DNA from: Thermobispora bispora DSM 43833
GTDB taxonomy: Bacteria; Actinomycetota; Actinomycetes; Streptosporangiales; Streptosporangiaceae
Assembly: GCF_000092645.1 (NCBI RefSeq)
Contig: NC_014165.1
Span: 2,790,001 to 2,854,000 of the forward strand
Direction: 5' to 3'
DNA length: 64,000 nucleotides
The notes beneath the pieces were generated by a model that searched no databases, was not told the DNA's origin, and saw only the letters and a program-made list of their open reading frames with translations. Every line of letters begins with the position of its first letter. Position 1 is the stretch's first letter. Shown here in pieces: positions 1 through 64,000 of the stretch. The translations under genes and the position numbers were made by a program.

Positions 1-740
1 AACTCGGCGATGCCGCCCTGGAAGGCGAAGGTCTCCTCGACCACCTCCTCGCCGCGGCCGTCCCGCAGCATGAGGGTGAGCCCGGGCACGAGGAACGCCG
101 TCTGGCGGAGACGTACCCGGACCTCGTCGAGCGAGATCTCCGCGTCGGGCAGGAAGATCTTGCGGTCGGGCCACCAGCGGACCCGGGTGCCGGTCACGCC
201 CGGCTCGGTCGGGCCGCCGTCGCGCAGCCCGGACTTCTTGCGGAACTTCGCGTTCGGGCCCTCGCCGTCGAAGATCCCGGGGACCCCGCGGCGGAAGCTG
301 ATCTGGTGAACCCGGCCGTCGCGGTCCACCTCCACGTCGAGCCTGGAGGAGAGCGCGTTCACCACCGAGGCGCCGACCCCGTGCAGGCCGCCGGTGGCGC
401 CGTACGAGCCGCCGCCGAACTTGCCGCCGGCGTGGAGCCTCGTGTAGACGAGCTCGACTCCGGGCAGGCCGGTCCTGGGCTCGATGTCCACCGGGATCCC
501 GCGGCCGTTGTCCCGGACCTCGATGGAGCCGTCGGGGTACAGCTCGACCTCGATGCGCGTGCAGTAGCCGCTGAGGGCCTCGTCGACGGCGTTGTCGACG
601 ATCTCCCACAGGCAGTGCATGAGACCGCGGCTGTCCGTGGAGCCGATGTACATCCCCGGCCGCTTGCGGACGGCCTCCAGGCCGTCGAGCACCGAGAGAT
701 GACGGGCCGTGTACCCCGCCTCCGCGCGAACCGCCGTCAC
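1..740 (-). CDS. parE: Type IIA topoisomerase subunit B (ParE/GyrB2), N-terminal part only
   Basis: This encodes the ATPase subunit of a type II topoisomerase that pairs with a ParC/GyrA-type cleavage subunit to decatenate or relax DNA. The gene runs off the left edge, leaving about 246 N-terminal codons. The reverse strand reads GLEAVRKRPGMYIGS, then EIVDNAVDEAL (ATP/Mg-binding Asn and catalytic Glu), DNGRGIPV, and the glycine-rich ATP lid GGKFGGGSYGATGGLHGVG: the GHKL Bergerat fold. The start is GTG at 740, behind GGAGGAG (747-753) with a 6-nt gap. The phrase GVELVYTRLHAGGKFGGGSY and the position beside the principal sigma gene fit the second, ParE-like GyrB of actinomycetes rather than the replication-origin gyrB. 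That is an inference; the C-terminal TOPRIM region is not in the window. Confidence 0.9.
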   Translation of the reverse strand, partial: MTAVRAEAGYTARHLSVLDGLEAVRKRPGMYIGSTDSRGLMHCLWEIVDNAVDEALSGYCTRIEVELYPDGSIEVRDNGRGIPVDIEPRTGLPGVELVYTRLHAGGKFGGGSYGATGGLHGVGASVVNALSSRLDVEVDRDGRVHQISFRRGVPGIFDGEGPNAKFRKKSGLRDGGPTEPGVTGTRVRWWPDRKIFLPDAEISLDEVRVRLRQTAFLVPGLTLMLRDGRGEEVVEETFAFQGGIAE

Positions 741-985
741 CCCGAGCTCCTCCAGATCAAATCGAACACGCGTACGCAGCTTAGCGTCACTGAAGTGGAC
801 ACAGGTACCAGCGGCGAGAGCACCCTGGAACCCCCGGTCAGGGCTGTGATCCACATCACCTTCGCGGTCATTCCGCTCTGGGCGTACTCAGAGCATGGTT
901 GGGAAGGTCTCCATGCGGTTAGATGTTGTCCCGAGTGACTACCGCCAACGTCCCCACTCCGGTGGGGCCATCCGAAAGGCGATAA

Positions 986-1210
986 GTGACTGGAACTCTT
1001 ACCCCCACCAAGCCGCTGACAGCTCTCGACCGGTGTGACCGGTGCGGCGCTCAGGCCTACCTCCGCGCCATTCTGCCCTCGGGTGGCGAGCTGTTGTTCT
1101 GCGCCCACCACGGGCGGCAGCACGCGGCCGCGCTGCGGGCGAGAGGCGCGGAGATCCGGGACGAGTCGGCTCGGCTCATCGAGTCGCCGTCCGTGAGCCG
1201 CGGGCGCTGA
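986..1210 (+). CDS. Small CxxC/HxxxH protein (DUF7455-like)
   Basis: A 74-residue soluble protein of unknown role. It contains DRCDRCGAQAYLRA near residues 16-29 followed by ELLFCAHHGRQH near 34-47, so a zinc site from two Cys plus a Cys-His-His cluster is likely. Small proteins of this pattern are conserved in actinomycetes beside the second gyrB. The start is GTG at 986, with AAAGG 6-7 nt upstream. It is divergent from parE and shares the 245-bp upstream space, which is comparatively AT-rich and should carry both promoters. It converges on the GNAT gene with 34 bp between. No function is claimed beyond metal binding. Confidence 0.75.
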   Translation: MTGTLTPTKPLTALDRCDRCGAQAYLRAILPSGGELLFCAHHGRQHAAALRARGAEIRDESARLIESPSVSRGR

Positions 1211-1244
1211 CGCGAGCGCTCCCGGCCAGGTCGCGCACGGTCGG

Positions 1245-2009
1245 TTACCGCCGCCCCCTGGCGGTGGCTTCGGCCTCGGGCTTGACCCGGTAGTGATAGC
1301 GGCCGACCACGGTGAAGCCCTCGCGCTCGTAAAGCGCACGGGCCGCCCGGTTGGCCTCGGTCACCGCCAGGTACCCATAGACGGCCCCCTGCGTCCGGCC
1401 CCACGCGAGCAGCGTGCGGAGCACCGACGTGCCGAGGCCACGCCGTCGGGCATGCGGCGCGACGGCCATGCAATAGATCCCGAGCCACTTGTCCTGCGGC
1501 ACCGCCCTCCCGACGGCGCCCTCGGGCAGGTGGAGGTAACCGGCGCGCACACCGGTCAGGATGCGCTCGGCCCACGCCCGCGGCGGTATCCGGTCGTGGG
1601 CGCGATGCCCTATGCCCTCCGTCTGCCACCAGGTGCGCAGCCAGTCTTCGGACGGATCCGGCTCTACCCCGGCCGGCTCGGCAGCGGAGCGGACATCGGC
1701 GAGCCGGATCGCCATGATCAGCGTGGGGCCGGTCCGGCGATAGCCCCGGCGGGAGAGCTCGGCGTCGAGCCCTTCGGTCGCACCCGCGCCGATGGAGAAC
1801 ACACAGGGCAGCCCGACCCCGGCGTAGAACCGCTCCGCCTCGGCTATGGCGCGGTCCATATCCGGGACGTCGCCCAGCGGCAGGACGGAGTTGGCCCGTT
1901 TCGTCACCCCGCCCGCATACCGCAGCACCCAGCCGCCTGTCACCACGCGCCCGGGCGCAGGCCACGCCTCGTCCACTAGCCGATCGAATAACGATCTTTC
2001 GAAGTCCAC
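1245..2009 (-). CDS. GNAT-family N-acetyltransferase
   Basis: A 254-residue predicted acetyl-CoA-dependent acyltransferase; the substrate cannot be told. The C-terminal third carries the GNAT signature: GIYCMAVAPHARRRGLGTSVLRTLL, holding the acetyl-CoA pyrophosphate loop RRRGLG, then YGYLAVTEANRAARALYEREGFTVVGRYHYR, the usual beta5-alpha4 end. The N-terminal half (RLVDEAWPAP, GWVLRYAGGVTKRANSVLP) resembles a degenerate first GNAT repeat. The start is taken as GTG 2009 (VDFERSL) because sequence upstream of it is low-complexity Arg/Gly and unlike protein. No strong Shine-Dalgarno is seen, so the start is uncertain. The transcript would come from the gene-free region to the right. Confidence 0.75.
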   Translation of the reverse strand: MDFERSLFDRLVDEAWPAPGRVVTGGWVLRYAGGVTKRANSVLPLGDVPDMDRAIAEAERFYAGVGLPCVFSIGAGATEGLDAELSRRGYRRTGPTLIMAIRLADVRSAAEPAGVEPDPSEDWLRTWWQTEGIGHRAHDRIPPRAWAERILTGVRAGYLHLPEGAVGRAVPQDKWLGIYCMAVAPHARRRGLGTSVLRTLLAWGRTQGAVYGYLAVTEANRAARALYEREGFTVVGRYHYRVKPEAEATARGRR

Positions 2010-3160
2010 CGGGCGCAGCCTACCGCAAAGATCACAATGGCCGGGCACCGCGGCTGAGCCGCCGGCCTTCCTGCTCAGGCCACGCGCCTGCGACCGCCCG
2101 TTTCGTCTCCGCCCGGCGCTCCGCCCGGCCACCGGTACCCCCCGTGGCAGAGGGGCACCACGGAGAAGAACGGCGCGACACGGCCGACCGGTGCGCCCAG
2201 AGCAACGCTGAGCGACCCAGGCCTCTGCACCGCCCCGCTCGCTACCGGGCATGCCTCATGACAGGGTCACCAGGGCCGGGCGGCGTGACCAGCCGACCCG
2301 CCTGCGTGGGCCGTGCGCACGAGGCCACGGCTCCATCCGGCGCTCCACCGGAATGCCCTGACACGGGCGATCGTCGGCCAGGCCGCGACCTGACCAGCCG
2401 CCCACCCGGAGCCGTGCACCGACGATCACTTGTTCGGGCTCCCGCCCGGTCACCTTGGCAGGCCTCGTGAACACACGCTCTGACCAGCCGGCCGGGCACG
2501 CGCCGAGCATCGCAGACCCTCCGGCACCGCCCGGCCTCCGGCACACCCCATGACAGGGGCACGAGGTCCAAGAACCGCGAGCTGGCCGACCGGCCCACCC
2601 GGGGCCGCGCTGAGCGACCAACGCCTCTGCCCCGCCCGGCAACCGGCATGCCTGGTGACCAGGGTGACGAGAGCAGAGCACAGCGAGCCGCCGGCGTTCC
2701 CGCGCAACCTGCCACGGGCCACCGGCGGTCATCATCCACCCGGTCGCCTGTCATCGTGCCGCGACGGCGCTGAGAGCCGCGCGGCACGCGCCGGCGGCGC
2801 TCCGCATGCGGAAAGCCCGTGTGCCGGCACTGTCCGTGCCGGCTGCGTGCCGTACCGGCGCCGCGCATCGCCCGCACCACCCGCGTGCCACCATCATCCG
2901 CATGCCGGCACCACGCGCGTGCGGGCATGACGCCGCGTGCCGCCGCCTGACGCATACGGGTCAGGCCGCCCGCCTTCCCGTACGCTCCGGGGCGGCGGCG
3001 GACACCCGCCGGCGCGTCACGACGACGCCCACCATCCGGCCTCGGCCACGGTCCGCGAGCGTGCCGGGCACGGCCGCCTGGGTGCCACGGCCCCGAAAGC
3101 ACGGGCCCGCGGCATCGCACCTGACGCCAGGCGAGCCGTGCCCGTCGCCAGGAACGGACC
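2010..3160. repeat. Gene-free 1.15-kb stretch with imperfect repeats
   Basis: No open frame here looks like protein in either strand; all are Arg/Pro/Ala-rich with no motif. The stretch holds decayed internal repeats. About 150 bp at 2122-2276 recurs in imperfect form at 2528-2672: both run from CGCCCGGCC through GGCCGACCGG and CTGAGCGACC to GCATGCCT and a GGGTGAC/GGGTCAC end. A third, poorer copy lies near 2340-2480. Motifs such as CCGGCATGCC and CGTGCCGGC recur through 2640-2930. It separates the GNAT gene from the sigma-factor terminator. Confidence 0.55.
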
Positions 3161-3232
3161 GACCGGGATCGCCCCGGCCCGGGGAACGCCTCTGCGGCGT
3201 CGCCCCGGCGTACCGGAACGGCGATCCCGGTC
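3161..3232 (-). terminator. Large stem-loop terminator of the sigma-factor gene
   Basis: A perfect 13-bp inverted repeat, GACCGGGATCGCC (3161-3173) with GGCGATCCCGGTC (3220-3232), encloses a 46-nt loop that can itself fold (CCGGGG with CCCCGG). The proximal arm overlaps the rpoD stop codon. There is no U-tract, as is common for actinobacterial terminators. Confidence 0.6.
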
Positions 3233-4949
3233 AGTCGAGGTAGTCGCGGAGCACCTGGGACCGGGAGGGGTGCCGCAGCTTCGACATGGTCTTGGACTCG
3301 ATCTGCCGGATCCGCTCCCGCGTCACGCCGTAGACCTTGCCGATCTCGTCGAGGGTCTTCGGCTGCCCGTCGGTGAGGCCGAACCGCATCGAAACGACGC
3401 CCGCCTCCCGCTCCGACAGGGTGTCGAGGACCGAGTGGAGCTGCTCCTGCAGGAGCGTGAAGCTGACGGCGTCGGCGGGGACGACGGCCTCGGAATCCTC
3501 GATCAGGTCGCCGAACTCGCTGTCGCCCTCCTCGCCCAGCGGCGTGTGCAGGGAGATGGGCTCGCGGCCGTACTTCTGGACCTCGATGACCTTCTCGGGG
3601 GTCATGTCGAGCTCGCGGGCGAGCTCCTCCGGGGTGGGCTCGCGGCCGAGGTCCTGGAGCATCTGCCGCTGCACGCGGGCGAGCTTGTTGATCACCTCGA
3701 CCATGTGCACCGGGATCCGGATGGTGCGCGCCTGGTCCGCCATGGCCCGGGTGATCGCCTGCCGGATCCACCACGTCGCGTACGTCGAGAACTTGTAGCC
3801 CTTGGTGTAGTCGAACTTCTCGACCGCGCGGATCAGGCCGAGGTTCCCCTCCTGGATGAGGTCGAGGAAGAGCATGCCCCGGCCCGTGTACCGCTTGGCG
3901 AGCGACACCACGAGCCGCAGGTTCGCCTCGAGCAGGTGGTTCTTCGCCCGCTTGCCGTCCTCGGCGATCCACTCCAGCTCGGCCTTGACGTCGGGCGGCA
4001 GCTTGTCGCCCTCCTTGGCGAGCTGTTCCTCGGCGAACAGACCGGCCTCGATCCGCTTGGCGAGCTCGACCTCCTGCTCGGCGTTGAGCAGGGGCACCTT
4101 GCCGATCTGCTTGAGGTAGTCCTTGACCGGGTCGGCTGTCGCGCCCGCCGCCGCCACCTGGGCGGAAGGCGCGTCGTCGTCGTCATCGGAGAGGATCAGC
4201 ACATCGTCGTCGCCCTGATCCAGCTCGTCGGCCTTCGGCTCGTCGCCATCGAGCTCGTCGTCCTCGGTGTCCACGTCGACCTCGAGGTCGCTGTCGAGAT
4301 CGACATCGACGTCGAGGTCGAAGTCGTCGATGTCGACATCGGCATCGAGATCGAGATCGTCGTCGATGTCGACCAGGTCGACGGGCTTGGCCGCCTTGGT
4401 CTCGGCCTTCGCCTTGGAGGCCCTGGACGTGGTCGCCGTGGTGCCCTCGGCCTTGCTCTTCGCCGCGGCCGGCTTCTCGGCCGCCGCCTTCGTCGACTTG
4501 GACCTCGACTTCGTCGTCGTCGACTTGGCCGTCGTGGACTTGGCCGAAGCCGACTTCGCCGAGGTGGACTTGCTCGACGTCGACTTGCTCGAGGACTTCT
4601 TCGACGTCGACTTGGTCGAGGTGGAGTCGGTCACCACGGCAGTGACCGTCTCAGGCTGTGGATCCTTGGCCGCGGCGGACTTCGTGGTCTTCTTCGCGGA
4701 CGAGGTCGAACGGCGCTTGCGCTTCGGCGCCGCCGCATCCGCGGCCGTCACCACGACGGTCACACCCTCCTTGCTGAGGCTGCGCAGGACTCCAGCGGCA
4801 CGCGACATCGGGATGTCCGCCTCCTCGAAGGCCTTACGGACATCCTCGGACTCGAGGAATCCCTGCGCGCGCCCACGCTCGAGAAGCTGCTGGATCACAG
4901 GATCGTTCAGCTCAGACGGCTTCGAGCGAGTCGAACTTGCAGGCGACAC
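3231..4949 (-). CDS. rpoD: Principal RNA polymerase sigma factor (RpoD/HrdB/SigA)
   Basis: A 572-residue group 1 sigma-70 directing housekeeping transcription. Region 1.1-like sequence (about 14-70) is followed by a Lys/Ser/Thr-rich block (about 76-185, many KS and KST repeats) and an Asp/Glu-rich block (about 190-260). The conserved core starts at [16 protein letters not shown] (region 1.2, about 273). Region 2 holds [30 protein letters not shown] and [21 protein letters not shown]. Region 3 starts at [12 protein letters not shown], and region 4 ends in [23 protein letters not shown]. The start is set at GTG 4949 because GAGAGG precedes it by 5 nt; GTG 4955 is the alternative. It follows a PP2C phosphatase gene on the same strand after 217 bp. 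Confidence 0.96.
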
Positions 4950-5026
4950 GAACACCTCTCGAACGAACGCATAGCGAGAATGGACCCGGGTGGTTCATTT
5001 ATGCCGGCGGTGGGGTCGCACGGACC

Positions 5027-5051
5027 GTGACATGCCATTGTGGCATGCCAC
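5027..5051. other. Inverted repeat in the leader/promoter region of rpoD
   Basis: GTGACATGCCA, a 3-nt loop, then TGGCATGCCAC: 11-nt arms with one mismatch. It lies 116 bp past the stop of the phosphatase gene and about 78 bp upstream of the rpoD start. It could terminate the phosphatase transcript or act in the rpoD leader; the sequence does not decide. Confidence 0.45.
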
Positions 5052-5166
5052 CGCACGTGAAGCGGCCCCATCCTGCCGTTGTTCCTCCACACTAGGACGC
5101 CCGCAACACCAGTGCGTACGGAAGATGGTCACTGATATCCGAAAGCAACCGTTATGACGGTTTCAT

Positions 5167-7269
5167 TCAGTCACTCTTTGTGTCCGGGGGTACGTGCACC
5201 GCGAGCACGGTGACGTCGTCGTCCTGTTCGTACCCGGCGAGCATGCGGTCCACCAGGTAGTCCAGGAGCGCCTCCGGATCGGTCAGGATCTTCGGCGGCG
5301 CCTCCGCGACGATCGACGTGAGCTCCTTCAGCCCGGTGTCGAGCCCGCGCCGGCGGTTCTCGACCAGGCCGTCCGTGTAGAGCACGGCCGTGTACCCGGG
5401 CGGCACGCAGATCTTCGAGTGCTTCCGGCTGGTCGCCCAGCCGAGCGGCGTGCCGGGCTGCGCCTCGTGCAGGATCGCGGTCCCCTGCGGGGAGACCAGC
5501 AGCGGCGGCGGGTGCCCGGCGAGGCCGAGCATCCCCTCGCCCGTGCCCGGCTCCACCACCATGTACGCCAGGGTCGTGACCTGCTCCTCCTCCTCGGTCG
5601 CCTCGAACACCCGGTCCAGGCCGGTGAGCACGGCGTCCGGGATCGGATGGTTGGTGAACGCCAGCGCCCGCACGGCGTTCCGGATCCGGCCCATGCCGGC
5701 GGCCGCCTTCACGCCCTTGCCCATCACGTCGCCGACCACCGCGGCCACCTGGCCGTTCGGCAGCACGAACGCGTCGTACCAGTCGCCGCCGACCTGGGAG
5801 TGCCGGGAGCCGGAGCGGAACCAATAGGCCAGGACCAGGCCGCGCACCTCGGGGAGGCTGTCCGGGAGCAGGCTGCGCTGGAGCGTCTCCGCCGTCCGGT
5901 GCTCCCGCTCGAAGAGCGTGGCCCGCTCGACCGCGAGGGCGCACTGACCCGCGAGGGCCTCGAGGAAGACCCCCTCCTCCTGCGAGATCTTCTGCTCCTT
6001 GCGGAACGCGAACCGCAGCGCCCCGAGGGCACGGCCGGCCGCGAGCAGGGGGAGCCCCACCCAGGAGCGCTCCTCGGTGCTCTCGAGGAACTCGGCGATC
6101 CGCCTCTCGTCAGCGCCCGCGTCGAGGAGCTGGTTGCGGAGGACCTCCCGCGACTCGGCGAAGATCGGGCGGCGGCTGTTCACCGCCATCGTCATGATGT
6201 TCGTGTCGGTGAGGGGGATCTCCTCGCCGGGCGCGTCGGGCACGTCACCGCCGCCGCGGACCTCGAGGATCGCCCGCTCCTGGTCGAGGAGGGCGACGGC
6301 GGAGTGGTCCGCGGCGAGAGCCGTGCGGCCGACATCGATGATCACCTGGACCACCTGGTCCACGGTGAGCGCCTCGGCGAGCATCGCCGTGGCGCCCTGG
6401 AGCCGGGCGGTGCGCAGCGCCGCCGCGCCGAGCTGGTCGGTGAGGCGGCCGCGCATCTCCTCGGCCTCCCGCTGCGGGGTGACGTCCTGGTTCGCGCCCA
6501 CCCACTCGATCACGCGGCCGTGGCGCATGATCGGCACGGCGCGCACCTCGAAGTGCCGGTAGCCGCTCGCCCGGGTGCGCACGCGAAAGCTCCACTCGAA
6601 CATGGTCCGCCCGCGCAGGGCCTCCCGCCAGGCCTCCTCGGCGGCGGGGCGGTCGTCCGGGTGGACGGCGTCGAGCCAGCCCTTCTCGAAGTACTCCTCG
6701 AGCCCTTGGCCGGTGATCGCCCGCCACTGCGGGGCGTCCTCGGTGATGGCGCCGGTGGGCGTGGTGATCCACACGACCTGCTGCTGGGACTCGACCAGCG
6801 TGCGGTACCGCTCCTCGCTGCGCTGCAGCTCCTCCTCGACCCGCTGCTGCTCGGTCATGTCGACCCCGAACAGCGCGGCGCCGATGAACTCGCCGGCCTC
6901 GCCGCGGAGGGGGAAGAACGACACCGCCCAGTGGCGGGTGTCGCCGTTCTCGGCCCGGGTCATGATCCGCTGATCGGTGACCGGGAGCTTGCCCTCCCTG
7001 ACCCGCTCGAGCGCCGACTCGATGAGGTTGGCGAGGTCGGCGGGGAACGCGTCCCCCGCGAGCAGCTCGGACGGGAGCCGGCCCACGTGCCGGTCGACCG
7101 GCAGGCCGGTGAGCTCGGTGAAGGTCGAGTTGACCCGGAGGAACCGCCCGCCCGGGTCGAAGAACGCGAAGGCGAAGGGCGCCTCCGCCATCATGCCGTT
7201 GAAGATCTCAGAATCTGAGATGTCCAAATCGGACTCCCGGGGCCGGGGCACGGAGGTTTCGGCGCTCAT
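5167..7269 (-). CDS. PAS-PAS-GAF-PP2C (SpoIIE-type) serine phosphatase
   Basis: A 700-residue cytoplasmic sensor phosphatase, of the kind that dephosphorylates anti-anti-sigma factors in partner-switching circuits. PAS 1 lies at about 25-145 (AFAFFDPGGRFLRVNSTFTE), PAS 2 at about 160-280 (HPDDRPAAEEAWREALRG) and GAF at about 300-455. The PP2C/SpoIIE domain at about 480-695 has LQRSLLP, GGDWYDAF, GDVMGKG, YTDGLVE and DDVTVL, so the Asp metal ligands are present. No HATPase kinase domain is fused to it. The start is ATG 7269, seven nt after GGAGGT (7277-7282). It is upstream of rpoD on the same strand. No anti-sigma partner is nearby, so its target must be encoded elsewhere. Confidence 0.9.
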   Translation of the reverse strand: MSAETSVPRPRESDLDISDSEIFNGMMAEAPFAFAFFDPGGRFLRVNSTFTELTGLPVDRHVGRLPSELLAGDAFPADLANLIESALERVREGKLPVTDQRIMTRAENGDTRHWAVSFFPLRGEAGEFIGAALFGVDMTEQQRVEEELQRSEERYRTLVESQQQVVWITTPTGAITEDAPQWRAITGQGLEEYFEKGWLDAVHPDDRPAAEEAWREALRGRTMFEWSFRVRTRASGYRHFEVRAVPIMRHGRVIEWVGANQDVTPQREAEEMRGRLTDQLGAAALRTARLQGATAMLAEALTVDQVVQVIIDVGRTALAADHSAVALLDQERAILEVRGGGDVPDAPGEEIPLTDTNIMTMAVNSRRPIFAESREVLRNQLLDAGADERRIAEFLESTEERSWVGLPLLAAGRALGALRFAFRKEQKISQEEGVFLEALAGQCALAVERATLFEREHRTAETLQRSLLPDSLPEVRGLVLAYWFRSGSRHSQVGGDWYDAFVLPNGQVAAVVGDVMGKGVKAAAGMGRIRNAVRALAFTNHPIPDAVLTGLDRVFEATEEEEQVTTLAYMVVEPGTGEGMLGLAGHPPPLLVSPQGTAILHEAQPGTPLGWATSRKHSKICVPPGYTAVLYTDGLVENRRRGLDTGLKELTSIVAEAPPKILTDPEALLDYLVDRMLAGYEQDDDVTVLAVHVPPDTKSD

Positions 7270-7937
7270 GGTCGGCACCTCCGTCGCGTGCCAGGCTCTC
7301 CCACGGGGCACATCTCCATAGCTTCTGATCGGTAGCAGATCCGCCCTCCATCATGGGCGACCGGCATGCGCGGACGGAAGCCCCGCCCATCATTCGGTCA
7401 ACGCATCTTGTCAGAAGACCGTGGTGTCACGCGCGAAGATCCGGCCCACCCGCTGGTCGCCCGGAGTGACGGATCCGCTAGGTGGAACCTTCCGAACGCA
7501 GTCCTGCGGCACCCATGACGCTGCCCACCGACCGGTACACCCCCTCCTCGCCGTACGCGCCGGCCGCCTCGTGCCGCTCTCTCGGCGGACCCGGGAGATC
7601 CACCCTCGCCTCTGCCCGCTGCGGGCACCGAGCGTCAGGCAGCGCACAAGATCGACGCCCGCAGGGACATCTTTCCATACCGTAGTCCGGTTCGACCATG
7701 GTAATGGGCGATCATCACGGGCCGCGAACACGGATGGATCTTGAACCGGAGGCCCGCCCCGGCCGGTCCGCACCGGCGATCACAGGGGCACCGGTGATCA
7801 CATCCCGCCGCCGGGTCCGTAGGCTCGTCCTCAGTGGGCGTCCCAGATAACGGGGTAGTCACCGCACCGCGTTGCTGACGCCGTTGCCCCGGCAAATGCG
7901 AGAAGCTGACATTCGTGAGCGAGCGGAGCGAGTTCTC
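7270..7937. other. Gene-free divergent region with a short direct repeat
   Basis: A 668-bp space between the phosphatase gene (leftward) and the conserved unknown (rightward). Nothing protein-like is visible. A 14-bp element, CACCGG(C/T)GATCACA, occurs twice in direct orientation at 7771-7784 and 7789-7802, which looks like a regulator-binding pair. A GTGAGCGAGCGGAGCGAG string at 7915-7932 is a GC skew motif common in actinomycetes. Confidence 0.4.
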
Positions 7938-9494
7938 GTGAGTCGCCGACATCGACGGGTTGCCCGGCCGCCGGACGACGTCTTCGCCGAGATGCTGGTG
8001 GCGGCCCGGGAGCTGCTCGCCGTCCGCACGCCGCTGGACGCGGAGCTCATGGTCTCCGACATGCTCGGGGCCTGGTGGGGCAGACGGCTGCGCGGCGGTG
8101 ACGTGGAGCAGATCCTCGGCGAGGGTCTGGTCGACTACGCGGCGAAGGCCGGTACCCCGGCGGCGCTCACCCTGCTCATCTCGATCGCCTACCTCGGCAC
8201 GCCGCGGCAGGCCGCCAAGGCGGAGGGCGCCGCGCTCGCCCTGATGCGGTCGGGCGTGGCGCGGCCGCGCTGGGCGGACCGGGTCGGCGCGGTCACCCCC
8301 GTCGGCTGCTACGTCTCCCGGGACATCTACGGCGACCAGGACACGGTCGTGTGCACCTTCGCCTACGACGGCGAGGACCCGCACGCGCTGGTCATGGTCG
8401 TCGACTACAACATGGGCGGCATGGCCCGGGACGCCTGGGTCTCCTCCCAGGTGGACAAGCTGCTCGAGCAGGCCCGGACGGAGGCGGCCGGCGACCCGAT
8501 GCTCCGCTTCGAGGAGATCGAGCCGCAGCAGGCGCGCGCCCTGCTCGAGTTCGCCATGAAGACCACCAAGCAGGCGCACTCCCGGCGGAACGCGCCCCGG
8601 CTGGTGAGCGACAGCTACAGCGCGTGCCACGCGTTCGCCCGCGCCCGGATCAAGGCGCTGCCGCCCGGCCGGATGCGCCCGGCGCCGCTCCACGCCGAGG
8701 CGCCCTACAGCCGGGACCGGCGGGCGACGCTCGCCGCCGAGTTCCTCGCCTCCGAGGCCGCGGAGACCCTCTCCGACCCGTCGGCGGCCTCCCGGTGCGC
8801 CGACTACATCATCGACTACGGGTGCGATCAGGACTTCGGCCGCCCGCTCCGGGTGAGCCCGGCCAAGTGCGAGACGTTCCTGCTGCACTGGCTGCCGCGG
8901 AAGGTGCTCCTCACCCCGGAGGAGCAGGACGCGATGCCGCTGGTGCTCTCGGCGTGGGTGCGGTTCGCCGCGCCGCGGCTCGGGCTGCCCGAGCAGGCGG
9001 TGCGGGCCACGCTCGACGCGATCTGGGACGCGACGGCCCGGTTCGCCGAGGCCTACCGGGATCCGACCACGTTCGGCCTGGACCGCGCGCTCGTGCACCG
9101 GCTCCTGCCCGACAAGGACCTGTCCGCCCTGCCCCGGCGCGCGTTCGCCTTCCCGCTGCTGCAGGGGATGCACGGCTCGATCAACCTCGACGTGCTCGAC
9201 CCGGCCGACCCGTCCGACCGGCGGGTCCTGCTGAAGCTCGACCACGCCGGGGAGCTGAACCGGCCCGACCTCGAGGAGCACCTCGCCTGGCACGAGGAGA
9301 TCGCCACCCGCCTGTGGAACGGCGACCCGCCGCAGCTGTGGGAGGCGGCCCAGCGGCTGATGGATCTCGGCTACGAGCGGCACGAGATCCTGCACATCCT
9401 CATCGAGATCGCCGAGCGGATCGGGGATCACCCGGAGGAGCTCGCCTCGGCCCTCGAGGACATCGCCGACATCCCGGACGAGGCGGCCTGGTGA
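7938..9494 (+). CDS. Conserved actinobacterial protein of unknown function
   Basis: A 518-residue soluble protein I do not recognise. Codon bias is strongly coding throughout. Visible landmarks are RPPDDVFAEMLVAARELL at the N-terminus, DPHALVMVVDYNMGGMARDAWVS near 150, and a charged C-terminus, HLAWHEEIATRLWNGDPPQLWEAAQRLMDLGYERHEILHILIEIA, ending in an acidic tail. That last stretch loosely recalls DUF1841-type tails, but the match is weak. No signal peptide or membrane helix is seen. The start is placed at GTG 7938; an in-frame ATG at 7872 would add 22 residues unlike the rest. It precedes pxpA by 63 bp and may share its transcript. Confidence 0.75.
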   Translation: MSRRHRRVARPPDDVFAEMLVAARELLAVRTPLDAELMVSDMLGAWWGRRLRGGDVEQILGEGLVDYAAKAGTPAALTLLISIAYLGTPRQAAKAEGAALALMRSGVARPRWADRVGAVTPVGCYVSRDIYGDQDTVVCTFAYDGEDPHALVMVVDYNMGGMARDAWVSSQVDKLLEQARTEAAGDPMLRFEEIEPQQARALLEFAMKTTKQAHSRRNAPRLVSDSYSACHAFARARIKALPPGRMRPAPLHAEAPYSRDRRATLAAEFLASEAAETLSDPSAASRCADYIIDYGCDQDFGRPLRVSPAKCETFLLHWLPRKVLLTPEEQDAMPLVLSAWVRFAAPRLGLPEQAVRATLDAIWDATARFAEAYRDPTTFGLDRALVHRLLPDKDLSALPRRAFAFPLLQGMHGSINLDVLDPADPSDRRVLLKLDHAGELNRPDLEEHLAWHEEIATRLWNGDPPQLWEAAQRLMDLGYERHEILHILIEIAERIGDHPEELASALEDIADIPDEAAW

Positions 9495-9557
9495 CCCCGC
9501 GCCGCACGGCGCTCCTCCGGGGTGCACCATGATGGGTGGGAGTTGTCGGAGGAACCG

Positions 9558-10334
9558 GTGGTCATCGACCTGAACGCGGACCTCGGCGAAGGGTTCGGCA
9601 TCTGGCGGATCGGCGACGACGAGGCGCTGCTCGACGTGGTGAGCAGCGCCAACGTGGCCTGCGGCTTCCACGCCGGCGACCCGCTCATCATCCGCCGCAC
9701 CTGCGCGGCCGCGGTGGACCGCGGCGTGGTGATCGGGGCGCAGGTCTCCTACCGGGACCTGTCCGGCTTCGGCCGCCGCGAGATCGAGATGGATCCGGAC
9801 GAGCTCCACGCGGACGTGCTGTACCAGCTCGCCGCCGTGGACGGCATCGCCCGCTCGCTGGGCGGCCGGGTGGCGTACGTGAAGCCGCACGGCGCCCTCT
9901 ACAACCGGGCGTGCCGGGACGTCGCGCACGCGGAGGCGGTGGTGGCGGCGGTCGCGGACTACGCGGCCGGGCTCCCCCACCACCCGAGGCCGCTGCCCAT
10001 CCTGACCCTCCCCACCTCGGTCGTGCACCGGGTGGCGGAGCGGTACCGCGTCCCCACGGTCAGCGAGTGCTTCGCCGACCGCGCCTACACGCCCGAGGGC
10101 ACCCTGGTCCCCCGCCGGATGCCGGGGGCCGTGCTGCACGACCCGGAGGTGGTCGCCGAGCGCGCCGTCCGCATGGCCCGGGACGGCGTGGTCACGGCCA
10201 TCGACGGCACGGAGCTGCGGATCGAGGCGCGCTCGGTCTGCGTCCACGGTGACACCCCCGACGCGGTACGGCTGGCGCAGACCGTCCGGAAGGCCCTGGA
10301 CTCGGCCGGCGTCACCGTGGCGCCGTTCGCCTGA
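9558..10334 (+). CDS. pxpA: 5-oxoprolinase subunit A (LamB/YcsF family)
   Basis: A 258-residue member of the LamB/YcsF family. PxpA works with PxpB and PxpC in ATP-dependent opening of 5-oxoproline to glutamate. Family landmarks are at the N-terminus, IDLNADLGEGFG and SSANVACGFHAGDP, then GAQVSYRDLSGFGRR and YVKPHGALYN, and ECFADRAYTPEGTLVPR later. The start is GTG 9558, with GGAGG at 9548-9552 and a 5-nt gap; the ATG at 9522 is rejected because no ribosome site precedes it. pxpB and pxpC are absent from this window, which is unusual. It converges on the binding-protein gene with 6 bp between. Confidence 0.9.
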   Translation: MVIDLNADLGEGFGIWRIGDDEALLDVVSSANVACGFHAGDPLIIRRTCAAAVDRGVVIGAQVSYRDLSGFGRREIEMDPDELHADVLYQLAAVDGIARSLGGRVAYVKPHGALYNRACRDVAHAEAVVAAVADYAAGLPHHPRPLPILTLPTSVVHRVAERYRVPTVSECFADRAYTPEGTLVPRRMPGAVLHDPEVVAERAVRMARDGVVTAIDGTELRIEARSVCVHGDTPDAVRLAQTVRKALDSAGVTVAPFA

Positions 10335-10340
10335 TCGGGC

Positions 10341-12041
10341 TCACGACACGTACCCGATGTCCTCGTACCGCAGGTCGTAGAAGCCGTTGGCGCCCACGTT
10401 GGCGAGCGTGGACCGGACCGCGACGTTCTGCGGGACCTGGTAGAGGGGCAGCACGTTGACCTTCTCCCAGATCAGGGCGTCGGCGGCGTGGATCAGCTCG
10501 ATGACCTCCTTCTGGTCGAGCGTGCTCCCCGCGTCGTACATCGCCTGGTCGATCTCGCTGCTCCCGCTTCGCCCCAGGTTGGAGTACCACTTCACCTCGT
10601 CGCCCCGGCCGGGCTCCCCGTTGGCGTAGATGTCGTAGGCGCTGGAGATCGGGAACGGCGAGCTCGGGTAGGAGAAGGCGGTGATGTCGAACTTGCCGGG
10701 CAGCAGGTGCTTGGTGAAGAAGTCCTGGAAGCGGACCCGCGCCACGTCCACCTGCACGCCGATCTTCTGGAGCATGAGGCGCACCACCTGGGCCTGGGTC
10801 TCGGTCACCCGCACCCCGGCGGGAACCACGAACCGCAGCCGGAGCGGCTTGCCGTTCTTCGACCTCACCTTCCCGGACAGCTTCCAGCCGGCCTCGTCGA
10901 GCAGCCGGGCGGCGCGCTTGGGGTCGTAGGCGCCGTGGGCGCCGGCGTTGCTCCGGTACCCGTACTGGCTGTTCATGAGGAAGTGGTGGTCGAGGGTGAC
11001 GATCGGCCAGCCGAGCCCCTTGAGGTCGATCTCCATGATCGCCTTGCGGTCGATGGCGAGCGCGATCGCCTGCCGCACGCGGAGATCGGAGAGCACCTCG
11101 CTCTCCCCGTTGAAGGTGAGCTGGCGGTACTCGGGGCCCGCGGCCTGCCGGACCACCGCGTCCCAGACCTCCCGCACCGCGGCGTAGTTCTCCGGGGACG
11201 GGCCGATGTCGAACACGTCGATCTCGCCCTTGGTGAAGGCCCGCAGCATGGTGGTCGGCTGGACGTGCCGGAACTCGATCCGGTCGAGCTTCGCCGGGTT
11301 GCCCCACCACTGCGGCGACCGGGCGAGCGTGATCGTCTTGCCCTTGGCGTCGAACTTCTCCACCTGGAACGGCCCGGCGGTGACCGGGATCCGGTTGATC
11401 CAGCCGGAGTTGAACTCGTCCGGCGACGCGTTGGTCGAGCGCGGGTAGAGCGGGGTGAAGAGCGACTGCCACTCGTTGAACGGCTCGGCGAGGGTGACGA
11501 CCACCTCGCGGTCGCTCGACCCGCGCGCCACGCTCTTGATGTTCTCGTACGCGATGGACGAGTCGGCCCGGTAGCCGCCGTCCCGGCCGCTCATGGCCTT
11601 CCACTGGGCGGCGAAGTCCTCCCAGGTGATCGGCTTGCCGTCGGACCACCGGGCCTTCGGGTTGATGGTGTAGGTGATCACCTGGTTCGGCGAGGTCGCC
11701 GTGATCCGCGCGTTGGTGACGTAGTCGGTGTCGAGGGAGAGGCGTCCCCGCTCGTCGGACCGGAAGACCCGCGGCAGCAGCGCGGAGATGACGACCTTGA
11801 CGTTCGCCAGGGAGCCGTCGGCGTGGTTGTAGTTCCACTGCGTGGGGAAGTCGCTCAGCCCCCAGCGCAGCGTGCCGCCGTTCTTCACCTTGTCCCGGGC
11901 GACCTGGTTGATGTCGAGAGCTTTGACGGGAGAGGGCAGCGGCGTGCCGTCACGTCCGCCCGAGGGCGGCGCGGCGCCGCATGCGCCGACGGCCCACAGA
12001 AAGACCAGTACGGTCAGGGCGACCGGCCATCGTGCTCTCAC
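10341..12041 (-). CDS. Peptide/nickel-type ABC solute-binding lipoprotein (SBP family 5)
   Basis: A 566-residue secreted lipoprotein. The signal sequence ends in a lipobox (LWAVGAC, about residue 20). The family 5 body follows, with GGTLRWGLSDFPTQWNYN, ITYTINPKARWSDGKPITWEDF, VRQAIALAIDRKAI and a C-terminal LYQVPQNVAV. This family binds oligopeptides, nickel chelates or opines; the ligand cannot be told. The start is GTG 12041 with GGAG 7 nt before it. No permease or ATPase gene is adjacent, so it is an orphan component feeding a transporter encoded elsewhere or acting as a sensor. A nested inverted repeat lies just upstream. Confidence 0.88.
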   Translation of the reverse strand: MRARWPVALTVLVFLWAVGACGAAPPSGGRDGTPLPSPVKALDINQVARDKVKNGGTLRWGLSDFPTQWNYNHADGSLANVKVVISALLPRVFRSDERGRLSLDTDYVTNARITATSPNQVITYTINPKARWSDGKPITWEDFAAQWKAMSGRDGGYRADSSIAYENIKSVARGSSDREVVVTLAEPFNEWQSLFTPLYPRSTNASPDEFNSGWINRIPVTAGPFQVEKFDAKGKTITLARSPQWWGNPAKLDRIEFRHVQPTTMLRAFTKGEIDVFDIGPSPENYAAVREVWDAVVRQAAGPEYRQLTFNGESEVLSDLRVRQAIALAIDRKAIMEIDLKGLGWPIVTLDHHFLMNSQYGYRSNAGAHGAYDPKRAARLLDEAGWKLSGKVRSKNGKPLRLRFVVPAGVRVTETQAQVVRLMLQKIGVQVDVARVRFQDFFTKHLLPGKFDITAFSYPSSPFPISSAYDIYANGEPGRGDEVKWYSNLGRSGSSEIDQAMYDAGSTLDQKEVIELIHAADALIWEKVNVLPLYQVPQNVAVRSTLANVGANGFYDLRYEDIGYVS

Positions 12042-12055
12042 GTGACTTCTCCGAT

Positions 12056-12094
12056 CACTCTGGCTACTCTGCGCATAAGAGTAGTAGCAGAGTG
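12056..12094. promoter_or_regulatory. Nested inverted repeat upstream of the orphan binding lipoprotein
   Basis: The outer arms CACTCTG (12056-12062) and CAGAGTG (12088-12094) and the inner arms CTACTCT (12064-12070) and AGAGTAG (12078-12084) are all perfect. The element sits 15-53 bp upstream of the GTG start. It could be a two-half-site operator or an RNA stem-loop in the leader. Confidence 0.5.
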
Positions 12095-12150
12095 TGACCG
12101 TCTTCGGCGATCAGGACACGCCACCACGAAGAAGGAAGGTCAGGGCCGGG

Positions 12151-14490
12151 CTACGACAATTCGTCGATCGCGGCCCGCACGTCCTCGCTGGTGATCGTGG
12201 TCAGCTCGGCGTCGTCGGCGGTCCCCTTCGCCGCGAGCCGCACGTCGCGCCGCATGGCGGCGCGTTCGTAGATCGAGCGGACGAACCGGCCGTTGCCCAG
12301 GCCGTCGATCAGCCCTTCGCGGCAGACCCAGCCGAAGAGGTCGGCGAGGTCGCGGGCGGCCGCCTCGTCGAACCGGTCGCCGTTGGCCGCGGCGATCGCC
12401 TCGGCGATCGCCGACAGCTCGGCCGGGGTGTACGAGGGGAACACGATGCGCTGGTCGAACCGGGAGGCGAGCCCGGGGTTGGAGGCGAGAAAGGCGTCCA
12501 TCTCCCGCTCGTAGCCGGCGAGGATGATCACCAGGCGGTCCCGGTCGTCCTCGGCCCGCTTCAGCAGGGTCTGCACCGCCTCCGTGCCGAAGGCGTCGCC
12601 GCCCGAGTACCCCGGGTTGACCAGGCTGTAGGCCTCGTCGATGAAGAGGACGCCGCCCAGGGCCCGGTCGATGAGCTCGTTGGTCTTGATCGCGGTGGCG
12701 CCGAGGTGCTGGCCGACGAGGTCGGCGCGGGTGGCCTCGACCACGTCGGGCCGGGCGAGCATGCCGAGGGCGGCGAAGATCCGGCCGAGGATCCGGGCCA
12801 CGGTGGTCTTGCCGGTGCCCGGCGGCCCGACGAACACGAAGTGCCGCATCTGCGGCTGCACGGGCAGCCCGCGCTCCTCGCGCATGCGCGCAACCTTGAG
12901 CTGAGCGGCGATCGACCGCACCTGGCGCTTGACCGGCTCGAGCCCGACCATCCGGTCGAGGTCGGCGAGGGCCTCCTCCAGGGTGGGGGTCGCCTGGTAC
13001 CCCCGGTAGCGGGCGGTGATCTCGTCGAAGGCCTTGCGGACGTCCTCGGCGGTGATGGTCACCAGGTCGTCGCCGCTCGGCGCCCGGCCGGCCCCGACGA
13101 TCCGCACGTCCCGGGCCTGGGCCGCGGACTCGGCGAGGCTCCGCGCGAACCGGGCGTTGCCGAGCTCGTCGATGAGCCCCCTGCGGTGCACGTCCTCGTA
13201 CAGGCCGCGCAGCACCGGGGCCGCGCCGGGGGCGAGCCGGTCGCCGCGCTTGGCGAGGATGGACTCGGTGATCCGGAGCAGCTCCTCGGGGGTGTAGCTG
13301 GGGAAGCGGATCCGGGTGGCGAACCGGCTGGACAGCCCGGGGTTGGACGAGAGGAACTCGTCCATCTCGCGCTCGTAGCCCGCGAGGATGATCACCAGGC
13401 GGTCGCGGTCGTCCTCGGCCCGCTTCAGCAGGGTCTGCACCGCCTCGGCGCCGAACCGGTCCGGCTGGCCGTCCCCGGAGTTGATCAGGCTGTAGGCCTC
13501 GTCGATGAAGAGGACGCCGCCCAGGGCCCGGTCGATGAGCTCGTTGGTCTTGATCGCGGTCGCCCCGAGGTACTCCCCCACCAGGTCGGCCCGCTGCGCC
13601 TCCACCACGTACGGGGTCTCCAGCAGCCCGAAGGCGTAGCAGATCGTGGCCAGGGTGCGGGCGACGGTGGTCTTGCCGGTGCCCGGGGGCCCGACGAAGA
13701 CGAAGTGCCGCAGCGGCTGCTCCGCCGTGTAGCCGGCCTCCCGGCGCAGCCGCGCCGCCTCGATCGACGCGGCGATCGCCCGGACCTGCTCCTTCACCGG
13801 CTCCAGGCCGATCATCGCCTCGAGCTCGCCGAGCGCCTCCTCGACGCTGATCCGCGGGGGCGGCTCGGCGGCGGGCGGCGCGGCCCGGGTGCCGCCCGCC
13901 CGCGCCCGCTCCGGCAGCACCGCGGTGGTCTCCTGCGGCGGCGCGCCGCTCCCCTGCCGGGCCTGGATCATCCGGTAGCCGAGCACCGCCGCGGCCGTGC
14001 CGTACGACCCGGCGATGACGGCGGTGGTGGAGAACGCGGAGAGCCCGATCGCGACGGCCCCGGCGGGGACGAGGGCGAAGACGGTGGTGAGCCACGGCGG
14101 GAGCGGGCGGATCAGGTGCGCGGCGCAGGCGACCACGAGCCCGAGGAACATCAGCAGCCCGGGCACGGGCGACTGCGTGCCGAACACGTACCGGAACACC
14201 GGGAGCAGCAGCCCCCAGCCGACGAGCACGAGCACGGTAGCGGCGGCCCGGGGGAAGCGCAGGGTGAGCGCGGTGTAGCCGAGCACCACGACGGTGGCGA
14301 AGAACGTGGTGACGAGCGGCCAGCCGAGCGCGGCGGCCAGGCCCATGACCGCGACGAGCAGGATGGCGAAGAGCGCGCGCCGCGCGAACGGCGAGAGCCG
14401 GAGATAGCCGTACCGGACCTGCTCGAACAGCTCGCGGGCCACGGCAGTGTTTAACCGGCCCGCGGCCCGTGCCTTGTCCGAGTCCCCCAT
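12151..14490 (-). CDS. Membrane-anchored protein with two CbxX/CfqX-type AAA+ domains
   Basis: A 779-residue protein. About 150 N-terminal residues hold several hydrophobic helices (RRALFAILLVAVMGLAAALG, TTFFATVVVLGYTALTL, VLVLVGWGLLLPVF, GLLMFLGLVVACAAHLI). A Pro/Ala linker leads to two tandem AAA+ modules. Each has Walker A GPPGTGKTTVAR (about 265 and 545), Walker B FIDEAYSL, and the sensor segment LLKRAEDDRDRLVIILAGYEREMD. The family includes CbbX rubisco activase and the EccA ATPase of ESX secretion, both protein-remodelling machines. A fused membrane anchor and duplicated ATPase differ from both. No ESX or Calvin genes are nearby. It is divergent from the MFS gene. Confidence 0.88.
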   Translation of the reverse strand: MGDSDKARAAGRLNTAVARELFEQVRYGYLRLSPFARRALFAILLVAVMGLAAALGWPLVTTFFATVVVLGYTALTLRFPRAAATVLVLVGWGLLLPVFRYVFGTQSPVPGLLMFLGLVVACAAHLIRPLPPWLTTVFALVPAGAVAIGLSAFSTTAVIAGSYGTAAAVLGYRMIQARQGSGAPPQETTAVLPERARAGGTRAAPPAAEPPPRISVEEALGELEAMIGLEPVKEQVRAIAASIEAARLRREAGYTAEQPLRHFVFVGPPGTGKTTVARTLATICYAFGLLETPYVVEAQRADLVGEYLGATAIKTNELIDRALGGVLFIDEAYSLINSGDGQPDRFGAEAVQTLLKRAEDDRDRLVIILAGYEREMDEFLSSNPGLSSRFATRIRFPSYTPEELLRITESILAKRGDRLAPGAAPVLRGLYEDVHRRGLIDELGNARFARSLAESAAQARDVRIVGAGRAPSGDDLVTITAEDVRKAFDEITARYRGYQATPTLEEALADLDRMVGLEPVKRQVRSIAAQLKVARMREERGLPVQPQMRHFVFVGPPGTGKTTVARILGRIFAALGMLARPDVVEATRADLVGQHLGATAIKTNELIDRALGGVLFIDEAYSLVNPGYSGGDAFGTEAVQTLLKRAEDDRDRLVIILAGYEREMDAFLASNPGLASRFDQRIVFPSYTPAELSAIAEAIAAANGDRFDEAAARDLADLFGWVCREGLIDGLGNGRFVRSIYERAAMRRDVRLAAKGTADDAELTTITSEDVRAAIDELS

Positions 14491-14662
14491 GGTCGCCTCC
14501 CCGCCTCGCCCCGGTTATACCGCACCCGGGGCCGCGATGGGGGCGGTGGCACGCCGCGGGCTCGCCCGAGTGGCGCACCGAGAGACCGAATATTCTGGGG
14601 CAATTGGGGCCTATGTCATAAGGTGCGACGCATGTGCCACGCCGAGGAGCACTGAACGGCCG

Positions 14663-16249
14663 ATGACCGCCACCGACGTCGGGGCCGGGCCGGCCGCTGC
14701 TCGCCACCCCGCGGGCGCCGTGGACGGGCGCCGCAGGTGGTCGATCCTCGCCCTGCTCTGCTGCAGCCTGCTGCTCATCGCGGTCGACGCGACCGTGCTG
14801 CACATCGCCGTGCCGGCGCTCACGGCGGCCCTGAAGCCGTCCGCGGTCGAGCTCCTCTGGATCATCGACGTCTACTCGCTCGTCGTCGCGCCCCTGCTCA
14901 TCACCTTCGGCACGCTCGGCGACCGGTTCGGGCGGCGGCGCCTCCTGCTCAGCGGCTACGCGGTGTTCGGGCTCGCCTCCCTGGCCGCGGCGTTCGCCCC
15001 CAGCCCGCCCGCGCTCATCGCCGCCCGGGCGGCGCTCGGCGTCGGCGGCGCCATGATCATGCCGGCCACCCTGTCGATCATCCGGCAGGTCTTCACCGAC
15101 CGGCGGGAGCGGGCGCTCGCCCTCGGCGTGTGGAGCGCGGTGGCCGCGGCCGGCGCGGCCATGGGACCGCTGATCGGCGGCGTGCTCGTCGAGCACCTGT
15201 GGTGGGGCGCGGTCTTCCTCATCAACGTGCCGCTGCTGCTCGCCGCCCTCCCGGTCGCGGCATGGCTCCTCCCCGCATCGCCCCGGCGGCCGGAGGCGCC
15301 GTGGGACTGGCCCAGCGCGGCGCTCTCCATCGTGGGGATCCTCGCCATCGCGTTCGGGGTCAAGGAGGGCGGCGACGGGCCCGCCGCCGGACGCTGGATC
15401 GCCGGGGCCATGCTCCTCGCCGGCGTCGCGCTCCTCGCCTGGTTCGTCCGGCGGCAGCGCCGGCTCACCGCGCCCCTGCTCGACATCGGGCTGTTCACCC
15501 GGCGGGCGTTCGCCACCGGGGTGGCGTGCGTGCTGCTCGCGGTCTTCTCCCTCGTCGGGCTCGAGCTGCTGCTCGCCCAGTACCTGCAGCTCGTGCTCGG
15601 CCTCACCCCGGTCGGGGCGGCCCTCCGCATGCTCCCGCTGATGCTCGCCGCCGTCACCGGCGGGATCCTCGCCGCGTTCGTGCTGCGGTGGCTCGGCCTG
15701 CGGGCCACCATCGCCGGCGGGCTCGCCCTCACCGCGGTCTCCCTGGTCCCGACGCTCTTCTGGGGGACGGAGCCGCACGAGACCATGCTCGCCGTCTGCC
15801 TCATGGGCATCGGGTTCGGGGTGGAGGTCGCGCTGCTCGCCGCCTCGGACACGATCATGGCGTCGGCCCCGGAGGAGCGGGCCGGCGGCGCGGCGGCGAT
15901 CGAGGAGACCGCCTACGAGCTCGGCGCCGGGCTCGGGATCGCGGTGCTCGGCACGATCACCACCATCGGCTACGCCTCGGCGCTCCGGCCGGTCGCCGGC
16001 GTGCCGGCCGGGCTCATGGCCCGGGCCCGGGAGTCGCTCGCCGCGGCCGCGGACGTGGCCGCCGGGGTGGGCGGGCCGGCGGGGGCGGCGCTCCTCGGCG
16101 CGGCCAAGCGGGCCTTCGTCTCCGCGCTCCACCACACGGTCACCGTGAGCGTCGCGCTGCTCGCCGGGACCGCGCTCATGGTCGCCCTGCTGCTCCCCCG
16201 CTCGGCTCAGGAGCCGGCGGGCGAGGGCGCCCCGGAGGGCCAGGAGTGA
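14663..16249 (+). CDS. MFS drug/proton antiporter, 14-helix DHA2 (EmrB/QacA) type
   Basis: A 528-residue inner-membrane exporter. It has a cytoplasmic N-terminus, then TM1 LALLCCSLLLIAVDATVLHI with the DHA2 motif D1 (VDATVLHIAVPAL). Motif A is GDRFGRRRLLLSG between TM2 and TM3. Motif C follows as AAAGAAMGPLIGGVLVEH, and there are further helices to about residue 510. The length and motif order fit proton-driven efflux of hydrophobic cations or antibiotics. The start is ATG 14663; GAGGAG at 14644-14649 is rather far upstream, so the start is moderately sure. No TetR or MarR regulator is adjacent. The promoter must lie in the AT-rich 14590-14640 stretch shared with the AAA gene. Confidence 0.9.
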   Translation: MTATDVGAGPAAARHPAGAVDGRRRWSILALLCCSLLLIAVDATVLHIAVPALTAALKPSAVELLWIIDVYSLVVAPLLITFGTLGDRFGRRRLLLSGYAVFGLASLAAAFAPSPPALIAARAALGVGGAMIMPATLSIIRQVFTDRRERALALGVWSAVAAAGAAMGPLIGGVLVEHLWWGAVFLINVPLLLAALPVAAWLLPASPRRPEAPWDWPSAALSIVGILAIAFGVKEGGDGPAAGRWIAGAMLLAGVALLAWFVRRQRRLTAPLLDIGLFTRRAFATGVACVLLAVFSLVGLELLLAQYLQLVLGLTPVGAALRMLPLMLAAVTGGILAAFVLRWLGLRATIAGGLALTAVSLVPTLFWGTEPHETMLAVCLMGIGFGVEVALLAASDTIMASAPEERAGGAAAIEETAYELGAGLGIAVLGTITTIGYASALRPVAGVPAGLMARARESLAAAADVAAGVGGPAGAALLGAAKRAFVSALHHTVTVSVALLAGTALMVALLLPRSAQEPAGEGAPEGQE

Positions 16250-16385
16250 TCTCACCCCCGGACGGCCGGGAACGGCCGAGCCCGCGCGGGCTCGCCGCAC
16301 CCGAGCGGTTCGCCCGGGCCCCGATCGGCTCGCCGGGCCGTACGGCGCGGCCGCACCCGCCCGGGCGCGCGGCGGGCCCGGCGGG

Positions 16386-17387
16386 TCAGCCGGTGCTCTC
16401 GCGGACGGTGAGCCGGGGTTCGAGGAGCGTCGACCGCGGCACGGGCTCGCCCTCGAGCTTCGCCATGAGCAGCCGCACCGCCTGGCGCCCGACGTCCTCG
16501 GCCGGGATCGGGACCGAGGTCACCGCGGGGCTCGTCCGCTCGGCGATGTCGTCGGGGCAGATCGCCACGACCGAGACGTCGTCCGGCACCCGCCTGCCGA
16601 GGAGGCGCAGCGCGGCGAGCACGTGACCCAGGGCCGCCTCATTGTGCACCACGAGGCCCGACAGATCGGGATGCGCGGCGAACAGGCCCTTGACCGTCTC
16701 GTAGACCTCGTCGAAGGACTCCTCGCAGGGCAGGGCGTCCGCCTCCAGGCCGAGCCGCCGCACCGCCTCGGTGAACCCGGCGAGGGTGCGCTCGGCGAAG
16801 CCGGTGCCGCGCCGGTAGACCACCCGCGGAGCGCCCAGCAGCGCGATCCGCCGGTGGCCGAGCTCGGCGAGGTGCTCGGCGCAGAGCGCGCCCGCGCGGG
16901 CGAAGTCGAGGTCCACGCAGGTCAGGCCCTCGGTGTCCGCGGGGAAGCCGATCAGCACGCTCGGCTGGGGCAGCTCGCGCAGCAGCGGCACGCGCGGATC
17001 GTGGATCTCCACGTCCATGAGCAGCAGGCCGTCGACCATGGCGCTCGCCGCCACCCGGCGCAGTCCCTCCGGCCCCTCGTCGGCGGTCATGAGCAGCACG
17101 TCGTGGTCGTACTGCCGGGCCGTGGTGACCACCGAGGTCGCGAACTGCATGAGGACCGTCAGGTTCATGCCGGCCCGCAGCGGCAGCACCAGGCCGATCA
17201 CGTTCGTCCGTTTGCTGGCGAGCGCGCGGGCGCCCGCGTTCGGGTGGTAGCCGAGCGCCCGGACGCTCTCCAGGACGCGCTGCCGCGTGCTCGCCGAGAT
17301 CGCCCGCTTGCCGCTCAGCACATAGGAGACCGTGCTGACCGCGACTCCGGCGTGCTTGGCGACGTCGGCGATGGTGACCGTCTTCAC
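16386..17387 (-). CDS. LacI-family sugar-responsive repressor
   Basis: A 333-residue repressor. The N-terminal helix-turn-helix and hinge, VTIADVAKHAGVAVSTVSYVLSGKR and NAGARALASKRTNVIGLVLP, is canonical. The periplasmic-binding-like effector domain follows (DGLLLMDVEIHDPR, HRRIALLGAP, GLVVHNEAALGHVLAALRLLGRRVPDDVSVV). Its ATG overlaps the stop of the upstream GH3 gene by 4 bp (ATGA), so the two are translationally coupled. It presumably binds the TCGAAGCGCTTCGA palindromes upstream of that gene and so controls its own operon. The effector is inferred to be a beta-glucoside or a related cello- or xyloglucan-derived sugar. Confidence 0.92.
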   Translation of the reverse strand: MKTVTIADVAKHAGVAVSTVSYVLSGKRAISASTRQRVLESVRALGYHPNAGARALASKRTNVIGLVLPLRAGMNLTVLMQFATSVVTTARQYDHDVLLMTADEGPEGLRRVAASAMVDGLLLMDVEIHDPRVPLLRELPQPSVLIGFPADTEGLTCVDLDFARAGALCAEHLAELGHRRIALLGAPRVVYRRGTGFAERTLAGFTEAVRRLGLEADALPCEESFDEVYETVKGLFAAHPDLSGLVVHNEAALGHVLAALRLLGRRVPDDVSVVAICPDDIAERTSPAVTSVPIPAEDVGRQAVRLLMAKLEGEPVPRSTLLEPRLTVRESTG

Positions 17388-20188
17388 CGGAGGAACTCCA
17401 GCGTACGCACCAGGACCCCCTCGTTCTCGAACACCACGTAGAGATCGTGCACCCCGGCGGTCTCCGCCAGCTCCATGCCGACCTGCACGTAATCGTGCCT
17501 GCTCGCCGTGGGGGGCACGGTCGCCGTGCCGAGCACCCGCCCGGCGAGCGGGTCGCCGAGCCGGAGCGTGAGCGTCCCGCCCTCGGCGCTCGCCACGGTG
17601 AGCAGGCAGCGGGCCGGCCCCGCACCCGGCGGCCCGAAATCGGCGTCACGGAACGCGATCCACGCTCCCGGGCAGGTGGCGCGGACCGCGTCCCCGGCGT
17701 CGACGGCGGCGTCGCACAGTACTACTCCGTCGTACTCGTCGTGGGCGGCCGCGTCCAGTGGGCGGCCGAGGTCCCGCGGCGGGATGCGCTCGCCCTTGAC
17801 CGTGAAGGCGGCGGTGAGCCGGATGTCGCGCGAGGACCGGCCGACCATCACCCGGTGCGGGGCCTCCTCCACCACGAACCTGCCCCTGGTCACGTCCCAG
17901 AACGCCAGCTCGGCGATGGGCACGTCCACCGAGACCGTACGGCTCTCGCCGGGCGCGAGCCGTACCTTGCGGAACCCGCAGAGCCGGCGCAGGGGCTGCT
18001 TGACCCGGGAGCGCCGCTGGTGGGTGTAGAACTGCACGACCTCCTCGCCCACCCGCGGCCCGGTGTTCCGCACGGTCACGGCGATGGTCAGCGTGTCCCG
18101 TGGGGTGAGCTCGGTGGCGGAGAGGGTCAGCCCGGAGTAGGCGAAGCCGGTGTAGCTGAGGCCGTGGCCGAACGGGTAGAGCGGCTCGCCCCGGTAATAG
18201 AGGTATGTGGCGTCGTTGGCGATGATGTCGTAGTCGAGCAGGTCGGGGAGTTCCGCGGCCGACCGGTACCAGGTCTGGGTGATCCGGCCGCCGGGGTCCG
18301 CGTCGCCGAACAGCACGTCGGCCAGGGCGTTGCCGTACTCCTGCCCGCCGTGGGCGGACCAGAGGATCGCGGGGAGGTGCGCGTCCGCCCAGGTGATCGC
18401 GAAGGGGTACCCGCTGCAGATGACGAGGACGGTCGCCGGGTTGGCCGCGTGGACCGCGCGCACCAGCTCCCCCTGCCGCCGGGGCAGCCACAGGTCGGCC
18501 CGGTCCTCGGTCTCCCTGCCGTTCACCAGCGGATGGTCGCCGACCACGACGATGGCGACGTCCGCGCGGGCCGCGGCCTCGGCCGCGCGGGCGGCGCCGC
18601 TGTCGATCAGCTCCAGGGTGAGCACGGCGGCGGCCTCCGGGTCCGCGGTGATCCTCGCCACGCCGTCCGCGACGGTGACGTAGCCGCCGGTGGCGATGTG
18701 GCGGAGGGCCACGCCGCCCGGCCGCTCCTCCAGGCGGAACGTCTCCCGCACCTCCCAGCCGGACACGCCCGGCTTGTCGTTGACGAGGACCCCGTCGTCC
18801 CCCACCGAGACGTGCCGCCCGTTGGCGACCGCGCGGAGCGCGTGGGCGCCGCCTCCCCAGTCGAACAGGTCGAAGCCGGACCGCTCCGGCCCCACCCGCA
18901 GCGGTCCCCCGCTCTCCCCCGGCGCCGCCACCAGGTAGCCGTCCGCGGTGCGGAGCGCGATCCGGTCGACGCCCTCGCAGTAGAGGGTCGGGCACCGCCC
19001 GGAGAGCGCCGTGCGCGCGGTGACCCGGTACGGCAGGGTGCCGCTGTACCAGTCCTCGAACAGGGCGTCGGCGAGCGGGCCGATGACCGCGAGCGTCTTC
19101 GGGGAGCGGAGCGGCAGGATGCCGTCGTTCTTCAGCAGCGTGATCGACTGCCGGGCCGCCTCCCGGGCGAGCCGGCGGTGCTCCGGGCAGTTCACCACCT
19201 CGTGGGTGATGTGGTCGTACGGCGTGGCCGGGTCGAACTCCCCCAGCCTGACCCGGATCGACAGCACGTGCCGGACGGCCCGGTCGATGTCCTCCTCGGT
19301 GAGCAGCCCGCGGTCGAGCGCCGTCCTGATGTGGCCGAGCGTGGCCGCTGGGCGGTCGTCGTCCTGGGTGAAGCTGTCCAGCCCGGCCTTGATCGCATGG
19401 GCGTACGCCTGCGGCAGGTCGTCGTGGTAGCCCTGCGGGTCGACGAGGTTCCCCGGCGCGTGCGCGTCGCTCACCACGAGCAGGTCGTCGTCGGTCCAGC
19501 TCCGCGCGGTGGCGATCAGCGGCGACAGGTGGGCCGGCCGGCCGTTCACCAGGTTGTAGGAGGGCATGAGCGCCACCGCCGCCCCCGCCTCGATCGCGGG
19601 CCGGAACGCCTTCAGCTCGTACTCGTGGAGCACCCGGGGCGGCAGGTTGCTCGAGGTGACGAACCGGTCGGTCTCGTTGTTGTAGCCGAGGAAGTGCTTG
19701 AGGGTGGGGGCGGTCCGCAGCACCTCGTGGTCGCCGCGCAGCCCTTGGGCGTAGGCGGTGGCCATCACGCCGGTGAGCCACGGGTCCTCCGAGTACCCCT
19801 CCTCGTTGCGGCCCCAGCGCGGGTCCCGGAGCGGGTTGACCACCGGCGCCCACACGTTGCGCCCGACCGCCTGCGGGTCCTTGTGGTGGAAGGCCATGAC
19901 CTCCTCCCCGGTGGCGGCGCCGACCCGCCGGACCAGCTCGGGGTTCCACGTGCTCGCCAGCCCGATGGCCTGGGGGAAGACCGTGGCCGGGCCGTGCCAG
20001 GCGAGGCCGTGCAGCGCCTCGGTCCCGGTGCGGAAGGGCCGGAGCCCGAGCCGCGCCACCGGGGCCTGGTACTGGTGGAGCAGCCCGATCTTCTCCTCCA
20101 GGGTGAGCCGGCCGAGCAGGTCATCGACCCGTTCGGCGACGGGCAGCGCGGGGTTCCGGAATGCCGGGCCGGAAGCCGGTTCGTTCAT
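17384..20188 (-). CDS. Cytoplasmic GH3 beta-glucosidase/xylosidase with inserted beta-trefoil-like module and C-terminal CBM6
   Basis: A 934-residue glycoside hydrolase family 3 enzyme releasing sugars from non-reducing ends. No signal peptide is present. The (beta/alpha)8 domain has NPLRDPRWGRNEEGYSEDP, TLKHFLGYNN and nucleophile Asp241 in VVSDAHAPGNLV. An extra module of about 120 residues (about 404-526) splits the alpha/beta sandwich; its FDLFDWGGGAHALRAVANGR pattern recalls fascin-like beta-trefoils. FnIII-like sequence lies at about 690-785, and a CBM6-like tail (EGGTLTLRLGDPLAGRVLGT, GVHDLYVVFENEG) ends it. The start is ATG 20188 behind a G-rich site. The paralogue at 27.6-30.5 kb shares this architecture but is exported. 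Palindromic operators lie 19 and 94 bp upstream. Confidence 0.93.
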   Translation of the reverse strand: MNEPASGPAFRNPALPVAERVDDLLGRLTLEEKIGLLHQYQAPVARLGLRPFRTGTEALHGLAWHGPATVFPQAIGLASTWNPELVRRVGAATGEEVMAFHHKDPQAVGRNVWAPVVNPLRDPRWGRNEEGYSEDPWLTGVMATAYAQGLRGDHEVLRTAPTLKHFLGYNNETDRFVTSSNLPPRVLHEYELKAFRPAIEAGAAVALMPSYNLVNGRPAHLSPLIATARSWTDDDLLVVSDAHAPGNLVDPQGYHDDLPQAYAHAIKAGLDSFTQDDDRPAATLGHIRTALDRGLLTEEDIDRAVRHVLSIRVRLGEFDPATPYDHITHEVVNCPEHRRLAREAARQSITLLKNDGILPLRSPKTLAVIGPLADALFEDWYSGTLPYRVTARTALSGRCPTLYCEGVDRIALRTADGYLVAAPGESGGPLRVGPERSGFDLFDWGGGAHALRAVANGRHVSVGDDGVLVNDKPGVSGWEVRETFRLEERPGGVALRHIATGGYVTVADGVARITADPEAAAVLTLELIDSGAARAAEAAARADVAIVVVGDHPLVNGRETEDRADLWLPRRQGELVRAVHAANPATVLVICSGYPFAITWADAHLPAILWSAHGGQEYGNALADVLFGDADPGGRITQTWYRSAAELPDLLDYDIIANDATYLYYRGEPLYPFGHGLSYTGFAYSGLTLSATELTPRDTLTIAVTVRNTGPRVGEEVVQFYTHQRRSRVKQPLRRLCGFRKVRLAPGESRTVSVDVPIAELAFWDVTRGRFVVEEAPHRVMVGRSSRDIRLTAAFTVKGERIPPRDLGRPLDAAAHDEYDGVVLCDAAVDAGDAVRATCPGAWIAFRDADFGPPGAGPARCLLTVASAEGGTLTLRLGDPLAGRVLGTATVPPTASRHDYVQVGMELAETAGVHDLYVVFENEGVLVRTLEFLR

Positions 20189-20206
20189 CTGGAGACCCAC
20201 CCCCTC

Positions 20207-20224
20207 TGTCGAAGCGCTTCGACA
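20207..20224. promoter_or_regulatory. LacI-type operator O1 (perfect palindrome)
   Basis: TGTCGAAGCGCTTCGACA is an 18-bp perfect palindrome with the central GCGC/CG step typical of LacI-family sites. It lies 19 bp upstream of the GH3 start codon. The coupled LacI gene downstream is the likely ligand. Confidence 0.8.
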
Positions 20225-20281
20225 ACCGCGGGGGACGCTCCCCTGGGCTGAGCGACTGCCTGCGGTCGGGGAAGCGCTCCG

Positions 20282-20295
20282 TCGAAGCGCTTCGA
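20282..20295. promoter_or_regulatory. LacI-type operator O2
   Basis: TCGAAGCGCTTCGA is the same core as O1, centred 73 bp further upstream, about seven helical turns, so DNA looping is possible. A weaker relative, GGAAGCGCTCCG (20270-20281), abuts it and resembles CebR/CelR-type sites. Confidence 0.75.
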
Positions 20296-20700
20296 AAGTG
20301 ACCCAGAGCTTTCGGGCGTTTTGCGTCGGGATTACACGAAGCGTGCCTGCTCCTTGGCGCGCGGTCAAGCCTTCTCCGCCCGCCGGCACCGGTGAATCAG
20401 GCCACTCTCGCCTCCAGGGACGGTGGGCGGGGCTCTCCGGGGCGAGGAGCGCCCCGCCGTCCTCCGTCGGCTTCGCCGTCGCCGGCTCACCGGTGACGGC
20501 CCGGTGCACGAGGTGCTCACCGAGCCGCGCCGGGCCGTCCGCCGCCTCCGGCCGCGCGAGGCCGCGCCGGCGCGCCAGGACCGGCTCGCCTACCCGCCCG
20601 GCCGCCGGGTGGGCCGGGGTGGGGCGCGCCTGCCCGGAGAGCTCCCGGCCGCCCGCGGACCCCGCGGCCGGCGGCGGGGCACGGCGATCGCCCGGCCGGG
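20296..20700. other. Non-coding space between the GH3-lacI operon and the ROK gene
   Basis: No plausible gene is visible in about 400 bp. The part at 20300-20350 is relatively AT-rich and should hold the leftward promoter for the GH3 gene. The remainder is G/C-rich with many short inverted repeats and no clean terminator. Confidence 0.35.
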
Positions 20701-21912
20701 TCAGCCGCCGGCCGGCACCGGTAACCTCCCGGAGTCGACCGAGTCGACGACGCGGGCGGCGCCACCGAGGGCGGCCGCGCCGTGCCCGAGCGTCGAGACC
20801 TCCAGCCGGCAGCCGCCGGGGGCCGGCGCCCTCCGCCGCACCTCCTCCTCGGCCACCGGGACCAGCCACGGCGCGAGCGGGACGTAGTAACCCCCGAGGA
20901 TCACCACCTCGGGGTCGAGCAGGCTCGCGATGATCGCCACCCCCTTGCCGAGGGCGCGCCCGACCTCCTCCAGCAGCGCGAGGACCTCGGGGTCCCCGTC
21001 CCTCGCCCGCCGGGCGACCTCCTCGATCTCCGGCTCGAACTCGGCGGGCGGGGCGCCGGGCGCGATGCGGGAGAGGATCGCGCCGATCCCGGCCATCGCC
21101 TCCAGGCATCCGCGGCGCCCGCAGTGGCACGGCGGCCCGGCCGCGTCGATCTCGATGTGGCCGATCTCCCCGCTGTGCCCCCGGGCACCGCGCCGCAGCC
21201 GGCCGTCCATGATCACACCGGCGCCCACCCCGGCCTCGCCGGTGAGGAAGACGAGGTCGCCGACGTTCCCGTACGGGCCGAACCGGCGCTCGGCGAGGGC
21301 GGCGAGGTTGGCGTCGTTGTCGGCCAGCACGGGGAACCCGGGATCGCGCAGGGCCTTGGTGAGGTCGGCGCACAGGTTCACGTCGCGCCACCCCAGGGAC
21401 GGGGCGGCCCGGACCGAGCCGTCGGCGTCGACCAGGCCGGGGACGGCCACGGCGAGGCCGAGCACCTGCCGGCCCTCCTTGGCCATCCGGTTGACCGCGC
21501 GGCGGGCGACGCCGGCCACCGCCGCGACGGCCTGGCTCTCGCTCGACGTCCCGCCGGGGAAGGCCCGGCGCCAGTCGAGCAGCCGCTCCCCCTTGAGGTC
21601 GACCGCGACCGCGGTGATGCGGTCGGCGTTCACCTCGATGCCGATCGCCGCGTACGGCGAGCCGTCCAGCACGAGCATGGTCGCCGGCCGGCCCACCCGG
21701 TTCTCGGTCTGGCCGACCTCGCGCAGCAGCCGCCGGTCGATGAGGTCGGCGACCAGGCTGGAGACGGTCGCCTTGTTCAGGCCGGTCGAGGCGGCGATGT
21801 CGGCGCGCGAGCAGGGGGCGTTCTCCCGCACGAACCGCAGCACCACGGCGAGGTTGGCGGCCCGGACGTCGCTGAAGCCGGCCGGCTGAGGCCCGTTAGG
21901 CGAAGTGATCAA
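20701..21912 (-). CDS. ROK-family transcriptional regulator (XylR/NagC type)
   Basis: A 403-residue repressor. The winged-helix N-terminus (LRFVRENAPCSRADIAASTGLNKATVSSLVADLIDRRLL) is joined to a sugar-kinase-like ROK domain. That domain has an actin-fold start (AIGIEVNADRITAVAVDLKGERL), LADNDANLAALAERRFG, the ROK signature GEIGHIEIDAAG and a zinc-type cluster PPCHCGRRGCLEAM. The start is TTG 21912 preceded by a G-rich tract; no in-frame ATG is close, so the exact start is unsure. A XylR-like palindrome lies 115 bp upstream, suggesting autoregulation. The GH31-ABC-GH3 operon, which has a matching half-site, is a candidate target. Confidence 0.88.
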   Translation of the reverse strand: MITSPNGPQPAGFSDVRAANLAVVLRFVRENAPCSRADIAASTGLNKATVSSLVADLIDRRLLREVGQTENRVGRPATMLVLDGSPYAAIGIEVNADRITAVAVDLKGERLLDWRRAFPGGTSSESQAVAAVAGVARRAVNRMAKEGRQVLGLAVAVPGLVDADGSVRAAPSLGWRDVNLCADLTKALRDPGFPVLADNDANLAALAERRFGPYGNVGDLVFLTGEAGVGAGVIMDGRLRRGARGHSGEIGHIEIDAAGPPCHCGRRGCLEAMAGIGAILSRIAPGAPPAEFEPEIEEVARRARDGDPEVLALLEEVGRALGKGVAIIASLLDPEVVILGGYYVPLAPWLVPVAEEEVRRRAPAPGGCRLEVSTLGHGAAALGGAARVVDSVDSGRLPVPAGG

Positions 21913-22026
21913 GGCATCCCCGCTCCTGTTCCGGCCTCATCATGCCGTACCCGGGGACGCCATGGCACGCCTTGGCCCCCGCCCGGCGGGCGCCGCCCCG
22001 GCACGCACGGCCGAACCCCCGCGAGA

Positions 22027-22051
22027 TTCGTTTGACGTCTAGACTAACTAA
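22027..22051. promoter_or_regulatory. XylR-type (ROK) operator upstream of the ROK gene
   Basis: A 25-bp element with half-sites TTCGTTTG and CTAACTAA around GTCTAGAC. Read on the minus strand it matches a Bacillus xylO sequence, quoted from memory, at about 18 of 25 positions, with the same overall length. It is an AT-rich island in very GC-rich DNA. Confidence 0.6.
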
Positions 22052-22068
22052 AATCTCCGAGGCACGCA

Positions 22069-22102
22069 ATCGGCGCCGAGGCCTCCCCGCCCCGGCGCCG
22101 AT
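22069..22102 (-). terminator. Stem-loop terminator after the zinc-ribbon gene
   Basis: ATCGGCGCCG (22069-22078) and CGGCGCCGAT (22093-22102) form a perfect 10-bp stem with a 14-nt loop. It lies 43-76 bp past the stop of the leftward gene at 22145. Confidence 0.6.
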
Positions 22103-22144
22103 GCGCCGTACGGCCCGGCCCACCCGCCGGGCCACACGCCACGG

Positions 22145-22396
22145 CTAGCGGACGCCCGCGGTGACCTCCTTGTCGGCGATCATCTTCGCGCCGGACTCGC
22201 GGGCGCAGTGCGCGCAGCAGTACCAGCGCCCGTTGAACTCCACCCCGTGACCGACGATGCGGCAGCCGCAGCGCTCGCAGATCGGGGCCAGCCGTGTGAT
22301 CGCGCACTCGAAGCAGTCGAACACGTGCACCCCGCCCTGGGCATGCACCTCGAAGGTCATGTCGTAGTCGTTGCCGCAGACCTCGCACCTGGCCAT
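22145..22396 (-). CDS. Small double zinc-ribbon protein
   Basis: An 83-residue protein with four CxxC-type pairs: CEVCGN near 4, CFECA near 28, CERCGC near 40 and CCAHCARE near 60. It also has a central HVFDCFECAI and a FNGRWYCC segment typical of treble-clef or LIM-like zinc binding. The start is ATG 22396 behind a GGGGGGAA site. No function is known to me; it could be a metal-storage, redox or RNA-binding accessory. It stands alone between the ROK gene and the kinase operon and has its own terminator. Confidence 0.75.
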   Translation of the reverse strand: MARCEVCGNDYDMTFEVHAQGGVHVFDCFECAITRLAPICERCGCRIVGHGVEFNGRWYCCAHCARESGAKMIADKEVTAGVR

Positions 22397-22498
22397 GGCG
22401 TTCCCCCCGTCTCCAGCTCGTGCGGCACCCCGTGCCGGGATCTGGTCGCAAGGGGCATACCCGTACGCACCGGGAGAACACCACGCCTCGCCGCGCGG

Positions 22499-24382
22499 TC
22501 AGAGGGCCTTGAGCAGCTCCTTCGCCACCGCCTTGGCCCCGGACTCCGCCTCCTTCGGATCCATCAGCTCGGACTCCTTGGAGTTGATCGGCTGCCCCTC
22601 CGGCCGGTCCGATCCGGCGAGGATCACCCACACCACGAACCTGCCGCTCCGCACGTACACGTTGTAGCTGTTCGAGTACGCGGTGGCGGTCTGCTGGCGG
22701 ACGTGCTGGCCGAACCCGTCGTCGCCCATCTCCAGCTTCTCGAGCCTGCTCCAGCGGATGCCGCCGATCGCGCTGCCGGCGGTCACCTTCGCGCCGGCCC
22801 GCTTGTCGACCAGGTGGAAGTGGGCGGCCTTCGGGTCGGGGAAGGCCCAGATATCGAGCCGGAGGTTGCGCCAGCGGACCTTGCCCTCATCGGCGGGGAG
22901 CTTGTCGTTCCACCACTGGCACCCGGTGACCGTCGCCTTGCCCTCCTGCCAGCGGACCGCCACGCCCTCGGTGCCCGGGACCAGCTTGGCGGCGAGGCTC
23001 TGGAGCCGGGTGCACTCCTCGGGCATCGGGATCTTCGACGGCGAGGGCGACGGGCTCGGGCTGGGCTTGGGCCGCGGCCGGTACGGCAAGGGCTGCCCGT
23101 CGCGCCAGGCCTTGACGGCCTTCGCCGCCTGGGCGAGCAGGTTCTTCACCTCCCGGAGCGCGTTCTCCTCGGTGACGGCCTGGGTGGTCTCCCCGCTGAG
23201 CAGGTCGGCTTCCTTGTCCTGCTGGGACGCCTCGTACTTCACCTGGATGATGACGTCGCCGACCCGGCTGACCCCGGCCCCGAAGGCGTACCGGGTCTGG
23301 TCGCCCTCGCGGGCCCACTGGTACTGCGCGGCCGCCTCGTCACCGATGCCCGGGTACTCCTGGGGCTTGGAGTAGTAGTGCCGCTGGGAGGAGATGCCCG
23401 CCTGGTACCTGTACTGCCGCAGCTCGCCGGTGAAGAAGTTGCGGGCGAACCGCTCGGCCGTGGTGTTGCCGACCGCCTCGTACTTGGTGATGCCGAGCTC
23501 GATGCGGCGCTTGCGCCGCTTCTCCCCGAAGGAGATGTTGTTGTTGACCCAGTTGCAGGAGTACCGCACGTAGCTGACCAGCGGGTCGTCGCGCTGGTCG
23601 CTGGTGGACGAGTCGATCTCCGCGTTCGGCACCAGCCGCTCGGTCTCGTCCGGGTCGAGCATGGCGCACGGGTCCAGCGCCGGCACCGCCGAGGACGTGG
23701 CCACCGGTGAGGTCGACGGGGCCGCCGTGGGCGGCGGGGCGGCCGTGCCCTCGTCCCCACGGCCCCGCAGGAAGAGGAAGGTCCCGGCGGCGACCGCGGC
23801 CACGGCGGTGACCGTCACGACCGGGAGCACCCAGCCGCGGCGCGCGGGCCTGGACGGCTGGGTCGGGTACTGCCACACCGGCGGGGGCGGCGGGGTGGGT
23901 CCGCCTCCCGGCGCGGCCGGTGTCCCGGCCGGCGTCCCCGGCCACTGCCCCATCGGCGGGGCGGCCCAGCCACCGCTCTGCGGCGGCGGTGGCGGCGCCT
24001 GGCCCCCGGGCGGGGCTGGGAACCCACCCCCGGGCGGTGAGGGCGCCTGGCCTTCGGGCGGCGGGGGCGCCTGGTGCGGCGGCAGGCCGCCGGGCGCGGG
24101 CGGCACCTGTCCCGGTCCGGGCGGCGCCTGGCCGCCCGGCGGCTGGGGGATCCGGTCCGCGGGCGGCGCCTGCCCTCCGGGTGGCGGGGGCGCCTGACCC
24201 GCGGGCGGCACGCCGCCGGGCGGAGGCGGTGCTTGACCGCCGGGCGGGACCTGACCGCCGGGTTGCGCGACGGCGGGGCCGTACGGCGGAGGGGGCGCCT
24301 GGCCGGAGCTCGGGCCGGGCGCCGGCGGCCCGCCGGGACCCGCCTGGTCCGGCCGGTTCGCTGCGTCGTCACCGTTGGTCAT
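22499..24382 (-). CDS. Proline-rich single-pass membrane protein with two DUF3558-like ectodomains
   Basis: A 627-residue protein. Residues 1-178 are cytoplasmic and built of many GGQAPPPP-type repeats. One transmembrane helix follows (WVLPVVTVTAVAAVAAGTFLFL). The outer part has two Cys-pair domains: DPCAMLDPDETERLVPNAEI to SCNW (from about 237), and ECTRLQSLAAKLVPGTEGVAV to GCQWW (from about 455), separated by a Pro/Ser linker KPSPSPSPSPS. The C...L...GCxW layout recalls the DUF3558 family. Similar ectodomains occur on both kinases upstream. It starts 18 bp after the kinase gene at 24401, so it belongs to that operon and may be a co-sensor or kinase substrate. Confidence 0.8.
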   Translation of the reverse strand: MTNGDDAANRPDQAGPGGPPAPGPSSGQAPPPPYGPAVAQPGGQVPPGGQAPPPPGGVPPAGQAPPPPGGQAPPADRIPQPPGGQAPPGPGQVPPAPGGLPPHQAPPPPEGQAPSPPGGGFPAPPGGQAPPPPPQSGGWAAPPMGQWPGTPAGTPAAPGGGPTPPPPPVWQYPTQPSRPARRGWVLPVVTVTAVAAVAAGTFLFLRGRGDEGTAAPPPTAAPSTSPVATSSAVPALDPCAMLDPDETERLVPNAEIDSSTSDQRDDPLVSYVRYSCNWVNNNISFGEKRRKRRIELGITKYEAVGNTTAERFARNFFTGELRQYRYQAGISSQRHYYSKPQEYPGIGDEAAAQYQWAREGDQTRYAFGAGVSRVGDVIIQVKYEASQQDKEADLLSGETTQAVTEENALREVKNLLAQAAKAVKAWRDGQPLPYRPRPKPSPSPSPSPSKIPMPEECTRLQSLAAKLVPGTEGVAVRWQEGKATVTGCQWWNDKLPADEGKVRWRNLRLDIWAFPDPKAAHFHLVDKRAGAKVTAGSAIGGIRWSRLEKLEMGDDGFGQHVRQQTATAYSNSYNVYVRSGRFVVWVILAGSDRPEGQPINSKESELMDPKEAESGAKAVAKELLKAL

Positions 24383-24400
24383 GTGGTCTCCTCGGGGGGT

Positions 24401-25783
24401 TCAGCCGAGCCCGGCGCGGATGAGTTCGGCCGCGCGGATCGCGACGCTCCGATCGCCGGGCGTGATCGCCCGGTCGCCGTCCCGGCCGTACGCGACGTGC
24501 ACGATCAGGTTGCTGGTGCGAAAGACCACCGTGGTCCCGGTGGCGGTGCGGCTCGCGGGGTCCGGGGCGTCGCAGACGAACGCCTCGTCCGCGAGGCCCG
24601 GCCGGTCGCTGCAGGAGCCGGCGGGGTGCGCCGCCCGCTGCGCCGCGAGCTCGGCGGCCGCGGCCCGGACGCTCGCCGACGGGATCCGGTACCGCACGAT
24701 CAAGGTCCGGTTCTCGCCGCTGACCCGCTCGATCCACCGGCATCCGGCGGTCTCCTTGTCGGAATCGGCCCTCGTCCCCAGCAGCTCCTGGATCTGTAGA
24801 CGCGTGAGGCTCCGGCAGGGTTCGGGGATGGCGGTGAACCGCCCGGCGGCGTCGGCGGGAGGATCCGACGAGGTCAGCCGCCACGCGCCCAGCCCGGCGG
24901 CCACCCCGGTGGCGAGCACGAGCGCTCCGCCCAGGAGCAGGCGGCCCAGCCGGGCCCGCGGCCGCTCCCCCGGCTCCTCCGGCCCGGCGGCGAGCTCCTC
25001 CAGGACCCGCCGTACCACCTGCGGGGCGGGCCGGCGGGCCGGATCCTTGTCGAGCATGGCGAGCAGGAGCTGCGCGAACCGGGGCGAGGCGCGCACCATG
25101 GGCCGCGGGTCGTGGAGCAGCACCGCGGCGGCGATCGCGGCCGCGATGCTCCGGTGGAAGGGCGGCTCCCCCTCGACCGCCGTGTACAGGGTCGCCGCGA
25201 GCGACCACAGGTCGGAGGCCGGCCCCTCGGGCTCGCCGCGGAGCCGTTCCGGGGCCATGTACCCGGGCGACCCGGCCAGGTCCGCCCAGCCCTCGCGGTG
25301 CCGCCCCGCCGGGACCGCGATGCCGAAGTCGGTGAGCAGGGCGCGGCCGTCGGGCCCGATGAGCACGTTCGCCGGTTTGACGTCCCGGTGGAGGATGCCC
25401 CGGGCGTGGGCGGCCTGCAGCGCGTCGAGGACGGACAGGCCGATCTCGGCGACCCTCCGCTCGGGCAGCGGCCCGTCCTCGCGGATCACCTTGTCGAGCG
25501 ACCGGCCCGGCACCAGGTCCATCACGATCCACGGCTCGTCCCCGTGCATGACGACGTCGTGGACCATGACGATCGAGGGGTGGCTGAGCCGTCCCGCGGC
25601 CCGGGCCTCGTGGATCGCGCGGGCGTGGTACTCGGCGCGCTCGGTGTGGCTGAGCCCGGACGGGGCGCGGACCTGCTTGACCGCGACATCGCGGTGGAGC
25701 AGCTCGTCGACGGCCCGCCACACGGTGCCGCCCCCGCCCTCACCCAGCCGTTCGGTGATGCGGTACCTGCCGGCGAGCCTCAC
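24401..25783 (-). CDS. Membrane Ser/Thr protein kinase with Cys-pair ectodomain
   Basis: A 460-residue PASTA-less Hanks-type kinase. The glycine loop GEGGGGTVW is at about 14-22, with ATP Lys36, HRDVKPAN with catalytic Asp134, DFG Asp152 and SPGYMAPER. The transmembrane helix is at about 281-302 (RLLLGGALVLATGVAAGLGAW). The 158-residue extracellular part, PEPCRSLTRLQIQELLG to AGCRWIER, resembles the ectodomains of its two operon neighbours. The GTG start overlaps the stop of the upstream kinase (GTGA), so the two are translationally coupled. The signal sensed is unknown. Confidence 0.92.
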   Translation of the reverse strand: MRLAGRYRITERLGEGGGGTVWRAVDELLHRDVAVKQVRAPSGLSHTERAEYHARAIHEARAAGRLSHPSIVMVHDVVMHGDEPWIVMDLVPGRSLDKVIREDGPLPERRVAEIGLSVLDALQAAHARGILHRDVKPANVLIGPDGRALLTDFGIAVPAGRHREGWADLAGSPGYMAPERLRGEPEGPASDLWSLAATLYTAVEGEPPFHRSIAAAIAAAVLLHDPRPMVRASPRFAQLLLAMLDKDPARRPAPQVVRRVLEELAAGPEEPGERPRARLGRLLLGGALVLATGVAAGLGAWRLTSSDPPADAAGRFTAIPEPCRSLTRLQIQELLGTRADSDKETAGCRWIERVSGENRTLIVRYRIPSASVRAAAAELAAQRAAHPAGSCSDRPGLADEAFVCDAPDPASRTATGTTVVFRTSNLIVHVAYGRDGDRAITPGDRSVAIRAAELIRAGLG

Positions 25784-27303
25784 GGCCGGGCCATCCCTCG
25801 CAGCCGGTCGGCCACGGCCTGCGCGGCCGAGATCGCCTGGGAGCGCACGTCGTCGAGGGAGGCGGCGTCGAGGTCGGCGTACTGGAGCCGGACGACGAGA
25901 TCGCCGAGCCGGAAGATCACCTCGGTGGCCTGGGGCCGCCCGTCCGGGGTCATGATGTCGCTGCTGAACGCCTCATCGGCCAGGTCCGCCACGTCGCGGG
26001 CGTCGGTACGGACGACCTCGACGTTCCGGTTGACCCCGATCTCGTACCAGATCCAGTGACCCTCGCGCGGGCCGGCGCCGTACTGCCGGCGGAGCCCGCT
26101 CATCAGGGAGCGGGCCGACTCGGGGGTGAGCGACCACGGGTCGGGGGTGTCGGAGTCGGTCTCCGCGGTCAGGTCGATCCCGGCCCCGGTCACCGTCCAC
26201 GCGCACCCGGTGTCGCGCCGTTGCCCCTGCGGCGGGCTCGGCACCCCCAGGTACCGGGCGACCTCGGCGCCGGCGAGGGTGCCGCAGAGGTCGACCTGGG
26301 CGGTGAAGGTCGGGGAGATCGGGCGAGGCCGGGCGGCCGGCTCCCGGTCCGGCCGGTTCAGCAGCAGGGCCGCGCCGGCGACGGCCCCGGCCGCCGCGAC
26401 GGCCGCCACCGGGATGAGCCACCGCGGCCACCGCCGGCCGGTCTGGGCGGGCCCGTGGCCGGGCCGGATGTCGGGCGTCTCCCCGCGCGCGATGCGCCGC
26501 AGCAGCTCGAGCGCGGTCGCCGCGTCGGGGCGATGCTGCGGGTCCGGGCTCATCAGCCACGCGAGCAGCGGGGCCAGCGGGCCGGCGAGCAGGGGCGGCC
26601 GCGCGGAACCGGCGAGCGTCGCCCGGATCGCCTCGGCGGGTGAGCGGCAGTGCTGGTACGGCGCCACGCCCTCGACCGCGGTGTAGAGGGTGGCGCCCAG
26701 GGACCATAGGTCGGCGGCCGGCCCGCCGGGCCGGCCGGCCAGGCGCTCGGGGGCGATGAACCCGGGCGAGCCGATGAGCGCCCCGGCCTCGGTCAGCACC
26801 GGCCCGTCGGCCGGGCGGGCGATGCCGAAGTCGGTGAGCACGACGCGGCCGTCGGTGGTGAGGAAGACGTTGCCGGGCTTGACGTCCCGGTGCTCCACGC
26901 CGATGGCGTGCGCGGCGGATAACGCCTCGAGCACCCGGGCGCCGATGCCGGCCACCACGTGGGGCGGCATCGGGCCGTTGGCCGCGATCTCCCGGGCGAG
27001 GTCCCGGCCGTGGAGGAGCTCCATGACGAGCCACGGCCGGCCGCCCTCGATCAGCACGTCGTGCAGGGCCACGATGCCGGGGTGCCGGAGGCGGGCGGTC
27101 ACCTCCGCCTCCCGCATGACCCTGGCCATCAGCTCGGCGCGTTCCGCCTCGGAGAGGCCGTCGGTGAGGCGCAGCTCCTTGACCGCGACCTCGCGGTCGA
27201 GCACCGTGTCCCTGGCCAGCCACACCGTGCCCATACCGCCGGTGCCGAGCGGGCGCAGCAGCTGATACCGCGAGGCCAGCGTCTGGCTCACCGATTCGGC
27301 CAT
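25780..27303 (-). CDS. Membrane Ser/Thr protein kinase, first gene of the operon
   Basis: A 507-residue Hanks-type kinase. It has the glycine loop LGTGGMGTVW, catalytic Lys in EVAVKEL, HRDVKPGNV, LTDFGIA and SPGFIAPERL. The transmembrane helix is at about 300 (WLIPVAAVAAAGAVAGAALLL). An extracellular part with LCGTLAGAEVARYLG and GCAWTVTGAG repeats the Cys-pair pattern of its neighbours. The start is ATG 27303 (MAESVSQTLASRYQLLRPLG); sequence upstream of it is not protein-like. It probably heads a three-gene transcript (27303 to 22499) starting in the 272-bp space before the secreted GH3 gene. Confidence 0.92.
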   Translation of the reverse strand: MAESVSQTLASRYQLLRPLGTGGMGTVWLARDTVLDREVAVKELRLTDGLSEAERAELMARVMREAEVTARLRHPGIVALHDVLIEGGRPWLVMELLHGRDLAREIAANGPMPPHVVAGIGARVLEALSAAHAIGVEHRDVKPGNVFLTTDGRVVLTDFGIARPADGPVLTEAGALIGSPGFIAPERLAGRPGGPAADLWSLGATLYTAVEGVAPYQHCRSPAEAIRATLAGSARPPLLAGPLAPLLAWLMSPDPQHRPDAATALELLRRIARGETPDIRPGHGPAQTGRRWPRWLIPVAAVAAAGAVAGAALLLNRPDREPAARPRPISPTFTAQVDLCGTLAGAEVARYLGVPSPPQGQRRDTGCAWTVTGAGIDLTAETDSDTPDPWSLTPESARSLMSGLRRQYGAGPREGHWIWYEIGVNRNVEVVRTDARDVADLADEAFSSDIMTPDGRPQATEVIFRLGDLVVRLQYADLDAASLDDVRSQAISAAQAVADRLRGMARP

Positions 27304-27575
27304 ATCGGGGAGAATAGCGAAACAGCCCTGGATCACCCGCGTTCGCGCACGTCCCCGCACGTGGTGCGCGCGCCCCGGAGATCGCGCTTCTCCTCCCCTG
27401 CGGCGGCGCCGGACGGCTTGTCTTCTCTTCGATGGCCCCGGCGGACGCCGGGCGCGTTCCCCGCGGCCGCACCGGGGACCGCTCCTCCCGGCCGGTGCCG
27501 GACCTCCGGACGGGCCCGCGTGGTGGGCGGCCCGGCCGGCGGTCCGGCGTGGCCGTACGGACGCGCGGCGTCCGG

Positions 27576-30542
27576 TCACCCCGAGGTGAGGCTCAGGTCC
27601 TTGATCCGCACGTCGCCCTGGAACACCAGGTAGAGGTCCTTGACCCCGGACGCCCCGGTGACCCGGGCGGCCGCCGTCTCGTACCGGTAGACGTCGCCGG
27701 TGGCGGCGACGGGCACGGTGGCGATCAGCTTGCCCTTGGGCGAGCCGAGGCGGAGCTCGATGGAGCCGCCGGAGGTGGAGGCGACCCCGGCGGTCACCCG
27801 GGACGGCCGCCGCTTGAGGTCGACGTCCTTGAAGACGATCCAGTCACCGGTGGAGCCCGCCACGGCGTCCCCGCGCGCCTTGGTCTCGTCCACCAGCTCG
27901 ACGCCCGAATAGCCGTCGAAGTCGATCGCCCGGGTGGGGACGCTCAGGTCCCGGTCGGGGATCCGCTCACCCTTGACGTGGATCGTGGCCCGCTGCCGGA
28001 TGTCGGCCGAGGACGCCCCGACCATGACGTCGTGGGCGGAGGTCTCGACCGTCCACTTGTTCCGGGTCACGTCCCACAGCGCCAGGTCGGCCTTGCGGAT
28101 GGTGAAGGTCACGGTCTTGCTCTGGCCCGGGGCGAGCGTGATCCGCTGGAAGGCGCGGAGCTGCTTGACCGGCTGCTTCACCCGCGAGGTCCGCTGGTGG
28201 GTGTAGACCTGGACGACCTCGTCGCCCGCCCGGTGGCCGGTGTTGGTCACCCGTACCGAGACCTCGTAGGCGTCGCCCTTCTCGGCCACCCGCAGGCCCT
28301 GGTAGCGGAAGGTCGTGTACGACAGGCCGTGCCCGAAGGGGTAGAGCGGGGTGCCCTTGAAGTACAGGTAGGTCCGGTCCCGCTGCACGATGTCGTAGTC
28401 GAGGATGTCCGGCAGGTCGTCCGCCGAGCGGTACCAGGTCTGGGTGAGCCGCCCGGCCGGGTTGACGTCGCCGTAGAGCACGTCGGCGAGCGCGTTCCCG
28501 GTCTCCGCCCCGGCGTGGGTGGTCCAGAGGATGGCCGGCACGTGCTCGTCGATCCAGTTGATCGTCGTCGGGTAGCTGTTCTCCAGCACGACGACGGTGC
28601 GGGGGTTGGCGTTGAACACCGCCTTGACCAGCGCCTCCTGGCCCTCGGCCAGGTTCATGTCGGTGCGGTCGTGGTCCTCGCGGCCGTTGATGAACGGCAT
28701 GCTGCCGACGACGACCACCGCCACGTCGGCCTCCTTCGCCTTGGCGACCGCGTCGTCGATGCCGCTGCGGACCACCTCCTTGGCGAACCGCGTGGCGTCG
28801 CCGGCCGTGGTGAGGGTGAGCGTGCCGTCGGGGGCGGCCTTGACGTAGGTGTTCGGGCCGAACCAGTCGTAGGCGGTCTCGTACCCGGCGTACCTGATCA
28901 GGTAGGAGCCGTCGTCCTGCTCCTCCAGCTTGAACTGCTCCTGCACGAACCAGCCGCTCGGCTGGTCGGCGTTGTTGACCAGCGTCGACCAGTTGGCCCG
29001 GCTGACGTACTTGCCGTTGGCGACGCTGCGCAGCGTCACGATGCCCTGGCCCCAGTCGAACACGTCGAACTGCTCGGTCTCGCCGATCGTGGTGGCGCTC
29101 AGCCTGAGGTCGGCGCCCTCGGGGCCGCTCCCCGCGGTGATGTACCTGCCGGTGGCGAGGTCCTTGAACGCGACCCGGTCGACGCCCTCCGAGGAGGTCA
29201 CCGAGGCCGCCCGCTCCCGGATGCCGTCGAGCGGGGTGACCTGGTACGTCGGCCTGCCCGAGTACCAGTCGGTGTAGAGCACGTCGGCGAGCGGCCCGAC
29301 CACCGCGACCTTCATCCCGGGGTCGAGCGGCAGGGTGCCGCGCTCGTTCTTCAGCAGCACCATGGCCTTGGCCGCGGTCTCGCGGGCGAGCCTCCGGTGG
29401 GCCGGGCTGTCGATCACATCCGGGGTGATCTTCGCGTACGGCCCGCCGTCCGGGTCGAACTCGCCCAGCCGGAAGCGGATGCCGAGGATGTGCCGGACGG
29501 CGGTGTCGATGTCCTGTTCGGTGAGCAGGCCCTGCGACAGCGCCGTCTTGATCGCGGTGATCGTGGGGGCGCTGTTCGTCTCGTCCGTGGTGAAGCTGTC
29601 GATCCCCGCCTTGAGCGCGGCGGCGTCGGCCTCGGCCAGGGTGGCGAAGTAGGCCTGCGAGCCGACGAGGTTGTTGGGCGCCCCGGCGTCGGTGACGTTG
29701 AGCAGGTCCCGGTCGGTCCAGGTCCGGACGGTGTCGTTGAGGTCGGGGTTGACCGTGGCCGGCCGGCCGTTCACCAGGTTGTACGCGGTCATGACACCGG
29801 TGGCCGCGCCGGCCGTGATCGCCGCCCGGAACGGCGCCTCGTAGTACTCGTGCTTGACCCGGGGCGGCAGGTTCGACGAGGTGGTGTCGCGGCGGATCTC
29901 GTTGTTGTTGGCGAGGTAGTGCTTGAGCGTGGGGGCCGCCCTGAGGTGGTCGGGGTCGTCCCCCTGGATGCCCGAGCCGTACGCGATGGCGATCGCGCCG
30001 GTGAGCAGGGGGTCCTCGGAGTACCCCTCCTCGTTGCGCCCCCAGCGCGGGTCGCGCAGCAGGTTGACGACCGGGGCCCACAGGTTGAGCCCCCAGACCA
30101 CCGGGTTCTGCGCGTGGAATCCGCGCGCCTCCTCGCCGACGGCGGTGCCGACCCGCTTGATCAGCTCCGGGTCCCAGGTGCTCGCCAGGCCGACCGCCTG
30201 GGGGAACACGGTGCCGTTCGCCGTGACGACGGCGCCGTTGTCGGTGACGTCGGTGGACCAGGCGACCCCGTGCAGCGCCTCGGTGCCGGTCTTGAAGCTC
30301 TTGATGCCGAGGCGCTCGATCGGCGGCTGGTACTGGTGGAGGAGGGAGATCTTCTCGTCGAGCGTCAGCCTGCCGAGCAGGTCGTCGATCCGCTGGGCGA
30401 GCGGGAGCGTGGGGTCGCGGAAGGGAAGGTCGGCGTCGGCTCGCGCGGGGGCGGCCGTCAGGGCGAGGACGAGCGTGAGCGCGGGGAGCGCGCGGAGGGG
30501 CCTACGTAACGGCATCGCGCGGAGGGGCCTAGGTAACGGCAT
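27576..30542 (-). CDS. Secreted GH3 glycosidase with inserted beta-trefoil-like module and CBM6
   Basis: A 988-residue exported paralogue of the GH3 enzyme at 17.4 kb. The signal peptide is residues 1-37 (LPALTLVLALTAAPARA). The catalytic barrel has NLLRDPRWGRNEEGYSEDP, TLKHYLANNNE and nucleophile Asp285 in LNVTDAGAPNNLV. The extra module (about 452-588) contains FDVFDWGQGIVTLRSVANGK. FnIII-like sequence follows, then CBM6 at about 866-988 (SGGSIELRLGSPKGKLIATV, GVKDLYLVFQGDV). ATG 30542 is preceded by GGAGG with a 4-nt gap. It is the last gene of the GH31-ABC operon, so it probably trims oligosaccharides outside the cell or at the wall before import. Confidence 0.93.
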   Translation of the reverse strand: MPLPRPLRAMPLRRPLRALPALTLVLALTAAPARADADLPFRDPTLPLAQRIDDLLGRLTLDEKISLLHQYQPPIERLGIKSFKTGTEALHGVAWSTDVTDNGAVVTANGTVFPQAVGLASTWDPELIKRVGTAVGEEARGFHAQNPVVWGLNLWAPVVNLLRDPRWGRNEEGYSEDPLLTGAIAIAYGSGIQGDDPDHLRAAPTLKHYLANNNEIRRDTTSSNLPPRVKHEYYEAPFRAAITAGAATGVMTAYNLVNGRPATVNPDLNDTVRTWTDRDLLNVTDAGAPNNLVGSQAYFATLAEADAAALKAGIDSFTTDETNSAPTITAIKTALSQGLLTEQDIDTAVRHILGIRFRLGEFDPDGGPYAKITPDVIDSPAHRRLARETAAKAMVLLKNERGTLPLDPGMKVAVVGPLADVLYTDWYSGRPTYQVTPLDGIRERAASVTSSEGVDRVAFKDLATGRYITAGSGPEGADLRLSATTIGETEQFDVFDWGQGIVTLRSVANGKYVSRANWSTLVNNADQPSGWFVQEQFKLEEQDDGSYLIRYAGYETAYDWFGPNTYVKAAPDGTLTLTTAGDATRFAKEVVRSGIDDAVAKAKEADVAVVVVGSMPFINGREDHDRTDMNLAEGQEALVKAVFNANPRTVVVLENSYPTTINWIDEHVPAILWTTHAGAETGNALADVLYGDVNPAGRLTQTWYRSADDLPDILDYDIVQRDRTYLYFKGTPLYPFGHGLSYTTFRYQGLRVAEKGDAYEVSVRVTNTGHRAGDEVVQVYTHQRTSRVKQPVKQLRAFQRITLAPGQSKTVTFTIRKADLALWDVTRNKWTVETSAHDVMVGASSADIRQRATIHVKGERIPDRDLSVPTRAIDFDGYSGVELVDETKARGDAVAGSTGDWIVFKDVDLKRRPSRVTAGVASTSGGSIELRLGSPKGKLIATVPVAATGDVYRYETAAARVTGASGVKDLYLVFQGDVRIKDLSLTSG
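30489..30542. repeat. 27-bp tandem duplication in the signal-peptide coding region
   Basis: Two 27-bp copies (30489-30515 and 30516-30542) differ at one base. They encode MPLPRPLRA and MPLRRPLRA, so the GH3 leader has a doubled, Arg-rich n-region and two in-frame ATGs. Only the outer ATG has a ribosome site. Confidence 0.85.
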
Positions 30543-30579
30543 TGCGCCTCCAGGTCAGGCGTGAGGGACGCGTGCGGGC

Positions 30580-31413
30580 TCACTTGATCGCACCGACCGT
30601 GATGCCGCGGGTCAGCGTGCGCTGGAAGATCAGGAAGAAGACGACGGCCGGGAGGATGCCGAGCAGCGCGGAGGCGCTGGACATGGTGGCGTCCATCATC
30701 TTCTCCCCTTGCAGGACGCCGAGCACGACCGGCACGGTCTGGTTCTCGTTGGAGATCAGAAAGATCAGCGGCAGGAAGAACTCGTTCCAGGTCCAGATGA
30801 AGAAGAAGATGAGCAGCACGGTGAGGGTGGGCCGGCTGATCGGCACGACGATCCGCCACAGCGCCCGCCACCTCCCCGCGCCGTCGAGCGCCGCGGCCTC
30901 GAGGATCTCCCGGGGGAATTGCCCGAGCACCGCGGAGAGCAGGTAGGTCCCGAAGGCCGACTGGATGACCGTGAAGATCAGGATGACGGCGAGCCTGGTG
31001 TCGTAGAGCCCCACCTCCTTCGCCAGGTAGTAGAGCGGGTAGACCAGGGCCTCCTGGGGCAGCGTGTTGGCCAGGAGGAAGGCGACCAGGATCCACAGCC
31101 TCCCCCGCACCCGGCCGATCCCCAGGGCGTACGCGCTGAGCACGGAGAGCACCACGGCCGCGACCGCGACCGTCCCGCTGATCAGGAAGCTGTTCCAGAG
31201 CTTCTGGCCGAAGTCGACCCGGTTCCAGAACTCGATGATCCCGTCGAGGTAGATGCCTTTCGGCAGGCTCAGCGGCCCGCCGGAGGAGTACTCGGCCGGC
31301 GACTTCACCGCGTTGAGCGCGACGATGCCGAACGGGAAGAGCATCACGATCGCGAGCACGATGAGCGCGGCCAGCACCGCCCAGCGGCCGGGGGCGCGGA
31401 CGGCGGGGGTCAT
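30580..31413 (-). CDS. Carbohydrate ABC transporter permease, MalG type
   Basis: A 277-residue inner-membrane permease with six predicted helices (first WAVLAALIVLAIVMLFPFGI). The EAA loop, EAAALDGAGRWRALWRIVVP, docks the ATPase, and the C-terminus RTLTRGITVGAIK is typical of MalG/LacG (CUT1). It overlaps the MalF-type gene upstream by 4 bp (ATGA). It forms the heterodimeric pore with that gene product. No ATPase gene occurs in the operon. Confidence 0.93.
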   Translation of the reverse strand: MTPAVRAPGRWAVLAALIVLAIVMLFPFGIVALNAVKSPAEYSSGGPLSLPKGIYLDGIIEFWNRVDFGQKLWNSFLISGTVAVAAVVLSVLSAYALGIGRVRGRLWILVAFLLANTLPQEALVYPLYYLAKEVGLYDTRLAVILIFTVIQSAFGTYLLSAVLGQFPREILEAAALDGAGRWRALWRIVVPISRPTLTVLLIFFFIWTWNEFFLPLIFLISNENQTVPVVLGVLQGEKMMDATMSSASALLGILPAVVFFLIFQRTLTRGITVGAIK

Positions 31414-32294
31414 GAGTCACGCTCCTGGAGGCGGAGGAAGAGGAAGGTCACCACGGCGATGATCAGCGCGAGCACCGTGGCGATCGCCGAGCCGTACCCG
31501 ACGTTCGCCTTCTGGAAGAAGTTCAGGTACGAGAAGTACGAGGGCACCATGGTCGCGTCGCCCGGGCCTCCCCTGGTCAGCACGAAGATCGGCGCGAAGA
31601 CCTTGAGCGCGGCGATCGTGCAGGTCAGCAGGACCACGTAGATCTCCGGGCGGATCTGGGGGATCGTGATGTGCCAGAACCGGCGCCACCAGGAGGCCCC
31701 GTCGATCTGGGCGGCCTCGTACAGCGCCGGGTCGGTCCGCTGGAGCCCGGACATGAAGATCACGACCGGATAGCCGAGCTGGAACCAGACCATGACGGCC
31801 ATGACCGTGGCGAGCGCGAAGTCCGGGTCGCCCAGCCAGTTGACCTTCAGCCCGAAGATCTGGTTCACCGCGCCGTAGGAGGGGTGGAGCATCCATCCCC
31901 AGACCACCCCGGCCACGGCGATCGGCAGCACCTGCGGCAGGTAGTAGGCGGCGCGGAGCGCCGCGGCCGTCCGCGGCCCGAACCGCTTGGCGATGTAGTC
32001 GAACAGCGCCGCCGCGAGCACGAGGCCGAAGATCGTCGGCAGGATCGCCATCGCGACGATCAGCGCGATGTTGTGCCCGAACGACGCCCAGAACCGCTCG
32101 TCCCGGACGAGCTTCGCGTAGTTGTCGAGCCCGATCCACCGTGGCGTGCCGACCCCGGACCAGCGGGTGAAGCTGATCGCGATGTTCATGAGGAACGGCA
32201 CGAGGATGACCCCGGTGAACAGCACCAGGCTGGGGAGCAGGTAGAGCCAGTAGCCGCCCCTCGGGCGTGGTCTCCGGGCCGTGGATGGCGCCAT
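31410..32294 (-). CDS. Carbohydrate ABC transporter permease, MalF type
   Basis: A 294-residue permease starting with GYWLYLLPSLVLFTGVILVPF. It has the CUT1 signatures WIGLDNYAKLV, the EAA loop YEAAQIDGASWWRRFWHITIP and KVFAPIFVLTRGGPGDAT. It pairs with the overlapping MalG-type gene. It lies 73 bp downstream of the binding-lipoprotein gene in the leftward operon. Confidence 0.93.
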   Translation of the reverse strand: MAPSTARRPRPRGGYWLYLLPSLVLFTGVILVPFLMNIAISFTRWSGVGTPRWIGLDNYAKLVRDERFWASFGHNIALIVAMAILPTIFGLVLAAALFDYIAKRFGPRTAAALRAAYYLPQVLPIAVAGVVWGWMLHPSYGAVNQIFGLKVNWLGDPDFALATVMAVMVWFQLGYPVVIFMSGLQRTDPALYEAAQIDGASWWRRFWHITIPQIRPEIYVVLLTCTIAALKVFAPIFVLTRGGPGDATMVPSYFSYLNFFQKANVGYGSAIATVLALIIAVVTFLFLRLQERDS

Positions 32295-32367
32295 GAGCGA
32301 ACCTTCCGGAAGGTCGCGGCCCGGCGGCGGGGCGGTGCGGCCGCCCGCGCCGCCGGCGATACCGCGG

Positions 32368-33669
32368 CTACTCGCCGATCTCGGCGAGGTTGTCCTGGTA
32401 CGGTCGGGCGATCTCGTCGAGGACCTGCTGCGGCGTCTTGGTGCCGTTGATGAGCTCCTGGACTCCCGCGACGAGCACGTCGTAGTAGCCGGGGGCCGGC
32501 CAGTCGGGGTAGAACGCGAGGCCGTCCCGCGACGAGAGTGTCATGAAGTTCTCGACCAGCTCCTTGCTCTTCGGGTCGGTGATGGCGTCGGGGTCCGCCG
32601 CCACGGGCAGGCCGCCCGAGTTGCCGAGCAGGTTCTGGATGTCCTTCTGCATGGTGATGTCGATGAAGTCATAGGCGAGGTCCTTGTTCTTCGCCCGCTC
32701 CGGCACGACCCAGAGGTTGCCGCTCGACCCGGGGGCCAGCTGGCTGCCCGGCCACAGGAACGTGCCCCACTCGAAGTCCTTGATCTCGGACTGGAAGCGG
32801 CCGTACCACCAGCTCCCCGAGATCATGATCGGGTGCTTGCCGGACATGAAGGCGACCCCCATGTCCTCGGCCTTCATCCCGGCCGAGTCCTTGGAGATGT
32901 AGCCCTTCTTCACCCAGTCCGCGAAGGTCTGCGCCGCGTACGTGAACTCGGGGCCGTGGAAGTCGACCTCGCCCTGGTAGAGCTGGTAGGCGTTCACCCA
33001 GGACCGGTCGGCCTTGTTGAGCGCGAGCAGGTAGAAGATCTGCTGAGCGGGGTACTCCGCACCGGCGGTCGCGATCGGGGTGATCCCCGCCTTGACGAAC
33101 TTGTCCAGCGCCGCGGTGAACTCGTCGAAGGTCGTGGGCACCTCGATCTGGTGCTTCGCGAACATGTCCTTGTTGTAGTAGACCATCACGAACTCGGCGT
33201 AGTTCGGCACGCCGAACCACCTGCCGGAGCCCATGACCCCCCGCTCGTCGTATCGCGCGGTGGCCTGCAGGGAAGGGCTGAGGAGCTTGTCCCATCCGCG
33301 CTTGGCGACCTCCTCGGACAGGTCGGTGAGCAGGCCCTGCTTGGACAGCAGCCCGGCGGTCGCGTTGCCCTTGTTGTACTCCATGACGTCGGGCGCCTGA
33401 TCCGAGTTGAGGACCATGCTCGCCGTCTTCTGGATCTGTTCGAAGCCCTTCTCCTCGAACTTCACCGTGACGCCGGGATGGGTCGCCTCGAACTTCTTGA
33501 TCGCCTCGGCCCACGCCTTGCCCATCGCGCTGTTGGGGCTCTCGTAGTGCCACACCGTCAGGGTCCTGCCCGACGGCGATTCGGAGCCGGACGATCCGCC
33601 GCACGCGGTGAGCGCCAGTGCGGCCGCGGCCAGCGCGGCCACCGCCGCGGTCCTGCCCATCTTGACCAT
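32368..33669 (-). CDS. Carbohydrate-binding lipoprotein of an ABC importer (SBP family 1)
   Basis: A 433-residue extracellular lipoprotein. A short signal is followed by a lipobox (AALALTACGG, Cys at about 23). Family 1 features follow: TLTVWHYESPNSAMGKAWAEAIKKFEATHPGVTVKF, PDVMEYNKGNATAGLL and AGITPIATAGAEYPAQ. The start is ATG 33669, preceded by GGGAGAAGGACC and 25 bp after the GH31 stop; upstream in-frame sequence is not signal-like. The ligand is inferred to be a xyloglucan- or isoprimeverose-type oligosaccharide from the flanking GH31 and GH3. Confidence 0.92.
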   Translation of the reverse strand: MVKMGRTAAVAALAAAALALTACGGSSGSESPSGRTLTVWHYESPNSAMGKAWAEAIKKFEATHPGVTVKFEEKGFEQIQKTASMVLNSDQAPDVMEYNKGNATAGLLSKQGLLTDLSEEVAKRGWDKLLSPSLQATARYDERGVMGSGRWFGVPNYAEFVMVYYNKDMFAKHQIEVPTTFDEFTAALDKFVKAGITPIATAGAEYPAQQIFYLLALNKADRSWVNAYQLYQGEVDFHGPEFTYAAQTFADWVKKGYISKDSAGMKAEDMGVAFMSGKHPIMISGSWWYGRFQSEIKDFEWGTFLWPGSQLAPGSSGNLWVVPERAKNKDLAYDFIDITMQKDIQNLLGNSGGLPVAADPDAITDPKSKELVENFMTLSSRDGLAFYPDWPAPGYYDVLVAGVQELINGTKTPQQVLDEIARPYQDNLAEIGE

Positions 33670-33694
33670 GGTCCTTCTCCCGGGGGTTCGGGTG

Positions 33695-35977
33695 CTAGTT
33701 GATGACGACCGGGGCACCGGGGCCCGCGAACTCGACACCGGCGATCCGCTTGGGGCCGTCGGTGCGGACGATCAGCCGGTCGCCGTCCCGGACGGCCGTC
33801 ACCGTGGTGTCCCCGTCGAGATCTCTGATCGTGGTACGGCTCTCGCGCTCGGGCAGGCCGAAGACGACGATCGTGATCGGCGGGTCGTCGGCGACCGTGT
33901 CCCGGGGTTCGGTGACCGGGATCAGCGCGCCGTGCCGTACGAACAGGGGGCACCGGTCGAGCGGCGGCGAGACCGTGATGTAGCGGCCGCCCGTGATCGG
34001 CTCGGCCGTCCAGTAGTCCACCCACACCCCCGCAGGCAGGTAGACCTTCCTGGTGCCGTCGGCCGAGATCATCGGGGCGACGAGCAGGTCGGTCCCGAGC
34101 AGGTACTCCAGGTCCGCCCGCCAGGCGACCGGATCGTCCGGGAAGTCGACGCAGAGCGCGCGCATCATCGGGGTTCCCGTCTCGGCCGCGGTCACGGCCG
34201 CCGAGTAGATGTACGGCATCAGCCGGTAGCGCAGCCGGATCGCCTCGATCGCGGCGCGTTCCGCCTCCGGCGGGAACTCCCACGGCTCGCGGCTGGTGGT
34301 GCCGTGGAACCGGACGAGCGGGGAGAGCGCGCCGAACTGCGCCCACCTGACGTAGAGGTCGGGGGTGGGCGTGCCGGTGAACCCGCCCACGTCGTGGCTC
34401 CAGAAGGGGATGCCGGAGAGCCCGTGCGACAGGCCGCCCCGGATGGTGCTGCCCATCGCCGGGTAGACGGCGTCGACGTCGCCGCTCCACTGAGCGGGGT
34501 GCCGCTGCCCGCCCAGGTACGACGAGCGCGCCCACACCATGCCGTGCCCGGCGAGCTCCCGGGTCACCTCGGCGACCACGTCGTTGAAGAGGAGCGTGTA
34601 GACGTTGTGCAGGTCGGTGCCGGTCATGCCGTTGTGGGCGACGGCGTCGGCCGGGACGCCCTCGGCGAAGTCGGTCTTGAACACGGACACGCCCTCGCGC
34701 AGCCGCTCACGGAGCAGCCCTTTGAACCACTCCACGGCCGCGGGGTTGGTGAAGTCGATGATGCCGCAGGGCGGGTGGGAGCCGTGCCAGCAGTCGGCGA
34801 CGTAGACCTCGCCGTCCGGTCTTCTCAGGAAGTAGCCCTTCGCCGCGGCCTCCTGGAACAGGGGACTGAGGTGGGAGATGTACGGGTTCATCCAGAGGCA
34901 GACCCGGAAGCCCTGCTCCTTGAGCCTAGCGAGCATGCCCACCGGGTCGGGGAAACGCTCCGGATCCCACCGCAGGTCGGACCAGTGGCCCTCGGTCTGC
35001 CAGTAGGTGTCCAGGTGGAGGACGTCGCAGGGGATGCCCTTCTCCCTGATCTTCCTCGCCCGCTCGAGCACCCGCTCCTGGCTGTCGGGGAGGAACCCGG
35101 AGGAGATCCACGTGCCGAACGCCCACTTCGGGGGGAGCACCGGCTTGCCGGTCAGCTCGCCGAACCTGCGGAGCACGTCGGCGGGCGCCGGACCGGCGAT
35201 CACGTAGTAGTCGATGAGGTCGTCCGGCACGATGATCTGCACGGCGCTGTGCGTGGACTGGCAGACATCGAACTCGACCGGCAGGCCGCTGTCGACGAGG
35301 ATCCCGTAGCCCCGGCTCGACAGATAGAACGGCACGTTCTTGTACGCGCGCTGCGACTCCGCGCCGAACGCGTCGAAGTTCCACATCAGCGGGCGCTGGC
35401 CGCGCTTGTCGAGCGGGGTGAACGACTCCCCGAACCCGCAGAACGCCTCGTCCGCCGGGGCGACGAACGTCTCATGGTAGGCGACGGGCACCCCGTCGAC
35501 GAGGGAGCGGCCGAACGGCAGGGTGCGCAGCCGGCCGCTGATGTCCTTGCGGCCCGGATCCTGCTCCACCAGCGTCCGCCCGGCGGGGTCGGTGAAGCGG
35601 ACATTCCACGGGTTGAGCCGGACCTCGGCGCGCAGTGAGCCGGCGTCGAGCACCACCCGCTCGGCGTCGGCCGTCACCACCGCCGCACCGTACCCGCCGG
35701 GGGTGACCATCGTGATCGCCCGCGCGGACCGGGTCCGGGCGTCCGGGTCCTCGGCGAGCCGCACCCGGATCACGCCCTCCCCGGCGACGCTGAGCCGGAC
35801 GACGAGCGTCTCCCCGGCCGAGGTGCCGCCCTTCAGCGTCACGCCCGACCCGTCGGAGGTGATCACCTCCGCGCGGGTCAGCGCCGACAGCCCTTCCTCG
35901 CCGTGCTCGCGGACGGGCAGCTCGGGAGGGTCCGCGACGAAGTACTCACGCGCGATCAGCGGGGGACGGTACGGCAT
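33695..35977 (-). CDS. GH31 alpha-xylosidase (YicI-like)
   Basis: A 760-residue cytoplasmic glycoside hydrolase family 31 enzyme. The nucleophile is Asp436 in VFKTDFAEGVP and the acid/base Asp500 in GGQRHPAQWSGD. Their 64-residue spacing and the sequences around them match YicI-type alpha-xylosidases (Asp416/Asp482) rather than alpha-glucosidases. Other landmarks are CLWMNPYISHLSPLFQEAA, GIPFWSHDVGGF and GLRYRLMPYIYS-like RLRYRLMPYIYSAA. The start is ATG 35977. It is the first gene of a five-gene operon and would remove the alpha-1,6-xylosyl branch from imported xyloglucan oligosaccharides, exposing glucose to GH3 enzymes. Confidence 0.93.
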   Translation of the reverse strand: MPYRPPLIAREYFVADPPELPVREHGEEGLSALTRAEVITSDGSGVTLKGGTSAGETLVVRLSVAGEGVIRVRLAEDPDARTRSARAITMVTPGGYGAAVVTADAERVVLDAGSLRAEVRLNPWNVRFTDPAGRTLVEQDPGRKDISGRLRTLPFGRSLVDGVPVAYHETFVAPADEAFCGFGESFTPLDKRGQRPLMWNFDAFGAESQRAYKNVPFYLSSRGYGILVDSGLPVEFDVCQSTHSAVQIIVPDDLIDYYVIAGPAPADVLRRFGELTGKPVLPPKWAFGTWISSGFLPDSQERVLERARKIREKGIPCDVLHLDTYWQTEGHWSDLRWDPERFPDPVGMLARLKEQGFRVCLWMNPYISHLSPLFQEAAAKGYFLRRPDGEVYVADCWHGSHPPCGIIDFTNPAAVEWFKGLLRERLREGVSVFKTDFAEGVPADAVAHNGMTGTDLHNVYTLLFNDVVAEVTRELAGHGMVWARSSYLGGQRHPAQWSGDVDAVYPAMGSTIRGGLSHGLSGIPFWSHDVGGFTGTPTPDLYVRWAQFGALSPLVRFHGTTSREPWEFPPEAERAAIEAIRLRYRLMPYIYSAAVTAAETGTPMMRALCVDFPDDPVAWRADLEYLLGTDLLVAPMISADGTRKVYLPAGVWVDYWTAEPITGGRYITVSPPLDRCPLFVRHGALIPVTEPRDTVADDPPITIVVFGLPERESRTTIRDLDGDTTVTAVRDGDRLIVRTDGPKRIAGVEFAGPGAPVVIN

Positions 35978-36015
35978 GCACGCGCTCCATGTCAGCCAGC
36001 GACCGGGACGGAATT

Positions 36016-36044
36016 AGTTTGCCGACCATCCCAACAAAGGTCAA
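36016..36044 (-). promoter_or_regulatory. Promoter and ROK-like half-sites of the GH31 operon
   Basis: On the minus strand, -35 TTGACC (36039-36044), a 17-bp spacer and -10 CAAACT (36016-36021). The plus strand reads TTAGTTTG (36014-36021) and CAACAAAGGTCAA (36032-36044), half-sites like those of XylR operators but spaced 10 bp rather than 6. A regulator bound here would cover the -10. Confidence 0.5.
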
Positions 36045-36159
36045 TGGGTCCGTGGCCCGGATCACGGATCGCCGGGAGTGAGCCTTGTTCCATTAATTCC
36101 TATTTGTACGTCTTTAAGGTACTATGACCGAATATTCCAACCAGGAAGGTTTAAGGGGC

Positions 36160-36390
36160 ATGGAGCGGTTCGTCCACGTGATCCCGCTTGACGATGTCAT
36201 AGCGCACGAGGAAACACCGCGGTGCGTGTGCGGTCCGGGCTGCGAGGCCGTGACCGCCGTGGACCTCGGCGAGCCGGCCGCGGCCGCCGACCGGATCGCC
36301 CTGGGCTGGCCGGCCCCCGCCGTCGGCCTCATCTACCACCACTACGCGCTCCAGCCGTGCCACCGCTGGGAGGCGGTCCCCGAGCCGTGA
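36160..36390 (+). CDS. Small conserved protein with VHVIPL...CVCGP motif
   Basis: A 76-residue protein of unknown function. The N-terminal pattern VHVIPLDDVIAHEETPRCVCGPGCE and the end YHHYALQPCHRWEAVPEP match a widespread group of small actinobacterial and actinophage proteins built as VHVVPxxDxxxH...CxCGP...HHxxDGRE. The Cys/His content suggests metal binding. ATG 36160 is preceded by AGGAAGG (36143-36149); an upstream ATG at 36124 is possible. Its upstream region (36065-36150) is strikingly AT-rich for this genome, which may mean a strong promoter or recent arrival. Confidence 0.7.
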   Translation: MERFVHVIPLDDVIAHEETPRCVCGPGCEAVTAVDLGEPAAAADRIALGWPAPAVGLIYHHYALQPCHRWEAVPEP

Positions 36391-36544
36391 CCCGGTACCG
36401 TACCGGCCCTGTCCGGCGCGCGCCCGGCCGTCCGGCACGATCGCACAGCACCGCGCCACGGCCCGGACGAACCGCACCGTCCCGGGGAGGGCACGGCGAC
36501 CTCGCGGAGCGCCCGCCGGCGGCGCGCGCGGCATCGCGGCGGTG

Positions 36545-36787
36545 ATGTCACAGGCGGAGGGCGTGCCCGGTCCTCGGTATGTGACCGGTCACGGCGTCCG
36601 CTCCGACGCCCTCGTGGCGGAGTTCCACGCGCTGCGCCCCGCCTGCACGGCGTCGCCGATGAGCTGGTCGGCCGCCTCGACGAGGCCGAGGACGCGGTAC
36701 CGGACGCTTGGGTGCGGCTGCGGCGCACGGCGCCCGGCGCGATCCGTGACGTCGCCGGATGGCCGGCGGTCACCGTCTCCCGGCGGC
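36545..36787 (+). pseudogene. Remnant of an ECF sigma factor (SigJ-like) region 2
   Basis: One frame reads SDALVAEFHALRP up to about 36640; the next frame then continues RLHGVADELVGRLDEAEDAV, followed by PDAWVRLRRTAPGAIRDVAGWPAVTVSRRR to about 36790. Joined, these match region 2 of SigJ-type ECF factors (FExHRPRLxxxAYRLLGSxxEAEDAVQDAWLRLxR..IRDLAGWLTTVVSR). A one-base loss in a C-run near 36638-36640 breaks the frame. The gene is cut off at the end of the convergent nitronate monooxygenase gene, and region 4 is missing. A 407-bp space is thus explained as decayed coding DNA. Confidence 0.65.
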
Positions 36788-36797
36788 GGACGGCCGA

Positions 36798-37814
36798 TCA
36801 GCAGAGCCCGGCCACGATCTCGGCGGCGGGGGCGGCGGTGATGCGCCGGAACCCGGTACCGGCCCAGATGTTCGTGCCGTGCGGATCCCCCGCACGCGCC
36901 GCCGCGGCCCGCAGCGGAGCCGTCAGATGGTGCACCTGCGGGTAGCCCAGCGGGGCCTCGGCGTCGTGCTCGTCGATGAACCGGTTGCGCAGGCCGCGCG
37001 CGTACCGGCCCGAGAACGCCTTGGTCACGACGGTCTCGGTGAACCGCGGATCGGTGAGCGCGGAGCGCTGCACCGCCGAGGTGCCGGCCTCGCCGGCGAG
37101 CAGGAACGCGGTGCCGCACTGGGCGGCTACCGCCCCGGCGGCGAGCACCCGCGCCACGCCGTCGGCGTCGACCAGCCCGCCCGCGGCGGCCACCGGCACG
37201 TCGACCGCGGCCCGCACCGCGGCCAGCAACCGGTCCAGCGGCTCGGGGTTCGGGGTGGCCAGCGGGTCGAAGGTGGCCCGGTGCCCGCCCGCGTCGGGCC
37301 CCTGCACCACCAGCGCGTCCACCCCGGCCGCCACCGCGCGGCGCGCCTCCTCGGCGGAGGTGACCGAGCCGACCGTGGTGATGCCGGCGGCGCGCAGCCG
37401 GGCGCACTCGGCCGCCGAGGCCACCCCGAAGGTGAACGACACCACCTCCGGGCGCAGCTCGGCGACCACGTCGAGCTTGGCCGCCCAGGCGTCGTCGTCG
37501 AACCGGGGCTCACCGGGCTCGGCGCCGTACCGGCGCGCCTCCCCGGCGAGCGCGGCGGCGTAGCGCGCGAGCTCGGCGCCGGTGACCGTGCTCGGCTGCG
37601 GCACGAAGAGGTTCACCCCCAGCGGCCCGGTGGTGAGCTTCCGGGCGGCGCTGATCCGCTCGGCCAGCGCCTCGGCGGAGAGGTAACCGGCCGCCAGGAA
37701 CCCCAGCCCGCCGGCGTTCGACACGGCGGCGGCGAGCTCGGGGGTGGACGGGCCGCCGGCCATCGGGGCGGCCACCACCGGCCGGTCCAGGTCACGGAAG
37801 TCGAAGCGAGCCAT
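36798..37814 (-). CDS. Nitronate monooxygenase-like FMN protein
   Basis: A 338-residue TIM-barrel flavoprotein of the 2-nitropropane dioxygenase family. It has VVAAPMAGGPSTPELAAAVSNAGGLGFLAAGY at the N-terminus and VVSFTFGVAS. The FMN phosphate loop follows with VQGPDAGGHRA, VPVAAAGGLVDADGVARVLAAGAVAAQCGTAFLLA. The His in GGH is the family's catalytic base. It would oxidise alkyl nitronates or propionate-3-nitronate. The start is ATG 37814 with GGAGG about 10 nt upstream. There are no clear operon partners; its 3' end replaces the 3' half of an ECF sigma remnant. Confidence 0.9.
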   Translation of the reverse strand: MARFDFRDLDRPVVAAPMAGGPSTPELAAAVSNAGGLGFLAAGYLSAEALAERISAARKLTTGPLGVNLFVPQPSTVTGAELARYAAALAGEARRYGAEPGEPRFDDDAWAAKLDVVAELRPEVVSFTFGVASAAECARLRAAGITTVGSVTSAEEARRAVAAGVDALVVQGPDAGGHRATFDPLATPNPEPLDRLLAAVRAAVDVPVAAAGGLVDADGVARVLAAGAVAAQCGTAFLLAGEAGTSAVQRSALTDPRFTETVVTKAFSGRYARGLRNRFIDEHDAEAPLGYPQVHHLTAPLRAAAARAGDPHGTNIWAGTGFRRITAAPAAEIVAGLC

Positions 37815-37882
37815 CAGCGCACCGCCTCCCTCATCAGGCCTCTGCCCCACCAGTGCCGTGCCAGACGGTACTCCTGCCCGGC

Positions 37883-38030
37883 CGCGTGCCATGGGGCGGG
37901 GTCACCCCTGGGACCCCTCCAGTGCGTCTGGTCACTCCCCGCGTGCCGTACGGGCGGGCCGCCCGTGGGACCACCTCTGGTACCCGCAGTCACTCCCGCG
38001 TGCCGTCCGGGCGGGTCACCGGGCGGCCGG
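37883..38030. repeat. Imperfect 57-bp tandem repeat, about 2.5 copies
   Basis: The 8-mer CGCGTGCC starts exactly at 37883, 37940 and 37997. It is followed each time by a GGGCGGG core and a GGTCAC/GGCCGC arm; copies 1 and 2 also share GTGGGACC-like and GTCACTCC segments. It sits in a 718-bp gene-free space (37815-38532) that otherwise shows only G/C-rich filler and a CCGGGCATGCCGGGGCG element at 38343. Confidence 0.6.
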
Positions 38031-38421
38031 GCGGGGTCCCCCGCCGGCCCGGCCGCGCCGCGGAAGAGGCGTCGCGGACGGCCGCGCCCGGAGGTTCATC
38101 GCGGCCTCGGGTCGTCGCCGCCGGCCCGACCGGCCCTGGCCGGCTCCCCGCGGCCGGTGCGCTCGCCCGCCGGGATCCGACGCCGGCCTGCTCCCGTGGC
38201 TGCGGCCGGTCGTGAAGTGCTTCCTCGGGCTCGGCCCGCTCTCCCGCCGTGGCGAGCGAGAAGGTCGTGGGGGGCGGCGCGCCGCCACGGACGCGGCGGT
38301 GCCGTACCGGGCATGGGGCGCGGGTCGCGGTGGCGGCGGCCGCCGGGCATGCCGGGGCGCCGAAACACCTTGATCAACTCGGGCGGGTCCAGGATAAGAT
38401 CACAAAGCGGTATCGCGGACC

Positions 38422-38442
38422 CCGGTCAAAGTTCCTGACCGG
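38422..38442. promoter_or_regulatory. Inverted repeat upstream of the small gene at 38533
   Basis: CCGGTCA, 7-nt spacer AAGTTCC, TGACCGG: perfect 7-bp arms. It lies 91-111 bp upstream of the start and just ahead of an AT-rich promoter-like stretch (38443-38512). This is an operator-like geometry. Confidence 0.45.
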
Positions 38443-38532
38443 TGCCTTAGTACGCTTAACACCCGTTTTACGACACCACCATCAGTATCACTTCGTAACA
38501 GACGACGCGACATGACGATCGGGGGACCAAGA

Positions 38533-38700
38533 ATGCGCAGGGTGGTGCCGTCGCACGCCAAGGTGAGGGACATCACGACCGCTGCCCGCCGTAGGCCGCG
38601 GCGCGACGAGGGCGAGAACGTCATCGATCTGCGCGCCTACGCGGGCCGGAACGTCATCCGCTTCCCCCGTACCCCGGGCCGCCCGACCCCGGCCGCCTGA
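38533..38700 (+). CDS. Small basic protein
   Basis: A 55-residue Arg-rich protein (MRRVVPSHAKVRDITTAARRRPRR, then ENVIDLRAYAGRNVIRFPR). It is not a family I recognise. Support comes from a GGGGGACC ribosome site 6-7 nt before ATG 38533, an AT-rich promoter-like leader and a patterned C-terminal half with two N-V-I repeats. An in-frame ATG at 38512 is the alternative start. It may be a nucleic-acid-binding or export-signal-like peptide; this is only moderately sure to be a gene. Confidence 0.5.
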   Translation: MRRVVPSHAKVRDITTAARRRPRRDEGENVIDLRAYAGRNVIRFPRTPGRPTPAA

Positions 38701-38902
38701 GACCGGGGCGCCTGAGAACGGGTCGTCTTAGACCGGGGCGCCTGAGAGCGCGCGTGATCACCGGCCGGCGCTGCGGCGCCGGCCCGGCGGCCGGACCCCT
38801 CGGCGATGACGCCCGGCCACGTCCCCGCGGGGCCCCGCCCGGCCGCATCCCTCTCTCACCAACCGCAGCCGTGCGGACGGTTCGATGGTGCAGGATGGAC
38901 CC

Positions 38903-39337
38903 ATGACCCCATCCCCTCCCGTGGTCCGGCCGGATCGGCAGCTCGTCGAAGAGATCCTCAACGAGCTGGAGCTCGGCTACACCGTGGACTCGGAAGGGGA
39001 TCTGGCGATCGCCACGCCGCAGCTCACGGTGTACTTCCTCTTCGGCCAGGAGGGCGCGCTGTTCACGGTGCGCACCTTTTATGAAAGGAAGTTCTCGGTC
39101 GCGGACAAGCCGAAACTGCTCACCGCGCTCAACGAGTGGAACGTGGACACCGTCTGGCCGAAGGTCTACGCCTACACCCAGGACAACGGGGTGGTCCGGG
39201 TGATCGGCGACTCCCAGCTCTACTGCGGCGCCGGGGTGACCAGGGAGCACCTCACCACGGTGATCGCCCACTGGACGCGATCCGCGATCCGGTTCCACCG
39301 CTGGCTCACCGACCGCCTCGCGTACGAGATCGGCTGA
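38903..39337 (+). CDS. YbjN-domain protein
   Basis: A 144-residue protein with the YbjN / type III secretion chaperone-like fold. It has a helix (QLVEEILNELELGYTVD), strands (GDLAIATPQLTVYFLFGQEGALFTVRTFYE) and a second helical part (LLTALNEWNVDTVWPKVYAYTQD, REHLTTVIAHWTRSAIRFHRWL). The family is common in actinomycetes without a settled function. ATG 38903 is chosen; ATG 38885 is in frame and possible. It stands alone and is followed by a repeat-bearing space before nei2. Confidence 0.85.
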   Translation: MTPSPPVVRPDRQLVEEILNELELGYTVDSEGDLAIATPQLTVYFLFGQEGALFTVRTFYERKFSVADKPKLLTALNEWNVDTVWPKVYAYTQDNGVVRVIGDSQLYCGAGVTREHLTTVIAHWTRSAIRFHRWLTDRLAYEIG

Positions 39338-39380
39338 GCCACCGGCGGCGCACCCGGGCGCCCATCGGGCGGACGGACGG

Positions 39381-39463
39381 CCCACCGGGCATACCGGGCG
39401 CTCGCCGGGCACACCAGGCGCTCAGCGGGCATACCGGGCGCGCCCACCGGGCATGCCGGGGCG
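39381..39463. repeat. About 20-bp degenerate tandem repeat, four copies
   Basis: Units of the form CACCGGGCATACCGGGCGCT recur at about 39382, 39403, 39422 and 39445 with substitutions. The last copy contains CCGGGCATGCCGGGGCG, identical to 38343-38359, so the element is also dispersed. Confidence 0.6.
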
Positions 39464-39518
39464 GCCGGTCACCGGCATATCCGATAGGGTGGGGATCTCC
39501 CTCCCTGAACCGACATCG

Positions 39519-40328
39519 ATGCCAGAAGGACACATCATCCACCGGCTCGCCGCCGAGTACGCCCGGTCCTTCGCCGGCGGCCCGGTCGCGGTGAGCAGCC
39601 CGCAGGGCAAGTTCTCCGACAGTGCCGCGCTGCTGGACGGGCAGCGGATGCACGGCACCGACGCCCACGGCAAGCACCTGTTCCTCGGTTTCGGCCCGCT
39701 CGGCTGGGTGCGGATCCACCTCGGCCTCTACGGCAAGGTCACCTTCGGCGACGACCCGGCCCCGGCGCCGGTCGGTGCGGTACGGCTCCGCCTGGCCGGC
39801 GGCGGCCGCTGGGCCGACCTGCGCGGCCCGGCCGCGTGCGAGCTGATCACCGATGAGGAGAAGCGGGCGGTGCACGCCCGCCTCGGCCCCGACCCGCTGC
39901 GGGACGGCGACGACCCGGAGCGCGCCTGGGCCCGGATCTCCCGGTCCCGGGCGCCGATCGCCGCGCTCCTCCTGGACCAGCGGGTGATCGCCGGGGTGGG
40001 CAACGTCTACCGGGCCGAGGTGCTCTTCCGGCACGGCATCGACCCGTACCGGCCGGGGTGCGAGCTCACCCGGGCCGAGTGGGAGGCCCTCTGGTCCGAC
40101 CTGGCCGGGCTGATGCGCCAGGGGGTGGCGAACGGCCGGATCGACACGGTCCGGCCCGAGCACACGCCCGAGGCGATGGGCCGGCCGCCCCGGGTCGACG
40201 ACCACGGGGGCGAGGTCTACGTCTACCGCCGGGCCGGATCCCCCTGCCACGTCTGCGGCGCCGAGATCCGCACCGCGGAGCTGGAGTCGCGCAACCTCTA
40301 CTGGTGCCCGGCCTGCCAGCGGCGCTGA
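39519..40328 (+). CDS. nei2: DNA glycosylase/AP lyase, Nei2 (endonuclease VIII) type
   Basis: A 269-residue base-excision repair enzyme of the Fpg/Nei family. The mature N-terminus PEGHIIHRLA gives catalytic Pro2 and Glu3. HGKHLFLGF holds the conserved Lys loop region. The helix-two-turn-helix is DQRVIAGVGNVYRAEVLF. The C-terminal zinc finger is CHVCG...YWCPAC. PEGH and this finger fit actinobacterial Nei2, which removes oxidised pyrimidines. The start is ATG 39519. A TAGGGT -10 box at 39485-39490 would give a leader of about 20 nt. It converges on the LysR gene. Confidence 0.92.
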   Translation: MPEGHIIHRLAAEYARSFAGGPVAVSSPQGKFSDSAALLDGQRMHGTDAHGKHLFLGFGPLGWVRIHLGLYGKVTFGDDPAPAPVGAVRLRLAGGGRWADLRGPAACELITDEEKRAVHARLGPDPLRDGDDPERAWARISRSRAPIAALLLDQRVIAGVGNVYRAEVLFRHGIDPYRPGCELTRAEWEALWSDLAGLMRQGVANGRIDTVRPEHTPEAMGRPPRVDDHGGEVYVYRRAGSPCHVCGAEIRTAELESRNLYWCPACQRR

Positions 40329-40380
40329 CCCGGGTCGCGGCGCCCGGCGGCGGCATTCCCCGGCGGCGCCCCGGCGGCGG

Positions 40381-41331
40381 TCACCACCCGGCGGCGCTCT
40401 CCTGCAGGTGGGCGCGCACGGCCTCCACGGCCGGGTGCGGGACCGCGGAGGAGCGCCAGGCCAGGTAGAAGGTGTTGATCGGCGGGTCCTCGGGCTCGTG
40501 GAGGATGACGAGCCGCCCGGCGTCGAGCAGATCGCCGATCAGGTAGCGGGGCAGCACGGTGTAGCCGGCGCCCGCGGCGCAGGCGGCGGCGACCGCGCGC
40601 AGGTCCGCGACGACCACCGCGGGCGGCGCGTGCGGCGCGGGGCGGCCGAAGACGTGCCGCCAGTAGCGGCGCAGGATCGGGAGCTCCTCGCTATAGGCGA
40701 CCACCGGGAGGTTGGCCAGCACGGCCGCCGGGTCGGCGGCGAGCCGGTCGCGGTCGAGGCCGGCGGCGAGCTCCGGGGAGGCGACGAGGACGAACTCCTC
40801 ATCGGCGATCGGCACCCCGGTGATGGCCCGGCCCCGTGGGCGGATCGTGGAGACGACCAGGTCCAGGCCGCCGCCCGCCAGCTCGGCCAGCAGGTCGTCG
40901 GCGAGGCCGGTGGTGACCCGTACCCGCAGCCCGCGCGGATAGAGCCCGGCGAGCGACGGCAGCACCCGGACGGCGGTGAGCTCGGGCGGGCCGCCGAGCA
41001 GCACCGTGCGGGTGAACGGGGACTCGTCCGTGGTCACGGCCTCGTTGAGCGCCGCGGTCAGCGCGTCGAGGTGCGGGCCGATGCGGAGGGCGAGCTCGTC
41101 TCCGGCGGCGGTGGGCGTCAGGCCCCGGCCGGCCCGGTGGAAGAGGGTGACGCCGAGCCGCCGCTCCAGCCGCCGGATCTGGGAGGTCACCCCGGGCTGC
41201 GACAGGCCCAGCTCGGCCGCCGCCTTCGTCATGGAGCCCGCGCGGTGCGCGGCGAGGAACGTGCGCAGCAGCGTCAGGTCGATGTCGTCGGCGCGGAGGG
41301 CCGGCGGGGGCGGGTGATGGGGGTCCGGCAT
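40381..41331 (-). CDS. LysR-family transcriptional regulator
   Basis: A 316-residue regulator. The winged helix is LTLLRTFLAAHRAGSMTKAAAELGLSQPGVTSQIRRLERRLGVTLFHR (about 19-65). The inducer-binding domain follows (TRTVLLGGPPELTAVRVLPSL). It is divergent from a DJ-1/PfpI gene, the usual LysR arrangement, with a perfect palindrome overlapping its own leader. It likely controls both genes. The start is ATG 41331. Confidence 0.9.
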   Translation of the reverse strand: MPDPHHPPPPALRADDIDLTLLRTFLAAHRAGSMTKAAAELGLSQPGVTSQIRRLERRLGVTLFHRAGRGLTPTAAGDELALRIGPHLDALTAALNEAVTTDESPFTRTVLLGGPPELTAVRVLPSLAGLYPRGLRVRVTTGLADDLLAELAGGGLDLVVSTIRPRGRAITGVPIADEEFVLVASPELAAGLDRDRLAADPAAVLANLPVVAYSEELPILRRYWRHVFGRPAPHAPPAVVVADLRAVAAACAAGAGYTVLPRYLIGDLLDAGRLVILHEPEDPPINTFYLAWRSSAVPHPAVEAVRAHLQESAAGW

Positions 41332-41343
41332 GCCGCTCGACCT

Positions 41344-41357
41344 ATCACGATCGTGAT
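41344..41357. promoter_or_regulatory. Palindromic site in the LysR/DJ-1 divergent region
   Basis: ATCACGATCGTGAT is a perfect 14-bp palindrome ending 13 bp upstream of the LysR ATG, so binding there would block its expression. It fits a LysR T-N11-A type site approximately. Confidence 0.55.
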
Positions 41358-41464
41358 GAGCGGTGCAAGTGATGGTTGTTGGACTGTGATATCGGCGGTG
41401 GGTCATCCTCACCCACGGGCCGGATCCCGTTCGTCCCGGTCCGCCGGAGTGAAGGGAGAGAGTG

Positions 41465-42163
41465 ATGTCCAGCGTCGCCTCGCGTGACCGCGTGCTGATC
41501 GTGCTCACCAGCCATGGGAAGCTCGGTGACACCGGGCGCAGCACCGGCTTCTACCTGCCGGAGGTCGCCCATCCGTGGCACGTGTTCACCCAGGCCGGCC
41601 TCACGGTCGATCTGGTGTCGGTGCAGGGCGGCGAGCCGCCGATGGACGGCCATGACCCGGCCGACCCGGTGCAGCAGAAGTTCCTCGAGGACCCGGAGAT
41701 GTCGGCCAAGCTCAAGAGCACCCCGAAGCCGGGCGAGGTGGACCCGTCGCGGTACGGCATCGTGTTCTATGCGGGCGGGCACGGCGTGATGTGGGACTTC
41801 CCGGGGAACGCCGGGCTCGCCGCGATCGGCCGCCAGGTGTACGAGCAGGGCGGCGTGGTCGCCGCGGTCTGCCACGGCCCGGCCGGCCTGGTCGACCTCA
41901 CGCTCAGCGACGGCAGCCACCTCGTCGCGGGCAAGCGGGTGGCCGCGTTCACCAACGACGAGGAGGCGGCGGTCGGCCTCACCGAGGTGGTGCCGTTCCT
42001 GCTCGCCGACCGGCTCGTGGAGCGCGGCGCGATCCACGTCCCCGCGCCGAACTTCCAGGCGAACGTCATCGTCGACGGCCGCCTGGTCACCGGCCAGAAC
42101 CCGGCCTCCGCGACCGGCGTGGCCGAGGCCGCGGTCTCGGTCTTGCGGGAGCAGGAGGCGTAG
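41465..42163 (+). CDS. DJ-1/PfpI-family protein (Hsp31/class I amidotransferase-like)
   Basis: A 232-residue protein. GFYLPEVAHPWHVFTQAGLTVDLVS is the Hsp31-type N-terminal pattern. The nucleophile elbow is AAVCHGPAGLVDL with Cys, and YAGGHGVMWDFPGN gives the conserved Gly/His segment. NFQANVIVDGRLVTGQNPAS closes the fold. Relatives act as glyoxalase III (methylglyoxal to lactate), deglycase or chaperone. The start is ATG 41465, with AGGGAGAG upstream. It is divergent from its probable LysR regulator and followed by a clean terminator. Confidence 0.88.
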   Translation: MSSVASRDRVLIVLTSHGKLGDTGRSTGFYLPEVAHPWHVFTQAGLTVDLVSVQGGEPPMDGHDPADPVQQKFLEDPEMSAKLKSTPKPGEVDPSRYGIVFYAGGHGVMWDFPGNAGLAAIGRQVYEQGGVVAAVCHGPAGLVDLTLSDGSHLVAGKRVAAFTNDEEAAVGLTEVVPFLLADRLVERGAIHVPAPNFQANVIVDGRLVTGQNPASATGVAEAAVSVLREQEA

Positions 42164-42344
42164 CCCGCCCGCCGGGGAAGGCGCCCGGGCCGTCCGGGCG
42201 CGGCCGGGACGGCCACGCGCACCGCTTTCGGTCGCGCACCGCTGAGGTGTCGCGCACCGCTCCCGGGGGTGCGGCCCCGCGGGCCTGCCGTGACCGCCAC
42301 CGGCGGCCCGCCCAGGTTCACCTCGGATCGCACCCGCTGACGTC

Positions 42345-42374
42345 ATGCCCGCCCGAGCCGTTCCGGGCGGGCAT
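42345..42374 (+). terminator. Terminator after the DJ-1/PfpI gene
   Basis: ATGCCCGCCCG / CGGGCGGGCAT form a perfect 11-bp stem with an 8-nt loop, followed by TTTCGTCGTT. It is 182 bp past the stop codon. Confidence 0.75.
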
Positions 42375-42449
42375 TTCGTCGTTGTCGGGATCGCGGGTCG
42401 CGGAGGGACGGCCGACACGGCCCGGTGCTCACCGCCGGCCGCCGCGGGC

Positions 42450-42486
42450 GCGGGCGGGAGCCGGCCGTGCGCCGGCTCCCGCCCGC
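42450..42486 (-). terminator. Terminator of nrdJ
   Basis: A perfect 16-bp stem (42450-42465 with 42471-42486, G/C-rich, starting GCGGGCGGGAGC) closes a 5-nt loop. It begins 3 bp after the nrdJ stop codon. Confidence 0.85.
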
Positions 42487-42489
42487 GGG

Positions 42490-45306
42490 TCAGCTGCAGC
42501 CGCTCGTGCTGCCGCAGCTCTCGCAGACGTAGCAGCTCCCCGCCGGGCGCATCTTCATCCCGCAGGTCAGGCAGAGCGGGGCGTCGGCGGTCCGGCCCTG
42601 CCGGCTCTCGAGCGAGGTGCCGCTCGCCGTGCCCTGCGCCGGCTGGGCGGGCACGTCCTTGCGCACCTCGATCGGGGCGGACTGGGCGAGGGCGGCCGTG
42701 TCCACCTCGTGCAGCGCGGCCGGGTCCTCGCCCCGCTGCTGCGCGGCCCGCTCGGCGGCCGAGAAGATGCCGAGCGCGGCCCGCTGCTCGTACGGCAGGT
42801 AGTCGAGCGCGAGCCTCCGGAAGATGTAGTCCATGACCGACTGGGCCATCCGGATGTCCGGGTCGTCGGTCATCCCGGCCGGCTCGAACCGCATGTTCAC
42901 GAACTTCTGCACGTACGTCTCGAGCGGCACGCCGTACTGCAGGCCGATCGAGATGGCGATGGAGAAGGCGTCCATGACGCCGGCGAGGGTCGAGCCCTGC
43001 TTGGACATCTTGAGGAACACCTCGCCCAGCCCGTCGTCCGGGTAGGTCGAGGCGGTCATGTAGCCCTTGGCGCCGCCCACGGTGAACCGCGTGGTGGTGC
43101 TCGGCCGCTGGTTCGGCAGCCGGCGGCGCTGCGGCCGCGGGACCTCGACGATCTGCACCTCGGGCTTGCTCTCCGGCTGCTTCTTCGCCGCCGAGAGCGG
43201 CTGCCCGACCTTGCAGTTGTCCCGGTACACGGCGAGCGCCTTCAGCCCGAGCTTCCAGCCCGCCATGTACACCTGCTCGATGTCCTCGACCGTGGCCGAC
43301 TCGGGCAGGTTCACCGTCTTGGAGATCGCGCCGGAGAGGAACGGCTGGACCGCCGCCATCATCCGGACGTGCCCCATCGGGGCGATCGCCCGCTCGCCCA
43401 TGGCGCAGTCGAACACCGCGTAGTGCTCGGGCTTGAGGCCGGGGGCGTCCACCACGTGCCCGTGCTCGCTGATGTACTCGACGATCGCCTCGATCTGCTC
43501 GTCCTGGTAGCCGAGCTTGCGGAGCGCCCGCGGCACCGTCTGGTTGACGATCTTCATCGAGCCGCCGCCGACGAGCTTCTTGATCTTGACGAGGGCGAGG
43601 TCGGGCTCGATGCCGGTGGTGTCGCAGTCCATCATCAGGCCGATGGTGCCGGTGGGCGCGAGCAGGCTGACCTGGGCGTTGCGGTAGCCGTGCTTCTCCC
43701 CCAGCTTGACGCACCTGTCCCACTGCCGGGTGGCCTCGGCGTGGATGGCGGAGTCCATCGCCTCATAGGTGCGGAGCTGGGTGTTGGCCGCCACGTGCTT
43801 GCGGATGACCCGCTTGTGCGGCTCGGCGTTCCGCTGATAGCCCTGGTACGGCCCGACCACCTCGGCGAGCTCGGCCGAACGCCGGTAGGCGACGGCGGTC
43901 ATCAGCGAGGTGATCGCGGCGGCGAGGGCCCGCCCGCCGTCGGAGTCGTACGCGTGGCCGGTCGCCATGAGGAGCGCCCCGAGGTTGGCGTACCCGATGC
44001 CGAGCTGCCGGAAGGCCCGGGTGGTCTCCGCGATCTTCTGCGTCGGGAAGTCCGCGAAGGTGATCGAGATGTCCATCGCGGTGATGATCAGCTCGACCAT
44101 CTTCGTGAAGGACTCGACGTCGAAGGTGTCGTCGTCGCGGAGGAACTTCATCAGGTTGATCGAGGCGAGGTTGCACGAGGAGTTGTCCAGGTGGACGTAC
44201 TCCGAGCACGGGTTGCTCGCCGTGATCCGGCCGCTCTCCGGGCAGGTGTGCCAGTCGTTGATCGTGTCGTCGTACTGGATCCCCGGGTCGCCGCACTCCC
44301 ACGCGGCCTGGGCCATCTTGCGGAAGAGCTCCCGGGCGTCGACCTCCTCGATGACCTCGCCGGTGAGCCGGGCGCGCAGCCCGAACTTGCCGCCGTTCTC
44401 GACCGCGCGCATGAACTCGTCGGAGACGCGGACCGAGTTGTTGGCGTTCTGGTACTGCACGGAGACGATGTCGCGGCCGCCGAGGTCCATGTCGAAGCCG
44501 GCGTCCCGGAGCACGCGGATCTTCTGCTCCTCGCGCGCCTTCGACTCGATGAACTCGACGATGTCCGGGTGGTCGACGTCGAGGACGACCATCTTCGCCG
44601 CCCGCCGGGTCGCGCCGCCCGACTTGATCGTGCCGGCCGACGCGTCGGCACCCCGCATGAAGGAGACCGGGCCGCTCGCGGTGCCACCGCTCGACAGCAG
44701 CTCCTTGGAGGAGCGGATCCGGGAGAGGTTGACCCCGGCACCGGAGCCGCCCTTGAAGATCAGCCCCTCCTCCTTGTACCACTCGAGGATCGACTCCATG
44801 GTGTCGTCGACCGAGAGGATGAAGCAGGCGCTTACCTGCTGGGGCGAGGCGGTGCCGACGTTGAACCAGACCGGCGAGTTGAAGCTGAAGATCTGGTGGA
44901 TCAGCGCGTACTTGAGCTCATGGTCGAAGATCTCGGCGTCCTCTTCGGTGGCGAAGTAGCCGTGCTCGAGCCCTGTCTTGGTGTAGACGCCGACCACCCG
45001 GTCGACGACCTGCTTGAGGCTCCACTCGCGCTGCGGGGTGCCCAGGGCGCCGCGGAAGTACTTGGTGGTCACGATGTTGGTCGCGTTCATCGACCAGAAG
45101 GAGGGGAACTCGACGCCGCGCTGCTCGAAGTTGACGGAGCCGTCGCGCCAGTTCGTCATCACGACGTCGCGGCGCTCCCACTCGACCTCGTCGTAGGGAT
45201 GGACCCCGGGAGTGGTGAAGATCCGCTTGATCTTCAAGCCTTTCCGCGAACGCCTGCCCCCCTGTCCACCGGCACCACCGGTGGTGCCGTCCGCGATCTC
45301 CGTCAT
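42490..45306 (-). CDS. nrdJ: Class II (adenosylcobalamin-dependent) ribonucleotide reductase
   Basis: A 938-residue enzyme reducing ribonucleotides to deoxyribonucleotides with a B12 radical. Landmarks are SPVWFNVGT, QVSACFILSVDDTMESI, KGGSGAGVNLSRIRSSKE, NPCSEYVHLDNSSCNLASINL (finger-loop region and active Cys), and the thiyl/phosphate segments SLLAPTGTIGLMMDCDTTGIEP. The C-terminal redox tail is CLTCGMKMRPAGSCYVCESCGSTSGC. The start is ATG 45306 behind AAGGGGG. It follows nrdR by 85 bp in one transcript under two NrdR boxes. No B12 riboswitch is visible in that gap. Confidence 0.96.
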   Translation of the reverse strand: MTEIADGTTGGAGGQGGRRSRKGLKIKRIFTTPGVHPYDEVEWERRDVVMTNWRDGSVNFEQRGVEFPSFWSMNATNIVTTKYFRGALGTPQREWSLKQVVDRVVGVYTKTGLEHGYFATEEDAEIFDHELKYALIHQIFSFNSPVWFNVGTASPQQVSACFILSVDDTMESILEWYKEEGLIFKGGSGAGVNLSRIRSSKELLSSGGTASGPVSFMRGADASAGTIKSGGATRRAAKMVVLDVDHPDIVEFIESKAREEQKIRVLRDAGFDMDLGGRDIVSVQYQNANNSVRVSDEFMRAVENGGKFGLRARLTGEVIEEVDARELFRKMAQAAWECGDPGIQYDDTINDWHTCPESGRITASNPCSEYVHLDNSSCNLASINLMKFLRDDDTFDVESFTKMVELIITAMDISITFADFPTQKIAETTRAFRQLGIGYANLGALLMATGHAYDSDGGRALAAAITSLMTAVAYRRSAELAEVVGPYQGYQRNAEPHKRVIRKHVAANTQLRTYEAMDSAIHAEATRQWDRCVKLGEKHGYRNAQVSLLAPTGTIGLMMDCDTTGIEPDLALVKIKKLVGGGSMKIVNQTVPRALRKLGYQDEQIEAIVEYISEHGHVVDAPGLKPEHYAVFDCAMGERAIAPMGHVRMMAAVQPFLSGAISKTVNLPESATVEDIEQVYMAGWKLGLKALAVYRDNCKVGQPLSAAKKQPESKPEVQIVEVPRPQRRRLPNQRPSTTTRFTVGGAKGYMTASTYPDDGLGEVFLKMSKQGSTLAGVMDAFSIAISIGLQYGVPLETYVQKFVNMRFEPAGMTDDPDIRMAQSVMDYIFRRLALDYLPYEQRAALGIFSAAERAAQQRGEDPAALHEVDTAALAQSAPIEVRKDVPAQPAQGTASGTSLESRQGRTADAPLCLTCGMKMRPAGSCYVCESCGSTSGCS

Positions 45307-45391
45307 GCTCTTTCCCCCTTCTAGGGCCCGGTGAAGCCCTTCGTCGTCTCGGACCATGTGCTTGCCCGGCCACATCGTCAGGCCCGGCCGG

Positions 45392-45856
45392 CTATCGTTC
45401 CTCCGCCCGTGCCCGCTCCTCCCGCAGCCGCTTGATCTCGGCTTCGAAGTCCTCAAGGGTCTCGAACCCGCGGTAGACGGAGGCGAACCGGAGGTAGGCG
45501 ACCTCGTCCAGCTCGCGGAGCGGGCCGAGGATGGCCAGCCCCACGTCGTGGGATGCGATCTCCGCCACGCCCTTGGCCCGGATGCTCTCCTCCACCTTCT
45601 GCCCGAGCATGGCGAGAGCATCCTCGCTCACCGGCCTGCCCTGGCAGGCCCGCCGTACGCCGGCGATGACCTTCTCCCGGGAGAAGGGCTCGGTGACGCC
45701 GCTGCGCTTGCTCACCATGAGCAGCACGGTCTCCTGGGTGGTGAACCTGCGGTTGCACTCGGGGCAGGTGCGCCTGCGGCGGATGGCGGCGCCGTCCTCG
45801 GTCGTTCGGCTGTCGATGACCCGGGTGTCCGGATGGCGACAGAACGGACAGTGCAT
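45392..45856 (-). CDS. nrdR: NrdR repressor of ribonucleotide reductase genes
   Basis: A 154-residue ATP/dATP-sensing repressor. The zinc ribbon is [40 protein letters not shown] (four Cys). The ATP-cone follows from [24 protein letters not shown] to [17 protein letters not shown]. The start is ATG 45856, 7 nt after GGAGG. It heads the nrdR-nrdJ operon and has its own boxes 35-85 bp upstream, giving autoregulation. Confidence 0.96.
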
Positions 45857-45890
45857 GCCACCGCCTCCCGAAACGCACTCCGTGAACACA

Positions 45891-45940
45891 ATTTGTGGGG
45901 CTTGGACGACGATGCGCCTACTAGATGTTGTGGCCCCACA
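45891..45940. promoter_or_regulatory. Two NrdR boxes upstream of nrdR-nrdJ
   Basis: The boxes are GAACACAATTTGTGGG (45891-45906) and CTACTAGATGTTGTGG (45925-45940), centres 34 bp apart. On the minus strand the second reads CCACAACATCTAGTAG, close to the consensus acaCwAtATaTwGtgt and to the Streptomyces nrdRJ boxes. Spacing of about three helical turns is usual for NrdR. Confidence 0.8.
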
Positions 45941-46168
45941 AACCTAAGAGCATCGGTCCTTGAACGCAAGTCCGCTCGTTCGGCCGGGCGAATCCGCACG
46001 TCAGCGGGGCTGGGACGGCGTGCCGGGGCCCCGGCCGGCGCCCCTGGGCTCCCGGCCACTGATCCGGGCGTGATTCCGCATCGGTCACGAACCCGGCGAA
46101 TCGAACACCGTATCGATCACCTTCCCGTACGATGAGATCGATCGGACGGCGGGCCGGGCGCCGGCACT

Positions 46169-46182
46169 CGAACAGCTGTTTG
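46169..46182. promoter_or_regulatory. SOS box (LexA operator) upstream of lexA
   Basis: CGAACAGCTGTTTG, matching the Gram-positive/actinobacterial consensus CGAAC-N4-GTTYG, lies 71-84 bp upstream of the lexA start. It indicates autorepression. Confidence 0.88.
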
Positions 46183-46252
46183 ATGATGATCTTGATTCGC
46201 GATACGGTCGCTCTGAGCGGCCTGCGGGAGACGGACTGGGAGAGGTGGCATG

Positions 46253-46966
46253 GTGAGTGACCGACGTGAGCGGACGGAGGACGTCAGCGACCTCGCCGTC
46301 CGCAAACGCGACGCGCTCGGTCTCACCCCGAGGCAGCGGAAGATCCTCGAGGTGATCCGCGACTCGGTCCAGCGGCGCGGATACCCGCCGTCGATGCGGG
46401 AGATCGGCGAAGCCGTCCAGCTCACCAGCACGTCCAGCGTGTCCCACCAGCTCAGCGCGCTCCAGCGCAAGGGCTACCTCCGCCGTGACCCCCACCGGCC
46501 GCGCGCTCTCGAGGTCCGCCTCCCCGGCGAGCCCGCGTTCTGGGTCGACCCCGACGCCTCCCAGGGCGAGGAGGGCACGGTCTCCCGCCCCCAGACGGCG
46601 TACGTCCCGGTGGTCGGCCGCATCGCCGCGGGCGGCCCGATCCTCGCCGAGCAGAGCATCGAGGACGTGTTCCCCCTGCCCCGGCAGCTCGTCGGCGAGG
46701 GGACGCTCTTCCTGCTCCGGGTGACCGGTGACTCGATGATCGAGGCGGCGATCGCCGACGGCGACTGGGTCGTGGTACGGCAGCAGCCGGTCGCGGAGAA
46801 CGGCGACATCGTCGCCGCCATGATCGACGGCGAGGCCACGGTCAAGCGGTTCAAGCGCAAGGACGGGCGCGTCTGGCTCGTGCCGCACAACCCGAACTAC
46901 GAGCCGATCCCCGGCGACGAGGCCACCATCCTCGGGAAGGTCGTGGCCGTCCTCCGCAAGCTCTGA
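46253..46966 (+). CDS. lexA: LexA SOS repressor
   Basis: A 237-residue self-cleaving repressor. The winged helix is [55 protein letters not shown]. The cleavage site Ala-Gly is in [12 protein letters not shown]. Catalytic Ser161 is in VTGDSM and Lys198 in EATVKRF, 37 residues apart as in Escherichia coli. GTG 46253 is preferred because GGAGAGG precedes it by 7 nt; ATG 46250 is directly upstream and possible. It is divergent from nrdR, so DNA-damage response and dNTP supply share one 396-bp regulatory space. Confidence 0.95.
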
Positions 46967-47072
46967 CCCTGCCGTCGGCCTCCCCCGGGCGCGGCCGCCG
47001 ATCTTCCTGACGTTGCCCGGCCCGGGGGCATGGGCGATCACGCCCTGCGGAGGCCCGCCGGACCGTGGTGGA

Positions 47073-47099
47073 GGCCGGGCGGCTCTGCCGCCCTCGGCC
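47073..47099 (+). terminator. Probable lexA terminator
   Basis: GGCCGGGCGGC, loop TCT, then GCCGCCC and CGGCC after a two-base bulge: an 11-pair stem 107 bp past the lexA stop. Confidence 0.5.
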
Positions 47100-47170
47100 A
47101 CGCCGCTGCTGCGGGTCGCCTTCCCCGGCCGGAGGGTCTGGCCGTCGATGCGGACCGCCGGGCGCGGCGG

Positions 47171-47350
47171 CGCGCCACTGCCCCGCGTATCGGCTCATCG
47201 CTTCCCTGCGTACCGACGCGCCACTGCCCCGCCTATCGGCTAAACCGCTTCCCCGCCTACCGGCTCACCACTTCCCGCGTACAGGCTCACCGCTTCCCCG
47301 CGTGCCGGCGCGCCACAGTTCTCCGCGTCCCGGCGCGCCACCGCGCGCGG
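47171..47350. repeat. Degenerate 23-bp tandem repeat, about seven copies
   Basis: The unit is roughly CGCTTCCCCGCGTACCGGCT plus CAC. CGCGCCACTGCCCCGC occurs exactly at 47171 and 47217, 46 bp (two units) apart. CGCTTCCC(C/T)GC recurs near 47199, 47247 and 47291. The array lies in the 602-bp space between lexA and the C-S lyase gene; the rest of that space has no gene. Confidence 0.65.
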
Positions 47351-47568
47351 CCCGCCCCGGTCCGGCGGGCCGGGCGCAGCGCACCGGAAAGACAGGCCCG
47401 AGGAGAGACGCGCCGGGGAACAGCACACCCCGGCAGACCTCGCCCGAAGACACACGGCGGGGAGACCCCGCCCGGGAGACGCCCAGCCCTGAAGACATAC
47501 GGTCGGGGGATACACGACCGGGGAGACACGCCGCAAAGCGGGATGATCCAGCCGCTTACCATGAACCG

Positions 47569-48681
47569 GTGGAAATCAACCTTGATGCGCTCACCCTCGA
47601 GGACGTCCGGAACCGGGACGGCTTCAAGTGGTCCACCGTCGGCCCGGATGTGATCCCCGCGTTCATCGCCGACATGGACTTCCCGGTCGCCGACGCGATC
47701 CGGGAGGCCGTCGCCCGGCGGGCCGCCACGGATCTCGGCTACCCGCCCTGGGTGGACGACCCGAGCGCCGGGCCGCTCGCCGAGGCGTTCGCCGAGCGCA
47801 TGGAGACCAAGTACGGCTGGCGCCCCGACCCCGGGCACGTCCGGGCGTTCACCGACGTCGACCACGCCGTCCAGGTGCTGCTCCACATCGCCACCCGCCC
47901 GGGCGACGCGGTCGCGCTGCACGTCCCGGCGTACCACCCGTTCCTGCACATGATCACCTCTATGGAGCGGCGGCTGGTGCCCATCCCGATCGGGGACGAC
48001 GGGCGGTTCGAGCCGCCGGACGAGCCCGCCTCGGTCCTGCTCCTGGTCAACCCGCAGAACCCGTCCGGCCGCGTGTTCACCCGGGCCGAGCTGGAGGCGC
48101 TCGCCGCGTACGCCGAACGCCACGACGTCCTGGTGATCTCGGACGAGATCCACTCGGACCTCGTGTACGCGCCGGCGCGCCACATCCCGTTCGCCACGCT
48201 CCTCCCCGAGCGCACGATCACGCTCACCTCGGCGTCGAAGGCGTTCAACATGGGCGGGATCCGCTGCGCCGTGGCCCACGTCGGGGCGCGGTGGGTCCGG
48301 GAGGCGCTCGCCCGCGAGCCGGTGCACCTGTACGGCGCCGTGGGCGCGCTCGCCGTGGAGGCGACCGTCGCGGCCTGGCGGCACGGCGAGGCCTGGCTGT
48401 CGGAGGTGCTGCGCATCCTGGACCGCAACCGCAGGCTGATCGCGGACTTGCTGCCCGAGTGGGCCGGCTACCGGATGCCCGAGGGAACCTACCTCGCCTG
48501 GCTCGATCTGAAGATCGACGACGCGGCGGGCTTCCTGGAGCGCACCGCCCGGGTGCGGCTCAGCCCGGGGCCGGACTTCGGCGGCCGCCCGGGCCAGGCG
48601 CGGCTCAACTTCGCCACCTCGCGGCCGATCCTGACCGAGATGCTCACCAGGATCTCGGAGGCCCTCCGCCACGCGGCCTAG
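47569..48681 (+). CDS. PLP-dependent aminotransferase/C-S lyase (PatB/MalY type)
   Basis: A 370-residue fold-type I PLP enzyme. FKWSTVGPDVIPAFIADMDFPVADAIREAV is the MalY/PatB N-terminus. The cofactor sites are LLVNPQNPSGRVFT, ISDEIHSDLVY and the Schiff-base Lys in TSASKAFNMGGIR. The C-terminal Arg is in LNFATSRPIL. Relatives cleave cystathionine or other S-conjugates to a thiol, pyruvate and ammonia. The start is GTG 47569; no Shine-Dalgarno is visible, so translation may be leaderless or the true start may differ. No methionine-pathway neighbours are present. Confidence 0.88.
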   Translation: MEINLDALTLEDVRNRDGFKWSTVGPDVIPAFIADMDFPVADAIREAVARRAATDLGYPPWVDDPSAGPLAEAFAERMETKYGWRPDPGHVRAFTDVDHAVQVLLHIATRPGDAVALHVPAYHPFLHMITSMERRLVPIPIGDDGRFEPPDEPASVLLLVNPQNPSGRVFTRAELEALAAYAERHDVLVISDEIHSDLVYAPARHIPFATLLPERTITLTSASKAFNMGGIRCAVAHVGARWVREALAREPVHLYGAVGALAVEATVAAWRHGEAWLSEVLRILDRNRRLIADLLPEWAGYRMPEGTYLAWLDLKIDDAAGFLERTARVRLSPGPDFGGRPGQARLNFATSRPILTEMLTRISEALRHAA

Positions 48682-49103
48682 CCGGCCGCCGCCGGCGGTG
48701 CCGGCCACTTTCCGGGTTCCGGTGAGCTCACACCCGGTGCTATCGCGTGCGCCGCTCATGCCATCGCCTGGCGGGTGAGCCGCCGTCCCGCCGCCGGCCA
48801 CCGCGGCACGGGGTACCGATGCTCACCCGCCCGGCCATTGCGCATGCTCGCCCCGGCTCGCGGTTGCTCACCAAGGACATACCTGAGGCCACCGGCGGTG
48901 GCGAGGGACAGGGTTCCGGTCACGGCCTTCGCCCGTATGCCGCGCTGAGGCCTGCGCGAAGATCGGCTCCACGGCCTGGCAGGGGGGCACCAGTCCGCAG
49001 CACACGGCCTGAAGAGGGGCGCGGACGACGCCACCGGCCCATGGCGCACACGCAAGACCGCCGGAGTGCATGTGCACCCGGCGGTCACGCGTCACCCGCT
49101 GCG
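48682..49103. other. Gene-free space between the C-S lyase gene and leuS terminator
   Basis: About 420 bp with no protein-like frame, convergent transcription on both sides, and no repeat or RNA-like structure that I can support apart from the leuS terminator at its right end. Confidence 0.35.
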
Positions 49104-49133
49104 GCGCCCGCGCCGTGTCCGCGGCGCGGGCGC
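49104..49133 (-). terminator. Terminator of leuS
   Basis: GCGCCCGCGCC (49104-49114) and GGCGCGGGCGC (49123-49133), a perfect 11-bp stem with an 8-nt loop, 7 bp past the leuS stop. Confidence 0.8.
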
Positions 49134-49140
49134 GTCAGCG

Positions 49141-51603
49141 TCACGGGACGATGTTGATCAGCTTCGGCGCCCGGATGATGACCTTGCGGGGCGCGCCGCT
49201 GAGGTACCGCTGCACCTTCTCCGAGGCGAGGGCGAGCCGCTCCAGCTCGGCCTCGGAGATGTCCGGCGGCACGGTGAGCCGGTCGCGGAGCTTGCCGCCG
49301 ACCTGGACGACGCAGGTGACCGACTCCTGGACGAGGAGCTGCGGGTCGGCCTCCGGCCAGCCCGCCTTCGCGACGGACGGCTTGTGGCCGAGCCGCTCCC
49401 AGCCCTCCTCCGCGGTGTACGGCGCGACCAGCGAGAGCATGATGGCCAGGGTCTCGGCGGCCTCGCGCACCGCCGGGTCGGCCGCCCCGGGGCCGGAGTC
49501 GATCGCCCGGCGGATCGCGGTGGTCAGCTCCATCATCCGGGCGACGGCCACGTTGAACCGGTACGCCTCGACGAGCTTGGTCACCTCGTCGATCACCCGG
49601 TGGGTGACCTTGCGCAGCGCGACGTCGCCCTTGCTGAAGTCGACGCCCGGCGCGGAGGCGGCGCCCGCCTCGGTCATCACCCGGAGCGCCCGGGCGAGGA
49701 ACTTCTGGGACGCGGCCGGGGAGACGTCGGCCCAGTCGATGTCGTCCTCGGGCGGGCCGGCGAACACCATGGTGAGCCGGACGGCGTCCACGCCGTACTT
49801 CTCGATCTGCTCACCGAGGTCCACGCCGTTGCCCAGGGACTTGGACATCGCCTTGCCCTGGTTGATCACCTGGCCCTGGTTGAGCAGCCGCTGGAACGGC
49901 TCGGTGAAGTCGACCAGGCCCATGTCGTAGAGGACCTTGGTGAAGAAGCGGGAGTACAGCAGGTGGAGCACCGCGTGCTCGACCCCGCCGACGTACTGGT
50001 CGACCGGGCACCAGGTGCGGACCTTCTCGACGTTGAACGGCCCGTCCTCGTAATCGGGGTCGCAGTACCGCAGGAAGTACCAGGAGGAGTCGACGAAGGT
50101 GTCCATCGTGTCGGTGTCCCGCTTGGCCGGGCCACCGCACTTGGGGCAGTCGACGTTGACCCACTCCTCGGCGCTCGCCAGGGGCGAGACGCCCTTCGGG
50201 GCGAGGGCCTCCCCGCGCAGGTCGGGCAGGGTGACCGGAAGCTGGTCGTCGGGGACCGGGACCTCACCGCAGGACGGGCAGTGGATGATCGGGATCGGCG
50301 TGCCCCAGTACCGCTGCCGCGACACCAGCCAGTCGCGGAGCCGGTAGTTGACCGCCGCCTTGCCGGTGCCGTTCTCGGTGAGGATCTCGATCATCTTCTG
50401 GATCGCCTCGGCCTTGGAGAGGCCGTTCAGCGGCCCGGAGTTGATCAGCTTGCCCTCACCGGGGGTGGCGATGCCGGTCTCGGCCGGGTCGGGCTCGCCG
50501 GTGTCCACCACGACCCGCACCGGCAGGCCGAACTTCAGGGCGAAGTCGAGGTCGCGCTGGTCGTGCGCGGGCACGGCCATGATCGCGCCGTGGCCGTAGT
50601 CGGAGAGCACGTAGTCGGCGGCCCACACCGGCAGGCGCTCCCCGTTCACCGGGTTGATCGCGTACACGCCGAGGAAGACGCCGGTCTTCTCCTTCTCGGT
50701 GGACAGGCGCTCGATGTCGGAGAGCTTGGCGACCTCGGCCTTGTACCGGGCGAGCGCCTCCCGCCGATCCGGCGCCACGATCTCGTCGGCGAGCGGCGAG
50801 TCGGGCGCCACCACGAAGAACGTGGCGCCGTACAGCGTGTCGGGCCGGGTGGTGAAGACGGTGACCGGCTCCTCGCGGCCCTCGATCTTGAACTGGACGT
50901 CAGCGCCGGTGGAGCGGCCGATCCAGTTGCGCTGCATGGTGAGCACGCGCTCCGGCCACTTGCCCTCGAGCTGCTTCATGTCGTCGAGCAGCCGGTCCGC
51001 GTACTCGGTGATCTTGAAGTACCACTGGGTCAGCTTGCGCCGCACCACCTCGGACTGGCAGCGCTCACACCGGCCGTTGATGACCTGCTCGTTCGCGAGC
51101 ACGGTCTGGTCCTTGGGGCACCAGTTGACCAGGCCGTCCTTGCGGTAGGCGAGCCCGCGCTCGTAGAAGCGGAGGAAGAGCCACTGGTTCCACCGGTAGT
51201 ACTCGGGGTCGCTGGTGTGCAGCCGGCGGGACCAGTCGAAGGAGGTGGCGTACTGCTTGAACGACCTCGCCTGGGTGTCGATGTTGGCGTAGGTCCACTC
51301 GGCCGGGTGGGCGTTGCGCTTGATCGCGGCGTTCTCGGCCGGGAGACCGAAGGAGTCCCACCCGATCGGGTGCAGGACGTTGTAGCCCTTCTGGAACCAG
51401 TACCGCGCCACGACGTCACCGATGGCGAAGGCCTCGCCGTGGCCCATGTGAAGGTCGCCGGAAGGGTACGGGAACATGTCGAGCATGTACCGCCGCGGCC
51501 GCGGGTCCGCGGGGTCCTCGACAGCGGCGAAGGTGTTCAGCTCCTCCCATCGCGGCAGCCACTTGGCCTGCAGCGCCTGGGGGTCATACACCTGGTCGTC
51601 CAC
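49141..51603 (-). CDS. leuS: Leucyl-tRNA synthetase
   Basis: An 820-residue class Ia aminoacyl-tRNA synthetase. It has the HIGH motif [15 protein letters not shown], a zinc region ([22 protein letters not shown]) and the CP1 editing domain ([38 protein letters not shown]). The leucine-specific region follows, with second zinc pairs CPSCG and CPKCGG. The KMSKS motif is [12 protein letters not shown], then the anticodon-binding and C-terminal domains. GTG 51603 is chosen because AGGAG sits 5 nt upstream; GTG 51609 overlaps that site. The length and all motifs are intact. Confidence 0.96.
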
Positions 51604-51653
51604 TTCCACTCCTAGCGCGGCGAACTGGTTCACACACCTGGCACGCTTGACGA

Positions 51654-51669
51654 CGTTCGCGCGCGAACG
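51654..51669. promoter_or_regulatory. Perfect palindrome upstream of leuS
   Basis: CGTTCGCGCGCGAACG, 16 bp, 51-66 bp upstream of the leuS start. It is operator-like; no T-box leader features were found. Confidence 0.4.
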
Positions 51670-51860
51670 CCCTCGTGCCGAGCAAGGGCCGCCCGCGTCA
51701 CTTCGCGTTCTCGTCTGCCGACCTTGAGAAAGCCGTTCCGACAAGCAGGGCAGCGGTTCGCAAAGTCAAGCGTAGCGCAGCCAGAGGTCTGGCCAGCAGT
51801 GGGTTGATCACCTCGACACCGCAAAGTCAACATGCGATACCCGATGGTGACGGATCCGTT

Positions 51861-51889
51861 GTGACGTCTTTGACAGGTGGGTTTAGGGT
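51861..51889 (+). promoter_or_regulatory. Promoter of the membrane protein gene at 51898, near-leaderless
   Basis: -35 GTGACG (51861-51866), a 17-bp spacer and -10 TAGGGT (51884-51889), then 8 nt to the GTG start. The transcript probably begins at or next to the start codon. The same TAGGGT-N8-GTG layout precedes guaB1. Confidence 0.55.
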
Positions 51890-51897
51890 TCATCAGC

Positions 51898-53094
51898 GTG
51901 GCTGACAGCTCCTCAGACCTGCCGATGCAGGATCCGCCCACCGACCCCACGGGTTCGCTGTTCCGCCAGCCGTTCCCCGGAGGTCCCGCGGCGGATCCCG
52001 GGCCGTACGGCCCTGCGCCGCGCGGCCCGGTCGACGACGGCCCCGCCCACGGGATGAGCGGGAGAGACGATCCGCCCCCGCGCACGCCGCCGGAGCACCG
52101 CCCGCCCGCGCCCCCGCCGCAGGAGCGGTCCGAGCCGGTACGGCCGGCGGAGCCCGCGCGCCCCTGGCCGCCGGTGGGCGCCACCGGACCGGCGGAGGAC
52201 GCTCCCCGCCGCCCGTACCAACCTCCGCCCCCGGAGGACGATCCGTACAAACCGTTCGTGACGGCCGGTCAGATCAGCGGGCCGCGGACCCCGCCCGCGC
52301 ACCGGCAGCAGGAGCTGTGGAAGGCCGTCTTCGGCGAGGGCCAGACCGCGGGCTCGTTCGTCGAGGACGATGAGGAGGAGAAGCGGCCGATCTGGCTCTA
52401 CGCGCTGGTGGGCTCGGTGATCGTGGCGCTCACCGCCGCGCTGCTGTGGGCGTTCCTCGCCGGGCCGCTGAGCGCGGGGGCCGACGCCGACGACGCCAAG
52501 TCCGCGCCGTCGCCGAGCCCGTCGGCCACGGCGGCGAAGAGCCAGGCGGCGCTGCCGCCCCTGCCCACCTATAAGGGGACGCCGTCTCCGGTGCTCGGCG
52601 TGGTCGCCGACCGCGCCGCGGGCATCACCCTCCCCCGGCTCGGCGGCCCCTGGCGGCTGGACCAGGACCCTCAGGCGAAGCACGGCTTCGCCACGCGGCA
52701 GTACGCCCCGGCCGGGACGGCGGGCGGGGCGGAGGCCTTGCTGCTGTCCGGCAGGCTGCCCGAGTCGCTCGCCTCCCGCTACACCGCGCCGGACCGGCTC
52801 GACCCCGTGGTGAGCGCGGTGGCCTACCAGGTGCGCAAGTCCCAGTTCCCCGAGGTCACCAAGGCGGCCAAGGTGGCCCGGCAGCGGCTGTCGCGCCACG
52901 GCCTCACCGGCCTGATCGCCGCCTACCGGATGACCTCCCCCGGGGAGACGGTCACGCTGGTGGTCGCGGTGGTGAACACCGGAACCGACCTGCCGAGCGT
53001 CGTCGCCATGGCGGTGCCCGCGTCCGCCAAGGAGCTGCTGCCCGACATCAACACGGTGTTCCGGTCGATCCGCCCGATCCGGTCGTCGTCCTGA
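51898..53094 (+). CDS. Proline-rich single-pass membrane protein of unknown function
   Basis: A 398-residue protein. Residues 1-150 are Pro/Arg/Asp-rich and cytoplasmic. DDEEEKRPIWLYALVGSVIVALTAALLWAFLAG gives one transmembrane helix at about 170. A Ser/Pro/Ala linker (SAPSPSPSATAAKS) follows, then an outer domain of about 200 residues (GITLPRLGGPWRLDQDPQAKHGFATRQYAP, AYQVRKSQFPEVTKAAKVARQRL). I do not recognise the outer domain; conserved actinobacterial membrane-anchored proteins of this shape are common. GTG 51898 is chosen from the promoter layout. It is divergent from leuS. Confidence 0.8.
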   Translation: MADSSSDLPMQDPPTDPTGSLFRQPFPGGPAADPGPYGPAPRGPVDDGPAHGMSGRDDPPPRTPPEHRPPAPPPQERSEPVRPAEPARPWPPVGATGPAEDAPRRPYQPPPPEDDPYKPFVTAGQISGPRTPPAHRQQELWKAVFGEGQTAGSFVEDDEEEKRPIWLYALVGSVIVALTAALLWAFLAGPLSAGADADDAKSAPSPSPSATAAKSQAALPPLPTYKGTPSPVLGVVADRAAGITLPRLGGPWRLDQDPQAKHGFATRQYAPAGTAGGAEALLLSGRLPESLASRYTAPDRLDPVVSAVAYQVRKSQFPEVTKAAKVARQRLSRHGLTGLIAAYRMTSPGETVTLVVAVVNTGTDLPSVVAMAVPASAKELLPDINTVFRSIRPIRSSS

Positions 53095-53255
53095 GCGCAC
53101 GCGTCGCGGTGCCGCCCGCCGCCCGGCACACGGGCCCGCCGGGAGGCCCGCGCGGCCGGCGACGCGCTCCCTTACGCGCTGTCGGCGCGCAGGCCGTCCG
53201 CCGTACGGGATCGCCCCGGCATGCCGCTCCCCGCACGCCCGGCCGCTCAAGCCGC

Positions 53256-53298
53256 CGCATCGGGGCGCATCGTGGCTCGCATCGGGGCGCATCGTGGC
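53256..53298. repeat. 22-bp tandem repeat, two copies
   Basis: CGCATCGGGGCGCATCGTGG plus C occurs at 53256-53276 and 53278-53298, separated by one T. It lies in the 280-bp space between two convergent genes, where no other feature is seen. Confidence 0.75.
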
Positions 53299-53374
53299 CG
53301 CCCTCCGGGAACCGCAGCCCCGGCCGGCCGCGTGACCGCCGCGGGGGCGGCGGCCACGCACCCCGCGGACGGCG

Positions 53375-54649
53375 TCAGAAGGTGCAGGTCATGTGCTTGA
53401 TGCCGTTGATGAAGCTGGAGAAGAGCCGCTCGGGAGTGCCCGCCTCGATCTGCGGCACCCGGTGAAGCAGCTCCCGGAAGATCACCGAGATCTCCCGGCG
53501 GGCGAGGTGGGCGCCGAGGCAGAAGTGCGGCCCGGGGCCGCCGAAGGCGACGTGCGGGTTGGGGGTGCGGCCGATGTCGAACCGCTGGGGGTCGGGGAAG
53601 ACGCGCTCGTCCCGGTTGGCCGACCAGTAGAAGAGGAGGACCTTCTCCCCCTTGCGGTAGAGGTTGCCGTTCATCACGTGGTCCTGGGTGACCTTCCGGC
53701 GCATCCAGTTCACCGGTGAGGCGAGCCGCACGATCTCCTCGACCGCGGTGGGGGTGTAGCCCTCGATGTCCTGCAGCCAGCGGTGCTTCTGGTCGGGGTG
53801 CACGGTGAGCAGGTACAGGCCGTGCGAGATGGCCTGCCGGGTGGTCTCGTTGCCCGCGACCACGAGGAGGATGAAGAAGGATCCGATCTCCTGCGGGGTG
53901 AGGCGCTCGCCGTCGATGTTCGCGTTGATGAGCGCGGACGTGATGTCGTTGGTGGGGTTCTTCTCCCGGTAGGCGGCGAGGTCCTGGAGGAGCTGGTTGA
54001 GCTCCATCCCGGCGGTGAGCAGCGCGGTGCCGATGGACTCCGCGTCGCTCACGTACTCGCGGTCGGATGAGCCGAGGATGATGTTCGACCGCTCGAAGAC
54101 GAAGTGGTAGTCCCGCTCCGGGATCCCCATCATGTCGCAGATGATCTTCAGGGGGAGCTTGGCCGCCACCTCGGTGACGAAGTCGCAGCCGGGGCCGATG
54201 CGGAGCAGATCGTCGACGATCTTCCGGGCGGCCGCCTCGACGTCGCCCTCGAGCTTCTTGACCATGCGCGGGGTGAAGGCCCGGGAGATGATCCGCCGCA
54301 GCCGCGCGTGCCGCGGATCGTCCATGTTGATCATGGAGCCGAAGTACTCGGCGAACTCGGTGGGCATGTCGGGGATGCTCACCGCGCCGCCCTGGCCCGA
54401 GCAGAAGATCTGCGGGTTGCGGCTCGCCTCGACGACGTCCGCGTGCCGTACGAGCGCGTGGTAGCCGGGGCCGGCCTCGACGGGAAGGGGGGTCTCGGGC
54501 TCCTCGAAGAACGCCGGCTTGTCCAGCTCGCGGAGCAGCCGGAACGCGTGCTCGCGCTCCTCGATGGGACGGGCCCAGAAGTCCCAGTCGGACAGGTTGA
54601 TGTCCGCGGCCGACGTGATGGGCAGGCGCTCGGCCGGCTGGGTCGTCAT
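53375..54649 (-). CDS. Cytochrome P450, CYP124-like
   Basis: A 424-residue soluble P450. The I-helix is FFILLVVAGNETTRQAISHG, EEIVRLASPVNWMRR has the ExxR-linked region, and the heme loop FGGPGPHFCLGAHLARREI has Cys377 as axial ligand. AEYFGSMINMDDPRHARLRRIISRAFTPRMV, ICDMMGIPE and the end FINGIKHMTCTF closely follow mycobacterial CYP124, an omega-hydroxylase of methyl-branched lipids; CYP125/142 sterol hydroxylases are alternatives. ATG 54649 follows GGAGGAGACGGA. It is divergent from an acyl-CoA ligase. Electrons must come from a ferredoxin encoded elsewhere. Confidence 0.9.
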   Translation of the reverse strand: MTTQPAERLPITSAADINLSDWDFWARPIEEREHAFRLLRELDKPAFFEEPETPLPVEAGPGYHALVRHADVVEASRNPQIFCSGQGGAVSIPDMPTEFAEYFGSMINMDDPRHARLRRIISRAFTPRMVKKLEGDVEAAARKIVDDLLRIGPGCDFVTEVAAKLPLKIICDMMGIPERDYHFVFERSNIILGSSDREYVSDAESIGTALLTAGMELNQLLQDLAAYREKNPTNDITSALINANIDGERLTPQEIGSFFILLVVAGNETTRQAISHGLYLLTVHPDQKHRWLQDIEGYTPTAVEEIVRLASPVNWMRRKVTQDHVMNGNLYRKGEKVLLFYWSANRDERVFPDPQRFDIGRTPNPHVAFGGPGPHFCLGAHLARREISVIFRELLHRVPQIEAGTPERLFSSFINGIKHMTCTF

Positions 54650-54773
54650 TCCGTCTCCTCCCGCCTCGAAAATTGAAACCGAATTCGATTCTGTACCCGT
54701 CGCGGTGCAGGTATCAGCCTGATTACACGCTCTCCGGACCGATTGCACCAGAGCCCTCGCTTATTACGCTGAG

Positions 54774-54791
54774 ATACCTACCGGTTGGTAT
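54774..54791. promoter_or_regulatory. TetR-like operator upstream of the acyl-CoA ligase
   Basis: ATACCTACCGGTTGGTAT is an 18-bp near-perfect palindrome (one mismatched pair) ending 25 bp upstream of the ligase start. The form is typical of TetR-family sites at lipid genes; no tetR gene lies in the window. Confidence 0.55.
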
Positions 54792-54816
54792 GAACTCACC
54801 CCCCCGAGGAGCGCAC

Positions 54817-56343
54817 ATGCTCAACCTGGCCGTCGTGCTGGAGGACAGCGCCCGGGTATACCCCGACCGCACGGCACTGGTCTACGGAGACCTCCGCGTG
54901 CCGTACTCGCTGGTCAACACCCTGGCGAACCAGGTCGCCAACCTTCTCGTCTCGCGGGGCATCCGCAAGGGCGACAAGGTCGCCCTGCTCTGCCCCAACC
55001 TGCCGTATTTCCCATTCGTCTACTTCGGCATCCTGAAGGCCGGCGCGACGGCGGTGCCGCTCAACGTGCTGCTCCAATCCCGTGAGATCACCTACCACCT
55101 CACCGACTCCGATGCGAAGGCCCTCTTCTGCTTCGAGGGCACGCCCGAGCTCCCCATCGGCGAGCGGGGCCGCGCCGGCTTCGAGGCCGCCGAGGTGACC
55201 GAGCACTTCATCGTGCTGCCCGCCACGCCGTTCGCCAAGGAGTCCCAGTACGGCGAGACCCTGTGGGCGGCCATCGAGGGCATGTCTGGCGAGTTCTCCA
55301 CCGTGACGACGGCCGCCGACGACACCGCGGTGATCCTCTACACCAGCGGCACCACGGGGCAGCCGAAGGGCGCCGAGCTCACCCACCAGAACATGCTCAT
55401 GAACGCCATGGTGAGCGACGAGATGTTCCCGCGGGGTGAGGACGACGTCTACCTGACCGTGCTGCCGCTGTTCCACTCCTTCGGCCAGACCGTGATGATG
55501 AACGCCGGTTTCCGGCGCCACGCCACCCTGGTGCTGATGCCGCGGTTCGAGCCGGTCGAGGCGCTCAAGCTCATGGAGCAGGAGAAGGTCACCCTGTTCG
55601 TCGGGGTGCCGACCATGTACTGGGCGATGCTCACCGCGGTCCACACCGGGCAGGCCTCGGTCCCGAGCGCGCTCCGCACCGTGGTCTCCGGCGGCGCCTC
55701 GCTCCCGGTCGAGGTGCTCAAGGACTTCAAGGAGACGTTCGGCCTCCAGATCCTCGAGGGCTACGGGCTCTCCGAGACCTCCCCGGTGGCCTCGTTCAAC
55801 CAGCTCGGCCGCCCGGCCAAGCCGGGGTCGATCGGCACCCCGATCTGGGGCGTGGAGATGAAGCTCGTCGACGCCGACTGGAACGAGGTCGACGACGTCG
55901 GCGAGATCGCCATCCGCGGGCACAACGTGATGAAGGGCTACTACAAGCGGCCCGAGGCGACCGCCGAGGTGATGAAGGACGGCTGGTTCCGCACCGGTGA
56001 CATCGCCCGGCGCGACGAGGACGGCTACTACTACATCATCGACCGGGCCAAGGACATGATCATCCGCGGCGGGTTCAACGTCTACCCGCGGGAGGTCGAA
56101 GAGGTCCTCATGACCCACCCCGCGGTCTCGCTCGCCGCGGTCGTCGGGGTGCCGCACGAGTCGCACGGCGAGGAGATCAAGGCGTTCATCATCCGCAAGC
56201 CGGGCGCCGAGGTCACCGAGGAGGAGCTGATCGCCTGGGCCAAGGAGAACATGGCGGCCTACAAGTACCCGCGGATCATCGAGTTCCGTGACTCCCTCCC
56301 GATGACCGCCACGGGGAAGATCCTCAAGCGCGAGCTGCGCTGA
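54817..56343 (+). CDS. Long-chain fatty acid-CoA ligase
   Basis: A 508-residue ANL-superfamily adenylating enzyme joining fatty acids to CoA. The P-loop is ILYTSGTTGQPKGAELTH and the substrate-site motif is EGYGLSETSPVASFN. The hinge is DGWFRTGDIARRDEDGYYYIIDRAKDMIIRGGFNVYPREVEE, and catalytic Lys is in TATGKILKREL. ATG 54817 follows GAGGAG with 6 nt. It probably activates chains for modification or breakdown together with the divergent P450. A TetR-like operator lies upstream. Confidence 0.93.
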   Translation: MLNLAVVLEDSARVYPDRTALVYGDLRVPYSLVNTLANQVANLLVSRGIRKGDKVALLCPNLPYFPFVYFGILKAGATAVPLNVLLQSREITYHLTDSDAKALFCFEGTPELPIGERGRAGFEAAEVTEHFIVLPATPFAKESQYGETLWAAIEGMSGEFSTVTTAADDTAVILYTSGTTGQPKGAELTHQNMLMNAMVSDEMFPRGEDDVYLTVLPLFHSFGQTVMMNAGFRRHATLVLMPRFEPVEALKLMEQEKVTLFVGVPTMYWAMLTAVHTGQASVPSALRTVVSGGASLPVEVLKDFKETFGLQILEGYGLSETSPVASFNQLGRPAKPGSIGTPIWGVEMKLVDADWNEVDDVGEIAIRGHNVMKGYYKRPEATAEVMKDGWFRTGDIARRDEDGYYYIIDRAKDMIIRGGFNVYPREVEEVLMTHPAVSLAAVVGVPHESHGEEIKAFIIRKPGAEVTEEELIAWAKENMAAYKYPRIIEFRDSLPMTATGKILKRELR

Positions 56344-56438
56344 GCACGGGCCGCGCGGCACCGGCGCCGGGGCGCCGCGCGGGCGCGGGGATCGGCCCCG
56401 TCACCGGCATGCCGTGGCGCCGCTCGTCCCGGGCGGCG

Positions 56439-57698
56439 TCACGGCCAGCCCACGGCGGGACGCAGCGGCATGTGGGCCTCGGCCCGGTCGTCGAGGCGCA
56501 CCGCGAGGACCTGGTGGAGCTGGACCTTGTCGCGCTCGAAGCCGACGATGCTCCCGGTCATGTACAGCCGCCACACCCGCGCGGTGCCCTCGCCGACCTC
56601 CTCGACCGCCTCGTCCCAGTGCCGGTCGAGGTTCGCGACCCAGTGCCGCAGCGTCAGCGCGTAGTGCTCCCGCAGGTTCTCCTGATGGCGGATCTCGAAG
56701 CCGATGTCCTCCATCTGGCGGATGAGGTGGCCGACCGAGACCAGCTCGCCGTCCGGGAACACGTAGCGGTTGATGAAGCCGCGCTTGTTCATGCTCTTCT
56801 CGACGCCGGTCGGGCGGGTGATGCAGTGGTTGAGCAGCCGCCCGCCCGGCTTCAGCTTCCGGTAGAGGAAGCCGAAGTAGAACGGCAGGTTCTTCTTGCC
56901 GATGTGCTCGGTGAGGCCGATCGAGCTGATCCGGTCGAACCCGGTCTCGGGCACGTCCCGGTAGTCCATGTGGCGGACCTCGGCGAGGCCGGACAGCCCG
57001 GCCTCGGCGATCGCCTTCTGCGCCCACTCGGCCTGCTGCCGGGAGAGGGTCACCCCGAGCGCCTTCACCCCGTACTCCCGGGCCGCGTGCATCACCATGC
57101 CGCCCCAGCCGCAGCCCACGTCGAGCAGGCGCATCCCCGGCTTCAGGTCGAGCTTCTTCGCGACCAGGTCGAACTTGGTGTACTGCGCCTCCTCCAGGCT
57201 CGCGTCCGGCCGGGGGAAGACCGCGCAGGTGTACGCCATGGAGGGGCCGAGCACCCACTCGTAGAACCGGTTGGACACGTCGTAGTGGTGGTGGATCGCC
57301 TCGGCGTCCCGCCGCTTTGCGTGGCGCAGCCCCAGCCGGGCGAGCCTGCTCCGCCGTACCTCCTGCGGGGGCGGCTCCACCCGCATGAGCAGCGGCTTGA
57401 TCCCCACGGACCGGAGCGCGCCGAGCTTCTTGCTCAGCGGCAGGTCGTTGAGGGTGAGCGACCACATCCGGTCGAGCAGGGTGTACAGGTCCCCGTGCAC
57501 GTCGATGTGGCCGGAGACGTACCCGCGGGCCAGCCCGAGCTCCCCCGGGGCCTGGGCGAGGTAGGCGAGGGCGGCCGGCGACTTGACCTCGATGGTGACG
57601 TCCGCGTCCGGCGGGCCGGCCTCGCTCCCGTCGTAGGCGACGAACCGCACCCCCGTGTCGGTGCCGACGATCTGCTCGAACAGCGCCGCAAGCCTCAC
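56439..57698 (-). CDS. tmsB: SAM-dependent fatty-acyl methyltransferase (TmsB/UfaA1-like, CFA synthase family)
   Basis: A 419-residue member of the cyclopropane synthase family. The SAM site is MRLLDVGCGWGGMVMHAA. Active-site segments include HYDVSNRFYEWVLGPSMAYTCAVF, RISSIGLTEHIGKKNLP and HCITRPTGVEKSMNKRGFINRYVFPDGEL. It lies 16 bp downstream of an FAD enzyme gene. That pairing is diagnostic of the TmsA/TmsB (BfaA/BfaB) system, where this enzyme adds a methylene at C10 of oleoyl chains. Without the partner it would be called a CFA synthase. GTG 57698 has a GGGAGGG site. Confidence 0.88.
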   Translation of the reverse strand: MRLAALFEQIVGTDTGVRFVAYDGSEAGPPDADVTIEVKSPAALAYLAQAPGELGLARGYVSGHIDVHGDLYTLLDRMWSLTLNDLPLSKKLGALRSVGIKPLLMRVEPPPQEVRRSRLARLGLRHAKRRDAEAIHHHYDVSNRFYEWVLGPSMAYTCAVFPRPDASLEEAQYTKFDLVAKKLDLKPGMRLLDVGCGWGGMVMHAAREYGVKALGVTLSRQQAEWAQKAIAEAGLSGLAEVRHMDYRDVPETGFDRISSIGLTEHIGKKNLPFYFGFLYRKLKPGGRLLNHCITRPTGVEKSMNKRGFINRYVFPDGELVSVGHLIRQMEDIGFEIRHQENLREHYALTLRHWVANLDRHWDEAVEEVGEGTARVWRLYMTGSIVGFERDKVQLHQVLAVRLDDRAEAHMPLRPAVGWP

Positions 57699-57714
57699 CG
57701 GGCACCCTCCCCTG

Positions 57715-59085
57715 CTACCTCGCGCGGACACACTTCTCGTAGAGGTCGAGCAGCCGCCCTTCCGGGTCGTACGCCCGCTTCACCGGCCAGTAGGCGTCCC
57801 CGTTGTAGAGCCGCCAGAACTCCTCCCGGTCGTAGTACGAGGTGGAGTAGAGCGACTTGTGCCCGTCGAGCCGGTGGACGGTCTCCTCGATCAGCCGGTT
57901 GTAGTACCCGTCCTGCCGGCCGGGCGGCAGCGGGACCATCCCCCAGAACCCGAAGTTCACGTAAAGACGGCCCGGGGCCAGCGGGTAGAGCGGCCAGTGC
58001 CGGGTGGTCTTGAGCGGGCACATCCAGACCGGGGTCATGCCGACCTGCCGGTGGAAGAACTCGAGGAACTCGGCCCCCCGCTCGACCGGCACCTCGATGT
58101 CCTGGATCACCGTCTCCCGCGGCGGCCGGCCCAGCCACCGGTCCGCCCGCGCGGTGATGCCGAGCCGCCGGTCGATGCCGACCAGCCGGCGGTAGACGTC
58201 CGAGCGGAGCCAGCGGCGCGGGACGAGGGCCCGGACCAGCGGGTGCTGCACGCCGAACGCCCGCGAGCACCAGAACCAGTCGGTGTCCCACCGCCACAGG
58301 TATCCGTGGACGGTGAGCCAGTCCCGGGTCCGGCTGCGGATGGACCGGTAGTAGATCCGCATGCCGGTGTAGTCGGAGGTGTAGGGCGCCCGGTCGGCGA
58401 ACGTGCCGACGGTGAGGTACATCTCGTCCGGCCCGAAGAACGTGCCGTCGACGAAGTCGGCCGGCCCGTCGTCGTGCTCGCCGCGCTCGCAGATCTCCTG
58501 CAGGGCGAGCATGCACTTGTCCGCGTCGGTGAACCGGATGTGGGTGAGCCGGACGTACGGCTTGACCGGGGCGAGCCCGATCCGCAGCCGCAGCGCGTAG
58601 CCGAGCGTGCCGTACGAGTTGGGGAAGGCACGGAACAGGTCGGCGTGCTCGTTGTCGGGCCGCGCCACGACCACCCGGCCGTCCCCGGTGAGGATCTCCA
58701 TCTCCTCGACCGACTCGTGCGGCAGGCCGTCCTTGAAGCTCGTCGACTCGATGCCGAGCCCGGTGACCGCGCCGCCGAGCGTGATGGTCTTGAGCTGCGG
58801 CACCACGTACGGCATGAGCCCGTACGGCAGGGTGGCCGCGACCAGGCGCTCATAGGTGGTCATCCCCTGCACCTCGGCGGTGCGGGTCTCCGGGTCCACC
58901 TCGAGCACCCGGTCGAGATCGCGGACGGGGAGCCCGGCCGCGGCCGTGGGCGCACGGAACCGGAACAGGTTCGTGGTGCGCTTGGCCAGCCGGGGCGGCG
59001 TGCCCTTGGGGATGGCCGCGTAGGACCGGATCAGCCGCTCGACGGCGTCGCGATGGGCGGTCAGACTGGCCGTGCGCTCCGGCAT
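57715..59085 (-). CDS. tmsA: FAD-binding oxidoreductase (TmsA-like), reductase for 10-methyl fatty acids
   Basis: A 456-residue FAD-PCMH-type flavoprotein. The FAD region is VQGMTTYERLVAATLPYGLMPYVVPQLKTITLGGAVTGLGIESTSFKDGL, and the substrate part contains TRHWPLYPLAPGRLYVNFGFWGMVP. In Mycobacterium and Thermobifida relatives the partner reduces the 10-methylene acyl chain to 10-methyl (tuberculostearic acid). It is the first gene of the pair. ATG 59085 follows AGGGGG with 5 nt. Plant DIMINUTO-like sterol reductases are distant relatives, but the tmsB neighbour decides the call. Confidence 0.85.
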   Translation of the reverse strand: MPERTASLTAHRDAVERLIRSYAAIPKGTPPRLAKRTTNLFRFRAPTAAAGLPVRDLDRVLEVDPETRTAEVQGMTTYERLVAATLPYGLMPYVVPQLKTITLGGAVTGLGIESTSFKDGLPHESVEEMEILTGDGRVVVARPDNEHADLFRAFPNSYGTLGYALRLRIGLAPVKPYVRLTHIRFTDADKCMLALQEICERGEHDDGPADFVDGTFFGPDEMYLTVGTFADRAPYTSDYTGMRIYYRSIRSRTRDWLTVHGYLWRWDTDWFWCSRAFGVQHPLVRALVPRRWLRSDVYRRLVGIDRRLGITARADRWLGRPPRETVIQDIEVPVERGAEFLEFFHRQVGMTPVWMCPLKTTRHWPLYPLAPGRLYVNFGFWGMVPLPPGRQDGYYNRLIEETVHRLDGHKSLYSTSYYDREEFWRLYNGDAYWPVKRAYDPEGRLLDLYEKCVRAR

Positions 59086-59317
59086 CACCACCCCCTGGGT
59101 CGGAGAGATCGCCTCCTAGGCACGCTATCCCGCGATCACGTCCGATACCAGAGCCGACACGTTACGTGAGCGAAAACTCTCCGGAAGGTCCGCCGCCATC
59201 GCGTCCCCTGACCGGGCCGGGGGCGCGCCGCCGGCCCGGATCCGCCCGGTCCGCCGGGGCCCTGGCACCGGGCGGTGGCGCCGGGCGGTGGGGCCGTCCG
59301 CTCCGCCGGGCCGGGCG

Positions 59318-60298
59318 CTACCCGCGGCGGCGGACCACGGGGTCCACGCCGTTGACCACGTTCCGCACCGGGCGTCCCTCGACCGCGGCCGTGAGGTTGT
59401 CGAGCACGCACTGGATCAGGCGGGTGGTGGCCTGCGGGGTGACCGCGGCCGCGTGCGGGGACAGGAGCACCTTGTCGCAGGAGCGGAGGGGGTGGTCGGC
59501 GGGGAGGGGCTCGGTGTCGAACACGTCGAGCGCCGCCCCGGCGAGGTGGCCGGACTCCAGCGCGGCGAGCAGCGCGGCGGTGTCGACGATCTCGCCCCGC
59601 GCCGCGTTGACCAGGATCGACCCTGCCGGCATGCGGGAGAGCCGCTCCTCGCCGATCAGCCCGCGGGTCTCCCGGGTGAGCGGCAGCACGAGGACGAGCA
59701 CCTCGCTGGTGGAGATCAGCGAGTCGAGGTCGCGGTAGGCCGCGCCGTACGTCTCGGCCTTGGGGGTGCGGGACCAGTAGGCGACCTCGCAGCCGAGGGC
59801 GCCGAACATCCGGGCACAGGCCGCGCCGATCGGGCCGAAGCCCACGATGCCGACCCGGGAGCCGGCCAGCTCGCGCCGCTGGAGGGTGAACTGCGGCCAG
59901 CCGCCCGACCGCATCTCCCGGTCGCCGTCGTGCAGGTGCCGCAGGAGGGCGAGCGTGGCGCCGAGGCACCACTCGGCGACCGCGACGGCGTTCACCCCGG
60001 CCGTGTTCGCGAGGGGCACCCCGGCGGCGGTGAGCGCGTCGATGTCGTGCCCGTCCACCCCCACGGAGGGCTGCTGGACGAAGGCGAGCCGCGGCGCGAG
60101 GCGCACCGCCTCGGCGTCCAAGGCGAGGGATCCGCTGAAGTCGCCGACCACGATCTCCGCCTCGGGGATCGCCTTCAGCATCGCGTCCCGGTCGTGGGCG
60201 TCGGGGATGATCACGTCCAGCCGGCCGGCGAGCTCGCCGAGCATGGAGCGCACGGCCTCTTCGGGCATGGGCAGCAGGGAGAGCGTCTTCCACTTCAC
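59318..60298 (-). CDS. D-2-hydroxyacid dehydrogenase
   Basis: A 326-residue NAD-dependent oxidoreductase. The Rossmann site is GSRVGIVGFGPIGAACARMFG. The catalytic triad is Arg in LVNAARGEIVD, Glu in VFDTEPLPADHPL and His in LLSPHAAAVTP. QPSVGVDGHDID gives the substrate loop. The substrate (glyoxylate, hydroxypyruvate or a phosphoglycerate) is undetermined. The start is either GTG 60298 (chosen) or TTG 60304; both share a GGGAG site. It appears monocistronic. Confidence 0.9.
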   Translation of the reverse strand: MKWKTLSLLPMPEEAVRSMLGELAGRLDVIIPDAHDRDAMLKAIPEAEIVVGDFSGSLALDAEAVRLAPRLAFVQQPSVGVDGHDIDALTAAGVPLANTAGVNAVAVAEWCLGATLALLRHLHDGDREMRSGGWPQFTLQRRELAGSRVGIVGFGPIGAACARMFGALGCEVAYWSRTPKAETYGAAYRDLDSLISTSEVLVLVLPLTRETRGLIGEERLSRMPAGSILVNAARGEIVDTAALLAALESGHLAGAALDVFDTEPLPADHPLRSCDKVLLSPHAAAVTPQATTRLIQCVLDNLTAAVEGRPVRNVVNGVDPVVRRRG

Positions 60299-60398
60299 GC
60301 CCAAGAGTCTCCCATCGCATGTGAAACGAGTTCTAGCCCGCGGCGCGCGGACCGGTCCCCAGGAGCGCCGGGACGTGCGGCGGTCGTGGCGGGCGTTC

Positions 60399-62533
<2,135 letters not shown>

Positions 62534-62967
62534 GCGCGTGCCCGGGTGAACCTCTGGGGTGATCCCGGGAGCCTGCCCGGTGGCGGGCGCCTGCCCGGGT
62601 GAGCCCCGGTCCCGTGAGATCGCGCGCCTCGGTAGGCCTCGGTAGGACCGTGTCCCGGTGCGAACCGGGCGCACCGGGGCCGGTGTAGTACACCCGGGCG
62701 GGCGGGAGCCGCCGGGGCACGGTGGAACCGCCGGGGCACGGACGGGCATCGCCGGCCTCGGATGGGACCGGCCGGGCGTCGCACGGCCGGTCCGCGCGCC
62801 GTGGGCGGCTCAGGTGCCCCGTGAGCGGCGCGCCGGGTCGCCGTGGCCGGCCCACGGGGGCGGCGCGGTGCGCCGGAGGCGCCGCCGCGGGCCGCCGGTG
62901 CGCCGCGTCCTCCGCGGCCCGGCGGCATGAGCTGGGCGGCGGCCCGATCGTGGGGCAGGATGACGGT
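62534..62967. other. Gene-free space between guaB1 and the DNA ligase gene
   Basis: 434 bp without a credible gene. Short direct repeats are present: GTGCCCGGGTGA-like units at 62537-62605, CTCGGTAGG twice at 62630-62645, and CCGCCGGGGCACGG twice at 62709-62740. No clear terminator for guaB1 was identified. Confidence 0.4.
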
Positions 62968-64000
62968 GTGCTGCTCATCGAACTGGCCCGGACGTCGGCG
63001 GCGGTCGCCGCGGACTCATCCCGCAAGGCCAAGATCGGGCACCTCGCCGAGCTGTTGCGCCGGGCCGGCCCCGATGAGGCGGAGATCGCGATCGCCTACC
63101 TCTCCGGTGAGCTGCCGCAGCGGCAGATCGGCGTCGGCTGGCGCAGCCTGCTGGACCTGCCCGGCCCGCGGCAGATCGCCACGGCGACCGTCACGCAGGT
63201 CGACGCGATGCTCGAGCGGATCAAGGCCCAGTCCGGCCCCGGATCGCAGGCCGCTCGGCGGGAGCTGCTCGGCGAGCTGTTCGCCTCGCTGACCGAGCAG
63301 GAGCAGTCGTTCCTGCGGCGGCTGCTCGCCGGTGAGCTGCGCCAGGGCGCGCTCGAGGGCGTGATGATCGAGGCGATCGCCGCCGCGGCCGAGGTCCCGG
63401 CCCAGGAGGTCCGCCGGGCCCTCACCCTGCGCGGCTCGCTCCCCGCGGTGGGGGCGGCGGCGCTGCGGGGCGGGGTCGCCGCCCTGCGGGAGTTCCGGCT
63501 GGAGGTCGGCCGGCCGGTCGCGCCGATGCTCGCCCAGAGCGCGCCGAGCGTCACCGCGGCCTTGGAGAAGATCGGCGGCCCCGCCGCGATCGAGTGGAAG
63601 TTCGACGGCGTCCGGGTGCAGGCGCACCGGAAGGGCGGCTGGGTCGGGGTGTTCACCCGCACCCTCGACGACATCACCGCCCAGGTGCCCGAGCTGGTGG
63701 AGGCCGTGCTCGCCCTCCCCGACGACGACCTGGTGCTCGACGGCGAGGTGATCGCGCTCCGGCCCGACGGGCGGCCCGAGCCGTTCCAGGTCACCTCCGG
63801 CCGGGTGGCGAGCCGCACCGATGTGGCCGCGCTCCGCAAGAGCGTGCCGCTCAGCGTCTTCTTCTTCGACGCCCTGCGCGTCGGCGGGGCCGATCTGCTC
63901 GACCTGCCCGGCTCGGAGCGGCACGCCGCGCTCGAGGCGGCCGTCCCGGCCGAGCTGATCGCCCCCAGGATCGTGACCGGGGACCCGGACGAGGGCGAGC
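62968..64000 (+). CDS. ATP-dependent DNA ligase, 5' part (runs off the right edge)
   Basis: The first 344 codons of a ligase of the LigB class. An all-helical N-terminal DNA-binding domain (about 1-175, LTEQEQSFLRRLLAGELRQGALEGVMIEAI) precedes the nucleotidyltransferase domain. The AMP-accepting Lys211 is in motif I EWKFDGVRVQAHR. Motif III-like LVLDGEVIAL and FFFDALRVGG follow. The start is GTG 62968 after CAGGATGACG. The OB-fold end lies outside the window. It seals nicks in repair; NAD-dependent LigA would be the replicative enzyme. Confidence 0.93.
   Translation, partial: MLLIELARTSAAVAADSSRKAKIGHLAELLRRAGPDEAEIAIAYLSGELPQRQIGVGWRSLLDLPGPRQIATATVTQVDAMLERIKAQSGPGSQAARRELLGELFASLTEQEQSFLRRLLAGELRQGALEGVMIEAIAAAAEVPAQEVRRALTLRGSLPAVGAAALRGGVAALREFRLEVGRPVAPMLAQSAPSVTAALEKIGGPAAIEWKFDGVRVQAHRKGGWVGVFTRTLDDITAQVPELVEAVLALPDDDLVLDGEVIALRPDGRPEPFQVTSGRVASRTDVAALRKSVPLSVFFFDALRVGGADLLDLPGSERHAALEAAVPAELIAPRIVTGDPDEGE

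Follow-up and report, generated by a model that had tools for sequence, protein, structure and literature searches.

The window, a 64,000-nucleotide stretch of Thermobispora bispora DNA, carries three same-strand genes between positions 27303 and 22499 that overlap or nearly abut, in agreement with the original prediction: KinA and KinB overlap by 4 bases, and P3 starts 18 bases past the KinB stop. The genes and their parts are as follows.

KinA, 25780..27303, minus strand: 507 aa; Hanks-type Ser/Thr kinase (aa 13-265), short juxtamembrane linker, transmembrane segment (TM), ectodomain E1 (about aa 331-507)
KinB, 24401..25783, minus strand: 460 aa, GTG start; Hanks-type Ser/Thr kinase (aa 7-255), TM, ectodomain E2 (about aa 314-460)
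P3, 22499..24382, minus strand: 627 aa; Pro/Gly/Gln-rich cytoplasmic tail, TM, ectodomains E3a and E3b; kinase domain absent
P3 cytoplasmic tail, 23834..24382, minus strand: aa 1-183; GGQAPPPP-type repeats, then a membrane-proximal PTQP (Thr174, bases 23863-23861)
Ectodomain E3a of P3, 23048..23692, minus strand: Cys pair in 22/22; helix/strand order as in E3b (model)
Ectodomain E3b of P3, 22502..23038, minus strand: match to 4esq (Z 15.1, rmsd 2.6 Å, 144 aligned)
Possible fourth gene outside the conserved core, 22148..22396, minus strand: 83-aa Cys-rich protein, zinc-ribbon-like by inspection, directly 3′ of P3

The cytoplasmic parts comprise a kinase, a second kinase and a proline-rich tract, as had been proposed: Pfam Pkinase matches KinA and KinB (148 and 167 bits), the repeat in the P3 tail is real (periods 21–42), and a Pfam search for a kinase domain in P3 gave no match. 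A PASTA kinase of the PknB/StkP type is not indicated for either enzyme, as Pfam matched no PASTA repeats in the triad kinases and the NCBIfam PASTA-kinase model scored 202 and 217 bits, below its 450-bit cut-off. The cluster of the downstream 83-aa protein directly follows the triad in 13 of 59 complete loci.

All four ectodomains belong to a single family. Profile–profile comparison gave E-values of 2e-25 (E1–E2), 1e-17 (E3a–E3b), 2.6e-13 (E2–E3a), 1.4e-10 (E2–E3b), 4e-8 (E1–E3a) and 1.4e-4 (E1–E3b, over 38 columns only) against 0.13 or worse for twelve reversed controls; the E1–E3b likeness is weak taken alone. Both cysteines are invariant (19/19 E1, 19/19 E2, 22/22 E3a and 22/22 E3b), and two E2 domains that went unscored with a single-sequence query (loci L057 and L059) also align with the Cys pair. 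Four copies sharing one arrangement were thus recovered, as predicted, but the common motif is spaced C-x-x-L...L-[GV]...C-x-W rather than beginning with C-x-L: the first cysteine lies in CGTL, CRSL, CAML and CTRL, and in E3a the second is preceded by S instead of the G of the GCxW first described. The label DUF3558-like held in part. Pfam DUF3558 (PF12079) is seen in all three proteins, but at 20.1, 14.8 and 18.8 bits (KinA, KinB and P3) against a curated cut-off of 34.1, and the relation is a distant one. Sub-threshold matches at E up to 0.1 occur in 39/46 E1, 31/43 E2 and 6/49 E3a–E3b members, and KinA and P3 are the only two DUF3558 matches listed for their own genome. In five other kinase clusters of this genome, no E1/E2/E3-like domain was found at domain E <1. 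The suggestion that several ectodomains read one ligand family remains conjecture: outside the Cys pair, E1, E2 and E3 largely differ in which residues are invariant, so they may instead bind different things or each other.

Structural models point to a PknH-like fold for these sensors. For both the E1 AlphaFold model (pLDDT 96.4) and the E3b part of the E3a–E3b model (pLDDT 92.8), the best solved structure was the PknH sensor of Mycobacterium tuberculosis (4esq; Z 13.8, 151 aligned and 2.8 Å for E1, with the values for E3b listed above); Foldseek likewise placed 4esq first, and TiME was the second-ranked fold match for both. The assignment extends to E3a by topology and profile, and to E2 by profile match to E1 only, so that of the outcomes set beforehand it was a common fold, and not unrelated ones, that emerged for E1, E3a and E3b by model. 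Further fold matches included an Rv0999 orthologue, Dip2269, PsbP, Mog1, RseB and others. Sequence searches of the PDB gave no match up to E 10 with the E3 profile and two chance-level matches only with the E1 profile. PknH_C (PF14032) was not among the matches of the triad proteins or of the E1, E2 and E3a–E3b members; it had no match at E up to 1 in the own genome, in a search where no control genome passed the cut-off and which thus lacked a positive control.

The gene order, whose absence would have counted against a functional unit, is conserved: the three genes follow one another on a single strand in 58 of 62 named Streptosporangiaceae loci (contig ends cut the remaining four), and each of the 58 complete named loci has all three members. 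A survey of 149 genomes, the Thermobispora one among them, found strong P3-ectodomain matches in 18 others, and these are the same 18 that have E1 matches (E 1.3e-25 or better). Flanking genes vary between clades, giving several different neighbourhoods in which the triad remains intact (neighbour gene tables come from a codon-bias gene caller, which missed KinA in L146); in one locus, L097, ~1.4 kb separates KinB and P3. The triad-carrying species are presumably soil or compost actinobacteria and are not known as pathogens, which makes the system safe to work with. The possibility of unrelated Cys-pair domains was ruled out by the profile, fold and gene-order tests. Given the common ectodomain fold and the conserved gene order, the predicted multi-kinase sensor unit is well supported, and the keeping together of the set in dozens of related species suggests a multi-part receptor.

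The two kinases may differ in their regulation. Both are Hanks-type enzymes with the catalytic Lys, HRD Asp, Asn and DFG Asp retained (58/58 orthologues each), and only kinase A retains both the HRD Arg and the activation-loop Thr throughout: the Arg is present in KinA of 58/58 orthologues, with Q in 29 and H in 3 of 58 for KinB, and the Thr in KinA of 59/59 (window included) versus 14/52 KinB loops parsed by pattern (7/59 rows unparsed). Since Ser or Thr is present in 51 of these 52 loops, the exception being the window's own KinB, loop regulation may extend to KinB in most species, making the asymmetry one of degree. In some genera a Pro-rich stretch separates the kinase domain of KinA from the membrane. 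KinA juxtamembrane length varies inversely with P3 tail length (Spearman -0.47), a relation we set aside because it is uncorrected for kinship and comes mostly from Microtetraspora and Planomonospora/Planobispora.

The P3 tail itself proved highly variable. Among orthologues the repeat tract is variable or absent, and tails range from 15 to 798 aa, with 11/58 shorter than 40 aa (start codons and tail lengths are heuristic, by two slightly different rules). The Pro-rich tract is dispensable, its lack of conservation weakens the idea that it serves as a scaffold, and tail-length variation rules it out as the conserved function. What recurs is a short Thr-containing motif. Four patterns were tried: PT.P, chosen after viewing the tails, occurs in 51/58 (shuffled mean 24, maximum 34), T[QTPM]P in 48/58 (shuffles up to 42), TT[QP] in 23/58 (up to 17) and a combined Thr pattern in 43/58 (up to 12), while among the short tails, 25 in number, T[QTPM]P reached 17, not above the best shuffle. 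The predicted role of the tail as a phosphorylation target is therefore weakly supported, by a PT.P excess over shuffles whose weight is reduced by the choice of pattern after viewing.

Paralogous arrays of three or four kinases bear the same sensors. Eight are strictly active-dead-active-dead, as read off an automatic alignment of the catalytic columns, and their dead members are of two kinds, one C-lobe-only and the other a full-length pseudokinase; as exceptions, the first gene of L068 is also without catalytic residues, and all kinases of L069 and L073 are active. Sensor profiles and the kinase tree tie kinase A to array gene 1 (E1 profile score 263; tree support 99/94) and, more weakly, kinase B to gene 3 (E2 profile score 195; 89/85, below the starred support level, with one gene-3 row, L072, beside KinB). 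The tree omits the C-lobe-only second genes; L068, L080, L082 and L085; the later genes of L069, L073 and L077; genes 2 and 3 of L072; the first and the last kinase of L083; and gene 4 of L081. The profile scores do not establish that P3 descends from a dead kinase, because outside E3b the best match of E3a barely favours gene 4 (95, versus 85 each for gene 3 and E2) and E3b favours gene 3 (69) over gene 4 (63).

We propose, at roughly even chances, that the three genes specify a heteromeric membrane receptor based on PknH-fold sensors, in which two kinases work with a catalytically inert co-receptor, P3, that may also be a substrate. We infer the physical complex, ligand binding, direction of phosphorylation and downstream reader. 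KinA would be the regulated kinase, becoming active once its activation-loop Thr is phosphorylated; KinB would be a second kinase with intact catalytic residues and a divergent regulatory loop; and P3 would contribute two extra sensors outside and the short Thr-containing motif inside. The assembly would change in response to an extracellular ligand or to ectodomains touching one another; KinA would autophosphorylate and also phosphorylate KinB, the Thr in the PTxP motif of P3, or both, which would create a docking site for a downstream phospho-Thr reader.

As a counterpoint, tandem duplication alone could yield neighbouring paralogues with unrelated roles. Local duplication might have left three proteins that share an operon and a fold while each acts alone, with P3 as a kinase-less relic, and the clear paralogy of sensors and kinases, together with a further duplication of the P3 gene in 4/62 loci (L119, L121, L126 and L132), fits such a history; we nevertheless consider it rather unlikely, as no member is missing across 58 complete loci of differing neighbourhoods and, unlike what a decaying relic would show, conservation of the P3 ectodomains exceeds that of E2 (52% versus 39% mean column identity). 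P3 might alternatively be an inhibitor or decoy, its doubled sensor titrating ligand or separating KinA and KinB and so dampening signalling. Its two sensor copies without a kinase would suit that role, and the dead kinases of the sister arrays fit inhibitory partners too, but the observations favour neither sign of effect, the PTxP motif retained in its tail suggests an active cytoplasmic role, and we regard this alternative as improbable.

Least probable by far is a carbohydrate-responsive switch for the adjoining glycoside-hydrolase and sugar-transport genes. Although GH3-like genes flank the triad on both sides in the window, and a ROK-like regulator and genes for sugar ABC transport are nearby (labels by inspection), a GH3-like cluster is near the triad in 13/63 loci and absent from the examined stretch in 50/63; 27/59 complete loci (Nonomuraea, [Actinomadura] parvosata and Thermoactinospora) have another upstream gene on the opposite strand, and the sensor fold carries no hint of sugar binding. 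A general tie of the triad to glycosidase genes was ruled out by the differing neighbours.

Extending the receptor reading to the arrays, we tentatively suggest, as a possibility less likely than not, a Streptosporangiaceae receptor class of obligate heteromers, each operon combining active PknH-fold-sensor kinases with catalytically dead relatives, in which the triad's dead partner would have lost its kinase and doubled its sensor. Such a class, if true, would give bacteria an equivalent of the receptor families that use kinase-dead co-receptors, and would imply that bacteria also run receptor kinases as mixed active/inactive assemblies. In the ErbB/HER receptor family, active receptor kinases work with a catalytically dead relative; we draw this comparison as an analogy only, claiming no homology of architecture.

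Among the closest known systems is PknH, which like KinA and KinB joins a kinase, a TM and a C-terminal sensor of the same fold. Its Pro-rich region between kinase and membrane, described in excerpts of PMC7785237, has a likeness in KinA of some genera. The triad ectodomains have one conserved Cys pair each, as aligned, whereas two disulfides are given for the PknH sensor (excerpts of PMC4118811 and PMC3601408), and, unlike PknH, the triad sets two kinases and a kinase-less double-sensor protein in one operon. The ligand of the PknH sensor and its route to kinase activation were unknown as of a 2012 review (excerpt of PMC3601408); four related sensors per operon, two of them on a kinase-less protein, offer a clean way to ask whether such domains bind a ligand, pair with one another or do both. 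Two nearby pknH genes with similar kinase domains and different sensor domains form the pknH1-tbd2-pknH2 locus (RD900), where the intervening gene encodes a potential ABC transporter with an FHA domain and where, unlike in the triad, the excerpted account reports no kinase-less sensor protein (PMC7785237). PknH-like sensor domains without a kinase, as in P3, are described for the lipoproteins LpqQ, LprH, LppH and LpqA and for Rv3705c (excerpts of PMC4118811); these mycobacterial proteins are named there as lipoproteins or a culture-filtrate protein, whereas P3, which is linked to two kinases, has two sensors together with a TM and a cytoplasmic tail.

The original prediction had described three consecutive genes that overlap or nearly abut, and this arrangement holds for KinA and KinB, two membrane Ser/Thr kinases, and P3, a kinase-less Pro-rich membrane protein (together the triad), all on the same strand. 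No kinase match was returned for P3 by Pfam.

KinA, 27303–25780, minus strand: Hanks-type kinase with one transmembrane (TM) segment and C-terminal ectodomain E1
KinB, 25783–24401, minus strand: Hanks-type kinase with one TM segment and C-terminal ectodomain E2; 4-base overlap with KinA
P3, 24382–22499, minus strand: Pro/Gly/Gln-rich N-terminal tail, TM segment and ectodomains E3a and E3b; 18-base gap after KinB
PTQP motif, Thr174 of P3: adjoins the membrane; the window's copy of PT.P

Immediately after P3 lies a small Cys-rich (zinc-ribbon-like) gene (22148–22396, minus strand), and 13 of 59 complete loci have such a gene next to P3, downstream and in the same orientation. By inspection, the triad is flanked by two GH3-like beta-glucosidase genes (17384–20251 and 27576–30542), the upstream side also having a GH31-like gene and genes for sugar ABC transport, the downstream side a ROK-like gene.

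P3-ectodomain matches were found in 21 of 149 genomes, own genome included. The 18 other genomes with strong matches are the same 18 that carry E1 matches at E ≤1.3e-25, and loci taken from them keep the triad order, the set being split by contig ends in G027 and G033. A scan of named genomes yielded 62 loci, whose record titles all point to Streptosporangiaceae-type genera. Gene order, the lack of which was to refute the original prediction, is conserved: in 58 of the 62 the three genes share a strand and keep their order, the remaining four (L094, L098, L100, L139) being cut by contig ends. KinB–P3 spacing reaches about 1.4 kb in L097, and P3 is duplicated in four named loci (L119, L121, L126, L132). 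Full-length P3 matches were confined to Streptosporangiaceae among 394 genomes sampled from the class, with weaker one-domain matches elsewhere too, and E1-type domains were present in 141 of 297 genomes sampled from Streptosporangiaceae. Because the genes around the triad vary by clade, the conserved unit is the triad rather than a larger cluster. In four loci (L057, L060, L061, L062) a secreted protein is encoded upstream, presumably resembling an AA10 polysaccharide mono-oxygenase.

Kinship of the Cys-pair ectodomains was confirmed by profile–profile comparison (19 to 22 rows per domain). All six pairs scored E ≤1.4e-4 (E1–E2, 2e-25; E3a–E3b, 1e-17; E2–E3a, 2.6e-13; E2–E3b, 1.4e-10; E1–E3a, 4e-8; E1–E3b, 1.4e-4, over 38 columns only) versus a best of 0.13 in 12 reversed-profile controls, and both Cys residues are present in all rows of each of the four sets. 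The description "DUF3558-like" stood in part: DUF3558 was seen in all three proteins, but at 20.1, 14.8 and 18.8 bits (KinA, KinB and P3), below the Pfam cut-off of 34.1. AlphaFold models built from the window and named orthologues (pLDDT 92.8 for E3a–E3b and 96.4 for E1) gave as top solved structure 4esq, the PknH extracellular sensor of Mycobacterium tuberculosis, for both E3b (Z 15.1, 144 residues) and E1 (Z 13.8, 151 residues). TiME ranked second, effectively tied (Z 14.3 and 13.1), before a drop to 11.4 and 9.5; Foldseek alone again placed 4esq first for both (E 1.8e-3 and 6.9e-4). The common fold that had been proposed as a check is thus matched to a solved structure for E1 and E3b, appears likely for E3a from its helix/strand order in the model, which equals that of E3b, together with their profile match, and would extend to E2 through its profile match to E1.

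KinA and KinB each retain the catalytic Lys, HRD Asp, Asn and DFG Asp in 58/58 sequences. The HRD Arg is present in 58/58 KinA, whereas KinB carries Gln (29), Arg (26) or His (3) there, and an activation-loop Thr occurs in 59/59 KinA (window included) versus 14 of 52 parsed KinB (7 rows unparsed). Ser or Thr is found in the loop of 51 of these 52, the sole exception being the window's own KinB. From these patterns, regulation of KinA looks to be of the usual type, and KinB appears to deviate, markedly in the window's own copy and as a matter of degree in other loci.

P3 tails range from 15 to 798 aa (<40 aa in 11/58). PT.P occurs in 51 of 58 tails (shuffled mean 24, maximum 34) and in 21 of 25 short tails (mean 6.7, maximum 13); T[QTPM]P, one of four patterns tried, was not above shuffles in short tails. 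Most P3 tails may thus retain a short Thr motif rather than length, a result that is suggestive only, since the pattern was chosen after viewing the tails and the rows are related by descent. In ten loci (L108–L111, L113, L119, L121, L122, L126, L132) KinA has a Pro-rich juxtamembrane stretch of 50–145 aa, and in five of these (L119, L121, L122, L126, L132) the P3 tail is just 28–48 aa.

The ectodomain searches also recovered, among L067–L085, sister arrays: paralogous loci in which three or four kinases (genes 1–4) with sensors of the same family lie in tandem. Reading four catalytic positions per kinase, we found a strict active-dead-active-dead order in eight Streptosporangiaceae arrays (L067, L070, L071, L075, L076, L078, L079, L084), all members of which carry triad-family ectodomains. 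L081 has the same alternating order, with one of the four residues missing from its gene 4. The order is active-active-dead-dead in L077 and active-dead-dead-active in L072, and every kinase is active in L069 and L073. Fewer members are seen in L083 and L085, the first gene is dead as well in L068, and L074, L080 and L082 are of partial or other make-up. Gene 2 matched only a kinase C-lobe in 10/10 examined, followed by a Pro-rich stretch, TM segment and ectodomain in the four read; by Pfam, three gene-2 proteins showed little or no kinase, and two gene-4 proteins fell just above and just below the Pkinase cut-off. Elsewhere in the own genome, L148 (C1:3334500–3345500) holds three tandem kinases that by inspection apparently end in several membrane segments, not an ectodomain.

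In the ectodomain profile comparisons the partner of E1 is array gene 1 (score 263) and that of E2 is gene 3 (195). Outside E3b, E3a scores best with dead gene 4 (95), slightly over gene 3 (85), E2 (85) and gene 2 (79); outside E3a, E3b scores best with gene 3 (69), then E2 (67) and gene 4 (63). An independent kinase-domain tree (80 chosen rows) joined KinA to gene 1 (support 99/94) and KinB to gene 3 (89/85, not starred), with the gene-3 row of L072 beside KinB and dead gene 4 forming a separate clade (100/100). Together, pairing and tree make it probable that triad and arrays share an ancestral operon already holding two kinases of different type; descent of P3 from a kinase is plausible.

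Beside the observed homology, fold, gene order and retained catalytic residues, we infer that the triad is most likely a heteromeric receptor, in which two active, unequally regulated kinases would assemble with P3 as an inert co-receptor offering a doubled sensor outside and a candidate Thr site inside. Assembly, ligand, phosphorylation order and downstream reader are the conjectural steps. The main rival is that the three genes are independent tandem paralogues. Inert members share their sensor with active ones in the triad and in arrays with dead members.

Sensor and kinase are of known kinds, both types being already in the literature. In the excerpts consulted, PknH is laid out as kinase, Pro-rich region, TM segment and sensor (PMC7785237), the sensor having a cleft and two disulfides, with its ligand unknown at the time of writing (PMC3601408, PMC4118811). 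Excerpts further place PknH-type sensors in kinase-less mycobacterial lipoproteins (PMC4118811) and note that tbd2 can be flanked by two pknH genes with different sensors (PMC7785237). Neither a fixed operon of two kinases with a kinase-less double sensor nor arrays alternating active and dead kinases were found in searches of the open-licence PMC literature or in the excerpts consulted. E1 and E3b share the PknH sensor fold, but the triad proteins fall outside PknH_C by sequence and outside DUF3558 by the Pfam cut-off, and we therefore class them provisionally as PknH-like in their presumed working rather than as PknH.
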